A stretch of DNA of 36,137 nucleotides from a bacterium. Lineage in GTDB: Bacteria > UBA6262 > WVXT01. Under the pieces are notes generated by a model. The model worked only from the letters and a program-made list of their open reading frames with translations. It was not told the DNA's origin and ran no database searches. Positions 1 to 36,137 of the stretch are shown piece after piece. Both the position numbers and the translations under genes were made by a program. The stretch covers positions 1 to 36,137 of the forward strand of contig DATKVN010000045.1 in assembly GCA_035530055.1 (NCBI GenBank), written 5' to 3'. Each line of letters begins with the position of its first letter. Position 1 is the stretch's first letter.

Positions 1-66
1 GTAGAGACAGAGGACGGCAGGAAGAGAGTTGTTGCTGGCGACGTGACAATACTCTCGAAAATGTAG
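1..66 (+). CDS. birA: C-terminal end of a probable biotin--protein ligase (BirA), partial
   Basis: The window opens inside a reading frame that ends at TAG 64-66. Only 21 residues are visible. They include TEDGRKRVVAGDVTIL, which resembles the small C-terminal beta-barrel of BirA-type biotin ligases, whose members often end in a 'TEDGxxRxVxAGEVSLR'-like strand. Known context supports this, because birA is often directly upstream of coaX. The stop codon is supplied by the first bases of a palindromic repeat, so the last residues may differ from those of relatives. With so little protein visible, another small beta-barrel protein (for example an SSB-like tail) cannot be excluded. Confidence 0.45.
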   Translation, partial: VETEDGRKRVVAGDVTILSKM

Positions 67-151
67 CCGCAGAGCGATAGCTCTGCGTCAATGTAGGGGC
101 GACACTCCGTGGTCGCCCAAAGGAAGGGACGGCACAGAGTCTGTCCCCTAC
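62..151 (+). repeat. Composite palindromic repeat, copy 1 (GTAGC hairpin + GTAGGGG hairpin)
   Basis: Two hairpins lie side by side. The first is GTAGC followed by a stem GCAGAGC/GCTCTGC (69-75 and 80-86). The second is bounded by GTAGGGG (93-99) and CCCCTAC (145-151), with internal stems GGGCGAC/GTCGCCC and GGGAC/GTCCC. The same composite recurs at 18622-18708, so this is a dispersed element and not a gene-specific regulator. Its TAG forms the stop codon of the preceding gene. Confidence 0.85.
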
Positions 152-175
152 GATTCCATAAAAAGGGAAGATGTT

Positions 176-952
176 ATGCTTCTGGTGATTGATATCGGCA
201 ATACGAGTATCTCCTTTGGTGTTTATACTGGGGAGAAACTGATAGAGAGCTGGAGAATTTCAACAAGTGCAGGAAAGACTCCAGATGAGTATGGAGTAGA
301 AGTCTTAAATTTCTTCGATTTTGGAAAAATCGACAGAAAAAAAATTTCAGGGATTGCTATATCCTGTGTGGTTCCTTCCCTGTTACCTGTTTTTGAAGAA
401 ATTTCCCAGAGATATTTTCACATCAAGCCCCTTGTAGTTGGCCGGGAGGGCGAGTTGGGGATGCCTATTTTGTATGATAATCCTAAAGAAGTGGGAGCTG
501 ACAGACTTTCAACCAGTATTGCTGCTTTTGAACTGTATAAAGGTCCGGTTATAGTAGTCGATTTTGGTACGGCTACAACTTTTGATATAATTAGTGAGAA
601 GGGAGAATATGTGGGAGGGGTGATTGCGCCGGGAATTGGTATCTCCTCCCAGGCGCTTTTTGAAAAGGGAGCCCAGCTACCCCATGTTGAGCTGGCTAAA
701 CCAGAAAGTGTTATTGGTAGGAATACCGGAAAGAGTATGCAGGCAGGAATAGTTTATGGTGCGATTGGACAGGTGAGAGAGATACTTTCCAGAATAAAGA
801 GAGAAATCGGAGGGAATCCCAAAATTGTGGCTACCGGCGGATATGCCAGTCTCATCGCACCAGAGGTAGAGATGATAGATACGGTAAATCAAGATCTAGT
901 TCTGGAAGGGCTCAGGATACTCTGGGAGCGAAACTTTCGAGGTCAGAAATAG
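176..952 (+). CDS. coaX: Type III pantothenate kinase
   Basis: Catalyses ATP-dependent phosphorylation of pantothenate, the first step of coenzyme A synthesis, in the cytosol. At 258 residues it has the usual length for CoaX. Visible motifs are the phosphate loop DIGNT (residues 6-10), EVGADR (105-110, containing the catalytic Asp) and the second nucleotide-binding motif DFGTATTFD (129-137) of the ASKHA fold. The ATG at 176 is preferred over the one at 171 because it is in frame with the family N-terminus MLLVIDIGNT and follows GGGAAG with 5 nt spacing. It follows the probable birA tail, an arrangement common in bacteria. Type III kinases are feedback-insensitive to CoA and lack similarity to CoaA. 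Confidence 0.95.
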   Translation: MLLVIDIGNTSISFGVYTGEKLIESWRISTSAGKTPDEYGVEVLNFFDFGKIDRKKISGIAISCVVPSLLPVFEEISQRYFHIKPLVVGREGELGMPILYDNPKEVGADRLSTSIAAFELYKGPVIVVDFGTATTFDIISEKGEYVGGVIAPGIGISSQALFEKGAQLPHVELAKPESVIGRNTGKSMQAGIVYGAIGQVREILSRIKREIGGNPKIVATGGYASLIAPEVEMIDTVNQDLVLEGLRILWERNFRGQK

Positions 953-955
953 GCA

Positions 956-985
956 TGTGGATTTTGTGGAAAAGTCTGTGGATAA
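956..985 (+). promoter_or_regulatory. Cluster of three DnaA-box-like 9-mers
   Basis: Three same-orientation 9-mers occur within 30 bp: TGTGGATTT (956-964), TGTGGAAAA (965-973) and TGTGGATAA (977-985). The last is a perfect reverse complement of the DnaA box TTATCCACA. An A+T-rich stretch lies about 200 bp downstream (1180-1290). This could be a DnaA-regulated control site or part of a replication origin. No dnaA, dnaN or other origin-linked gene is visible, so the role is unproven. Confidence 0.45.
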
Positions 986-1064
986 CTTTGAAGTTGTTAA
1001 GGGGAAGATATCAAACCATACAGTGTGGTGCGCGCCCGGACGGGAAGGTTAATAGAGAGTGGTT

Positions 1065-1118
1065 GGAGTGTCAAGCGAAAGCTTGACCCGAGGAGGTGAA
1101 ACTTTCATTTCACACTCC
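1065..1118 (+). other. Possible structured RNA element (three-way junction) upstream of groES
   Basis: A closing stem GGAGT (1065-1069) / ACTCC (1114-1118) encloses CAAGC-GAAA-GCTTG (1072-1085, a GNRA-capped hairpin) and GTGAAA-CTTTCA-TTTCAC (1096-1113), with the purine-rich linker ACCCGAGGAG between them. It matches no riboswitch or small RNA class I know. It lies upstream of the mapped groES promoter, so it would need its own promoter or read-through from coaX. Apart from this, the DnaA-like sites and the groES promoter, I see nothing else in 953-1258. Confidence 0.3.
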
Positions 1119-1258
1119 AAAAGGGGCAAAACCTTTAGTTGGGTTATTGCTTTCGGCTACTAATTACATGCATTGGTAAAAAACAGAGAAAATTGGAGTA
1201 TTTGGGAGAAAATTGCAATTTTTCTGAAATAAACGGGAATTCTGGGAATTTTTGTCTC

Positions 1259-1287
1259 TTGACTTATTCGCTTCAAAAATATATATT
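1259..1287 (+). promoter_or_regulatory. Sigma-70 promoter of groES-groEL
   Basis: The -35 TTGACT (1259-1264), a 17-nt spacer and the -10 TATATT (1282-1287) form a near-consensus promoter. Its start point would fall at about 1294, inside the CIRCE operator. Confidence 0.85.
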
Positions 1288-1313
1288 TAGCACTCTTGAC
1301 GTATGAGTGCTAA
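1287..1313 (+). promoter_or_regulatory. CIRCE operator (HrcA binding site)
   Basis: TTAGCACTC (1287-1295), 9-nt spacer, GAGTGCTAA (1305-1313). Both arms match the CIRCE consensus without mismatch. The element overlaps the -10/start region of the groES promoter, which implies HrcA-type repression released by heat shock. hrcA itself is not in the window. Confidence 0.97.
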
Positions 1314-1319
1314 TGGCTT

Positions 1320-1343
1320 CGCAACCTGAAGGTTGCGGCTACC
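1320..1343 (-). repeat. GTAGC-type palindromic repeat in the groES leader
   Basis: CGCAACCT (1320-1327) and AGGTTGCG (1330-1337) followed by GCTACC. On the minus strand this reads GGTAGCCGCAACCT, the same family as the copy at 34277-34301. It forms a hairpin in the 5' leader of groES mRNA, between CIRCE and the Shine-Dalgarno site. Confidence 0.75.
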
Positions 1344-1387
1344 ACAACTGTTATGGTGGGAATATCTTAGAAAGGAGGAAGAACTCA

Positions 1388-1675
1388 ATGAAGGTTAGAC
1401 CGCTGGGTGATCGGGTGCTGGTGAAACCTTTGGAAACAGGAGAAAAGAAAAAGGGCGGAATTATTATTCCTGACACTGCTAAAGAAAAACCTCAGGAAGG
1501 TAAAGTTATTGCAGTGGGAAAAGGTAAGATTACTGAACAAGGGAAAACGCTTCCCCTGGACGTCAAAGTAGGGGATAGAATACTTTTCGGTAAGTATTCT
1601 GGTAATGAAATAAAGATAGATGATGAAGACTACCTAATTGTAAGGGAAGAAGATATCCTGGGAATCATTGAATAA
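1388..1675 (+). CDS. groES: Co-chaperonin GroES (Cpn10)
   Basis: Caps the GroEL ring as a heptamer and assists ATP-driven protein folding in the cytosol. The protein has 95 residues, the normal length. It opens with [14 protein letters not shown], has the mobile loop around residues 17-31 ([12 protein letters not shown]) that docks on GroEL, and ends in the typical [11 protein letters not shown]. The frame is open further upstream to 1307, but the start at 1388 is decided by the strong site AAAGGAGGAA (1371-1380) and by the family N-terminus. The upstream extension would run through the CIRCE operator and a palindromic repeat. It is transcribed from the promoter at 1259 and is probably co-transcribed with groEL after a 79-nt gap. 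Confidence 0.97.
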
Positions 1676-1754
1676 AAAGCAAAGAAGGACGGGTGAGATG
1701 TTGATAAGTCACTCATTCGTTCTTATTAACTGAATTCGAAAGGGGGTTAATAAA

Positions 1755-3371
1755 ATGGCAAAGCAAATGAAGTTTAATGAAGAGGCGATGCGTGCAATAA
1801 TGAGTGGTGTAGACCAGCTGGCAAATGTGGTGAGAATCACTCTGGGGCCAAAGGGCAAGTATGTAGTTCTGGATAAGAAATTTGGTTCGCCCACCATTAC
1901 CAATGACGGAGTGACTATAGCTAAAGAGATTGAACTTAAGGATCCTTTTGAGAATATGGGCGCTCAATTGGTAAAAGAGGTTGCCTCCAAAACAAACGAC
2001 GACACTGGTGACGGTACTACTACGGCAACTCTCCTTGCCCAGGCAATTGTGCGTGAAGGAATAAGGAATATCACTGCTGGAGCTGACCCTATTCATGTTA
2101 AGAGGGGAATTGATAAGGCAGTCAAGACAGTAGTAAAGGAGATAAAGCAGAAGAAAAAAGATGTGAAGACTAAGGAGGAAGTTGCACAGGTAGCTTCCAT
2201 AGCTGCCAACAGTCAGGAGATTGGGAACTTAATTGCTGATGCTATGGATAAGGTGGGCAAAGATGGAGTAATCACAGTGGAGGAAGGGAAGGGTGCTGAT
2301 ACCACTGTGGACATTGTAGAGGGAATGCAGTTTGACAGGGGCTACATTTCCCCATATTTCGTTACTGATGCTGAGAGGATGGAAGCGGTGTTGGAGGATG
2401 CCTATGTTCTGCTTACCGATAAGAAAATCAGTTCTATGCAGGACCTTCTGCCGGTGCTGGAAAAAATTATTCAGACGGGCAAGCCCTTTGTCATTATAGC
2501 TGAAGATATAGAAGGAGAAGCTCTGGCTACACTGGTGGTCAATAAGTTGAGGGGAACGCTAAAGTGTGCAGCAGTTAAGGCCCCGGGCTTTGGAGACCGC
2601 CGAAAAGAGATGTTACAGGATATTGCAACTCTCACAAAGGGAACGGTAATTTCGGAAGAGATGGGAATGAAACTTGAAAAAGCAACCCTGGATATGCTTG
2701 GCCAGACAAAGAGGGTGACCGTCGATAAGGAAAACACCACAATTGTGGGGGGTACTGGGAATAAGAAAGATATCGATGCGAGAATTGCGCAAATTAAGAA
2801 ACAAATAGAGGAAACCGACTCGGATTACGATAAAGAGAAGCTCCAGGAGAGGTTGGCGAAGTTAGTGGGAGGAGTGGCTGTAATTAATGTGGGGGCAGCT
2901 ACTGAGACTGAGATGAAAGCAAAGAAGTTCAAGATTGAAGATGCCATGCACGCTACCCGAGCTGGTGTAGAAGAGGGAATTATCCCCGGTGGCGGAATAG
3001 TGCTTTTAGGAGCAACTGAGGCTATTTCTAAATTGAAGACGGAAGATACAGATGAGCAGACGGGGATAAATATTATAAAGAGGGCCTTAGAAGAGCCTTT
3101 AAGGCAGATTGCGGAAAATGCCGGTTTTGAAGGCTCTGTGGTCGTGGAGAAAGTGAGGAAGAGCTCGCCAGGGGTTGGATTAAATGCTGAGACTGGAGAA
3201 TACGTAGACCTAATGAAGGCGGGCATTGTTGACCCGGCTAAGGTAACTCGCCTGGCTCTGGAGAATGCAGCCAGTATCGCTTCAATATTGTTGACTACAG
3301 AATCCTTGGTAACTGACATACCTGAGGAGAAACCTGCCATGCCTCCTATGCCTGGCGGTGGTATGTATTAA
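1755..3371 (+). CDS. groEL: Chaperonin GroEL (Cpn60)
   Basis: Forms the double heptameric ring that encloses unfolded proteins together with GroES. The 538 residues are typical. Visible family features are the N-terminal [12 protein letters not shown] segment (29-40), the nucleotide-binding [11 protein letters not shown] (85-95), the apical-domain substrate region, the [13 protein letters not shown] stretch and the Gly/Met-rich tail ending PGGGMY. AGGGGG lies upstream of the ATG. It is the second gene of the CIRCE-controlled operon. No clear intrinsic terminator follows, only an imperfect palindrome at 3423-3479. The sequence is intact and would be a good phylogenetic marker for placing the genome. 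Confidence 0.98.
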
Positions 3372-3483
3372 GGTATACTGACAGGAAGCGACGTAGTTGA
3401 CTGTCCTTTCCCGATCCCCCATCCCGCCCTCTATGCACTCTAAGATATCTCTTCTTGCTTAAAGGGGAGATAGGGCGGGCTGA

Positions 3484-3620
3484 CGCTATAACTTCATCTT
3501 TTAGCGAAAGCAAAATCCCCAAAAATTCCTTCCACAAACGGATTAGCTACCGTAATTGAAATCAGCCCAAAGTGTTGATATAATCCACCAAACGTGGTTT
3601 ATGATTGCAAGAAAAAGTAC
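3484..3620 (+). repeat. Long inverted repeat, arm A (137 bp)
   Basis: Base-by-base comparison with the reverse complement of 5064-5200 gives no gaps and roughly 18 mismatches over 137 bp, about 87% identity. Similarity fades on both sides of these limits. The arms point at each other and enclose one glycosyltransferase gene and a decayed frame. No transposase is visible between or next to them. This could be two copies of a MITE-like element or the ends of a decayed transposon. Confidence 0.85.
3556..3584 (+). promoter_or_regulatory. Promoter inside repeat arm A, facing the glycosyltransferase
   Basis: TTGAAA (3556-3561), 17-nt spacer, TATAAT (3579-3584), with an extended -10 (TGATATAAT). 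It is fully preserved in arm B on the other strand although the surrounding repeat has diverged. It could drive the GT2 gene at 3958 from about 365 nt upstream. Confidence 0.6.
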
Positions 3621-3957
3621 TCGTGAGAATATTGCCAGGTCGTCAGCTTGACAGCGGCAACAAGGGTTCTTTGTGCCTTCGCTTTAGAAATTAGAGCAAT
3701 TATTATGTTCGTCGTCCATCTTGTCTCAACTGGTGTTTAATACGCAGACGGTCAAAGTGCTGAGCCTCGGCATGCCTGGAAGTAAAAGAGGTGGTCGAGT
3801 GTTTTTTCAGGGGACTTCATACCAGGCGGTCGGTTATTTATAGAGAGATCATCCTTGCATGTATGGTAATAGGTAGAATGGCTTATTTTCATATAGCTTT
3901 AAAAGACATTGATAATAAAGAAAAGAGATGTTAATATAAAATTCAGGATTGGATAAT

Positions 3958-4710
3958 ATGGATAAAAAAATATTAAGTGTAGATATAATAATTCCCGTCT
4001 ATAATGAAGAGGGCTGCTTACAAAAAAATGTGCTTATCTTATATAATTATTTAGAGAAAACAGCTGATTTTTCTTGGAATATTATCATAGCTGAGAGTGC
4101 TTCTACTGACAAAACTTCGCAAATCGCAACAGACTTAGCATCAGAATATAAGAGGATTCTATATGTCCACATTCCGGTGAAAGGTAGAGGTTATGCTCTT
4201 AGAAAGACGCTCCTTGAAAGTAACGCTGATATTGTATGTTATACGGATGTGGACCTTTCTATTAATTTACGTTATTTAAAGCTCTTAATTGAAGGTATAA
4301 CTTGTGGCTTTGATGTATCTATAGGTTCAAGATTAATGCAGGGCTCGAGAGTGAAAAGAAGGTTAAAGCGCAAAATAATTTCAAGAATATATAATTTTTT
4401 GATTAAAGCTTTATTTTTTAATAGATTTTCAGATGCGCAATGCGGGTTCAAGGCACTAAGAACTGATGTTGCGAAGCAGATTGTTCCACTGGTGAAGAAC
4501 AATAATTGGTTTTTTGACACAGAGCTTTTACTTTTGGCAGAGTATAATAAATATAGAATATTTGAGATTCCCGTAAAATGGACAGAAGACGTAAAAACAA
4601 GAGTTTATATGACAAAGGTCATATTGCAGTTCCTAGCTGGTCTTCTGCGTATGAGATTTTCAATTCATAAAAATAGAGTTAGGAATAATACAAAACGGGA
4701 ACCATGGTGA
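3958..4710 (+). CDS. GT2 family glycosyltransferase (dolichyl/polyprenyl-phosphate sugar synthase type)
   Basis: Probably transfers a sugar from a nucleotide donor to polyprenyl phosphate on the inner membrane face. The 250 residues open with VDIIIPVYNEEGCLQ (GT-A fold, about residues 7-21), followed by ESASTDKT, KGRGYALRKTL, and YTDVDLS near residue 95 as the metal-binding Asp motif. DAQCGFKALR matches the 'D.QCGFK' signature of DPM1-like enzymes. There is no C-terminal membrane pair. I chose ATG 3958 because AGGA at 3945-3948 is correctly spaced; a TTG at 3949 is also possible. It is A+T-rich and lies between inverted-repeat arms, isolated from the main glycan locus, which suggests acquisition. 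The next membrane protein (5581) could be a GT-C enzyme that uses its lipid-linked product. Confidence 0.85.
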   Translation: MDKKILSVDIIIPVYNEEGCLQKNVLILYNYLEKTADFSWNIIIAESASTDKTSQIATDLASEYKRILYVHIPVKGRGYALRKTLLESNADIVCYTDVDLSINLRYLKLLIEGITCGFDVSIGSRLMQGSRVKRRLKRKIISRIYNFLIKALFFNRFSDAQCGFKALRTDVAKQIVPLVKNNNWFFDTELLLLAEYNKYRIFEIPVKWTEDVKTRVYMTKVILQFLAGLLRMRFSIHKNRVRNNTKREPW

Positions 4711-4716
4711 AAATGA

Positions 4717-5010
4717 GTGACGCCACGTGTCTTTAGATATCGCTTTCCAGGAGTAGTAAAAAGAACCAGTAATTACTTTGTACTATATACGAATATGATG
4801 GGCAGAAAATGGTAGTACATCAACGTAAAGAAAGAAGACAATGTAAGCTTTCAAGTCATCTCTAATGGGACTGAGCGTCAGTTTAAACGTGAAGATGGTC
4901 TTAAATATAAATACGGACTCTCAAAGCCAGAATTTTTCGCTCTATTATTTTTTCTTGTAGTTGCTAACTTATGCACAATAAATTTTATTAATCGAGAGAA
5001 TTATATTTAG
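4717..5010 (+). pseudogene. Decayed reading frame of unknown function with one membrane segment
   Basis: A frame readable from GTG 4717 is broken by TAG at 4813-4815 and resumes to TAG 5008-5010. The second part (about 64 residues) has a hydrophilic stretch followed by one hydrophobic segment FFALLFFLVVANLCTINFI. There is no convincing start or ribosome site. It lies in the same frame as the preceding glycosyltransferase, separated by two stops. I do not recognise the protein. It may be a gene remnant left by rearrangement at the inverted repeats, or chance. Confidence 0.35.
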
Positions 5011-5063
5011 TTTTGGCATTATATATGTTATTGGGCGAAGCACATAGAAATAAGTGATTAGAA

Positions 5064-5200
5064 GTCCTTTATCTTGCAACCATAGACCATGTTTGGTAAA
5101 TTATATCAACACTTTGGGCTTATTTCAATTCTGGCAGCTTATCCGTTTGTGTAAATAATTTTTGGGGACTTTGCTTCCGCTAAAAGATGAAGTTGTAGCG
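5064..5200 (-). repeat. Long inverted repeat, arm B (137 bp)
   Basis: Reverse complement of arm A (3484-3620) at about 87% identity without gaps. Arm B continues into a hairpin-rich segment (5194-5255, TGTAGC...GCTACA) that arm A lacks. Small apparent frames overlapping the two arms share the peptide LKDEV only because the DNA is repeated. Confidence 0.85.
5100..5128 (-). promoter_or_regulatory. Promoter inside repeat arm B, reading leftward
   Basis: On the minus strand TTGAAA (5128-5123), 17-nt spacer, TATAAT (5105-5100) with TG one base before the -10. It points inward, antisense to the glycosyltransferase at 3958. Confidence 0.5.
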
Positions 5201-5465
5201 ATAGAACAATCGCCTAAAATGGAGATAAAGATTAGGCTTTGCTGCTACAAGAGAGCGGACGACCACAAAAGACACCATAATGGTGGCCTACCAATTGATA
5301 CTCTAAAGATGCCTTCCTATGTTTCCTATCTAATTAATTTCTACCGTAGTGAATGAGGGTTATTTGTTTCTTATTATTATTGATAAAAACAATCAAATTT
5401 GGTATAAATAAAGCGACAATTACCGCTCCTTTTTTCAATTTTATCTCTAATGCAAGCTTCTTGAC
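5201..5465. other. Non-coding stretch between repeat arm B and the tRNA remnant
   Basis: Contains an imperfect hairpin to about 5255 and otherwise A+T-rich sequence. A 64-codon frame here (5162-5356) begins inside the repeat arm and has no ribosome site, so I do not call it a gene. Nothing else is recognised. Confidence 0.5.
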
Positions 5466-5512
5466 GGAGAGGTGCCTGGGGGACTGAAGGGGCGCATTTG
5501 CTAAACCTGTAG
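5466..5512 (+). pseudogene. 5' half of a broken tRNA-Ser (GCT anticodon)
   Basis: GGAGAGGTG (5466-5474) matches a serine tRNA acceptor strand plus positions 8-9. The D-arm-like GACTGAAGGGGC follows, and then TTTGCTAAACCTGTAG, an anticodon arm with GCT. The 5' anticodon stem lacks about two bases that would pair with AACCT. The long variable arm, T-arm and 3' acceptor strand are missing, so it cannot be functional. Serine tRNA genes are common integration targets. The fragment sits at the edge of the A+T-rich patch, as expected of an old attachment site or excision scar. Confidence 0.6.
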
Positions 5513-5580
5513 TAGTGATTATAGATAATGTAAAGAAATTTCGAAAGAAAAACGTCTTCCACGAGACAATTGAGATTTAC

Positions 5581-7197
5581 ATGATAAATTTTAAAGATAT
5601 CATTAAATTCAAAAAGGCAACAAAAACGCAAGAGTATTTCATAGTACTTATTAGTTTCTTATTTTTGGTGTTCGGATTTCTTGCATTTACTGGTACACTT
5701 TTTTCCGGGTTTCATTTTACAGTTGATCATGAAATGGTTAGAATCAACGATCAGCTCAAGCATAAAGACTTTTGTCACGTGGCGAAAGGGGTAATTTCAA
5801 ACGATCTAAATAAACGCTTTAGACCTTTTTACTATTTACACAGGGTTCTACAAACGCGATTGTTTGGAATAAATTTTACTCTGTGGTATATCTATAATGG
5901 TTTGCTTGCCGCTTTCTGTGCCTTTTTTCTTTATCTCTTTGCCCGTAATGCCAATTTCTCATTTGCTCAATCATTATTTTTTTCATTCTTGACATTATTG
6001 GGACCACAGGCTGCAATCTGGTGGAGATTAGGTCTATCTGAAACGCAAGGAATGTTTTTTCTCGCTTTATGTTTATTTTTTTTGGCAAAGAGCGTTTACG
6101 CCTACAGGCATAATGTTCTTTATAATTTGGCTTTTGTTGTTTCTCTAATTATAACCTCACTTTGCAAGGAAAGCTTCATAGTTTTAATTCCCGCGATATT
6201 ATTTTGGAAAATATGGCTCTATAGTTCGCGAAATAAAATTTCATTTATGGAGGCTATTTACAAAAATTTATTTTCAATAAGTCTTCTGGTATTGATAATG
6301 CTAATTGAACTATATATCATTATCGCCTTTGTCGGGACAAATAAATTAGGCTATGTAGGCGTGGATCAAAATATTCATTTATTCAGATTATTGGGAAGGT
6401 CAATATATTTTACTATAAGAAGAGGACCTTTTATTTTGGCTTTATTTGGGGTGTTTTTGATTATGCGGTCGCGGCTGAATAATGATCAAAAGTTTTCAAT
6501 CTATGAGATATTTAAAGTTTTTGTAGATAACTTTTTAAAAATAATTATCTTGTTTTCATTAATATTTTTTCCACAGGCATTTTTATACAATAAAACGGGT
6601 TTTTGGGATAGATATTTTCTCCCTGCCTTTTTGGCATTTTCTGTCTTAATTATTTATTTGCAAAGAGAGATTAATAAGTCCGGAAAAATAAGCTATTTTT
6701 CTCAAAAAATATTTGTCATATTGCTGATTATTATGCTTTGGTTTAAGGTTGAGCCTACTATACGTATAGCTAAGGCTTTTACAAACGAGGGAGTTGCAAC
6801 CAATTCATTCCTTAAATCGATTGCAGAGAATACAAATGAAGATTCAGAAATTGTAATTGCCTCGGACCCTGTGGATAATTTTGAATGGAGCATTTCAATT
6901 TCAACTTATTTGAAATTAGTAGGCAATAGAAACAACCATTATTTTATATGGATTGAGACAGACTGTATTGTTCATAATTCAGAATTCAGCGAACGCCTTA
7001 GGAAGGAGATAAAAGCGAAATTCAAGGATAAAGATTTAACAGATATTGATGATTTTCAGAAAATTGAGTGTGTTGGTATTTTCCCAGGGCTTGAAAAAAC
7101 ATTCCTTGCTCAATCCTCAACATGGTTCAAAAGAAACAGATATCAAAGAGAAGCTTCTGACAAATTTGTAGTGTACATAAAAAAAGACGGCACCTAA
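5581..7197 (+). CDS. Multi-pass membrane protein, probable GT-C type glycosyltransferase
   Basis: 538 residues from the ATG chosen here. About ten hydrophobic segments follow an N-terminal membrane helix near residues 20-40, and a soluble C-terminal part of about 130 residues follows. After the first helix comes FTVDHEM, whose Asp sits where GT-C enzymes (PMT/ArnT-like) keep their catalytic acid. RFRPFYYLHRVLQ and TGFWDRYFLPAF resemble loops of such integral-membrane transferases. These enzymes use polyprenyl-phosphate sugars on the outer face, which fits the GT2 gene upstream. A GTG at 5515 is possible but lies in the tRNA remnant without a ribosome site. The start at 5581 has only weak GAGA upstream. 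The gene is A+T-rich compared with its neighbours. Family assignment rests on topology and a few residues. Confidence 0.7.
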   Translation: MINFKDIIKFKKATKTQEYFIVLISFLFLVFGFLAFTGTLFSGFHFTVDHEMVRINDQLKHKDFCHVAKGVISNDLNKRFRPFYYLHRVLQTRLFGINFTLWYIYNGLLAAFCAFFLYLFARNANFSFAQSLFFSFLTLLGPQAAIWWRLGLSETQGMFFLALCLFFLAKSVYAYRHNVLYNLAFVVSLIITSLCKESFIVLIPAILFWKIWLYSSRNKISFMEAIYKNLFSISLLVLIMLIELYIIIAFVGTNKLGYVGVDQNIHLFRLLGRSIYFTIRRGPFILALFGVFLIMRSRLNNDQKFSIYEIFKVFVDNFLKIIILFSLIFFPQAFLYNKTGFWDRYFLPAFLAFSVLIIYLQREINKSGKISYFSQKIFVILLIIMLWFKVEPTIRIAKAFTNEGVATNSFLKSIAENTNEDSEIVIASDPVDNFEWSISISTYLKLVGNRNNHYFIWIETDCIVHNSEFSERLRKEIKAKFKDKDLTDIDDFQKIECVGIFPGLEKTFLAQSSTWFKRNRYQREASDKFVVYIKKDGT

Positions 7198-7337
7198 CAT
7201 TGCGTAAGCGAAAAATAGATTTCGCTCATCTTGCTTACGAGAGACCGCTAAACCAGTTTTTCAAATTCAAATATGGCGCTTTCACGCTTTTTTCAGGTGA
7301 AGAGTGGCCCTTAGATATGGAGGGCGAAGGGGTTGTT

Positions 7338-9353
7338 ATGCTTAAGAGAAAGACGGTTCTTTTATTACTTATAATTATACTTTTTTTGTCTGTTTCTGGA
7401 GGATTCTTTTTTTATAATTCTGTTAAGAGAGAAGCAAACACTGGTCTTTCAGAGAAAAAGGTCATCATTTTAGGATTTGATGGAATTGACCCGGATTTGC
7501 TATCAAAGTGGATGGAAGAAGAGAAACTGCCCAACATAAAAAGTCTTCAAGAAAGAGGAACTTTCTTAGAATTGGGGACAACTAATCCTGCGGAATCGCC
7601 TGTTGCCTGGTCCAGCTTTGCCACGGGCACCAATCCAGGTAAGACGTCCATTTTCGATTTTCTCAAAAGAGACCCTCAGACTTATATGCCTGACTTCGCT
7701 ACTACCTCTTTCAGTGAAGGTAAGTTCTTATTGCGGCTGTTTCCTGTGGAAAAGCCGAGCATTACCTGCAATAGAAAAGGGACATCTTTCTGGCAGATAG
7801 CCTCCCGGAATGGGCTCAGGTGCGTAGTCTTACAGGCACCGGTCACATTTCCTCCCGAGAAGGTTGTGGGAGGGAAACTTCTTTCCGGTCTGGGTGTACC
7901 CGATATTCGTGGGACACAGGGAACCTTCTCTTATTATGGTACGGATGTGAGGGAAGAAGGGGATACGGAGATGGGAGGAAAAATCAGCGAGGTCAAAATA
8001 GAAGATAGAAAGATAAAGACTGTAATTCACGGGCCAAGGAATAGATTATCGAGGAGGCGCGAAGAAATATTGGTTCCTCTGGAGATTGAGATAATCAACG
8101 ACAAACAAGTCATAATAAAGATCCAGAATAGAGAAGAGAAACTGGAAGTTGGCAACTGGAGCGATTGGTTCGCGATTAAGTTTAAGATGAATCCTTTAAT
8201 TAAAGTATATGGAATGGGAAGATTCTATTTGATAAGCATCAAGCCTGAATTCAGGCTCTATCTATGTCCAATAAACTTCTATCCCAAAAAATCACCATTT
8301 CCCATTTCTTATCCAAAATCGTTTTGCAGAAAACTGGCTGAAGAGATAGGGCTATATAAGACCCTGGGCTGGGCTATCGATACCTGGGCTCTCAGTGAAA
8401 AGAGAATTGACGAGAAGACTTTTTTAGAAGACCTCTTTTATACCATGAATCAGCGAGAAGAAATAATGATGAATATGCTGGAAAAGAAAAATTTTGACCT
8501 GTTCAGCTTTATTTTTCAAGCGAGCGATAAGGTGCAGCATATGTTCTGGAGATTGATTGATGAGACTCATCCTGCTTATGATAGAGAGAAGGCAGAGAAA
8601 TATGGCGATGCCATATTGAAAGTTTACCAGAAGATGGATGAAATAGTGGGAGAAGTTATGCCTTTTGTGGATGAGGACACCACCCTTTTTCTAATTTCCG
8701 ATCACGGGTTTCATCCATTCAGGAAAGCAGTGAATCTTAATACATGGTTAGTGAAGAATGGCTATATGACCCTCTTATCCCAGGAAGGGAAAGAATACAA
8801 ATTGGAGGACCTTTTTGGCAAGGGCGAGTTCTGGCCAAATGTTGACTGGCAGAGAACTAAGGCATATGCTTTAGGGCTGGGCTGTATCTACATAAATCTA
8901 AAAGGTAGAGAAGCATATGGGATAGTGAAGCCAGACGATGAGTACAATGGTTTAGGGGAAGAGATAGTAGCTAAACTGAAAAATTTGAGAGACCCGGTCA
9001 CTGGTAAAAGAGTAATAGTGGATGTTTATAAAAGAGAAGATATCTACCAAGGAGAGTATTTAGAGGAGGCTCCTGACCTGGTAGTTGGCTTTAATGAAGG
9101 CTACAGGGTATCCTGGCAGACTGCACTGGGAGGTATCCCTCCTGAAATAATTATGGAAAATAAATCGAACTGGAGCGGAGACCACTGTTCTTTTGACCCC
9201 TCCATAACCCAAGGAATATTTATTTCCAATAAAAAATTTGCTGGAGAATCGCCTTCCATCATTGACATTGCACCCACAGTACTTGAGATTTTCGACCTGC
9301 CAATTCCAGAAGAGATGGATGGAAAACCAATAAAATTTCGGGTAGCTAATTGA
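7338..9353 (+). CDS. Membrane-anchored type I phosphodiesterase/nucleotide pyrophosphatase-like protein
   Basis: Member of the alkaline phosphatase superfamily (phosphodiesterase/PglZ-like), 671 residues. An N-terminal membrane helix (about residues 6-27) anchors a large domain on the outer face. Metal-ligand motifs appear in order: ILGFDGID (44-51), SPVAWSSFATGTNPG (87-101, nucleophile region), QASDKVQHMFW, LISDHGFHPF and GDHCSF near the C-terminus. Substrates of such proteins are phosphodiesters or phospho-glycans and cannot be read from the sequence. The frame is open from TTG 7200, but GAAGGGG before ATG 7338 and the hydrophobic N-terminus decide the start. The upstream extension covers a palindrome (GCGAAA/TTTCGC). 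The radical SAM gene follows after one nucleotide. Confidence 0.85.
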   Translation: MLKRKTVLLLLIIILFLSVSGGFFFYNSVKREANTGLSEKKVIILGFDGIDPDLLSKWMEEEKLPNIKSLQERGTFLELGTTNPAESPVAWSSFATGTNPGKTSIFDFLKRDPQTYMPDFATTSFSEGKFLLRLFPVEKPSITCNRKGTSFWQIASRNGLRCVVLQAPVTFPPEKVVGGKLLSGLGVPDIRGTQGTFSYYGTDVREEGDTEMGGKISEVKIEDRKIKTVIHGPRNRLSRRREEILVPLEIEIINDKQVIIKIQNREEKLEVGNWSDWFAIKFKMNPLIKVYGMGRFYLISIKPEFRLYLCPINFYPKKSPFPISYPKSFCRKLAEEIGLYKTLGWAIDTWALSEKRIDEKTFLEDLFYTMNQREEIMMNMLEKKNFDLFSFIFQASDKVQHMFWRLIDETHPAYDREKAEKYGDAILKVYQKMDEIVGEVMPFVDEDTTLFLISDHGFHPFRKAVNLNTWLVKNGYMTLLSQEGKEYKLEDLFGKGEFWPNVDWQRTKAYALGLGCIYINLKGREAYGIVKPDDEYNGLGEEIVAKLKNLRDPVTGKRVIVDVYKREDIYQGEYLEEAPDLVVGFNEGYRVSWQTALGGIPPEIIMENKSNWSGDHCSFDPSITQGIFISNKKFAGESPSIIDIAPTVLEIFDLPIPEEMDGKPIKFRVAN

Positions 9354-9354
9354 A

Positions 9355-10560
9355 ATGAAAAAGCACTTGGAAAAGTTGAATCCAGGAATATTGAAGTTAG
9401 ATCTATTTTGCAAAGGTATGAAGATTGACCCCAGCTGCAATTTGGAGAAGGATGCTCGCCTGGTTTCCCGCATAAGAGCGGGGCTGGGAAGTGGCCTGGA
9501 GATGGTTCTTCCGGATAACCTATATGCTAACGTACCTGTTCTAGAAGAGTTTGCTAAGAAGAGTCCTTTTCTTCTGATAAAAAGGAGTGGCAAATATTAT
9601 ATAACAAAAGAAGGAAATGACTTATGTCAGGTCACAATACCTTCTCAACCTTTTTGGTATCAGGAGAGAACAAGTAACGGGACATTGATGTCCAGAGTTG
9701 GTATGTTGCAGGGTACATATTTAGCAATATATCCAGCCAGAGTGTGCAGCTATTGGCTAAGTGAGCCAAGACAGAATTGCAAGTTCTGTGCCACAGGACT
9801 CAATGTGGGAGTTACTGAAGAGGCGGAGAAGAGTGTCCAGGACGTGGTGGAGACTGCAGTTGCTGCTCGAAAAGAGTCGAGAATAACTTTCGTCCATTTC
9901 AATACCGGCTACTGTGAAGGAAAGGCTTTAGATATTCTGGCTCCTTATGTGAAGACGGTCAAGGAGAAGACAGGTCTTCTAATCGGAGTCCAATGCCCAC
10001 CACAGAAAGAACTGTCCAAATATGATATGATGATGGAAATGGGAGCAGACCATTTCTCATTCTGCTTCGAATTTTTCAATAAGGAAGTATTTCAAGAAGT
10101 ATGTCCTGGTAAGGCAATAACTTTAGGCCAGGGGACTTTTTTCAGAGCTATGGAGTATACAGTCGCAAAAATGGGCAAAGGTAAGGTTTCCGGGGAGATT
10201 ATTGCTGGTTTGGAGCCAATTGGAGACACACTTAAGGCAATAGATTATATTACCAGCGTAGGCGCATTTCCCACTATCTGTATATTCCGTCCTCTGGCAG
10301 GCACAGATTACCAGACAAAGCCTTCACCAAAGTCTGAGGATATGCTCCTAATTTTCCGCCATATGTATGAAGCTTGCAAAAAGAACTCGATTCCCACTGA
10401 TATTGCTCCCAAAATAAGAGTAAGCCTGGTAGTTTTGCCCTACGAAGGAAGGTATTTTATGGAAGGTTATGGCTTTGATGATTTCATCTATAGCTGTAAG
10501 CTGGCTATGATGCGTATAATTTTCAGAACTTACTACGGGATTAAACTCTTCCTGAGGTAG
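9355..10560 (+). CDS. Radical SAM protein with atypical C-x10-C-x2-C cluster motif
   Basis: 401 residues. The iron-sulfur motif is C131-SYWLSEPRQN-C142-KF-C145, a C-x10-C-x2-C spacing where the common radical SAM motif is C-x3-C-x2-C. The next segment ATGLNVG and the later GEIIAGLEPIGDT fit the SAM-binding barrel, and FVHFNTGY and IGVQCPPQ look like barrel strands. An N-terminal region of about 120 residues precedes the cluster. The product is unknown. The ATG lies one base after the stop of the phosphodiesterase gene and lacks a clear ribosome site, so translational coupling is likely. It ends 5 nt from the convergent sulfatase gene. The reaction cannot be inferred. Confidence 0.8.
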   Translation: MKKHLEKLNPGILKLDLFCKGMKIDPSCNLEKDARLVSRIRAGLGSGLEMVLPDNLYANVPVLEEFAKKSPFLLIKRSGKYYITKEGNDLCQVTIPSQPFWYQERTSNGTLMSRVGMLQGTYLAIYPARVCSYWLSEPRQNCKFCATGLNVGVTEEAEKSVQDVVETAVAARKESRITFVHFNTGYCEGKALDILAPYVKTVKEKTGLLIGVQCPPQKELSKYDMMMEMGADHFSFCFEFFNKEVFQEVCPGKAITLGQGTFFRAMEYTVAKMGKGKVSGEIIAGLEPIGDTLKAIDYITSVGAFPTICIFRPLAGTDYQTKPSPKSEDMLLIFRHMYEACKKNSIPTDIAPKIRVSLVVLPYEGRYFMEGYGFDDFIYSCKLAMMRIIFRTYYGIKLFLR

Positions 10561-10565
10561 ACCAA

Positions 10566-12338
10566 TCAATGTAGGTACCCTAACGATTCTAGCCTTTCTT
10601 TGAGTTCTTTATCAATATGGACTTCCTCAGTTGCCTGCGGCTTTCCTTCGCTTGTCAAAGCGATGAAATCTTCCAATTGCTTCTTTAGTTCTTGGGCTAT
10701 GAGTGGTCTCTTTTTGATTATGTTGCTCTGTTCTTTTGGGTCGTTTATCCTGTCATACAGCTCATCGGGTTCTCTCCGATTCATAATGTATGTCCACTCC
10801 TCTGTCCTTATTGCTCTCGAGAAGGGAGCATTTCCCCATTCTTCGCTGGTACAAGCAATGAAGTTTCCTTCAATCTCACTGCCTTCTATTAATGGTAGAA
10901 TACTTTTCCCTTGCATCCATTCAGGGAGAGAAATATCTAAAATATCCAGTATCGTGGGCGTAATATCGATGCTCTCCACTATTTCCTCAACGACTTTTCC
11001 TTGACATATTCCTGGAACTCTCATTATTAAAGGGACATGTGTTACTATTCTGCTGGCTTCTCCTCCATGACCGACCCTACCCCTTTCACCTAAACGCTCC
11101 CCGTGGTCCGCAGTAATTATAATAACAGAATTATTAAAGATATTGAGTTTCTTTAACCTCTTAACCAACTCACCAATTTCATCGTCTACATAATTGATTC
11201 CTGCATCGTAAAGAGCAATCAGGTAGTCAATCTCTTCTGGGGAAAGGTTCAGAGCGGTAAGCTTATAATCGCCTAGTGTGCTTAGAGCTCGCTGGTCAGA
11301 GTAATTTCCAATGTAGAGAGTGCGATAAGGCATAGGGGGATCATAAGGAGAATGTACATCATAAGTATGAAGGAATAGGAAGAATTTTTTATCTTTAACT
11401 TTTTCCAACCATCTAAATATATTATCCTTGTGAAATTTTATGGTGCGCGATGTGTTTATTCTATCGAAGAAGAAATCAAATCCCTGACCAAAGCCATATA
11501 TTGAGGACATAAATGCACCGCCCACAAAGCCAGCTGTTATATAATTCCAGTTTTTTAAAATCTCAGTTAAAGTGACAGAAGATTTTCCTATCTTTTTTTC
11601 AGACCCTGTAATTTTATGAGTCCAGGGGTATTGAGATAAGAAGATTGAGCTGTGGGAAACTACGGTTGAGCACGCCTGGCTAAAACCATTTTTAAATAGA
11701 ACACCCTGACTTGCTAGCTGGTCAATATTGGGAGATGTGTTTCTGTGGTATCCATAACAACTCAGGTGGTCTGCTCTCAAGGCATCAATGGAGATGAGGA
11801 TTATATTAGGCCCTTTAGGGCGAGTATTCAACCGATAAGAATAGATAAATCCATTACAGATAAGGATTAAGATAATTGGCACCAGTACCAATTTTCCATT
11901 AGCTACCTTATTTAAGAAGCTAAATTTTTCTCGTAGTTTTGTACTGATACCGATTGGGTAGAATACTCCGTAAAGCATTAAAATAAATGAAAGGTAACTG
12001 AATGGACTTATTCGTCTGAAGCTCGCTATGTATAACAATATCATAAAAGAAGAAATAAGTACTAATCCACTTTCTCTATAAATTTTAATCATCATCAAAG
12101 AAATAATTGCTGCTATGGCTAGTATAACCGATACCGATACTGCACTGTTAAGACTAAGTTGTATCGTAGCTAAAGCAAGATTATGTAACGAATTCTGGAA
12201 GTATGCATTCGAGGAGACCAGACTCACGCCTTTTACAATACCAATGATAAATCCTACAGTCAGGCCCAAGATGAGGCCAAATTTGATCCCTTTAATAATA
12301 TCATTTATTATTGATTTTATTTTCTTTTTCTCTTCCAT
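10566..12338 (-). CDS. Membrane sulfatase-like hydrolase/transferase
   Basis: 590 residues: about five membrane segments in the first 165, then an alkaline-phosphatase-superfamily sulfatase domain. Metal and active-site motifs are LISIDALRADH (181-191), STVVSHSS (about 224-231), VIIITADHGERLGE and VGHGG, and it ends LESLGYLH as many sulfatases do. The nucleophile position holds T225 in a T-x-x-S-H context, with no C/S-x-P-x-R, so formylglycine modification is not expected. The architecture resembles phosphoglycerol or phosphoethanolamine transferases (LtaS/EptA-like) as much as true sulfatases. A role in decorating surface lipids or glycans is inferred. GAGAGG precedes the ATG, only 14 nt after the UbiA gene, so it is the last gene of the minus-strand operon. 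Confidence 0.85.
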   Translation of the reverse strand: MEEKKKIKSIINDIIKGIKFGLILGLTVGFIIGIVKGVSLVSSNAYFQNSLHNLALATIQLSLNSAVSVSVILAIAAIISLMMIKIYRESGLVLISSFMILLYIASFRRISPFSYLSFILMLYGVFYPIGISTKLREKFSFLNKVANGKLVLVPIILILICNGFIYSYRLNTRPKGPNIILISIDALRADHLSCYGYHRNTSPNIDQLASQGVLFKNGFSQACSTVVSHSSIFLSQYPWTHKITGSEKKIGKSSVTLTEILKNWNYITAGFVGGAFMSSIYGFGQGFDFFFDRINTSRTIKFHKDNIFRWLEKVKDKKFFLFLHTYDVHSPYDPPMPYRTLYIGNYSDQRALSTLGDYKLTALNLSPEEIDYLIALYDAGINYVDDEIGELVKRLKKLNIFNNSVIIITADHGERLGERGRVGHGGEASRIVTHVPLIMRVPGICQGKVVEEIVESIDITPTILDILDISLPEWMQGKSILPLIEGSEIEGNFIACTSEEWGNAPFSRAIRTEEWTYIMNRREPDELYDRINDPKEQSNIIKKRPLIAQELKKQLEDFIALTSEGKPQATEEVHIDKELKERLESLGYLH

Positions 12339-12352
12339 TTCAAAAATCCTCT

Positions 12353-13255
12353 CTAAACAAGGTAAGCTAAGGCAAAACCTATCTGTCCTACTAAAAGCAT
12401 CAGGTACATATGTTTCCAGGAGATGTGATTTGCTTCCAGGGTCAGTTCTTCGGGTTTTCTCAGGACTAAATAAGCAGTGTAACTGCCCCAGGCCACAAGG
12501 ATGACCGTTAACGGGTATAATACTATGGGTGACCCGGTCAATATGCCATTAATTTTGCCATATGGAATTAATAGAAATGGTAATACAAAAGAAGGAGCGA
12601 TGGTGATTGCCGCTTTCTTGGCTCCGAGAATTATAGGAATCGTATTGCATCCGTACATCTTGTCACCTTTTATGTCAGAGAAGTCCTTGGTAGAGGCAGC
12701 GCCCAAAAGATAAAGCGCAAATATGGAGCCGATGAACCAGGGTTCAAAATTAAAGAAACTTCTCACTGCTGTCCAGCCAGCGACTATGAGGAGACATCCT
12801 CTGGGAATGGCAATGGTTAGATTGGCTGCTATTGCCCATCTTTTGGTTCTAAAAGGCGGTGCGGAGTAAGCGTAGGTAATTAGAGCAGTCATCAGAACGA
12901 TAATAATAAATTGCTTGTTAGGAACCAGGTATGCTAAAAAGAATGAGAAGGAGTAAAGCAGAATACTGAACAACCGGCTCTCTTTTAGAGAAATTCTGCC
13001 TGAAGGCAGGGGTCTGTTTGGTTTGTTTACTCTGTCGATACTGATATCGTAATATTGATTTACAATATTGGAGGCTCCATTAAGAAACGCAGCAGAGAGG
13101 GCACCCAGAATAATTGGATAGACATAGGTAAAGGTCAGCACTATTTGACTACTGGCACCAATAGCAATTAAGCCTCCGCTTATAAACCCGACTGTGGGAG
13201 ACAGGAGGGTAAACGGTCTCATAAGTTCCCAATAGATTTTAAGTTTTCTTAACAT
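12353..13255 (-). CDS. UbiA family prenyltransferase
   Basis: Integral-membrane enzyme of 300 residues with about eight to nine helices that transfers a prenyl chain to an acceptor. The first Asp-rich motif is NQYYDISID (66-74), with Gln in place of the usual first Asp, followed by NKPNRPLPSGRIS. The second is KDFSDIKGDKMYG. The NQ variant and 'NKPxxPLxSG' resemble homogentisate prenyltransferases, while 'RPLPSGRIS' is also close to archaeal-type digeranylgeranylglyceryl phosphate synthases. MenA/UbiA-type quinone enzymes are a further option. The gene lies 35 nt after a short-chain prenyl diphosphate synthase that probably supplies its substrate. The acceptor cannot be decided. Confidence 0.85.
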   Translation of the reverse strand: MLRKLKIYWELMRPFTLLSPTVGFISGGLIAIGASSQIVLTFTYVYPIILGALSAAFLNGASNIVNQYYDISIDRVNKPNRPLPSGRISLKESRLFSILLYSFSFFLAYLVPNKQFIIIVLMTALITYAYSAPPFRTKRWAIAANLTIAIPRGCLLIVAGWTAVRSFFNFEPWFIGSIFALYLLGAASTKDFSDIKGDKMYGCNTIPIILGAKKAAITIAPSFVLPFLLIPYGKINGILTGSPIVLYPLTVILVAWGSYTAYLVLRKPEELTLEANHISWKHMYLMLLVGQIGFALAYLV

Positions 13256-13290
13256 ATTGGGCCACGAGGCTCAGCTTCGCCACTCCTTCA

Positions 13291-14166
13291 CTAATTCTCT
13301 CGTTCTAAAATATATTCTGCCAATTCCCTTAAGATTTTCCCTCTTGTGACAAAAATCTTCAGGCTATGAATGGAGGAGTTTACCAGTTTAGCAGCAAGCT
13401 GTCTTGCCTTTCCCATTCCCAGAACGGTAACAAATGTCGCTCTGTTTCTATCTTTGCTTTCATCTTTTCCTGTCAGTTCTCTTTTACCCGTAAAATCCAA
13501 AATATCATCTCTTATTTGATAGGCTAAACCAATATTTCTGGCGTAATTCTTTAAAGCCTGTCTCTTTTTTTCAGATGCTCTACACAGTCTTGCCCCAATC
13601 TCACAGGCTACCACAAAAAGTTTTCCTGTCTTGTGTGTATGGACATATTCCAGTGTTTTTAAATCCATAGTTTTAGAATCCAAATCGACCGTCTGTCCAC
13701 CAATCATCCCGCAAGAACCGATTGCTTCCGAAATATCTTCCATAATTTGACTGGCAACCTTATTATCTATTTTAGCTTTTCGGCAATTCTGAGCGATAAG
13801 GGCCAAACCTTTCATTAACAGGCCATAGGCAGCCAGTATTGCTACCGCTTCGCCGAATACCTTATGGGTTGCTGGTCGTCCTCTTCTGAAATTGGCATTA
13901 TCCATTGAGGGAAGGTCGTCAAGAATCAAAGAGGAAGTATGAATTAGTTCGATACCGCAGGCAGCCATTAGAAGGTCAGCCTTCTTTCCCACGACTTTAG
14001 ATGTGGCCATGGTGAGGATTGGTCTGATTCGCTTGCCGCCATTCAATAGACTGTATCTCATTGCCCGATGTATCTTGGGGGGATATGCATCTTCCTTGGG
14101 AAGGCAGTTTTCCAATGCTTCATCGATTTCTTCTCTTTTTATTTTAAGATATTCTTTTATTTCCAT
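13291..14166 (-). CDS. Short-chain polyprenyl diphosphate synthase (FPP/GGPP synthase)
   Basis: Condenses IPP with allylic diphosphates. 291 residues, the normal length for IspA/CrtE-type enzymes. Visible are NGGKRIRP (43-50), the first Asp-rich motif DDLPSMD (83-89) and the second QIRDDILDF (217-225). RRGRPATHKVFGEAVAIL follows the first motif, as in type II enzymes. The residues 4-5 positions before the first motif are Ser-Ser (78-79) and not the Tyr/Phe typical of FPP synthases, so a GGPP-length product is likely (inference). AAAGGA precedes the ATG. It is the first gene of the minus-strand operon, under the promoter at 14227-14256. Confidence 0.9.
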   Translation of the reverse strand: MEIKEYLKIKREEIDEALENCLPKEDAYPPKIHRAMRYSLLNGGKRIRPILTMATSKVVGKKADLLMAACGIELIHTSSLILDDLPSMDNANFRRGRPATHKVFGEAVAILAAYGLLMKGLALIAQNCRKAKIDNKVASQIMEDISEAIGSCGMIGGQTVDLDSKTMDLKTLEYVHTHKTGKLFVVACEIGARLCRASEKKRQALKNYARNIGLAYQIRDDILDFTGKRELTGKDESKDRNRATFVTVLGMGKARQLAAKLVNSSIHSLKIFVTRGKILRELAEYILEREN

Positions 14167-14226
14167 AATTTCCTTTATTTTACGATAAATTAGAAAGCTA
14201 AAAAATTACACACAAATTTGTAGAAA

Positions 14227-14256
14227 AGTTTAGCAAATTGAACACTGACCTGTCAA
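14227..14256 (-). promoter_or_regulatory. Promoter of the prenyl synthase/UbiA/sulfatase operon
   Basis: Minus strand: TTGACA (14256-14251), 18-nt spacer, TAAACT (14232-14227). The perfect -35 is part of the left arm of the palindrome at 14251-14289. Confidence 0.6.
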
Positions 14257-14289
14257 ACAGAAAACCGAAGGGCGCTTTTTTGTTTGACA
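14251..14289. promoter_or_regulatory. Palindrome joining the two divergent -35 boxes (candidate operator)
   Basis: Arms 14251-14264 (TGTCAAACAGAAAA) and 14276-14289 (TTTTTTGTTTGACA) are complementary at 13 of 14 positions with an 11-nt centre. The outer ends are the TTGACA boxes of both divergent promoters. A symmetric regulator bound here would block both. The hairpin also has a T run and could act as a weak terminator on the plus strand. Confidence 0.55.
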
Positions 14290-14312
14290 AACTTCCTCGA
14301 TTTTGATATAAT
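14284..14312 (+). promoter_or_regulatory. Consensus sigma-70 promoter of the polysaccharide locus
   Basis: TTGACA (14284-14289), exactly 17 nt, TATAAT (14307-14312): both hexamers are perfect. Transcription would start near 14319 and enter the glycan locus at 14565 after a leader of about 245 nt that contains a pair of hairpins. Confidence 0.9.
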
Positions 14313-14457
14313 TTTTCAAATTTTTATTCTATCGCAATTCGCCTACCAAAGGGACAAATAATCTCAACAGGACTATAGCTAACACTCCATATACCATAGG
14401 TATTTGAAAATTCTAAATCCGAAATTCTACACAATCTCTACATGCATGACCAGGATA

Positions 14458-14509
14458 GGTCGGTCACCCTTCAGGGTGACGGAATCGGCACTCTAAAGAG
14501 TGCCCGACC
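14458..14509 (+). repeat. Pair of palindromic repeats in the leader of the glycan locus
   Basis: GTCACCCT/AGGGTGAC (14463-14470, 14473-14480) and GGCACTCT/AGAGTGCC (14487-14494, 14497-14504) are perfect 8-bp stems with 2-nt centres, framed by GGTCGG and CCGACC. A relative of the first occurs at 28769. The rest of 14313-14564 shows a degenerate continuation and the ribosome site AAAGG of the next gene. Confidence 0.75.
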
Positions 14510-14564
14510 AGATGGCACCGTAAACGATACCCGACCAAGTGGGCATTCATAGAAAGGCAAGGAA

Positions 14565-15524
14565 GTGGTCGATTTATCGATTATAATTGTTAATTACAAT
14601 GTGAAGCATCGCTTAAGGGAATGCTTACAGTCTATTTATGGCAATACAAAAAAAATAAGTTTTGAAGTAACCATCGTAGACAATAATTCCCGTGATGGCA
14701 GTGTAGATATGGTCAAGAGTGAATTTCCTGAGGTTGAGTTAATAGAAAACCACCAAAATTTGGGCTTTGCCAAGGCTACTAATCAAGGTCTAAGAGAGAA
14801 CAAAGGAAGATACAGGCTATTGCTAAATCCAGACACAATTGTTTTACCCAATGCATTAGACAAAATGGTAGAATTTATGGAAGCAAATTCCCATGCAGGT
14901 GCATTAGGATGTAGGTTACTGTATCCTGATGGAAGATTGCAACCATCCTGCAGGAGTTTTCCCACTTTAATTACTGCCTTCTTTGAAAATACGGGACTGG
15001 AAAAGTTATTTCCAAAGAGTAAAGTTATGGGAAGGCATCGAATTGGTTATTGGGGTCATAATGATATTCGAGAAGTCGACCAACCAACGGGCGCAGCTCT
15101 TATGGTAAGAGGAGAAATAATTAGTCAGGTAGGATTAATGGATGAGCAATTTTATATGTATTATGAGGATATAGATTGGTGTTTTAGGATTAAGAAAAAA
15201 GGATGGAAGATATACTTTATCCCTTTAGCGCAAATAATTCATTATGGAGGTCAAAGCGCCGGCCTGAATATGCCTAAGATGAGAATTCAGGGATACAAAA
15301 GCAGACACAGGTTTTTCAGAAAACACTATGGAATTCTTTCGGAATGGATAGTGAAACAGATGGACCTTTTGGGATTGATTTTGAAAACATTATATAGAAC
15401 CGCCATCATATCAGTCAATTCAATGAATGGAAACAACCACGACAAACAGTACTCCCGAGGAAGTAGAGAAATATTAAGAGATTTATGTGGGGTTATTAGG
15501 AGATTTTGGGAAATTTGGATATGA
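14565..15524 (+). CDS. GT2 glycosyltransferase (rhamnosyltransferase WbbL-like)
   Basis: 319 residues, cytosolic GT-A enzyme that adds a sugar to the lipid-linked glycan. SIIIVNYNVKHRLRECLQS (about residues 5-23) begins the nucleotide-binding domain. VDNNSRDGS, NLGFAKATNQGL and LLNPDTIVLPN give the DxD-like site. QPTGAALMVRG and YYEDIDWCFRIKKKGWKI form the acceptor-side ED motif typical of WbbL-like enzymes. Start GTG 14565 has AAAGG at 14552-14556. First gene behind the consensus promoter at 14284. The sugar is not certain from the sequence; rhamnose is the usual one for this group. Confidence 0.9.
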   Translation: MVDLSIIIVNYNVKHRLRECLQSIYGNTKKISFEVTIVDNNSRDGSVDMVKSEFPEVELIENHQNLGFAKATNQGLRENKGRYRLLLNPDTIVLPNALDKMVEFMEANSHAGALGCRLLYPDGRLQPSCRSFPTLITAFFENTGLEKLFPKSKVMGRHRIGYWGHNDIREVDQPTGAALMVRGEIISQVGLMDEQFYMYYEDIDWCFRIKKKGWKIYFIPLAQIIHYGGQSAGLNMPKMRIQGYKSRHRFFRKHYGILSEWIVKQMDLLGLILKTLYRTAIISVNSMNGNNHDKQYSRGSREILRDLCGVIRRFWEIWI

Positions 15525-15540
15525 GAAAAAGGATATTGGA

Positions 15541-17508
15541 TTGAAAAATAGAGCCAATGAGAAAAATATCAACAGAACAATAATGGTCATCATATTGATA
15601 CTGGTTATTGGAACACCGCTTCTCTATGCAAGGTTTATCCATAATCCCTGGTTTATATCAACAATGAAGATAACGTTTATTCAGGTACTGGTCATTATAG
15701 GAACCGGTTTATATCTATTAACGGAAGGCAGATACAAATTAGTCAAAAGTGGATTGAACTATCCCATCATTGCTTATATAATTGCCTGTAGTATATCGTT
15801 ATTCTCTTCGGTCGATATTTACATTAGTGTATATAGCCTGTTCTCCATTGTTCTCCTTGCCGGGTTATACTCCCTTGCGTCAAATGTTATTAAGGATGGA
15901 AAACAGATAAGAAGAATAATGGTTTCATTAATCTTCGTTTCAGGGTTGATTTCAATCTACGGCATAGGTCAGTACTTTGGGATAGATTTGCTAAATTTAA
16001 AGGTTGTTGGAAGCGGTTATATTTCAGGCCCTTTTGAGAACCGAAATGTTCTGGCAAGCTTTCTGGTGTTTACCATGCCGGTAAGTGCAGGCCTTCTCTT
16101 TGAAAAAATTAGTAAAAAATTAAAGATAATAGTTGGTTTAGTCGCGATAATAACTCTGATTGCCTTAATTTATACACGCACCCGTGGAGCCTGGGTAGGA
16201 TTTATGGGAGCTATGGCCTTCTTTGCTGGCGCGAAACTGATGGCAGAGAGAGGGATGAAAAAAATTTTTAAGAGCCTGTTTGGCAAAAAATCTCTTATTA
16301 TTATTTCTTTAATGGTTATTTGCCTTGGTTTATTGATAAGATATGATTACAGGAAGCGCGGTTCTTTTACTAAGAAATTTCTCTCCATTGCTGACCTCAA
16401 AGATCCGGCGACAAGGCACAGATTTGTTATGTGGCGCACTGGCATTGACATAATAAAAGAGCACCCATTGTCAGGCACCGGTATTGGCACTTTTGAAAAG
16501 ATACATACAAAATATCAAAGTAAGTATCTCAGGACAAGGAAATACGGAAGGTTTGAGGGATTATCAAAGTTCATCCACAATGACTACCTGGAAATAACCG
16601 CAAATACGGGCATATTAGGTTTAGGAACCTTTCTCTGGCTTATTGTGACTCTCTACTGGACAGGCCTTAAGAGACTTAAGCAAATAAACAGGTCAACATA
16701 TTCTCCAAATTTACTCATCATCATTATGTCGAGTCTTACAGCAGTACTGATTCATAGCTTTTTCCATTACTCTTTCTATTTGCCAACAACAAGCATGTTA
16801 TTCTGGCTCTGGCTTGGGTTGTTAAATACTGGCAGTAGTAAATTAGAAAAAACTAAGGAGAATATCCGTCCTTCGATAATAAGACAGAGCGCAATAGTAG
16901 TCATAACCGTTCTTCTTCTGCTCTGGGGGACCAAGCCTTTTATGGCAAGTCTCTACTTTGACAGGGCAACTTACTATAGCATGAGCGGCGACTACGATAA
17001 AGCAATTGCTATGTATAAGAAGAGTATAAAGTTGAATCCTGTAGATGAGAAGGCACGTAATAATTTGGGAAATGTTTACAGGAATATAGGTCTATATGGA
17101 GAAGCAATGGAAAAGTACGATGAAGCCTTAAAGATTAATCCATATCTCGTCGAGGCCTACAATAATTTGGGCATCCTTTATGTTAACAAAGGCTTATACG
17201 AAGAGGCAATAAGAGAGTATATGCTTGCTCTGGAAATTAATCCTAATCTCGCAGGAGTACACAATAATTTGGGGAATATATACAGAAAAAAGGGCCTATA
17301 CGATAAAGCATTAAAGGAATACCAGGAAGCTGTAAATCTCGACCGTCGGCTTGTTGAAGCCTACAATAACCTTGGAGTTACCCTTGCTGAAATGGGAGAA
17401 CTGAGGGAGGCAGTGCGACAATTCAAGAAAGCCCTGCGGATTAATCCGAACTATGAACAGGCGAGATTGAACTTAAAGAAAGTAGAAGATATATTGAAGC
17501 AAAAGTGA
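15541..17508 (+). CDS. O-antigen ligase/polymerase-like membrane protein with C-terminal TPR repeats
   Basis: 655 residues. About ten to twelve membrane helices carry the Wzy_C/O-antigen-ligase signature: TRTRGAWVGF before the large loop, FVMWRTGIDIIKEHPLSGTG, and HNDYLEITANTGILGLG after it. The last about 185 residues are five tetratricopeptide repeats (for example ARNNLGNVYRNIGLYGEAM). The enzyme ligates or polymerises undecaprenyl-linked glycan on the outer face, and the TPRs may recruit partner proteins. The frame extends to GTG 15487 inside the previous gene. I prefer TTG 15541, which follows AAAAAGGA at about 7 nt and lies after the GT2 stop. Ligase and polymerase cannot be told apart by sequence alone. 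Confidence 0.88.
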   Translation: MKNRANEKNINRTIMVIILILVIGTPLLYARFIHNPWFISTMKITFIQVLVIIGTGLYLLTEGRYKLVKSGLNYPIIAYIIACSISLFSSVDIYISVYSLFSIVLLAGLYSLASNVIKDGKQIRRIMVSLIFVSGLISIYGIGQYFGIDLLNLKVVGSGYISGPFENRNVLASFLVFTMPVSAGLLFEKISKKLKIIVGLVAIITLIALIYTRTRGAWVGFMGAMAFFAGAKLMAERGMKKIFKSLFGKKSLIIISLMVICLGLLIRYDYRKRGSFTKKFLSIADLKDPATRHRFVMWRTGIDIIKEHPLSGTGIGTFEKIHTKYQSKYLRTRKYGRFEGLSKFIHNDYLEITANTGILGLGTFLWLIVTLYWTGLKRLKQINRSTYSPNLLIIIMSSLTAVLIHSFFHYSFYLPTTSMLFWLWLGLLNTGSSKLEKTKENIRPSIIRQSAIVVITVLLLLWGTKPFMASLYFDRATYYSMSGDYDKAIAMYKKSIKLNPVDEKARNNLGNVYRNIGLYGEAMEKYDEALKINPYLVEAYNNLGILYVNKGLYEEAIREYMLALEINPNLAGVHNNLGNIYRKKGLYDKALKEYQEAVNLDRRLVEAYNNLGVTLAEMGELREAVRQFKKALRINPNYEQARLNLKKVEDILKQK

Positions 17509-17512
17509 ATTT

Positions 17513-17530
17513 GTCCCGATTTATCGGGAT
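17513..17530 (+). repeat. Short palindrome TCCCGAT-TT-ATCGGGA
   Basis: A perfect 7-bp stem just after the ligase gene. The same core occurs twice in the repeat at 22055-22139. It may act as a weak terminator or mRNA stabiliser, though no T-run follows. Confidence 0.6.
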
Positions 17531-17558
17531 AGCAATTTGAGAGGCTGGATTCTAATTT

Positions 17559-18626
17559 ATGAGAGTTATCTTTCTAACGCAAACTTCAGAATTAGGACCT
17601 TCCAGTAGGCATCGCGTTTATCAGTATCTCGATTTCCTTAAAAGGGAAGGCGTAAATTTCAGAGTTAGCCCTGCTATTTCCTCTAATCATTTTACAAGAG
17701 TATATAACACCCATAGGCCTATCAATAAACTGCCATATTTTGGTCTAGTAGTATTGAAACGTTTAATAGATTTAACTATGATTGGAGCAGGCGACATTGT
17801 CTTTCTGCAGAAAGAAGTCCTGCCACACGCCTATCCTTTAATAGAAGGACTTATCAAGAAGTTGAACAGGAAATTAGTCTTCGATTTTGATGACGCTATC
17901 TTCCTTCTGCCACCGGGAAGGAGAAGTCCCCTTTATGATTTTCGGTATCGAGACAGCATCCCCAGAATTTTAGCTATGAGCGACTATGTTATTGCAGGGA
18001 ACGAATATTTGAAACAATATGCCTTAAGATTCAATGGAAACGTTGAAGTAATACCAACGTCTATTGATACTGAGATATATTGCGTTAAACGGAAAAATAG
18101 TAGGGACAAAATAAATATTGGTTGGATAGGGAGTCAAAGCACAGTATTTTACCTTGACCAGTTAAGGAATGTGTTTACAGCCCTTGCTAAAAGATACAAT
18201 ATCTGTCTAACTGTCATTGGTACAGGGGATTATAGAGTTGACGGGGTGGAAACAGTTGCCTTACCCTGGAGACGGGAGAGAGAGATTTCAGATTTGCAAT
18301 GTTTTGACATTGGGGTAGCCCCTCTTGTCAATGATGACTGGGCTTTGGGTAAGTGTGGATGTAAAGTCATTCAATATATGGGAGTGGGAATTCCAGCAGT
18401 TGCTTCTCCAGTGGGGATAAATGGTGAAATTATCGATGATGGTGTCAATGGCTTCTTGGCCGATTCTGATGCAGAATGGATTGACAAGTTATCGCAACTT
18501 ATTGAGAACGAAGTTCTAAGAGAGAGATTTGGTTTCATGGGTCGAAAGACAATCGAGGAAAGATATTCGGTTAAAATTAACGCTCCCAAACTTCTTGAAA
18601 TTTTGCACAGGGTTAATAAAATGTAG
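17559..18626 (+). CDS. GT4 family glycosyltransferase
   Basis: 355 residues with a GT-B fold. The N-terminus MRVIFLTQTSELGPSSRHR and the segment KLVFDFDDAIFLLPPGRRS mark a GT4 subgroup that acts on lipid-linked glycans. The donor-side domain has INIGWIGSQSTVFYLDQL, DIGVAPLVNDDWALGKCGCK and VGIPAVASPVGINGEIIDDGVNGFL, where the usual E-x7-E region is modified to a 'GKCGCKV' variant. The ribosome site is weak (GAGAGG about 15 nt before the ATG), so the start rests on the family N-terminus. The TAG stop is provided by the composite repeat that follows. Donor and acceptor are unknown. Confidence 0.85.
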   Translation: MRVIFLTQTSELGPSSRHRVYQYLDFLKREGVNFRVSPAISSNHFTRVYNTHRPINKLPYFGLVVLKRLIDLTMIGAGDIVFLQKEVLPHAYPLIEGLIKKLNRKLVFDFDDAIFLLPPGRRSPLYDFRYRDSIPRILAMSDYVIAGNEYLKQYALRFNGNVEVIPTSIDTEIYCVKRKNSRDKINIGWIGSQSTVFYLDQLRNVFTALAKRYNICLTVIGTGDYRVDGVETVALPWRREREISDLQCFDIGVAPLVNDDWALGKCGCKVIQYMGVGIPAVASPVGINGEIIDDGVNGFLADSDAEWIDKLSQLIENEVLRERFGFMGRKTIEERYSVKINAPKLLEILHRVNKM

Positions 18627-18708
18627 CTGTAGAGCGATAGCTCTGTATTGTAGGGGCGACACTCTGTGGTCGCCCAAAGAGAGGGACGGCACAGAGTCCG
18701 TCCCCTAC
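18622..18708 (+). repeat. Composite palindromic repeat, copy 2
   Basis: Same order as 62-151: a GTAGC hairpin (core GAGCGATAGCTC), then GTAGGGG (18650-18656) to CCCCTAC (18702-18708) with the same internal stems. As in copy 1, its first TAG terminates the preceding gene. It separates two GT4 genes and lies just before the ribosome site of the second. Confidence 0.85.
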
Positions 18709-18717
18709 AGGAAAGAG

Positions 18718-19911
18718 ATGAGAAAAATTAAAGTACTGCATATCATTACTCGTTTAATTTTGGGTGGGGCACAGGAAAATACAATATTTACTGTTTGGGG
18801 CTTAAATAAGAACGAATATTATGAGGTAGAGTTAGCGACAGGACCGCCCATCGGGCCGGAAGGAAGTCTAATAGAGGAAGCTGAAAAGAGAGGAATTAAG
18901 TTAAAGATAATACCCCATATGAGAAGAGAAATCAATCTTGTTCGAGATGTCTTAGCCTTTATTGAACTATATCTTTTGATTAGAAAAGGGAAGTATACAA
19001 TAGTCCATACTCACAGCTCTAAAGCCGGTGTTCTGGGTCGATTGGCTGCCAGGATAGCAGGTGTGAAGATAATAATTCACAGTGTTCATGGCCTGCCTTT
19101 CTTTGAGTATCAGAACAAATTCTTAAATTACATCTATATTTTATGTGAAAGGTTCGTCGCTCTTTTTACTGATAGGCTAATTTCAGTATGTGATGCAATG
19201 GCGAGAAAGGCAATAGCAGCTGGTGTAGCTAAGGAGGACAAATTTATAATCATTTACAGTGGCATAGAACTGGAACATTATTCTAACAGTGACGTTTTAA
19301 TAGCCGAAAAGCAAAAAGAGTTGAATTTGGACCCTGATGTTCCAGTTGTGGGAAACATATCTCGCCTCTTCGAGTTTAAAGGTCACAACTATTTCCTGGA
19401 GGCTGCTTCTCAGGTAGTGGAGGTTTTTCCGGAAGCGAAGTTCCTCTTAGTGGGGGATGGTATCCTGAGGGAGAGATTAATACGCCAGGCAGAAGATTTG
19501 AAAATAAGAGATAATATTGTGTTCACTGGACTTGTAGAACGAAAAGAGATTCCGAAACTAATATCAGTTATGGATGTCGTTGTTCACACATCATTGAGAG
19601 AGGGACTCCCCCGAGTCTTGCCGGAGGCGTTAGCAATGGCTAAGCCGGTTATAGCATTTGAGATAGATGGAATGCCGGAGATAATAAAAGATGGAGAGAA
19701 CGGCTATTTGATTCCTCCCAAGGATTCAAGAAAGTTAGCTAACTCTATTATCCATCTTTTGAAGGATAAAGAAAAAGCAAGAAGAATGGGAGAAGCTGGA
19801 CGAAGCATGGTCAATCCTGCTTTTGAGCTGGAAGTGATGGTGGAGCGCATCAGTGACGTTTATAAAGAGTCAATTGAAGAGAGAGGCGGTGTCTTCAAAT
19901 GGTGGCATTAA
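18718..19911 (+). CDS. GT4 family glycosyltransferase (glycosyl transferase group 1)
   Basis: 397 residues. VLHIITRLILGGAQENTI is the classic GT4 N-terminus, and the HTHSSKAGVLGRLAARIAG segment follows. The C-terminal Rossmann domain shows VGNISRLFEFKGHNYFLEA, FLLVGDGILRERL, and the retaining-enzyme E-x7-E motif in EALAMAKPVIAFEIDGMPEII. ATG 18718 is chosen because AGGAAAGAG lies just before it and the protein matches from there. The longer frame from 18529 would run through the end of the previous gene and the whole repeat. The last 13 nt overlap the next gene, so translation is coupled. Confidence 0.92.
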   Translation: MRKIKVLHIITRLILGGAQENTIFTVWGLNKNEYYEVELATGPPIGPEGSLIEEAEKRGIKLKIIPHMRREINLVRDVLAFIELYLLIRKGKYTIVHTHSSKAGVLGRLAARIAGVKIIIHSVHGLPFFEYQNKFLNYIYILCERFVALFTDRLISVCDAMARKAIAAGVAKEDKFIIIYSGIELEHYSNSDVLIAEKQKELNLDPDVPVVGNISRLFEFKGHNYFLEAASQVVEVFPEAKFLLVGDGILRERLIRQAEDLKIRDNIVFTGLVERKEIPKLISVMDVVVHTSLREGLPRVLPEALAMAKPVIAFEIDGMPEIIKDGENGYLIPPKDSRKLANSIIHLLKDKEKARRMGEAGRSMVNPAFELEVMVERISDVYKESIEERGGVFKWWH

Positions 19912-20882
19912 TAACTGGAGGAGCTGGTTTCATTGGCTCACACGTAGCTGAACAACTCCTCAAAATGGGAAATAGAGTTCTGGTAATTGACGACCTTTCC
20001 ACTGGAAAGAAAGAGAATATCGACCATCTGGAAGTAGACGAAAAATTTTCATTTATTCAGGGCACTATCCTGAATGAGCCACTAATGGAGAGATTGGTCG
20101 ACGAGTGCGATATAATCTACCATCTGGCAGCTGCTGTGGGTGTAGAGTTCGTCATTGGCAATCCCATAAGGTCGATAGAAATTAACGTTCTGGGAACAGA
20201 GTTAGTACTGAGGCTGGCAGAGAAGAATAAAAAGAAGGTAATAATTGCTTCATCCTCAGAAATTTATGGGAAAAATCAGAAGGAAGTTTTCACAGAGAGC
20301 GATGGTAGGGTATTGGGAACAACACTTACCCATAGGTGGAGCTATTCCTGCAGCAAAGCTTTGGGTGAATTTTTAGCTTTAGCCTATTGGCGGGAGAAGC
20401 ACTTGCCCATCATAATAGTAAGACTTTTCAACACCTGCGGTCCCAGACAGACAGGGAAGTATGGGATGGTTGTGCCGAGATTCATTGAACAGGCCCTTTC
20501 TGGAAAACCTATTACTATTTGTGGTGATGGAAATCAGACCAGAAGTTTCGCTTATGTAAGTGATGTTGTAAATGGAATGGTTAGATTAGGCAGCCATCCT
20601 GGGGCAGTGGGAGAAATCTTTAATTTAGGAGGTAAGGAAAAGATTACCATTTCTGATTTAGCCAAGAAAATAAAGAGATTTACCAAAAGTAATTCGGAGA
20701 TAGTTTACCTGCCCTACGAAGAGGTTTATGGAAAAGGCTTTGAAGATATGAGACATCGAATACCCGATACTACTAAGCTCCGCAATCTAATTGGTTATGT
20801 GCCGAGGGTAGGGCTGGATGATGCTTTCAAAAAAACTATTGAATACCATAGAGACAAAAAGAACGTGGAAACTTATCCCTAA
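19899..20882 (+). CDS. NAD-dependent nucleotide-sugar epimerase/dehydratase (extended SDR)
   Basis: 327 residues with the NAD-binding TGGAGFIGSHVAEQL at the N-terminus, HLAAAVGVEFV, SSSEIYG and the catalytic Y-x3-K in YSCSKALGE. RLFNTCGPRQTGKYGMVVPRF and GDGNQTRSFAYVSDV are typical of UDP-glucuronate decarboxylase and UDP-glucose 4-epimerase-like enzymes. It makes an activated sugar for the glycan locus in the cytosol. The overlap with the preceding GT4 indicates an operon. TTHRWS-like residues before the Tyr match UDP-xylose synthase relatives, but the exact reaction is not certain. Confidence 0.88.
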   Translation: MVALITGGAGFIGSHVAEQLLKMGNRVLVIDDLSTGKKENIDHLEVDEKFSFIQGTILNEPLMERLVDECDIIYHLAAAVGVEFVIGNPIRSIEINVLGTELVLRLAEKNKKKVIIASSSEIYGKNQKEVFTESDGRVLGTTLTHRWSYSCSKALGEFLALAYWREKHLPIIIVRLFNTCGPRQTGKYGMVVPRFIEQALSGKPITICGDGNQTRSFAYVSDVVNGMVRLGSHPGAVGEIFNLGGKEKITISDLAKKIKRFTKSNSEIVYLPYEEVYGKGFEDMRHRIPDTTKLRNLIGYVPRVGLDDAFKKTIEYHRDKKNVETYP

Positions 20883-20903
20883 AGAAAGGGGGTTTGGTTA
20901 AAA

Positions 20904-22019
20904 ATGTGGAGTTTTATTTACTTGTATGTATTTTGTTTTTCCCTTTTGTTGAGCCTATTGTTGACGCCCTGGACAAAGAGGTTGGCCCTCAAGTTCAAAG
21001 TTCTGGACTATCCCGGAGAGAGAAAGTTACAAGGTAAACCGATGCCTTTATTAGGTGGGCTGGCAATCTTTCTCGCCTTTCTTGTTACCATAGTAGTAAA
21101 CATTCTTATTCTACTCATAATAAAGTCGAACCCGGGATTTCTCAATCTTCTGCCGAGCGACGTTGGTTCGACCCTTATGAGGAACCTTCCCAGATTCTTA
21201 AGAGTGTTGCCACAATTAATCGGTATTCTACTGGGAGGGATTGTCATACTTCTATTAGGTTTGATAGATGATATAAAGGGCTTAAGACCAGAGACCAAAA
21301 TTTTGGGTCAGGTCCTGGTAATTTTGCCACTCATTACGCTGGGAGTCAGGATTACGCTCTTTATACCAAGTTTTTTTATTAGTAGCCTGATAACTCTCCT
21401 GTGGATGGTGGCTATCATCAATGCTTTCAATCTTTTAGACAATATGGACGGCTTGACCACGGGTGTAGGGCTTATTGCTTGTTTCATCTGCTTTATAGTA
21501 ACTTCTCAACAACATCAGACCTTTACCAGTATTGCCCTTCTTGCTTTTGCTGGTGCGCTTCTGGGATTTCTTCGCTACAATTTTAGTCCAGCAAAAATAT
21601 TTTTAGGTGATGCGGGAAGTATGTTCATCGGTTATATGCTGGCTGTTCTGACAATAACTACTTCCTACTATAGGGAAGGTTTTCCGACTCATTTACCAGT
21701 AGTTATGCCCATCTTGATATTGGCAGTTCCCATCTTTGATACACTTTCAGTTATTTCAATAAGAATTAAGAGAAAAGAACCGATATTTGGTGGAGATAAA
21801 AACCACTTTTCCCATCGTTTAGTCGCCCTGGGATTCAGCCAGAGAGGGGCAGTCCTTTTTATCTATTTAATAACTTTCTGTTTAGGAATTACAGCTACCC
21901 TGCTTACTCAGGTAAATATTTTAGGAGGGATTATTATTTTTATTCAGGCAGCGCTTGTTCTAACCATTATTGCTCTTTTGGAGAGTGTTGCAAAAAGAGA
22001 GAGAGGGATGAAGGGATAG
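20904..22019 (+). CDS. WecA/TagO-like undecaprenyl-phosphate sugar-1-phosphate transferase
   Basis: 371 residues with about ten to eleven membrane helices, MraY/WecA family. It starts the glycan by moving a HexNAc-1-phosphate to undecaprenyl phosphate on the inner membrane face. Conserved blocks are DYPGERKLQGKPMPLLGG (near residue 33), GLIDDIKGLRPETKILGQ (DD motif), NAFNLLDNMDGLTTGVG, IFLGDAGSMFIGYML and the His-containing loop GGDKNHFSHRLVALGFS. The loop lacks the MraY peptide-specific pattern, so a WecA/TagO/WbcO role is preferred. GGGGG lies upstream of the ATG. No polyisoprenyl-phosphate hexose transferase is seen here, which supports this as the initiating enzyme. Confidence 0.93.
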   Translation: MWSFIYLYVFCFSLLLSLLLTPWTKRLALKFKVLDYPGERKLQGKPMPLLGGLAIFLAFLVTIVVNILILLIIKSNPGFLNLLPSDVGSTLMRNLPRFLRVLPQLIGILLGGIVILLLGLIDDIKGLRPETKILGQVLVILPLITLGVRITLFIPSFFISSLITLLWMVAIINAFNLLDNMDGLTTGVGLIACFICFIVTSQQHQTFTSIALLAFAGALLGFLRYNFSPAKIFLGDAGSMFIGYMLAVLTITTSYYREGFPTHLPVVMPILILAVPIFDTLSVISIRIKRKEPIFGGDKNHFSHRLVALGFSQRGAVLFIYLITFCLGITATLLTQVNILGGIIIFIQAALVLTIIALLESVAKRERGMKG

Positions 22020-22054
22020 TTATCGGAGTCGCTCAGTCAGTAAATTAGAAAAAG

Positions 22055-22139
22055 ATGTCATTGCGAGGCGAAGCCGTGGTCCCGATGAATCGGGACTTCG
22101 CTCCTTTTCCCGATTTTCAATCGGGACTGGCAATGACAT
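22055..22139 (+). repeat. GTCATTGCGAGG-type palindromic element
   Basis: Ends ATGTCATTGC (22055-22064) and GCAATGACAT (22130-22139) are perfect inverted repeats. Inside are two stems, GTCCCGAT/ATCGGGAC (22079-22096) and CCCGATT/AATCGGG (22109-22125). Elements starting 'GTCATTGCGAGG' are widespread in many bacterial genomes, and translations of them often appear as false N-termini. The frame of the next gene reads through it but does not start there. Confidence 0.85.
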
Positions 22140-22183
22140 TTGTAGATTATCCCTTCATCCTTAGAATTCTAAGAGGTAGGAAT

Positions 22184-22960
22184 ATGTTTTCCAACGTTAT
22201 AGAACTCTATCGCTATCGGGCATTAATTATGAGTCTCGTCTTAAAAGAAGTGAAGCTTCGCTATCAGGGTTCAGTTCTGGGGTTCCTCTGGACATTTTTG
22301 AATCCTCTCCTTTTGATGTGTGTCTATACAATCGTATTCTCCATCTTTCTTAGAATTAGGGTTGAGAATTATCCCGTATTCTTATTTTGTGGGCTCATTC
22401 CCTGGGTGTGGTTCTCTACCTCAATTTTGGAGGGAGCAGACTCTATAGTCAGGGGTGGTGACCTCATTACCAGGGCTCTATTCCCTCCACAGGTTCTGCC
22501 CTCTGTAACCGTCTTTTCCAACCTGGTAAATTTTGTTTTCAGCCTTCCCTTGCTATTTATTTTCCTCCTACTTTTTAAGGTTAAGACTGGTATTGCCTTA
22601 ATTAGCTTGCCAATAGTAATGATAATCCAAGCAGTTTTTACTATGGGGTTAGTTTTGATGGTCTCTGCTCTAAATGTCCATTTTCGAGATATTCAACATA
22701 TACTTGGCAATGTAATTATAATGTGGTTTTTTGCCACACCAATTTTGTATCCTATGACTTCAATACCGGTAAAGCTTAGGTTTATAACCGTTATAAATCC
22801 CATGTCCACGTTAATTAAAGCTTATCGGGACATCCTATTTTACAGACAGTTTCCCAACTGGCGCGTTCTGGGAATTACACTCTGTTTTGGATTTTTAGTA
22901 TTCTTTTTAGGGAATTTGATATTCAATAGGTATAAAGAGTCGTTTCCCGAAGAGGTCTAA
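22184..22960 (+). CDS. wzm: ABC-2 type polysaccharide export permease (Wzm/TagG-like)
   Basis: 258 residues with six predicted membrane helices. It is the channel subunit that moves an undecaprenyl-linked glycan across the inner membrane. KEVKLRYQGSVLGFLWTFLNPLL near residue 24 is the amphipathic N-terminal signature of Wzm/RfbA/KpsM permeases. RALFPPQVLPSVTVFSNLVNF and NVHFRDIQHILGNVIIMWFFATPILYP are further family blocks. The frame is open from 22055, but AGAGG at 22172-22176 and the family N-terminus MFSNVIELYRYR give ATG 22184. The ATPase gene follows after 1 nt. Confidence 0.95.
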   Translation: MFSNVIELYRYRALIMSLVLKEVKLRYQGSVLGFLWTFLNPLLLMCVYTIVFSIFLRIRVENYPVFLFCGLIPWVWFSTSILEGADSIVRGGDLITRALFPPQVLPSVTVFSNLVNFVFSLPLLFIFLLLFKVKTGIALISLPIVMIIQAVFTMGLVLMVSALNVHFRDIQHILGNVIIMWFFATPILYPMTSIPVKLRFITVINPMSTLIKAYRDILFYRQFPNWRVLGITLCFGFLVFFLGNLIFNRYKESFPEEV

Positions 22961-22961
22961 A

Positions 22962-23792
22962 TTGGTTGCAGTTAAATTGAAAAATGTTTCAAAAGTGTTT
23001 GCCAGGCAAGTATTAAAGAGAAAGTATACCACACTCAGGGAGACCCTCCTACATTTTGACTGGCTGAAAAATAGGAGAAAGGTGAGATATGTTGATGCCT
23101 TAAAAGATATCAATTTGACAATAGAAAGAGGAGAAAGTGTTGGAATCATCGGAATGAATGGTTCGGGTAAAAGCACTCTCCTTAAATTATTGGCAGGGAT
23201 ATATAAGCCCGATTCAGGCAAAGTATACGTTAAGGGAAGGGTTGCTTCTCTGATTGGATTGGGAATAGGTTTCCATCCTGGATTTACAGGCAGGGAGAAT
23301 ATCTTCATTAATGGTATAATTTTGGGCCTTTCAAAGAAAGAAATAAAGAGAATATTTAATGATATTGTGAAATTTGCTGAACTCGAAGATTATATTGATG
23401 AGCCTGTAAGGATCTATTCTGACGGAATGTTTATGCGCCTTGGATTTTCGATAGCTATTAATATAGACCCTGATATCTTATTAATTGATGAAATCCTGGC
23501 TGTGGGAGATGAATATTTCCAGCATAGATGTGCAGAGAGAATTGCCGATTTCAGAAAGCTAGATAAGACTATGGTGATTGTGAGCCATGAATTGGAAGCA
23601 ATTGAAAAATGGTGCGATAGAGTGGTTTGGCTGGATGGGGGTATCATAAAAGAAGTTGGAATTCCTGGTAAAGTGATAGATTCTTATCGGAAAGCCATTG
23701 TAGAAAAAGAAGGGAAGATACTATCAGAAACAAGGAGTAGCGAGGTAGAGCTCCACATCACGGCACCGCAAATAGTGCTGGACCAGAGGTAG
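22962..23792 (+). CDS. wzt: ABC transporter ATPase for polysaccharide export (Wzt/TagH-like)
   Basis: 276 residues, the cytosolic ATPase paired with Wzm. Walker A is GMNGSGKS (64-71) and Walker B ILLIDEILAVGDE. The signature is YSDGM, a variant of the YSSGM seen in polysaccharide exporters, and VIVSHELEAI holds the switch His. Only a short tail follows the ATPase domain, so the glycan-binding C-terminal domain of O9a-type Wzt is missing. Export would then not depend on a chain-terminating cap (inference). Start TTG 22962 has GAAGAGGT overlapping the wzm stop region. The tail residues RSSEVEL (258-264) share the AGGAGTAGC opening of the palindromic repeats discussed elsewhere. Confidence 0.95.
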   Translation: MVAVKLKNVSKVFARQVLKRKYTTLRETLLHFDWLKNRRKVRYVDALKDINLTIERGESVGIIGMNGSGKSTLLKLLAGIYKPDSGKVYVKGRVASLIGLGIGFHPGFTGRENIFINGIILGLSKKEIKRIFNDIVKFAELEDYIDEPVRIYSDGMFMRLGFSIAINIDPDILLIDEILAVGDEYFQHRCAERIADFRKLDKTMVIVSHELEAIEKWCDRVVWLDGGIIKEVGIPGKVIDSYRKAIVEKEGKILSETRSSEVELHITAPQIVLDQR

Positions 23793-23798
23793 GATAGA

Positions 23799-25946
23799 TT
23801 GTCGGAAAAGAAAAGGACATATGATATTATAGTTCCTGTTTATGGGGCATTGTCCTATTTGAGGCAGTGCGTTAATAGTATACTGAAAAACACAAAGCAT
23901 CCGTACAACTTAGTTATAGTTGATGATGGCAATAGTCCGATCATAAAGGAGTATCTGAGGACAATAAAATCAGCACGGATCATTACTAATAAGAAAAACT
24001 TAGGATGGCTTAAGAATTGCAATATCGGAATCGAAAACACTGAGAACGATGTTGTTTTACTAAATTCCGATACCATGGTAACTGAGAGGTGGCTTGAGAA
24101 AATGGACAGGTGTGCATACAGTGACTCCAGGATTGGGATGGTGAACCCGCTCAGCAATAATGCCCTTTTTCTTTCCATTCCTCATTCCTCTGTTTTTAAT
24201 GCAATTCCAGCTGGATTTACTGTGGAAAGTTTTGCTGGTCTTGTGTCAGAATTATCGGAGTGTCAGTATCCATCAATACCGACAGTTCTTGGCTTTTGCC
24301 TTTTGATTAAAAGGAAGATTTTTAATCGAATTGGACTATTTGATGAGAAGCTGGAGGTGGGCTATAGGGAAGATGATGATTTTTGTATGAGAGCAAAGAG
24401 GAAAGGTTACGGGGCAGTTTGCTGTGATGATGCATTTGTCTACCACTATGGGAAAAAGAGTCTTGCTGATTCGCCAGATAAGGAAGTGCATCACGCGAGG
24501 GCTGTTAAGAATAAAAATAATTCTTTGTCATATTTACGTGCGAAATTGTTAACAAAGATATCCGAAGTTTCACCCGAATACAGAGATAAGGTAAGTATAA
24601 TTACGCCAGTTTATAACACAGAAAAATATCTTGAGGAGGCAATTAGAAGCGTCTTAAGGCAGAATTACTCTAATTTCGAATTAATAATTATTTTTGATGA
24701 TGGCTCTACTGATAACTCTCTAAATATAGCCAGGGAATTTGCCAGGCAGGATAAGAGGGTTACAGTAATCACATTGAAAGAGAACCGGGGTTTTGCTGTA
24801 GCTAGAAATGAGGGATTAAGGAGAGCTAAGGGGGAATTTATTACTTGTATGGATTCTGATGACATAATGCTACCCGACGCTATAAAGACGAGGGTAGAAT
24901 TTTTAAATTCTCATCCTGAAGTTGACCTTGTATTCGGGAAAATTCATAAAGTCATAGACAAGGAAGGGAATCCAATAGAAAATGCCTTTTCCGAAGAGAT
25001 AGAACAGTTTAACAGGAAAAAGAAAGACAATAAATTTTATGAGAAAGTAAAGAAATTAGAACTTTGGGTGCTCGGCGTGGATGTAACAAGTATATTTCGA
25101 CGAAAGCTTCTGTTTCAAACAGGTTATTATGAGGAGAGTTTATTGGCGAGCGCCGATAAGGATTTCTTTTTCAGAATTTTTAGAAGGTCGAATCCAGCCT
25201 TTGTCCCCGAGCCAATCATCCTCTACAGGCTGCACGAGTCCAATTTGTCAGGGATGTTGGATAAAGCGACTCGTGAGTGGGTTAGGAGGCCGGAGAATAC
25301 AGCCCAGATTCGCTATCTTGAAGAAATTTTGAGGCATCACAGAAGAGAAATAAAGGAGCCCAAGAAGGTATTTAGCGGGGTTAGATTACTGGATGTTAAG
25401 GAAGGAGAGAGGTCGATGAAAAAGATTGAGAAAGGCAATTTTAATGAAGGCTCGATTGGAAAACCTGGTTCAGGTAATAATCGTATGTTAGAAGGACCTT
25501 CCCATGTTGAACTTCTTCTGGGGCAAATAGGACATATGGCTGAGGTTATTGATAGACTCCGGTTAGAAATTAAGGAACAGCAAATAGCTATCGTTGCCAA
25601 GGACCAGCACATCGATAATCTGAATAAGGCTATCGCAGCCAAGGACCAGCATATCAATAATCTGAATAAGGCTATCGTTGCCAAGGACCAGCATATCAAT
25701 AATCTGAATATAGCGATCGTTGCCAAGGACCAGAATCTGAATAAGGCTATCGTTGCCAAGGACCAGCATATCAATAATCTCAATAAGGCTATCGTTGCCA
25801 AGGACCAGCATATTGCAAATTTGGACGGATTTATAAGGGACTTAACAGGAGAAATTGTAAAGATTAAGAAATATTCAGTATTCTATAATTTATTATCGAG
25901 ATTTCGAAAAGAATTATTAATGTGGTTTGGCAAAAGCAGGAAATAA
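23799..25946 (+). CDS. Tandem GT2 glycosyltransferase with repeat-built coiled coil
   Basis: 715 residues with two GT-A domains. The first (about 5-250) has YDIIVPVYGALSYLRQC, VVLLNSDTMVTERWLEKM and YREDDDFCMRAKRKGYG. The second (about 265-480) has VSIITPVYNTEKYLEEAI and DSDDIMLPDA. Two active sites could add two sugars in turn to the glycan. After about residue 590 come six copies of a 14-residue unit (AKDQHINNLNKAIV), predicted to form a long coiled coil, then a basic amphipathic end YNLLSRFRKELLMWFGKSRK that may touch the membrane. Start TTG 23799 has AGGTAGGA in front, 6 nt after wzt. Coiled coils in glycan loci often set chain length by measuring (as in WbdD), a tempting but untested parallel. 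Confidence 0.88.
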   Translation: MSEKKRTYDIIVPVYGALSYLRQCVNSILKNTKHPYNLVIVDDGNSPIIKEYLRTIKSARIITNKKNLGWLKNCNIGIENTENDVVLLNSDTMVTERWLEKMDRCAYSDSRIGMVNPLSNNALFLSIPHSSVFNAIPAGFTVESFAGLVSELSECQYPSIPTVLGFCLLIKRKIFNRIGLFDEKLEVGYREDDDFCMRAKRKGYGAVCCDDAFVYHYGKKSLADSPDKEVHHARAVKNKNNSLSYLRAKLLTKISEVSPEYRDKVSIITPVYNTEKYLEEAIRSVLRQNYSNFELIIIFDDGSTDNSLNIAREFARQDKRVTVITLKENRGFAVARNEGLRRAKGEFITCMDSDDIMLPDAIKTRVEFLNSHPEVDLVFGKIHKVIDKEGNPIENAFSEEIEQFNRKKKDNKFYEKVKKLELWVLGVDVTSIFRRKLLFQTGYYEESLLASADKDFFFRIFRRSNPAFVPEPIILYRLHESNLSGMLDKATREWVRRPENTAQIRYLEEILRHHRREIKEPKKVFSGVRLLDVKEGERSMKKIEKGNFNEGSIGKPGSGNNRMLEGPSHVELLLGQIGHMAEVIDRLRLEIKEQQIAIVAKDQHIDNLNKAIAAKDQHINNLNKAIVAKDQHINNLNIAIVAKDQNLNKAIVAKDQHINNLNKAIVAKDQHIANLDGFIRDLTGEIVKIKKYSVFYNLLSRFRKELLMWFGKSRK
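25587..25829 (+). repeat. In-frame 42-bp tandem repeat (six units)
   Basis: Units start at 25587, 25629, 25671, 25713, 25746 and 25788. All are 42 bp except the fourth, which is 33 bp and lost three codons. The core is GCTATCGTTGCCAAGGACCA followed by an AT-rich half. Near-identity at the DNA level shows recent expansion or conversion. All changes keep the frame. Confidence 0.93.
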
Positions 25947-26019
25947 TGGATTTAGGTTACTTATCATTGGCGATGACGAAAACAGAACTCTTAAGAATGG
26001 CTGACCAGGGATGTAGATT

Positions 26020-27411
26020 ATGAAGATAGTTTATGTTGTTCATGAATTTCCACCCGGTTCCGTAGGCGGGACAGGTGTAGCTACTTTCCAGGCTGCGAAA
26101 GTTATGCTCACAGGAGGGCATAAAGTATGGGTGCTGGCTCCCCAGCAATGGGATGATGATAACTTTCCTTCCGTCGGCTTCTTTGATGAAAAAGTTGATG
26201 GGCTTTCGGTCAGAAGGTTGGTCTTTAATCCCGAGTTGGCTCCTAATCCCATTCTTTATGAATACTATAATCCCGTTTTTTATACATATGCTAAGCATTT
26301 TCTAAGAGAGGTTTGCCCGGATATTATTCATATCTGCCATCTCCTGCACCTTTCCTCTTCGATAATCGACGCAGCAAAGGAGCTGAGAATTCCCGTCGTT
26401 TTAACATTAAGAGACTTCTGGTTCTTTTGCCCGAGATGGACTCGATTAAAACCGGATAGGAGTTTATGTGGAGAGGATTTTTCCTGGAAGGACTGTATTT
26501 GGTGTTTAAGGAAAGAGAATGATCTCTATGACAAGATTACTAGGGTATTTGATGAAAGAATGATGAAATCTTATGTTGAACAAGTGATATCAGATAATAA
26601 ATTCAAATTTAGTTTAATCAATAACAGGCAAATTTCTTCTTTACTTTTTTCGGCAGCGGGTAGATTGCCGTTTCTTAAGAGCCAGTTAGAAAAGGTTGAC
26701 CAGATTATTTGCCGCTCGTCATTTTTAAAGAAAGTATATCTTAGGAAAGGATACTTTCACAATGGGTTCACAGTTGTGTCCTCCGGGACAATATCTCCTG
26801 CGAAGTTACCTTCAAGAAAAGGTCGGATTTCTAATATTACTTTCGGCTACTTTGGAGGCGGACGAGAGCATAAGGGCGCACATGTTTTGCTGCAGGCATT
26901 CAGGAAGATAAAATCTACTAATGTAAATCTGAAATTATATGGAATTTTTCCGAATACAGAATATGTAGAAGAACTTCGCCGAATAGCCAAAGGCGATGAA
27001 AGAATCGATTTTATGGGTACCTTCAGGCGTACAGAGCTAATAAACGTATTAGCTGGTATTGATATACTGGTTATGCCGTCTATTTGTCCCGAAGCCTCTG
27101 GCCTGTCAATCTCAGAAGCGTTTGTTAACAAAATCCCGGTTATTGCCACAGATATCGGAGGCATCCCGGAAATAGTTCGTGATGGACATAATGGGTTACT
27201 TTTTAAGAGGGGTGATGTATTAGATCTAAAGCAGAAAATGGAAAGCGTCATAAATGAGCCAGGGCTGATCCAAAAATTCAGGGAAAATATTCCACGGGTT
27301 AGGTCTATAAATGAAGAATGTGACGAACTTTTGGGCATTTATAAGAAATTGTTGCGACAGAAGCAAAAAAGGAGTAGCGAAGCAAAACTTCGCGTTCTGA
27401 CACCAAAATGA
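26020..27411 (+). CDS. GT4 family glycosyltransferase with four-cysteine insert
   Basis: 463 residues. MKIVYVVHEFPPGSVGGTG opens the GT-B fold. FGYFGGGREHKGAHVLLQAF and MPSICPEASGLSISEAFVNKIPV (E-x7-E region) mark the donor-binding half. Between the halves is C137-x12-C150-x8-C159-x2-C162, likely to bind a metal, followed by an unusual extended region. The next gene encodes a paralogue with the same cysteine spacing, so the pair arose by duplication. The final residues (RSSEAKLRV, 451-459) come from a GTAGC-type palindromic repeat read in frame. AGGGA lies 9 nt before the ATG. The stop overlaps the next start (ATGA). Confidence 0.9.
   Translation: MKIVYVVHEFPPGSVGGTGVATFQAAKVMLTGGHKVWVLAPQQWDDDNFPSVGFFDEKVDGLSVRRLVFNPELAPNPILYEYYNPVFYTYAKHFLREVCPDIIHICHLLHLSSSIIDAAKELRIPVVLTLRDFWFFCPRWTRLKPDRSLCGEDFSWKDCIWCLRKENDLYDKITRVFDERMMKSYVEQVISDNKFKFSLINNRQISSLLFSAAGRLPFLKSQLEKVDQIICRSSFLKKVYLRKGYFHNGFTVVSSGTISPAKLPSRKGRISNITFGYFGGGREHKGAHVLLQAFRKIKSTNVNLKLYGIFPNTEYVEELRRIAKGDERIDFMGTFRRTELINVLAGIDILVMPSICPEASGLSISEAFVNKIPVIATDIGGIPEIVRDGHNGLLFKRGDVLDLKQKMESVINEPGLIQKFRENIPRVRSINEECDELLGIYKKLLRQKQKRSSEAKLRVLTPK
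27374..27397 (+). repeat. GTAGC-type palindromic repeat inside a coding sequence (3' end)
   Basis: GTAGC followed by stem GCGAAG/CTTCGC (27377-27382, 27388-27393) and GTT. It is preceded by AGGA, as in the copies at 30073, 33612 and 34352 (each GGAGTAGC). It encodes the last residues of the GT4 protein at 26020-27411. Confidence 0.65.
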
Positions 27412-28763
27412 AAAGAATTGTGCAAGTAGTTCATGATTTTTTACCCGGGCATCCTTATGGAACGGAAAATTATACCTACCACATTTCTAAAGAATTACAA
27501 AAAATAAACAAAGTTTATATTTTCTGTCGGGAAGGGAACGATTCTTTTGGCAAAGACTTTTCTAAAGATGAATTATTCGATGGATTGCTGGTTAGGAGGC
27601 TATACTTCAACCCGCGTTTGATTTTTGATGACAGTTATCGAAATTCCTTTGTGGATAAAGAATTTGAACGTTTCCTTAACGAAATCAAACCGGATATCGT
27701 GCATTTTCAGCATCTGTTGGGTTTATCCGCTTCGATGCTAGAGATTGCCAAGCGAAGACGCATCCCTACGATTTTGACCTTGCATGATTTCTGGTTTCTC
27801 TGCCCACAGGTCCAGCTGTTGACTAACGGTAATCAGGTTTGTTCTGGTCCGGATTCAAAGGATAAATGTGCGAACTGTGAGAAGATTTCTTATACTTACA
27901 GAAAATTGGAAGGTTTTAATGATAGGATAGTCAAATTTTTAAAATATCCTCCTGAACCTTTGAAAACTGTGAAGAAATTAGTTCCCTCGAGCTTCAAGAC
28001 CACACTTAAAGAAAAATTCGTTAAGGCCCATCCTGCCATAGCCTCTATTACTCCCGATATGATAGCGAGAAGGTCAAGATTCTTAAGGGATATGCTCGAT
28101 AAGACGGAGAGGATTCTTGCCCCTTCGAGATTTCTAAGAGAAAAATTTATGGATTATATACTACCGAAAAATAGAATTGTCCATTTAGGTTATGGAATTG
28201 ACCATAAACTCCTTGCTAATTTCAGTAAAGAACCTTCAAATAAATTGCGCTTTGGATTTGTTGGTGGTGTTTCGGAACATAAGGGGATAAGAGTTCTCAT
28301 AAGGGCATTTAATAAAATCAAAAGAGATAAAGTATCTTTATTTATATTCGGACCTTATGACCAATCTTATTTGAACAAATTGAGAAAGGAGTTAAAGGCA
28401 GATTCGAGAATTACTTTTTATGGAGCGTTTAATAATAAAAATATTTCTTCGGTATTCTCTAAGATTGACGTGTTGGTTTATCCTTCAATCTGGTATGAGA
28501 ATCAGCCAATTGCTATTTTGGAGGCGCTACTTGCTAAAATACCGATTATCACTTCCAATCTGGGAGGTATGGCTGAACTTGTCCAGGACAGGGTTACGGG
28601 TCTTCTATTTGAAGCAGGAGATCCAGAAGATTTATATCAGAAGATGGTGAGTGTAATTAATAATCCGGAATTACTGAGAAGATTATCAGAGACTCCGAGG
28701 CAAGTTAAAACCATAGAAAAGAATGCCGGAGAGCTGAATGAAATTTACGATTCTCTCCTGTAA
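27408..28763 (+). CDS. GT4 family glycosyltransferase, paralogue of the preceding gene
   Basis: 451 residues. MKRIVQVVHDFLPGHPYGTE and HFQHLLGLSASMLEIAKRR mirror the upstream GT4. It has the same cysteine spacing, C132-x12-C145-x8-C154-x2-C157. The C-terminal half has FGFVGGVSEHKGIRVLIRAF, and YPSIWYENQPIAILEALLAK carries the retaining E-x7-E motif. The ATGA overlap with the upstream gene means coupled translation, and probably two related sugar additions. The acceptor is unknown. A palindromic repeat cluster follows the stop at once. Confidence 0.9.
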   Translation: MKRIVQVVHDFLPGHPYGTENYTYHISKELQKINKVYIFCREGNDSFGKDFSKDELFDGLLVRRLYFNPRLIFDDSYRNSFVDKEFERFLNEIKPDIVHFQHLLGLSASMLEIAKRRRIPTILTLHDFWFLCPQVQLLTNGNQVCSGPDSKDKCANCEKISYTYRKLEGFNDRIVKFLKYPPEPLKTVKKLVPSSFKTTLKEKFVKAHPAIASITPDMIARRSRFLRDMLDKTERILAPSRFLREKFMDYILPKNRIVHLGYGIDHKLLANFSKEPSNKLRFGFVGGVSEHKGIRVLIRAFNKIKRDKVSLFIFGPYDQSYLNKLRKELKADSRITFYGAFNNKNISSVFSKIDVLVYPSIWYENQPIAILEALLAKIPIITSNLGGMAELVQDRVTGLLFEAGDPEDLYQKMVSVINNPELLRRLSETPRQVKTIEKNAGELNEIYDSLL

Positions 28764-28768
28764 AAGTC

Positions 28769-28820
28769 CGGTGACCCTTTAGGGTGACGGGGAAATGTAG
28801 GGGCAACATTTATGGCGTCC
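28769..28820 (+). repeat. Degenerate palindromic repeats between glycosyltransferase genes
   Basis: GTGACCCT/AGGGTGAC (28771-28778, 28781-28788, one mismatch) is the same family as 14463-14480. TGTAGGGGCAAC follows, a decayed start of the GTAGGGG element. No matching 3' half remains. Confidence 0.6.
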
Positions 28821-28835
28821 GAAAAGGGATAGAAT

Positions 28836-31349
28836 ATGAAGATATTAATTGTTAGCCATAATTATTTTCCAGCTATTGGCGGGGCTGAGAAGAAAATAAA
28901 AGAGATCTCAGAAAGGCTGGTAAAATCCGGGGAAGAAGTTACTGTCTTTTCTTCTAATGCCCAAACTACCGAGGCATATATCCATCCTGAAATTCCTTTG
29001 CTGCCTGCCAATAGTGAATTGATAAATGGTGTGAGAGTAAGAAGGTTTCCCGTTTACCAGGGGATGCGACCATTAATAGATAGTGTGCATAGGTATTTCT
29101 ATAAGCATGGGTTGCGATTTGATGATGTTGTGAGGACTATATGGAATGGACCAATCATATTCAATATGCTACCGCACATTATCAAAGAAAAAACCGATAT
29201 TATTATTGCCACACCATTTCCATTTTTGAATATGTATTATGCCTATATAGCAAAAAAAATCAGGAAAATACCAATGGCAGTTATTCCTTGCCTGCACACA
29301 GAGGATGAATGGGCTTTCAATAGAAAGATAATGTATAAAGTCTTGTCAGATACTGAAATGATACTAGTAAATACAGATTACGAAAGAAATTATCTAATAA
29401 CTAAGGGAATCGAAAAAGAACGTATCTTCATATTAGGGGATGGAATCAACCCACAGGAGTTTAATAGTTCGAATCCACAGAAGTTCAGGAGAAGATACGA
29501 TATTGGTAACGCTCCTGTGGTTCTGTTTGTGGGAAGAAAGGAGAAGGGGAAAGGGATTGATACATTGGTTGATTCTATGAACATAGTCTGGAGAAAAATT
29601 CCTCAGGCTAAACTTATCCTGGCAGGGACAAGGACATCCTATTCGAAAGCAATAGAAAAGAAGGTCTTTTCGTTAGATGCGAGAAAAAGAAAAAACATCA
29701 TACCTATAGATAATTTCCAAGATAGTGAGAAATCAGACCTTTTTGCCAGCTGCGATATATTTGCAATGCCATCAAGAGTAGAATCTTTTGGGATAGCCTA
29801 TCTGGAAGCGTGGGCATCAGGCAAGCCAGTTATTGGATGCCGCATAGGTGCAGTGGCTTCTCTTATTGAACAGGGAAAGGATGGCATACTGGTGGAGTAT
29901 GACAACGAGCAAGAATTAGCGAGTGCCATACTGAGACTTCTCACCTATGAAGGCCTGAGAAGGAAGCTCGGGGAAAATGGCAGAAAGAAGGCATGTGGCA
30001 AATATACCTGGGATATTATTACAAAGCGTTTTAGGGAGAATCTCAATCTGGCCATATGTAAGGATAATAGGAGTAGCAGACTTCAGTCTGCGTTTATTAG
30101 GAAGCAGGGAGTCATTAGAAAAAGTTTGGTAATTCCAGAAATATTTGATACTGCAAAAATAGTTATGATGGACCTCAAAGATGCGATAAAAAAGATATTA
30201 AGAAGGGTCCCGCTACTCTTCTACATAACATATCATCCTTATCACAAAGTAAAAATCCATCTTCTTATAAAGAACAGTCCTATGAAACTCAAAACTTATA
30301 ATGAACAATTGGCAGAGGAAGAACAAAAGCGCCGTTCTCCTATAGCCAGGGCAATGCCCACGTTTATGGCCATGAATATGGATACTCAATGTAACTTACG
30401 CTGCATAATGTGCATACGTGGAAAATATCCTCAAGAAGAGATCAATGCGCTTAGATATGATTTCGAAATCTATAGGCAAGTAGCTAATGAGACTTTTCCC
30501 TATGCGAGCTGGGTGCAGTTAGCTACGGCAGGAGAGCCGCTTATGGCTGGTAATCTTATAGAACAATTAAGAATTATTAACAAATACTCTATGAAGTTAG
30601 ACCTGGTTACCAATGCGACTCTGCTCAACAATGATGACTTAATAAAAAAAATTTTACAAGTTCCTGGTTGTTTACATATATCAATTGATGGAGCTACAAA
30701 GGAAACCTATGAATCCATTAGAATTGGTGCAAAATTTGAGCAAGTGATAGAAAACATTAGAAGACTCAATCGAATTAGGGAGAAACTTTGTGCTGCGGAC
30801 AAGACGAGATTGCATTTTTCAGTTGTGTTGATGAAGCGAAATATTAAGGAATTGCCAAAGTTAATAGAACTCGCTAAAAAACTTGGAGTGGACTCTGTAG
30901 ACTGTTCCCATGTAACTATTTTCTATGAAAGCATCAAAAATGAATCTTTAGTTTATCATAAGGAACTTGCCAATTGTTATATGATGGTTGCCCAAGAAAA
31001 AGCCAATGAGTTAAATATCCACTTGAATATTCCCCCATTATTTAAACCGGTTGATGATGTGCAGAGCAAAAGGTCAGAGAATAACTTAAAAAGCAAATTT
31101 AAAATATGCCCATTTTTATGGAAACGAGCTTATATCGAGTGGACTGGAAATGTTTTACCATGTTGTGCTCCCGACCCTCCAGTAATGGGCAATGTTAAGG
31201 AAAAACCTTTTCGGGAAATTTGGAATAATGAACTTTACCAGGAAATGAGAAGGAGATTGAATACCGATAATCCTTTTGACTGTTGCAAGCATTGTTTTAT
31301 CGTTAATCCTGCTGATGAGCAAGGTTTGTTTCATATCGATGGAGAATAA
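28836..31349 (+). CDS. Fusion: GT4 glycosyltransferase + radical SAM/SPASM enzyme
   Basis: 837 residues in one uninterrupted frame. Residues 1-405 form a GT4 enzyme: MKILIVSHNYFPAIGGAEKK, VLFVGRKEKGKGIDTLV, and MPSRVESFGIAYLEAWASGK with the E-x7-E motif. A linker (about 410-505) begins with RSSRLQSAF (412-420), encoded by a GTAGC palindromic repeat. Residues 510-837 are radical SAM: C519-x3-C523-x2-C526, ATAGEPLM, and a SPASM-type auxiliary cluster with CPFLW, TGNVLPCCAPD, and CCKHCF near the end. SPASM enzymes modify peptides or sugars, so a radical change of the glycan is plausible. AAGGGAT precedes the ATG. An internal ATG pair near 30164 could also make the second part alone. Confidence 0.88.
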   Translation: MKILIVSHNYFPAIGGAEKKIKEISERLVKSGEEVTVFSSNAQTTEAYIHPEIPLLPANSELINGVRVRRFPVYQGMRPLIDSVHRYFYKHGLRFDDVVRTIWNGPIIFNMLPHIIKEKTDIIIATPFPFLNMYYAYIAKKIRKIPMAVIPCLHTEDEWAFNRKIMYKVLSDTEMILVNTDYERNYLITKGIEKERIFILGDGINPQEFNSSNPQKFRRRYDIGNAPVVLFVGRKEKGKGIDTLVDSMNIVWRKIPQAKLILAGTRTSYSKAIEKKVFSLDARKRKNIIPIDNFQDSEKSDLFASCDIFAMPSRVESFGIAYLEAWASGKPVIGCRIGAVASLIEQGKDGILVEYDNEQELASAILRLLTYEGLRRKLGENGRKKACGKYTWDIITKRFRENLNLAICKDNRSSRLQSAFIRKQGVIRKSLVIPEIFDTAKIVMMDLKDAIKKILRRVPLLFYITYHPYHKVKIHLLIKNSPMKLKTYNEQLAEEEQKRRSPIARAMPTFMAMNMDTQCNLRCIMCIRGKYPQEEINALRYDFEIYRQVANETFPYASWVQLATAGEPLMAGNLIEQLRIINKYSMKLDLVTNATLLNNDDLIKKILQVPGCLHISIDGATKETYESIRIGAKFEQVIENIRRLNRIREKLCAADKTRLHFSVVLMKRNIKELPKLIELAKKLGVDSVDCSHVTIFYESIKNESLVYHKELANCYMMVAQEKANELNIHLNIPPLFKPVDDVQSKRSENNLKSKFKICPFLWKRAYIEWTGNVLPCCAPDPPVMGNVKEKPFREIWNNELYQEMRRRLNTDNPFDCCKHCFIVNPADEQGLFHIDGE
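30073..30095 (+). repeat. GTAGC-type palindromic repeat in the hinge of the fusion gene
   Basis: GTAGC with stem GCAGACT/AGTCTGC (30076-30082, 30085-30091) and loop TC, then GTTTA. It is almost the same sequence as the intergenic copy at 34352-34374. It is read in frame as SSRLQSAF between the GT4 and radical SAM domains. Confidence 0.85.
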
Positions 31350-31353
31350 ATTT

Positions 31354-32769
31354 ATGGAACCTTTGGTCAGTATAATAATCCTTAGCAGAAATCATCTCGA
31401 ACATCTGGAGGATTGTCTGAAGTCAGTTATGAATTTGGACTACCCTCATCTTGAAATTATCCTTGCTGATAATGCTTCCACTGATGGCAGCCCGGATTTT
31501 GTTCAGGAAAAATTTCCTTCTGTGAGATTGTTAAGGTTTGATAAAAATTACGGTTTTGCTGAAGGGAATAACAGAACCATTAAGCAGGCAAAAGGAGATT
31601 ATGTTCTTTTGCTTAATCCTGATACGAAAATAGAACCCAACTGTGTGGACAAGTTAATTAAAGCTATGGAACAGGACAAGACTATTGGAATTTGCATGCC
31701 AAAGATGTTAATGTTTAATGAGCCATCTGTAATCAATAGCACAGGAATTATTGGCAATGAAATACTACAGGGAAGAGATAGAGGAGCTTGGGAACTTGAT
31801 TGCGGGCAATACGATAAGGAGAAGCAAATTTTGGGCGCCTGCGGGGCAGGTATGTTCATTCGCAGGGATTTATTTGAAAAGATAGGCTATTTTGACAGAC
31901 ACTACTTTACTTATTATGAGGACCTCGATTTCAGCATACGCACTTGGTGGACTGGCTACAAAGTCAATTCCGTTCCTCAGGCAATTGTCTATCATAAATT
32001 CAGGCCGTTCCGAAAAGACATATTTAATGAGTATATTGACCATCGAAATCGCTTAAAGATGATGTTAAAGAATATGTCACTGGTAACATTAGGCTGGATG
32101 TTACCAAAAAGTTTATATAGCGACATTAAATCGATATATCGCCATCTCAGGCGAAAGAGATTTAGATTGGCTTACTACAGGTTGAAGGCACTACTGTGGA
32201 ATTTGATTATGCTACCAGACACCCTGATAAGAAGAGTAAAAATTCAGATGAAAAAAGTCATTAGAGATAAGCCAATTATTTCTATGCTGGAAAAAGTGGA
32301 GAGAATAATAGAGGTGCCACTACCAAACTATAATGTGCAGTATGAGGCGACAGTGGATAGAAAAGGTTTAGGCTCCTGGGTGAAAATGGGTGAAAATGAG
32401 ACCAAACATCTTGGATTCGGCTGGTATGATTTGGAGAAGTGGTCAGAAAGAAATATTCGCTGGACCACTAACTATGGAATAATTTTCTTGAAAAATTTCC
32501 TTGCTGGTGAAGAAGAGAAAACGTTAGAAATGGAGGCTTTTTCCCATTTCCAGACAGAAGGAGGGGTATGGATAAATGGGAGAAGAGTTGGGGAATTCTT
32601 AATTAGGCCAGGAGAGTGGCAAAGATTATGCTTTAAGTTCTGGAATCATGAACAAGTTCTAAAAGTGACAATTAAGCCTGAGGAGACGTTTATACCGAAA
32701 TTAGCTTTAAAAGTAAGGGATAATCGAACTTTAGGGATTGCTATCTCAGAAATAGGACTCGTGTCTTAG
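31354..32769 (+). CDS. GT2 glycosyltransferase with C-terminal beta-sandwich-like domain
   Basis: 471 residues. The first about 250 are a WbbL-like GT2: LVSIIILSRNHLEHLEDCL, ADNASTDGS, LLNPDTKIEPNC and YYEDLDFSIRTWWTGY. A middle stretch of about 90 residues (TLIRRVKIQMKKVIRDK) is basic and may bind membrane. The last about 130 residues (from YNVQYEATVDRKG to AISEIGLVS) are rich in short hydrophobic strands (GFGWYDLEKW, RWTTNYGIIFL, LEMEAFSHF), as in a carbohydrate-binding jelly roll; the function of this part is unknown. ATG 31354 is chosen over an upstream in-frame start because GGAGA at 31341-31345 fits and the upstream frame lies inside the previous gene. Last gene of the glycan locus. Confidence 0.88.
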   Translation: MEPLVSIIILSRNHLEHLEDCLKSVMNLDYPHLEIILADNASTDGSPDFVQEKFPSVRLLRFDKNYGFAEGNNRTIKQAKGDYVLLLNPDTKIEPNCVDKLIKAMEQDKTIGICMPKMLMFNEPSVINSTGIIGNEILQGRDRGAWELDCGQYDKEKQILGACGAGMFIRRDLFEKIGYFDRHYFTYYEDLDFSIRTWWTGYKVNSVPQAIVYHKFRPFRKDIFNEYIDHRNRLKMMLKNMSLVTLGWMLPKSLYSDIKSIYRHLRRKRFRLAYYRLKALLWNLIMLPDTLIRRVKIQMKKVIRDKPIISMLEKVERIIEVPLPNYNVQYEATVDRKGLGSWVKMGENETKHLGFGWYDLEKWSERNIRWTTNYGIIFLKNFLAGEEEKTLEMEAFSHFQTEGGVWINGRRVGEFLIRPGEWQRLCFKFWNHEQVLKVTIKPEETFIPKLALKVRDNRTLGIAISEIGLVS

Positions 32770-32821
32770 TAGGCAATCCCCCTCGCAAAAGTTAAAGTAG
32801 ACTGCTTACTTGAGAAAGTGC

Positions 32822-32850
32822 TTGACAAACTCGATTTTTGGTGGTATACT
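32822..32850 (+). promoter_or_regulatory. Consensus promoter of the candidate non-coding RNA
   Basis: TTGACA (32822-32827), exactly 17 nt, TATACT (32845-32850). The start is expected near 32857, a few bases before a perfect hairpin. No open frame with a credible product follows directly. Confidence 0.9.
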
Positions 32851-32856
32851 TATGCC

Positions 32857-33175
32857 AGGAAAAGGTCCTATATAAGTATAGGACCTTAAGGTAAGCTAAT
32901 GGCATCCCCAACCTATTCCCTTTGAAAGGAAAGGTATAAGTATGACCTGGCGGCGGTGCCCATTGGTGCTTTGCACCGGGCATAAGTTTATTGCCATACA
33001 GCGCAGCACTTTTTTGGGGAAAATAAGAGCATTTTATAGTTTGGGGCCTCCTAAGGTTCCTATAAGGATTAGGGCTTATTGGAGGCAGGCCCAGGCTATG
33101 AGTGATCCGAGCTGCCGAAGGCTCGTATAGCCAAGGGAATTAAACCTTGGCTTTTTCGGTAGCTTGGATTTTTTT
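32857..33175 (+). ncRNA. Candidate structured non-coding RNA, about 320 nt, class not recognised
   Basis: Bounded by a consensus promoter and an intrinsic terminator. Stems seen by eye: AAGGTCCTATA/TATAGGACCTT (perfect 11 bp, 4-nt loop, near 32862-32887); ATGGCA with TGCCAT (about 32903 and 32992), enclosing ACCT-TTCC/GGAA-AGGT and a TGCCC..GGTGC/GCACC..GGGCA hairpin (about 32957-32985); GGGCCTCC against GGAGGC-GGCCC (about 33046-33092); and the terminator stem. I compared it with tmRNA, RNase P, 6S, SRP and common riboswitches and found no signature. A 62-codon frame (32942-33130) lies inside and could be a leader peptide, but its protein looks unnatural. It may be a long leader controlling the three MerR-like genes downstream, or an independent RNA. 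Confidence 0.65.
33105..33175 (+). terminator. Intrinsic terminator of the candidate RNA
   Basis: Inner stem AGCCAAGG/CCTTGGCT (33129-33136, 33145-33152) followed by TTTT. It is nested in an outer stem AGCTGCCGAA/TTCGGTAGCT (33110-33119, 33155-33164) plus ATCC/GGAT, then seven T (33169-33175). Two alternative terminator structures share this site. Confidence 0.85.
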
Positions 33176-33324
33176 GTCTCAAAGTAAGAAGTAAGCAGTT
33201 CGCTTTAAGTTTGCAAAAGGAGGGTCGCTGTTCCGACGAATAAGGAGGAACGGGCCAGCGACGCCTGCGAGACGGTGAGCAGGCAGGTCACCGACTGAAG
33301 CGAAGCGAAAGGAGGTGAGAAAAG
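33176..33324 (+). other. Hairpin-rich leader of the first MerR-like gene
   Basis: GTCGCTG/CAGCGAC (33224-33230, 33256-33262) with inner GTTCC/GGAAC, and GCCTGC/GCAGGC (33263-33268, 33279-33284), followed by the strong ribosome site GGAGGTGA (33311-33318). The last 22 bases up to this site are nearly duplicated before the third MerR-like gene (33967-33988, one difference). No separate promoter is clear. Confidence 0.5.
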
Positions 33325-33579
33325 ATGACCAGGAGAATGAGATTAGCCAATGGTCTTCTTAAGATTGGAGAGATGGCCAGAGAGGCGGGAGTGTTAGTTT
33401 CCACTATCAGGTATTACACCGATGTCGGTCTTTTAAGAGTAGTGGCAAACACTCAAGGTGGCTATCGGCTCTATGACAGAAGAGACACATTGGAAAGAAT
33501 CCACACCATCAAGACCATTAATGGTCGAAAATGGACACTTACTGAGATTAGAGTAGAGTTAGAAAAGCGCAATCAGTAA
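33325..33579 (+). CDS. Minimal MerR-like DNA-binding protein 1
   Basis: 84 residues. LLKIGEMAREAGVLVSTIRY is the MerR winged-helix start, and YTDVGLLRVV and GGYRLYDRRDTL continue to the second wing helix. The long dimerisation helix and effector domain of normal MerR regulators (usually 110 residues or more) are missing, so this is only the DNA-binding domain. It could be an excisionase-like DNA-bending factor or a stripped regulator. A very strong ribosome site, GGAGGTGA, precedes the ATG. It is first of three tandem paralogues. Its position after the structured RNA and before a large secreted protein suggests local control, which is inference only. Confidence 0.85.
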   Translation: MTRRMRLANGLLKIGEMAREAGVLVSTIRYYTDVGLLRVVANTQGGYRLYDRRDTLERIHTIKTINGRKWTLTEIRVELEKRNQ

Positions 33580-33611
33580 GGCCATACAGCAGGTTGCGAG
33601 CAGGGAAAGGA

Positions 33612-33634
33612 GTAGCAGACCTCGGTCTGCGTAA
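33612..33634 (+). repeat. GTAGC-type palindromic repeat between MerR-like genes 1 and 2
   Basis: GGAGTAGC with perfect stem GCAGACC/GGTCTGC (33615-33621, 33624-33630) and loop TC, then GTAAAA. Confidence 0.85.
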
Positions 33635-33667
33635 AATAGTAAAGTTACGTGGAAAGGAGATGAAGAT

Positions 33668-33928
33668 ATGCCTGGGAAGAAAACTGATAAAAACCTGCTT
33701 AGAATCGGCGAAATAGCCAAAGTAGCAGAGGTCCCATTATCAACTATAAGGTACTACACGGATATAGGTCTTTTGAAAGTAGCCAGCCATACAAAAGGAG
33801 GCTACAGGCTTTATGATAGAGAGGAGACTTTAAGTATTATAAGGAAAATAAAACCAGTAGTGGACAAACGAAGGACCTTATTGCAAATCAAAGAAGATTT
33901 AGCCAAAAGAGCTAAAAAGAAAAAATGA
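33668..33928 (+). CDS. Minimal MerR-like DNA-binding protein 2
   Basis: 86 residues, paralogous to the genes on both sides: LLRIGEIAKVAEVPLSTIRY, YTDIGLLKVA and GGYRLYDREETL. It differs in its lysine-rich tail (AKRAKKKK), which would raise unspecific DNA affinity. No effector domain. AAAGGAG lies before the ATG. It sits 88 nt after gene 1 and 67 nt before gene 3, probably in one transcript. Divergence between the three copies is well above that of the flanking repeats, so the duplication is old. Confidence 0.85.
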   Translation: MPGKKTDKNLLRIGEIAKVAEVPLSTIRYYTDIGLLKVASHTKGGYRLYDREETLSIIRKIKPVVDKRRTLLQIKEDLAKRAKKKK

Positions 33929-33936
33929 GAATTAAT

Positions 33937-33960
33937 GTAGGGGTTCGATTCATCGAACCC
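33937..33960 (+). repeat. GTAGGGG-type palindrome
   Basis: TGTAGGGG start with perfect stem GGGTTCGAT/ATCGAACCC (33941-33949, 33952-33960) and loop TC, between MerR-like genes 2 and 3. It shares the opening of the composite repeats at 92 and 18649. Confidence 0.8.
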
Positions 33961-33995
33961 GTGATTGAAGCGAAACGAAAGGAGGTGAAGGAAAA

Positions 33996-34274
33996 GTGGG
34001 TAGGAAGAAATCACCGCCACGAGGTTTACTCAAAATTGGCAAGATGGCTAAACTGGCAGGTGTACTACCATCAACTATAAGGTACTATACAGAACTCGGT
34101 CTATTGGAAGTAGCCGCTACTACGCCCGGGGGTCAGAGACTTTACGATAAAAAAGATACTTTGAGTAGGGTGAGGATGATTAAGAACATCGAAAGGCAGC
34201 ATCTGCCTTTACAGACAATCAGGAAAATCCTTGAAGACCACAGGGCAAAAGCGCTGGAATCCACGCTCAGATGA
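33996..34274 (+). CDS. Minimal MerR-like DNA-binding protein 3
   Basis: 92 residues from GTG 33996, with GGAGGTGA at 33981-33988. LLKIGKMAKLAGVLPSTIRY, YTELGLLEVA and GGQRLYDKKDTL show the same winged helix. GQR replaces GYR, so the wing residue of MerR proteins differs. The C-terminal helix (RKILEDHRAKALESTLR) is longer than in copies 1 and 2 but still too short for a usual dimerisation coiled coil. The GTAGC repeat begins 3 nt after the stop. Confidence 0.83.
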   Translation: MGRKKSPPRGLLKIGKMAKLAGVLPSTIRYYTELGLLEVAATTPGGQRLYDKKDTLSRVRMIKNIERQHLPLQTIRKILEDHRAKALESTLR

Positions 34275-34276
34275 AT

Positions 34277-34301
34277 GGTAGCCGCAACCTTAAGGTTGCG
34301 T
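34277..34301 (+). repeat. GTAGC-type palindromic repeat (GCAACC core)
   Basis: GTAGC with stem CGCAACCT/AGGTTGCG (34283-34290, 34293-34300) and loop TA. It is the same sequence, in opposite orientation, as the copy at 1320-1343 in the groES leader. Confidence 0.85.
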
Positions 34302-34351
34302 GGTTTGGAGCAGGAATGAGAAAAAAGTACCTGTCACCTTTTTCGGTTGGA

Positions 34352-34374
34352 GTAGCAGACTTTAGTCTGCGTTT
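34352..34374 (+). repeat. GTAGC-type palindromic repeat (GCAGACT core)
   Basis: GGAGTAGC with stem GCAGACT/AGTCTGC (34355-34361, 34364-34370), then GTTTA. Near-identical to the in-gene copy at 30073-30095. Just upstream, GAAAAAAGTACCTGTCACC with a T-run (34318-34344) is another imperfect palindrome that may act as a terminator for the MerR-like genes. Confidence 0.85.
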
Positions 34375-34391
34375 AGAATAGAGAAGGAAAA

Positions 34392-36137
34392 ATGAAGAAA
34401 ATTTTAACTCTTTTTATCGCTTTAATACTGGTTACCGGAATTGTCTCTGTGGCAAAATCGACAGATATCGATACCAGTGTCCCATGGGCTTCAGCAACCG
34501 CTTATTCCAGGAATAGACATATAGTTCAAAGTAGTAATGGAACAATTGTTGTCTTGTATCAGCGTGGTTCGGGCACAGACCCGGGACTTAGAGCCAAAAA
34601 ATCCACAAATTTTGGAAGTAGTTGGACAAACTTGGCCGGAGGAGCTGGTTCCACGCAAATCGACTCTACTATTTACTCTTACTACAGCATCTGTATCGAC
34701 GACAACGATAATATCTATGTGGTCTACATGGAGGATAGTGTTATTATTCGTTTCATGAAATTAATCTATTCGGGGGGCAGCTGGAGTAACGGTACGGAAA
34801 GGACAGTGGTCAGTACAGGCGACAATGCTAATCCATTTATCATAAGGGAGAGTGGCGGAAGGATATGGGTTGCTTATGGATACGACGACGGAACTCCGGC
34901 CGGGGTGAAGGCAATCCGTTCGGACAATGAGTTCCAATCTGCAGGGACAGTCTCCACCGTGTATACATATGACGACGAAAGTGATGAAAGTTTTTATCCC
35001 GCACTTACCATCCGTAATAGCTATCCGTTCCTGGTTCTCAGCGACCGTATGGCCAGCGTCAAATGGTCTGCCTGGAATGGCTCTTCCTGGAGTGGGATCG
35101 ACCCAGTTAGTGGTAGCTTCTGCGATAGCGGTAACTTGTCTGTTACCATGATTGGAAGCGATGTCCACATTGTGGGTATCTACGGAGACTACATAAAACA
35201 TATCTACTATAATGGCTCGAATTGGTCATCACCAGAGACAATTCAAACTGCTTCTTATGACAAAGACAGATCGCCAAGTCTGACCACTGATGATGCGAAC
35301 CTCTGGTGTTTTGCCGCCATTTACTACGAAGATAGTAGTTCATCTTATAGTAAGTACGACATAAAGTATAAAAAGCGAACTGGTTCCACATGGGGAGCAA
35401 GCTGGACGGCAATCACAAGTACTCACATGGACTGCGATGCCGGAACTCCTTCTATTTCCAGACAAAAGATTCCTCTTGCCTGGACCCGTGGGTCCAGCAC
35501 CCCCTACACGGCAAAGTTCGATTACAGCATAATTATCGATATAACAGCCCCGGGAGCGCCCACAGGGGTTAATGCAACCCCCAGTGGTTGGACAAGCACC
35601 AACTCATTTAATGTTAACTGGACTAATCCCTCTGACCCTTCGGGTATAGCAGGTGCCTACTACAAGTTAGATAGCGTACCCACATCTGATACTGACGGAA
35701 CCTGGAGAACAGATAAACCGATAACCGGTATTACCGTAAGTGGAGATGGGGCACATCCAATCTACATCTGGCTAAAAGACAATTCGTACAATGTTAATTA
35801 CCAGAACCGTGGCAGCACCACATGCTACTTAGATGCCACACCCCCGGGAGCGCCAACGATTACATCAGCGAGCCATCCTACAGAGGGCACCTGGTACAGC
35901 AACAACGATCCTTCATTCGGTTGGAGTGGGCTGAGTGATACTTCCGGTATAACGGGGTATAGTTATGTCTGGGACCACGCGCCAACCACTACTCCGGACA
36001 CGCAAACAGAGGGACCGGGCACTTCTAAGAATTACACTGATGAAGCCGATGGGACCTGGTATTTCCACGTGAGGGCGAGGAATGGTTCCAATTTATGGGG
36101 TGCGGCTGACCATTACCAGGTAAACATAGATGCTACA
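34392..36137 (+). CDS. Large secreted protein, 5' part: beta-propeller plus Ig/fibronectin-like modules (runs off the window)
   Basis: 582 codons without a stop up to the window end, so the protein is longer. Residues 1-22 (MKKILTLFIALILVTGIVSV) form a Sec signal peptide. Residues about 25-375 have repeated 'GSSWSG/GGSWSN/GSNWSS'-type turns and an Asp-box-like KKSTNFGSSWTNL, as in sialidase-type propellers. Then come two similar modules that start DITAPGAPTGV and DATPPGAPTIT. The window ends at DAT, the likely start of a third. The protein is expected outside the cell or on the surface, binding or acting on glycans. No catalytic residues are assigned. AAGGAA precedes the ATG, and a palindromic repeat lies upstream. 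Confidence 0.85.
   Translation, partial: MKKILTLFIALILVTGIVSVAKSTDIDTSVPWASATAYSRNRHIVQSSNGTIVVLYQRGSGTDPGLRAKKSTNFGSSWTNLAGGAGSTQIDSTIYSYYSICIDDNDNIYVVYMEDSVIIRFMKLIYSGGSWSNGTERTVVSTGDNANPFIIRESGGRIWVAYGYDDGTPAGVKAIRSDNEFQSAGTVSTVYTYDDESDESFYPALTIRNSYPFLVLSDRMASVKWSAWNGSSWSGIDPVSGSFCDSGNLSVTMIGSDVHIVGIYGDYIKHIYYNGSNWSSPETIQTASYDKDRSPSLTTDDANLWCFAAIYYEDSSSSYSKYDIKYKKRTGSTWGASWTAITSTHMDCDAGTPSISRQKIPLAWTRGSSTPYTAKFDYSIIIDITAPGAPTGVNATPSGWTSTNSFNVNWTNPSDPSGIAGAYYKLDSVPTSDTDGTWRTDKPITGITVSGDGAHPIYIWLKDNSYNVNYQNRGSTTCYLDATPPGAPTITSASHPTEGTWYSNNDPSFGWSGLSDTSGITGYSYVWDHAPTTTPDTQTEGPGTSKNYTDEADGTWYFHVRARNGSNLWGAADHYQVNIDAT

Follow-up and report, generated by a model that had tools for sequence, protein, structure and literature searches.

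Why should a glycosyltransferase gene lie between two inverted copies of the same promoter-bearing segment? The question is raised by a stretch of 36,137 nucleotides of DNA from an uncultured bacterium (contig DATKVN010000045.1; all of it was analysed and is called the window here), a 36-kb contig rich in polysaccharide genes, in which two such arms, A and B, face each other. The inverted repeat is real. The initial annotation described it as 137 bp long and about 87% identical without gaps, and this description stands almost to the letter: each arm measures 138 bp, 120 of the 138 positions are identical with no gaps, the longest perfect runs between the 18 mismatches are 21 and 17 bp, and 1441 bp separate the two arms. 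With a BLAST E-value of 6e-43 in the organism's own genome, the similarity is not due to chance. The arms are also the sole pair of separated inverted repeats 60 bp or longer among 30 repeat entries listed from about 497 kb sampled from the own genome and its relatives (a survey size given by the motif-scan total minus two contigs); five of the 30 entries listed are inverted, the arm pair and four self-palindromes. The features on which the argument turns, with strand, are the following:

1755 to 3371, + strand: groEL, the conserved left neighbour, an ORF named from its sequence (protein 95% identical on contig C50 of the relative G003)
3484 to 3621, + strand: arm A, the promoter segment before the glycosyltransferase (GT) block, defined by its identity to arm B; the genome holds only two copies
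3556 to 3584, + strand: candidate promoter of arm A, TTGAAA-17-TATAAT with an extended -10, reading into the GT gene (11 of 12 consensus bases)
3601 to 3825, + strand: leader of the GT gene and start of the block, its first 21 bp forming the inner end of both arms (91% identical on G003:C50)
3958 to 4710, + strand: family-2 GT gene (PF00535, E 2.8e-20), in an ORF open from the TTG at 3949
4816 to 5059, + strand: start of a membrane-protein gene, truncated and broken, ending at arm B (homologue on G003:C50)
5063 to 5200, - strand: arm B, the putative inverted copy, which terminates the membrane-protein gene; defined by its identity to arm A
5100 to 5128, - strand: candidate promoter of arm B, antisense across the block (11 of 12 consensus bases)
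5260 to 5422, + strand: segment X, a promoter-like spacer found right after the groEL spacer in two G003 contigs
5464 to 5515, + strand: copy of a tRNA-Ser(GCU) gene, 5' part only, lying to the right of X and defined by its match to an intact locus

What do the arms carry? As had been proposed, each contains an inward-pointing TTGAAA-17-TATAAT promoter with an extended -10: both have the 17-bp spacer, a TG before the -10 and 11 of the 12 consensus bases, both lie inside their arms, and together they are the top two of the 15 promoter-like sites between 3372 and 5600, where shuffled sequences give 7.2. Judged from its sequence, arm A likely drives transcription of the GT gene. The candidate antisense promoter of arm B is recognizable by consensus alone, and antisense RNA made from it may be a by-product. 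Could this RNA be the reason for which arm B persists, selection having kept it to tune GT expression from an antisense promoter? That both promoters retain 11 of 12 consensus bases despite the 13% divergence of the arms would fit such a role, but the conservation is not significant: the promoter part differs at one position in 29-31 bp (P = 0.05-0.07), so that the idea of a promoter kept better than the remaining arm finds no clear excess behind it. The relative's block, moreover, sits behind a different promoter-like segment and lacks arm B, and the GT leader has no Rfam match up to E 1. A selected antisense role is therefore quite improbable.

Would the arms make sense as a switch? The initial annotation had suggested that the segment might invert, the arms then being the recombination sites of a phase-variable element that turns the GT block around. 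Inverted repeats around a surface-sugar gene are indeed a usual setting for invertible DNA (PMC8748976). However, the promoters lie within the arms and face inward, so inversion would return the GT gene to an equivalent promoter. A Pfam scan of 23 window ORFs, 3 of which belong to no family at all, found neither a recombinase nor a transposase family, which bears out the earlier remark that no transposase is visible (the scan left out groES, groEL, two of the three MerR-like ORFs and overlapping minor ORFs). The arms offer no perfect run longer than 21 bp, and the block has the same orientation in the one relative that possesses it. The repeats do flank a segment, as those of an inverton must, but turning that segment would leave expression as it was and no recombinase family is encoded nearby among the 23 ORFs. 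With inward promoters in both arms, 18 of 138 positions mismatched, no recombinase family in the window and an unchanged orientation in the relative, phase variation is left unsupported: inversion between the arms is unlikely, and we consider a phase-variable function highly improbable.

If the arms are not a switch, how did they come to enclose this block? The block contains more than the one glycosyltransferase initially seen between the arms: the GT gene is there, but so are a leader of roughly 225 bp ahead of it and, behind it, the cut-short beginning of a membrane-protein gene. All three parts recur in G003, a genome of the same genus in which two contigs, C50 and C76, carry the end of groEL. 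In reverse complement, C50 reads groEL, X, leader, GT gene and membrane-protein gene, with 91% identity over window positions 3601-3825, 93% over 3902-4851 and 87% over 4854-5059; the GT proteins are 88% identical, and dN/dS for the GT gene is about 0.37 (0.052/0.141). On C76, groEL and part of X are followed directly by the homologue of window position 7298 onward, with no block. Segment X is 89% identical on C50 (5281-5422) and 85% on C76 (5260-5363). In two genomes of the sister family, other genes come after groEL. The order of X and the block has thus changed between the two close relatives: the block stands between groEL and X in the window and after X on C50.

Two details of C50 are informative about the arms. 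First, it has no arm B, and its membrane-protein gene continues past the point at which the window switches to arm B, with an open frame that reaches the end of the contig and counts 359 codons from the first ATG; the gene start left in the window is 76% identical to it over 51 residues (87% at the DNA level). The C50 gene matches no Pfam family and shows no detectable kinship with the window ORF at 5581. Second, C50 has no arm A except for the 21 innermost bases, which stand at the start of its block and match arm A at 20 of 21 positions and arm B at 19 of 21; the next best place on C50 reaches 14 of 21.

These comparisons favour, with a probability of about 0.6, an old inverted duplication of one promoter segment in a rearrangement-prone spacer. 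Because arm B carries 21 bp from the block side, its most plausible origin is the junction between arm A and the block, copied in inverted orientation. As those 21 bp belong to the left end of the block, either the copy was taken where arm A already joined the block, or an arm once present on C50 was lost save for its inner end. Taken together with the gene that ends at arm B and is open in the relative, the 21-bp junction suggests that arm A is the original and arm B a later inverted copy. Arm A would then be the original promoter feeding the GT block, and arm B would be arm A together with the block's first 21 bp, inserted in the opposite direction at the other end of the block, where it landed inside the neighbouring membrane-protein gene and cut that gene off. 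The mechanism we infer is a copying or template-switch accident, such as a template switch during replication. The duplication of the arm would be part of the rearrangement that left the block between groEL and X; since the arms also bound the block at this place, copying and relocation may have been a single event. When did this happen? The arms differ by 13% (95% interval 8-20%), which fits the synonymous divergence between the species (dS of 0.14 for the GT gene and 0.20 for groEL); the duplication is therefore old, with an age near that of the species split. The close relative thus suggests that the arms go back to a single copying accident, in a spacer that has been reshuffled, and not to a genetic switch or a working mobile element.

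The duplication reading leaves some facts less well accommodated. Simple duplication alone does not explain the changed order of X and the block; C50 may have lost the left arm, and its 21 bp would then be what remains of an independently inserted arm; the polarity of the change comes from one 4.7-kb contig, C50, in a bin that is 86% complete with 4% contamination; and the position of the arms, precisely at the two edges of the displaced block, would follow more directly from a transposon. In that alternative, a non-autonomous mobile cassette, served by a transposase encoded elsewhere, would have the arms as its long terminal inverted repeats; having picked up the GT gene together with the beginning of the adjacent gene, it would have inserted between groEL and X. 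This accords with the inverted ends, the passenger gene and the gene cut by one end, and also with the spacer: without 3484-5200, groEL and X would be 172 bp apart, as against about 130 bp on C50 and 251 bp on C76. The lack of a transposase family among the scanned window ORFs weighs on both sides. Yet the spacer is short on C50 and C76 while the block is present on C50, following X. Further points count against the cassette: (i) target duplication, a sign of insertion for which 14 boundary offsets were compared, does not exceed 2 bp, although a longer one could have decayed; (ii) there is no third copy of the arm in the own genome, a draft, or in five other genomes of the phylum; (iii) C50 has the block at the same locus without arms, keeping the inner end of the left one only; and (iv) arms that differ by 13% would make poor ends for an active element. 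The mobile cassette first envisaged is partly supported, by a block lying in a spacer that is short in two relatives; the duplication above 2 bp and the further copy are missing, and the left inner end occurs by itself on C50. We therefore regard the cassette as doubtful. A more specific version, a non-autonomous element with 138-bp promoter-bearing terminal repeats that takes up surface-sugar genes of its host along with fragments of adjacent genes and, through inward promoters of its own, has whatever it takes up transcribed from both sides, is improbable. Each arm was also considered as a miniature element (MITE) in its own right and rejected: the region of arm A has no inverted pair of at least 8 bp, that of arm B has pairs only away from its ends, and the genome holds just two copies.

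How widely was the arm sought? The own genome comprises 1.68 Mb in 106 contigs and is 96% complete; being a draft, it may have lost repeats. Within it the arms match each other only, as two copies at a single locus, and the five other genomes of the phylum contain none at E 0.01. A DNA search of 60 relatives returned both arms and one 37-bp partial match in an unrelated genome (E 0.001), and a 20-base arm core had a single match in the genome contig collection, inside an unrelated coding sequence. Viral contigs and plasmids gave no matches, and phages two weak ones (E 0.4). An rRNA promoter was rejected as the source of the arms, as there is no match upstream of 16S in G000, the own genome, or in G001. 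A common promoter module is unconvincing: a scan with the full motif gives 12 matches against 7, 3 and 6 in shuffled sequences. A profile model of the two arms has its best weak partial match upstream of a DNA polymerase I-like gene (G002:C31, E 4.7e-4) and the next upstream of a MoxR-like ATPase gene (G003:C90, E 0.024), both genes being named by reading their translations; three weaker matches in G003 have E-values of 0.064, 0.08 and 0.44, the last at the junction of X and the block on C50. These weak matches may reflect a promoter style common to the genus, which the motif scan did not establish.

The surroundings of the arms have features of their own. From 3372 to 7298, gene content after groEL varies among the window, C50 and C76, which marks a rearrangement-prone spot for surface-sugar genes. 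The stretch 5371-5515 is a 78% match to the genome's intact tRNA-Ser(GCT) locus (G000:C36) and reads as a broken copy of it, consisting of the promoter and the 5' part of tRNA-Ser(GCU); on C50 the promoter part immediately precedes the GT block instead. ARAGORN predicts no complete tRNA in the window. At 5227-5252 lies a short repeat (AAAG.TTA.GCTTTGCTGCTACAAGA) that is dispersed in many copies through the genus, and short repeats of the GGAGTAGC type also lie between window genes. Farther along, 42-bp tandem repeats lie in frame at 25575-25855, in the C-terminal portion of an ORF for a two-domain glycosyltransferase, 28836-31349 is a single ORF that fuses a group-1 glycosyltransferase with a radical SAM/SPASM domain, and 33325-34274 contains three successive short MerR-like regulator ORFs that resemble one another, the first of them MerR by Pfam.

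How does the locus compare with known systems? In invertons it is the turning segment that contains the promoter, and the repeats are recognised by an invertase (PMC8748976). Both systems have promoters and inverted repeats close to genes for glycan synthesis (PMC8748976); here, by contrast, the promoters are in the repeats, facing inward on both sides, and the scanned window ORFs include no recombinase family. Mobile insertion cassettes depend on a transposase supplied from elsewhere (PMC6542083, PMC5444012); examples are MIC231 of Bacillus cereus (cited in PMC6542083) and the qnrS2 cassette of plasmid pAC3, which has 22-bp ends and disrupts mpR (PMC5444012). The present locus shares with them a passenger gene, inverted ends, the lack of a transposase and one end in a disrupted gene. 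Unlike the 22-bp ends of the pAC3 cassette, however, its arms are 138 bp long, 13% apart and equipped with full promoters; a target duplication above 2 bp and additional copies are lacking, and the inner end of its left arm occurs alone in a relative.

If the cassette reading were true, it would add a gene-capturing element to a little-sampled phylum (6 genomes). If the duplication reading is true, a pair of inverted promoters can form and last with neither a switch nor a transposon, and scans that take inverted repeats close to sugar-transfer genes as a sign of phase variation should be read with caution. The remaining parallel is with duplicated or "mobile" promoters, and a 2012 study in NAR reportedly dealt with promoter propagation. 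As in those systems, a short promoter segment that brings no mobile gene with it exists more than once; the difference is that here there are two copies only, inverted and at one locus, and the second does not stand in sense orientation before a gene.

Follow-up and report, generated by a model that had tools for sequence, protein, structure and literature searches.

A GT4−Radical SAM Fusion Carries a Repeat at Its Hinge

The window, by which we mean the whole 36,137-nt stretch of contig DATKVN010000045.1 analyzed here, contains on its forward strand, at 28,836−31,349, an open reading frame encoding 837 aa that runs without interruption through a GT4 glycosyltransferase and a radical SAM/SPASM protein. 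Pfam places Glyco_transf_4 at residues 14−207, Glycos_transf_1 at 217−384, Radical_SAM at 517−679, and SPASM at 758−820. Just past the GT4 domain, at 30,073−30,091, lies GTAGCAGACTTCAGTCTGC, a REP core with a CAGAC stem that is translated in frame as SSRLQSAF from residue 413. Near-copies are present on the same strand at 34,352−34,370 (one base different, identified by pattern match) and 33,612−33,630 (two bases different), both intergenic and both with the CAGAC stem. A sequence-only reading had described the hinge repeat as palindromic, dispersed, and in frame at the end of the GT4 domain, and this description holds. A further forward-strand REP core, with a CGAAG stem, occupies 27,374−27,393, close to the end of the preceding gene. 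An Rfam search of positions 28,500−36,137 returned no match, and an AlphaFold2 model of the fusion, built from a three-sequence alignment, was set aside because of its mean pLDDT of 35.8. We note that three consecutive small genes of the MerR family (84, 86, and 92 aa; 33,325−34,274) lie beside the intergenic REPs and that a separate dispersed repeat, TGTAGGGGCGAC..., occurs at 92−151 and 18,649−18,708 as 60-nt copies that are 93% alike.

The Hinge Repeat Has the Features of a GTAG-Type REP

When up to three mismatches are allowed, the GTAGCAGACTTCAGTCTGC pattern has 114 matches in the 1.68-Mb genome, 36 of them exact, versus one for the reversed control. The hinge element has the layout GTAG-CAGACTTCAGTCTG-CG, in which an unpaired GTAG tag stands directly before a short hairpin; such a tag is given by Di Nocera et al. 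(2013, PMC3733652) as the mark of GTAG-type REPs. In 661 kb, 155 hairpins stand directly behind a GTAG, compared with 9, 9, and 3 behind the control tetramers GATG, GTTG, and CTAG. The copies have in common an outer frame, GGAGTAG-C...G-CGT, that encloses differing stems, among them CAGAC, CTCCGAT, CAGAG, CGAAA, CACCGC, CCCCGAT, and CAGGTT. The framed pattern GGAGTAGC...GCGT was counted 148 times in the source genome (G000), 107 times in G003, 38 times in G001, and 4 times in G002. On these sequence features, the hinge repeat is a GTAG-type REP of 19−30 nt. It is a single REP rather than an inverted doublet; inverted doublets of other stems occur elsewhere. In G003, the loops of two REPs with CTCCG stems (L112 ∼5883 and L124 ∼4139) each enclose another palindrome.

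The Fusion Exists without the Repeat in a Congener

The sequence-only reading had further proposed that insertion of the repeat removed a stop and so fused two genes. G003, a congener MAG (WJOT01; contig WJOT01000098.1, labeled Clostridia bacterium isolate 1244-F3-H4-B3), encodes an orthologous fusion as one uninterrupted 895-aa ORF (L108:2320−5007) whose hinge has no REP. The two fusion proteins are 79% identical, and the unbroken frame in an independent MAG supports the frame in the window as real. At the hinge, LNLAIWRHNR|KQELLRKSL of G003 aligns with LNLAICKDNR|SSRLQSAFIR|KQGVIRKSL of the window. The linkers differ in length here by exactly 10 codons, the extra residues falling between DNR and KQG. 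In the DNA, the unit added relative to this sister gene is 30 nt, AGTAGC...GCGTTTATTAGG, at 30,072−30,101 on the forward strand, the exact ends being our reading of the alignment; it is longer than the 23-nt repeat delineated earlier at 30,073−30,095. The G003 linker has itself been enlarged by an internal duplication of ∼150 nt, which suggests that the region tolerates insertions. As judged from these sequences, the simplest reading is that the GT4 and radical SAM parts were already joined when the hinge REP inserted in frame between them. A less likely alternative is that G003 later lost the REP exactly, only two genomes being known to carry the fusion. No ortholog of the fusion was found in G001 or G002, where only weaker matches occur, and no GT4−SAM fusion was recognized outside the genus among the 60 genomes searched. 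Long ORFs in G017 and G040 that were considered as candidates encode SAM-type proteins with no GT4 half evident by eye.

G003 also contains a second, degenerate copy downstream, in which the end of a GT4 gene is followed by a SAM gene (L108:5265−6673). At the hinge of this copy, a REP sits at the identical place with closely matching flanks on both sides, but with the stem CTCCGATGAATCGGAG; its CTCCGAT-type core (L108:5363−5383) is two bases longer than that of the window, and the frame is broken there. The copy belongs to a tandem duplication spanning L108:5106−6673, in which it is preceded by a fragment from the start of the GT2 gene that lies downstream. The idea that the repeat created the fusion draws on its position at the domain border and on this paralogue, where a REP-bearing hinge comes before a separate SAM frame. 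However, the fusion of G003 exists without the repeat, an outcome of the kind that the sequence-only reading itself had named as a refutation, here in a single relative, and because the end of a GT4 gene stands upstream of the SAM part in the paralogue, the latter looks like a decayed fusion. We therefore consider creation of the fusion by stop removal scarcely credible, and the case is a caution against crediting a fusion to a repeat merely because it lies where two domains meet.

Matching Sites Carry REPs with Different Stems

The comparison of genomes, all of them draft MAGs, was extended to REP-bearing stretches of ∼779 kb in G000, 748 kb in G003, and 281 kb in G001, and the counts that follow apply to those stretches only. 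Where the flanks of a G000 locus could be matched in G003, a script classed 10 loci as identical, 15 as having other stems with the same units and orientation, 13 as REP-less in G003, and 18 as complex. Of the "identical" loci, L174:3905 matches by chance, and the "empty" class contains at least one overlooked REP, in the gene for MreC, whose 22-nt core escaped the script and was recovered by alignment. Two of the 15 stem-swap loci, both on L173, were omitted because they match several places, while L185 and the window site at 33,612 (aligned with L108:10547−10567, CTCCGAT in G003) were retained despite poor right flanks, which diverge at L185 and, at 33,612, further out. Hand alignment gave 13 swapped pairs, namely, 12 orthologous sites and the window hinge versus its G003 paralogue.

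In all 13 pairs, the frame GTAG|C...G|CGT and the orientation are constant, and both stem arms have been exchanged together. Letter by letter, the swap is bounded by GTAG or GTCG on one side and by CGT on the other, and the letters beside the stems agree except for a few substitutions (L174, L182, window 30,073, and L170). Core identity is 0.48−0.68 at swapped sites versus 0.95−1.00 at retained ones. The clearest case is L168:15113 versus L127:5971, in which 60 identical bases lie on each side. At L170:4308 and L184:10988, the recipient has the rarer GTAGTCGC (GTCG) frame, which is preserved around the new stem. Hairpins half-swapped between CAGAC and CTCCG were not found. The loop is reversed in 3 of the 54 CTCCG cores of G003, and all three are at swapped sites; assuming that swapped sites account for 15 of the 54 cores, the chance of this is ∼0.018, a figure that rests on an estimated 15 sites and on a test chosen after the data had been seen.

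Three of the loci have orthologs in G001 (L168:15116, L174:2301, and L184:8127). At each, G000 and G001 share CAGAC while G003 has CTCCGAT, so that the change probably occurred in G003. At the MreC site, the new stem is common to G001 and G003, but the local sequences of these two also resemble one another more (98% alike) than they do G000 (94%), which leaves the direction of that swap unpolarized.

In-Gene Copies Keep the Reading Frame

Claims about REPs within genes are limited here to cases backed by Pfam and by orthologs. Judged solely by the length of ORFs, 15 of the 235 G000 REPs would lie in genes, a count that was not trusted. Besides the hinge, in-frame REPs occur in MreC (PF04085) and in a Radical_SAM_N2 protein, and both sites are empty in G002. 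In these two genes the core is 19 nt with a CAGAC stem in G000 and 22 nt with a CTCCG stem in G003, a difference of three. The other 52 CTCCG cores detected in G003 measure 21 nt, and the 22-nt length, found only at the two in-gene sites, means that the reading frame survives. Selection to keep the frame probably explains this. With regard to a possible donor, the two sites with this rare core lie ∼5 kb apart in opposite orientation, and parallel slippage could also yield it. Such in-gene swaps indicate that proteins absorb changes of this kind if the frame is kept. A TonB-like receptor of G003 (L131:7124−8743) contains three in-frame REPs, none of which is present in the G000 ortholog (L177), a difference of 51 nt. 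We also note that in the MreC gene of G001 (L223) the REP is followed on its right by 21 additional nt that repeat GGAAATCCACAAGA from its left; these may be a duplication that arose when the REP inserted.

REP-Associated Transposases Are Present in the Genus

The source genome has eight matches to Y1 transposases. L015 and L016 of this genome, together with L250 of G003, exceed the cutoff of NCBIfam model NF047646, the REP-associated tyrosine transposase (RAYT). REPs with CACCG and CGAAA stems flank L015, and REPs with CAGAC and CAGGT stems flank L250; the RAYT with CAGAC-stem neighbors is thus in G003 and not in G000. Hairpins of the GTAGGGGC and GTAGGGAC types border other RAYTs. The G001 and G002 genomes are devoid of Y1 transposase matches, although G001 holds 38 framed REPs; their RAYTs may have been lost or may lie in missing sequence.

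Relation to Known REPs

Di Nocera et al. (PMC3733652) describe GTAG REPs that, like those studied here, combine a GTAG tag with a short hairpin, occur in many copies, and are mostly intergenic but in some cases lie in frame within genes, so REPs inside genes were already known. The paper also mentions recB, in which two Xanthomonas species have different REPs at roughly the same place. It differs from our findings in describing many stem families per species or group and, as far as the accessible text goes, no systematic in-place replacement at orthologous sites. The sequence-only reading had likened the hinge repeat to the palindromic elements of Rickettsia (RPE). The likeness stands in kind, in that palindromes lie in frame within genes (here at the hinge, MreC, and radical SAM sites; for RPE, as cited in PMC3733652), but the features tested assign the hinge element to GTAG-type REPs, and its tag and its size of 19−30 nt set it apart. 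In that paper, the in-gene RPE-4 and RPE-6 of R. conorii are grouped with CGTC repeats, and RPE-1 is longer.

As in described RAYT/REPtron systems, REPs flank RAYT genes here (Nunvar et al. 2010, PMC2817692; 2013, PMC3686654). Those authors define an orthoswitch, in which the REP class differs beside orthologous RAYT genes of related strains and the old dispersed REPs are expected to remain and decay (PMC3686654). The orthoswitch concerns REPs adjacent to RAYTs, whereas here the dispersed REPs themselves appear to be replaced. REPINs are likewise short palindromic mobile DNA tied to RAYTs, but their moving unit is an inverted doublet (Bertels and Rainey 2011, PMC3116915), unlike the single REP of the hinge. 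Our search, which covered mostly open literature, turned up no previous account of stems being systematically replaced in place. How REP families spread and replace one another is an unsettled question, and alleles with different stems at the same site and near-identical flanks distinguish replacement from new insertion. Such alleles are natural, countable events with which RAYTs and other hairpin-processing enzymes could be tested.

Proposed Replacement in Place and Its Alternatives

We propose, with confidence that is evenly balanced, that the fusion was in place before a REP entered its linker and that hairpins in the genus were later replaced in place by conversion-like copying. A GTAG-type REP, of the kind mobilized by RAYT (Y1/HUH) transposases, would have inserted in frame in the interdomain linker, which presumably tolerated the ten added residues as a harmless hinge peptide. 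Resident hairpins would then have been overwritten by hairpins from another REP family, rather than changed by drift alone, through templated copying between REPs anchored on their shared GTAG-C and G-CGT ends, and products that kept the frame would have been retained within genes. Gene conversion was reportedly proposed for REP evolution by Higgins et al. in 1988; the process envisaged here is of the same kind, but an unrelated stem is exchanged, which makes it directly visible. The trigger may be fork stalling at the hairpin or nicking by a RAYT, a possible starter of swaps since RAYTs bind single-stranded REPs and cut beside them (PMC8266576). The new stems at swapped sites belong to abundant families. 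Counting against conversion are the very short shared ends, which offer little for homologous recombination, the lack of an identifiable donor among the REPs compared, and the failure to find a RAYT flanked by CTCCG-stem REPs. A bolder version, which we hold to be less likely than not, is that REP hairpins are interchangeable cassettes and that a dedicated, perhaps RAYT-driven process lets a spreading family overwrite resident stems with its own, whichever way round the palindrome lies. If so, a REP family could come to dominate a genome through conversion of sites that already hold a REP, without new insertions.

The same alleles could arise if a REP with a new stem inserted head-to-tail beside the old one and slippage between GGAGTAGC or GCGTTT ends then deleted the older unit. 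Direct dimers of mixed stems are indeed frequent (21 in G000 and 17 in G003), and loci vary between single and dimer states, such as [Z] in G001, [Z][Z] in G003, and [Z][C] in G000. This tandem route would nevertheless need extra steps to account for the kept GTCG frame of the recipient and the three reversed loops, and genes would have to tolerate the intermediate as well. We regard it as rather unlikely and favor conversion, although the data do not decide between the two. An artifact of assembly or binning is very improbable: all of the genomes are fragmented MAGs, and short repeats can confuse assembly, but cores of ∼20 nt are shorter than usual reads, and independent genomes concur on the flanks and, several times, on the stem. 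Finally, REPs could have inserted separately in each lineage at a common target, as lineage-specific REPs and empty sites are common. Such independent insertion would require a strong target motif and is improbable in our estimation. An ancestral REP at the swapped sites in an outgroup speaks against it, and at three of them G001 shares the CAGAC allele of G000. Random placement gives on average 0.16 coincidences of place and strand, or 1.5 if only one-tenth of the sequence is open to insertion, and the maximum in 2000 trials was 7, compared with the 13 observed.

Follow-up and report, generated by a model that had tools for sequence, protein, structure and literature searches.

The closest described counterparts of the predicted RNA examined here are riboswitch, T-box and other attenuator leaders, with which it shares a promoter, a conserved 5′ domain, a terminator and a possible, mutually exclusive antiterminator, and from which it differs in matching no Rfam family and in having a DNA operator copy on either side. 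It is encoded in a 36,137-nt bacterial contig (hereafter the window, meaning that entire stretch), ahead of genes for three small MerR-like proteins (Table 1). Classical MerR proteins carry a long coiled coil and an effector domain, for which the window proteins are too short; like BldC of Streptomyces (PMC5859096), they comprise little beyond the MerR winged helix. BldC sites, however, are direct repeats (PMC5859096), whereas those of the window are near-palindromic, and the NCBIfam BldC model, run on five small proteins, matched only protein 3, and that very weakly (15.7 bits; cut-off 77); by that family model, the three are not BldC family members. A literature search found no description of the RNA or of the module of promoter, T-run, operator, MerR and secreted-protein gene to which it belongs. 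We consider it somewhat more probable than otherwise that the RNA is a new, genus-restricted, cis-acting structured leader of the attenuator type, lying inside a MerR autoregulatory region.

Table 1. Features of the RNA locus and of the genes that follow it, in window coordinates.
Feature	Position	Strand	Basis
Candidate operator O1, near-palindrome TTAAAGTnnACTGCTTACTT, immediately before the −35 box	32788–32811	+	Zero mismatches to pattern; weak profile R2 match
Sigma-70 type promoter, TTGACA-17-TATACT	32822–32850	+	Consensus scan; conserved in G003
5′ domain common to all four RNA copies	32851–32942	+	Alignment A4; model matches with E of 1e-23 or better at four loci
Hairpin P1, 11 bp, predicted 5′ end of transcript	32862–32887	+	Folding; four-homologue comparison
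Central region, multibranched in predicted fold	32943–33032	+	Alone folds only slightly above chance
Long helix P3, predicted anti-antiterminator, with GGCUAU in its 3′ arm	33033–33102	+	Prefix folds
Possible antiterminator hairpin GGCUAUG...UAUAGCC, exclusive with P3 and terminator	33094–33132	+	Folding; homologue comparison
Nested intrinsic terminator, T7 at 33169–33175	33104–33175	+	Sequence and folding
Composite of T-run and candidate operator; O2 at 33189–33212	33169–33212	+	Alignment A5, 18 sites
Small MerR-like DNA-binding protein 1, 84 aa	33325–33579	+	Pfam MerR_1, 1.6e-12
Small MerR-like protein 2, 86 aa	33668–33928	+	Pfam MerR, 1.1e-11
Small MerR-like protein 3, 92 aa	33996–34274	+	Pfam MerR, 2e-12
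Large protein with N-terminal signal-like sequence, clipped by contig end	34392–36137	+	Open frame of at least 582 aa

The original prediction called the promoter perfect. The site and its spacing are present, with the −35 box at 32822–32827, a 17-nt spacer and, preceded by TG, the −10 box at 32845–32850, but TATACT agrees with the consensus at five of six positions, giving 11 of 12 overall. Of 15 promoter-like sites detected in 8 kb, this one ranks first; all others score 9 of 12. The hairpin expected immediately after it has perfect 11-bp arms (32862–32872 and 32877–32887), the predicted fold holds additional nested helices, and the terminator is two-level as described, with an inner stem (33129–33152), a full stem (33104–33170) at about −39 kcal/mol and its T7; a terminator is found in every RNA copy. 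The whole 322 nt fold at −133.2 kcal/mol, compared with −99.4 ± 5.2 for shuffled sequences (z = −6.5), and in the folding model the terminator and the helix before it account for most of this excess: without them, the remaining 32857–33092 gives a z of only −1.76. The reverse strand of the segment likewise folds well (z = −4.7), which is a second caveat. An RNA body folding barely above chance is in keeping with a rather improbable reading, that of a constitutive leaky terminator or insulator whose non-sensing fold sets a low, fixed MerR level, while all regulation falls to MerR autorepression through a roadblock at O2. Against it stands the distant 5′ domain, nearly invariant between two species and recognizable between the two subtypes of the RNA described below, none of which a plain terminator needs.

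None of the known RNA families tested accounts for the segment. Rfam 15, with its riboswitch, T-box and 6S families included, gave no match at the gathering score across the whole window, and the region itself gave chance-level matches only. Identity with tmRNA or RNase P RNA was rejected, in line with the claim that neither signature is present: the family matches lie elsewhere in the genome, at C48 and C10 respectively, with none at this locus. A 62-codon frame (32942–33130) is open, yet its substitutions relative to the homologue fall 5, 7 and 6 times on codon positions 1, 2 and 3, an even distribution that indicates no coding selection and by which the frame was rejected as coding; it has no Pfam match either. 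As had been supposed, the segment gives no coding signal. It looks like a structured RNA that Rfam lacks, from a lineage on which little work has been done.

A BLAST search covering six genomes from the phylum, along with 54 further ones, returned one homologue, at 92% (G003:C96), in the same place before the same MerR gene, with neighboring upstream genes that differ from those of the window. Two diverged copies (G001:C144 and G003:C46) were found by inspecting the sequence upstream of other small MerR genes; they have the first ~90 nt in common with the window RNA, and their MerR ATG lies only about 70 nt beyond the T-run. The two subtypes cannot be aligned with each other over the 3′ two thirds of the RNA. 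There are accordingly four copies in three species of one genus, G003 having two that differ from each other, and alignment A4 of their 5′ domains has a mean column identity of 80%. Models of the 5′ domain (R1, R3), searched over the six genomes, found these four loci and no further convincing member; matches at G000:C36 and G003:C113 were rejected as terminators of opposite-strand response-regulator genes, and one at G003:C132 as overlapping a coding frame. Scans of viral contigs found no MerR protein, RNA pattern or operator pattern, and a degenerate RNA pattern gave eight matches there, at chance level.

The proposed check for covariation speaks for a conserved structure, with qualifications attached to each measure. 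P1 is paired in all four sequences (36 of 36 cells) and shows compensatory changes, on both sides, at two of nine pairs; the shuffle control stands at 44 of 500, which with four sequences is no more than suggestive. The G003:C96 homologue, 27 substitutions away from the window RNA, folds at −133.8 kcal/mol, compared with −112.6 ± 7.3 when the same substitutions are randomly placed, and none of 100 such mutated copies reaches it. A consensus fold of the pair has no base pair broken, but it was chosen to suit both sequences, and its energy is unexceptional relative to random placement (17 of 100); the single-sequence folds each lose 9 pairs in the other sequence. Apart from these four copies, G004:C105 presents the same order of promoter, ~165-nt leader with hairpins (z = −3.7), terminator and three MerR genes; because this leader has no detectable sequence homology to the window RNA, we count it as an analogue and not a homologue.

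What is constant about the RNA is the company that it keeps. Each copy is followed directly, in the same orientation, by small MerR genes and a large gene for a secreted protein, while the upstream neighbors vary (a glycosyltransferase, small inserted genes, a response regulator). In the window, all three of the DNA-binding genes noted at the outset encode MerR winged-helix proteins above the Pfam cut-off, and the large gene behind them, whose product has no Pfam match at 0.01, is likely the output gene. A consensus scan saw no promoter between the terminator and the first MerR gene (33176–33325), so MerR expression should depend on readthrough, and the locus has the arrangement of an attenuation leader, in which promoter and terminator come in that order ahead of the first gene and on its strand. 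The original prediction withstood the refuting conditions that it had named, with no Rfam match, no coding signal and structure kept among homologues. It had left the choice between a regulatory RNA and a long leader; the evidence favors the latter, because each of the four copies immediately adjoins MerR, including the two in one genome, with no intervening promoter. Might the RNA instead be a free-standing, trans-acting small RNA of ~320 nt, its transcription set by MerR at O1, its location a matter of shared regulation and its terminator a plain 3′ end? We regard this as unlikely, if clearly worth weighing: it draws on the RNA's own consensus promoter and strong terminator, on the placement of O1 close before the −35 box, where activators classically bind, and on complete termination as the default fold, but across six genomes every copy found adjoins a MerR gene, the two different copies in G003 each sit beside their own MerR, and no alternative MerR promoter is seen. 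In a different setting, at L017 (G004:C86) and L009 (G005:C119), a small MerR gene directly follows what we take, from its sequence, to be an mraZ-like gene, with neither RNA nor operator.

A separate observation concerns window positions 33221–33305, which hold a copy of a dispersed intergenic two-hairpin element with an invariant loop, CGACGAATAAGGAG. Its core occurs 16 times in G000, 18 in G001, 25 in G003 and 4 in G002, with none in G004 or G005; the copies often form tandem pairs ~80–90 bp apart and often lie just before the ribosome-binding sites of unrelated genes. Its stems covary strongly, with compensatory changes at 9 of 18 pairs among 10 copies, and the window copy has no Rfam match. 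It is a REP-like repeat specific to the genus or, alternatively, a structured RNA not previously described.

For the attenuator leader, the predicted switch centers on the GGCUAU at 33094, which can pair either inside P3, leading to the terminator, or with the UAUAGCC ending at 33132, leading to the antiterminator. The antiterminator hairpin is predicted at −15.0 kcal/mol in the window and −16.6 in the G003:C96 homologue, where a U-to-C change turns a G-U pair into G-C, this one substitution being the support for the antiterminator. In the equilibrium ensemble the terminator state dominates completely, with a probability of about 0 for the antiterminator, so that switching would require kinetic control or an active signal. 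In subtype II there are two terminators in tandem, the first of them overlapped by a hairpin. Subtype II also shows a strong 5′ strand exchange (2:3 pairing, about −14 kcal/mol), which is not significant in the window's subtype and was for that reason rejected as a general switch.

From this anatomy we infer transcription, readthrough, switching, a signal and MerR binding, which may be joined in the following sequence. Transcription would start near 32857 from the strong promoter, and by default the nascent RNA would form P1, the central fold, P3 and the nested terminator, with most transcripts ending at 33175 as a ~320-nt RNA. An early event in the RNA, whether due to a ligand, a protein or folding kinetics, would free GGCUAU from P3, allowing it to pair with UAUAGCC and so block the terminator; the polymerase could then continue through the three MerR genes into the one for the secreted protein. 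MerR, in turn, would bind O1, upstream of the −35 box, and O2, past the T-run where the polymerase is expected to pause, and feed back on both initiation and passage.

The two candidate operators pair with each other over 24 nt (83%). They are copies of a 20-bp near-palindrome, TTAAAGTnnACTGCTTACTT, one before the promoter and one just after the T-run, and constitute the only close matches to it in the window's genome (G000). Imperfect terminal inverted repeats bracketing a segment could also mark a MITE-type mobile element bounded by 24-bp repeats, but this origin is very improbable and was rejected: the type occupies one locus per genome instead of many dispersed sites, it sits at the same site before the same MerR gene in both species, and the repeats are near-palindromic operator copies, found ahead of MerR genes in G004 as well. 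There the operator is repeated, and at L006:1122–1797 (G004:C105) four copies form direct repeats, one of them over the start region of the promoter.

The operator downstream of the terminator belongs to a composite motif that, in 18 sites, consists of T6–9, a few bases, AAAA and then GAAGTAAGCAGTnnACTTTAA, with a nearly fixed spacing between T-run and operator and with conservation across phyla. Within the window's genome, the composite profile strongly matches the window site alone (E = 1.5e-9). The composite recurs ahead of MerR genes at many Elusimicrobiota loci: the profile matches there at the loci used in building it and, more weakly, at the held-out loci L070, L071, L072, L076, L082 and L084. 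The Elusimicrobiota MerR loci have the same order of promoter (mostly of similar type), T-run, operator, MerR and secreted protein, with leaders that are mostly short, tens of bases, and in which model R1 found no related structured RNA. Their MerR proteins are ~205–215 aa long, compared with 84–92 aa in the window, and their genes precede those of large proteins that are often secreted and in some cases carry fibronectin type III or CHU_C (type IX secretion signal) domains. MerR genes of similar length (~205–215 aa) are present in L077–L095, and in the one examined, L081:4986–5627, the winged helix is fused to a two-component receiver domain.

That Elusimicrobiota retain the promoter, T-run, operator and MerR although their leaders are short also lends something to the leaky-terminator reading; as the module there does without the structured RNA, the RNA is not essential to it, a point against the attenuator reading. 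The older part of the device appears, on comparative sequence grounds, to be the promoter, T-run, operator and MerR, with the structured RNA a leader elaboration in the window's genus. A more speculative extension of the attenuator reading, which we think doubtful, is two-layer control, in which the leader fold would switch termination while the operon's own MerR, on the DNA ahead of a T-run-paused polymerase, would co-decide readthrough into surface-protein operons; the T-run and operator half of this putative device is, judged by profile matches, common to Elusimicrobiota. That T-run and operator keep almost the same distance from site to site suggests a testable idea, namely that MerR may act here on the elongating or terminating polymerase and not on promoter opening. 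The structured RNA thus ties to a conserved module of promoter, T-run, operator, MerR and secreted-protein gene, and the larger interest may lie in this cross-phylum arrangement.
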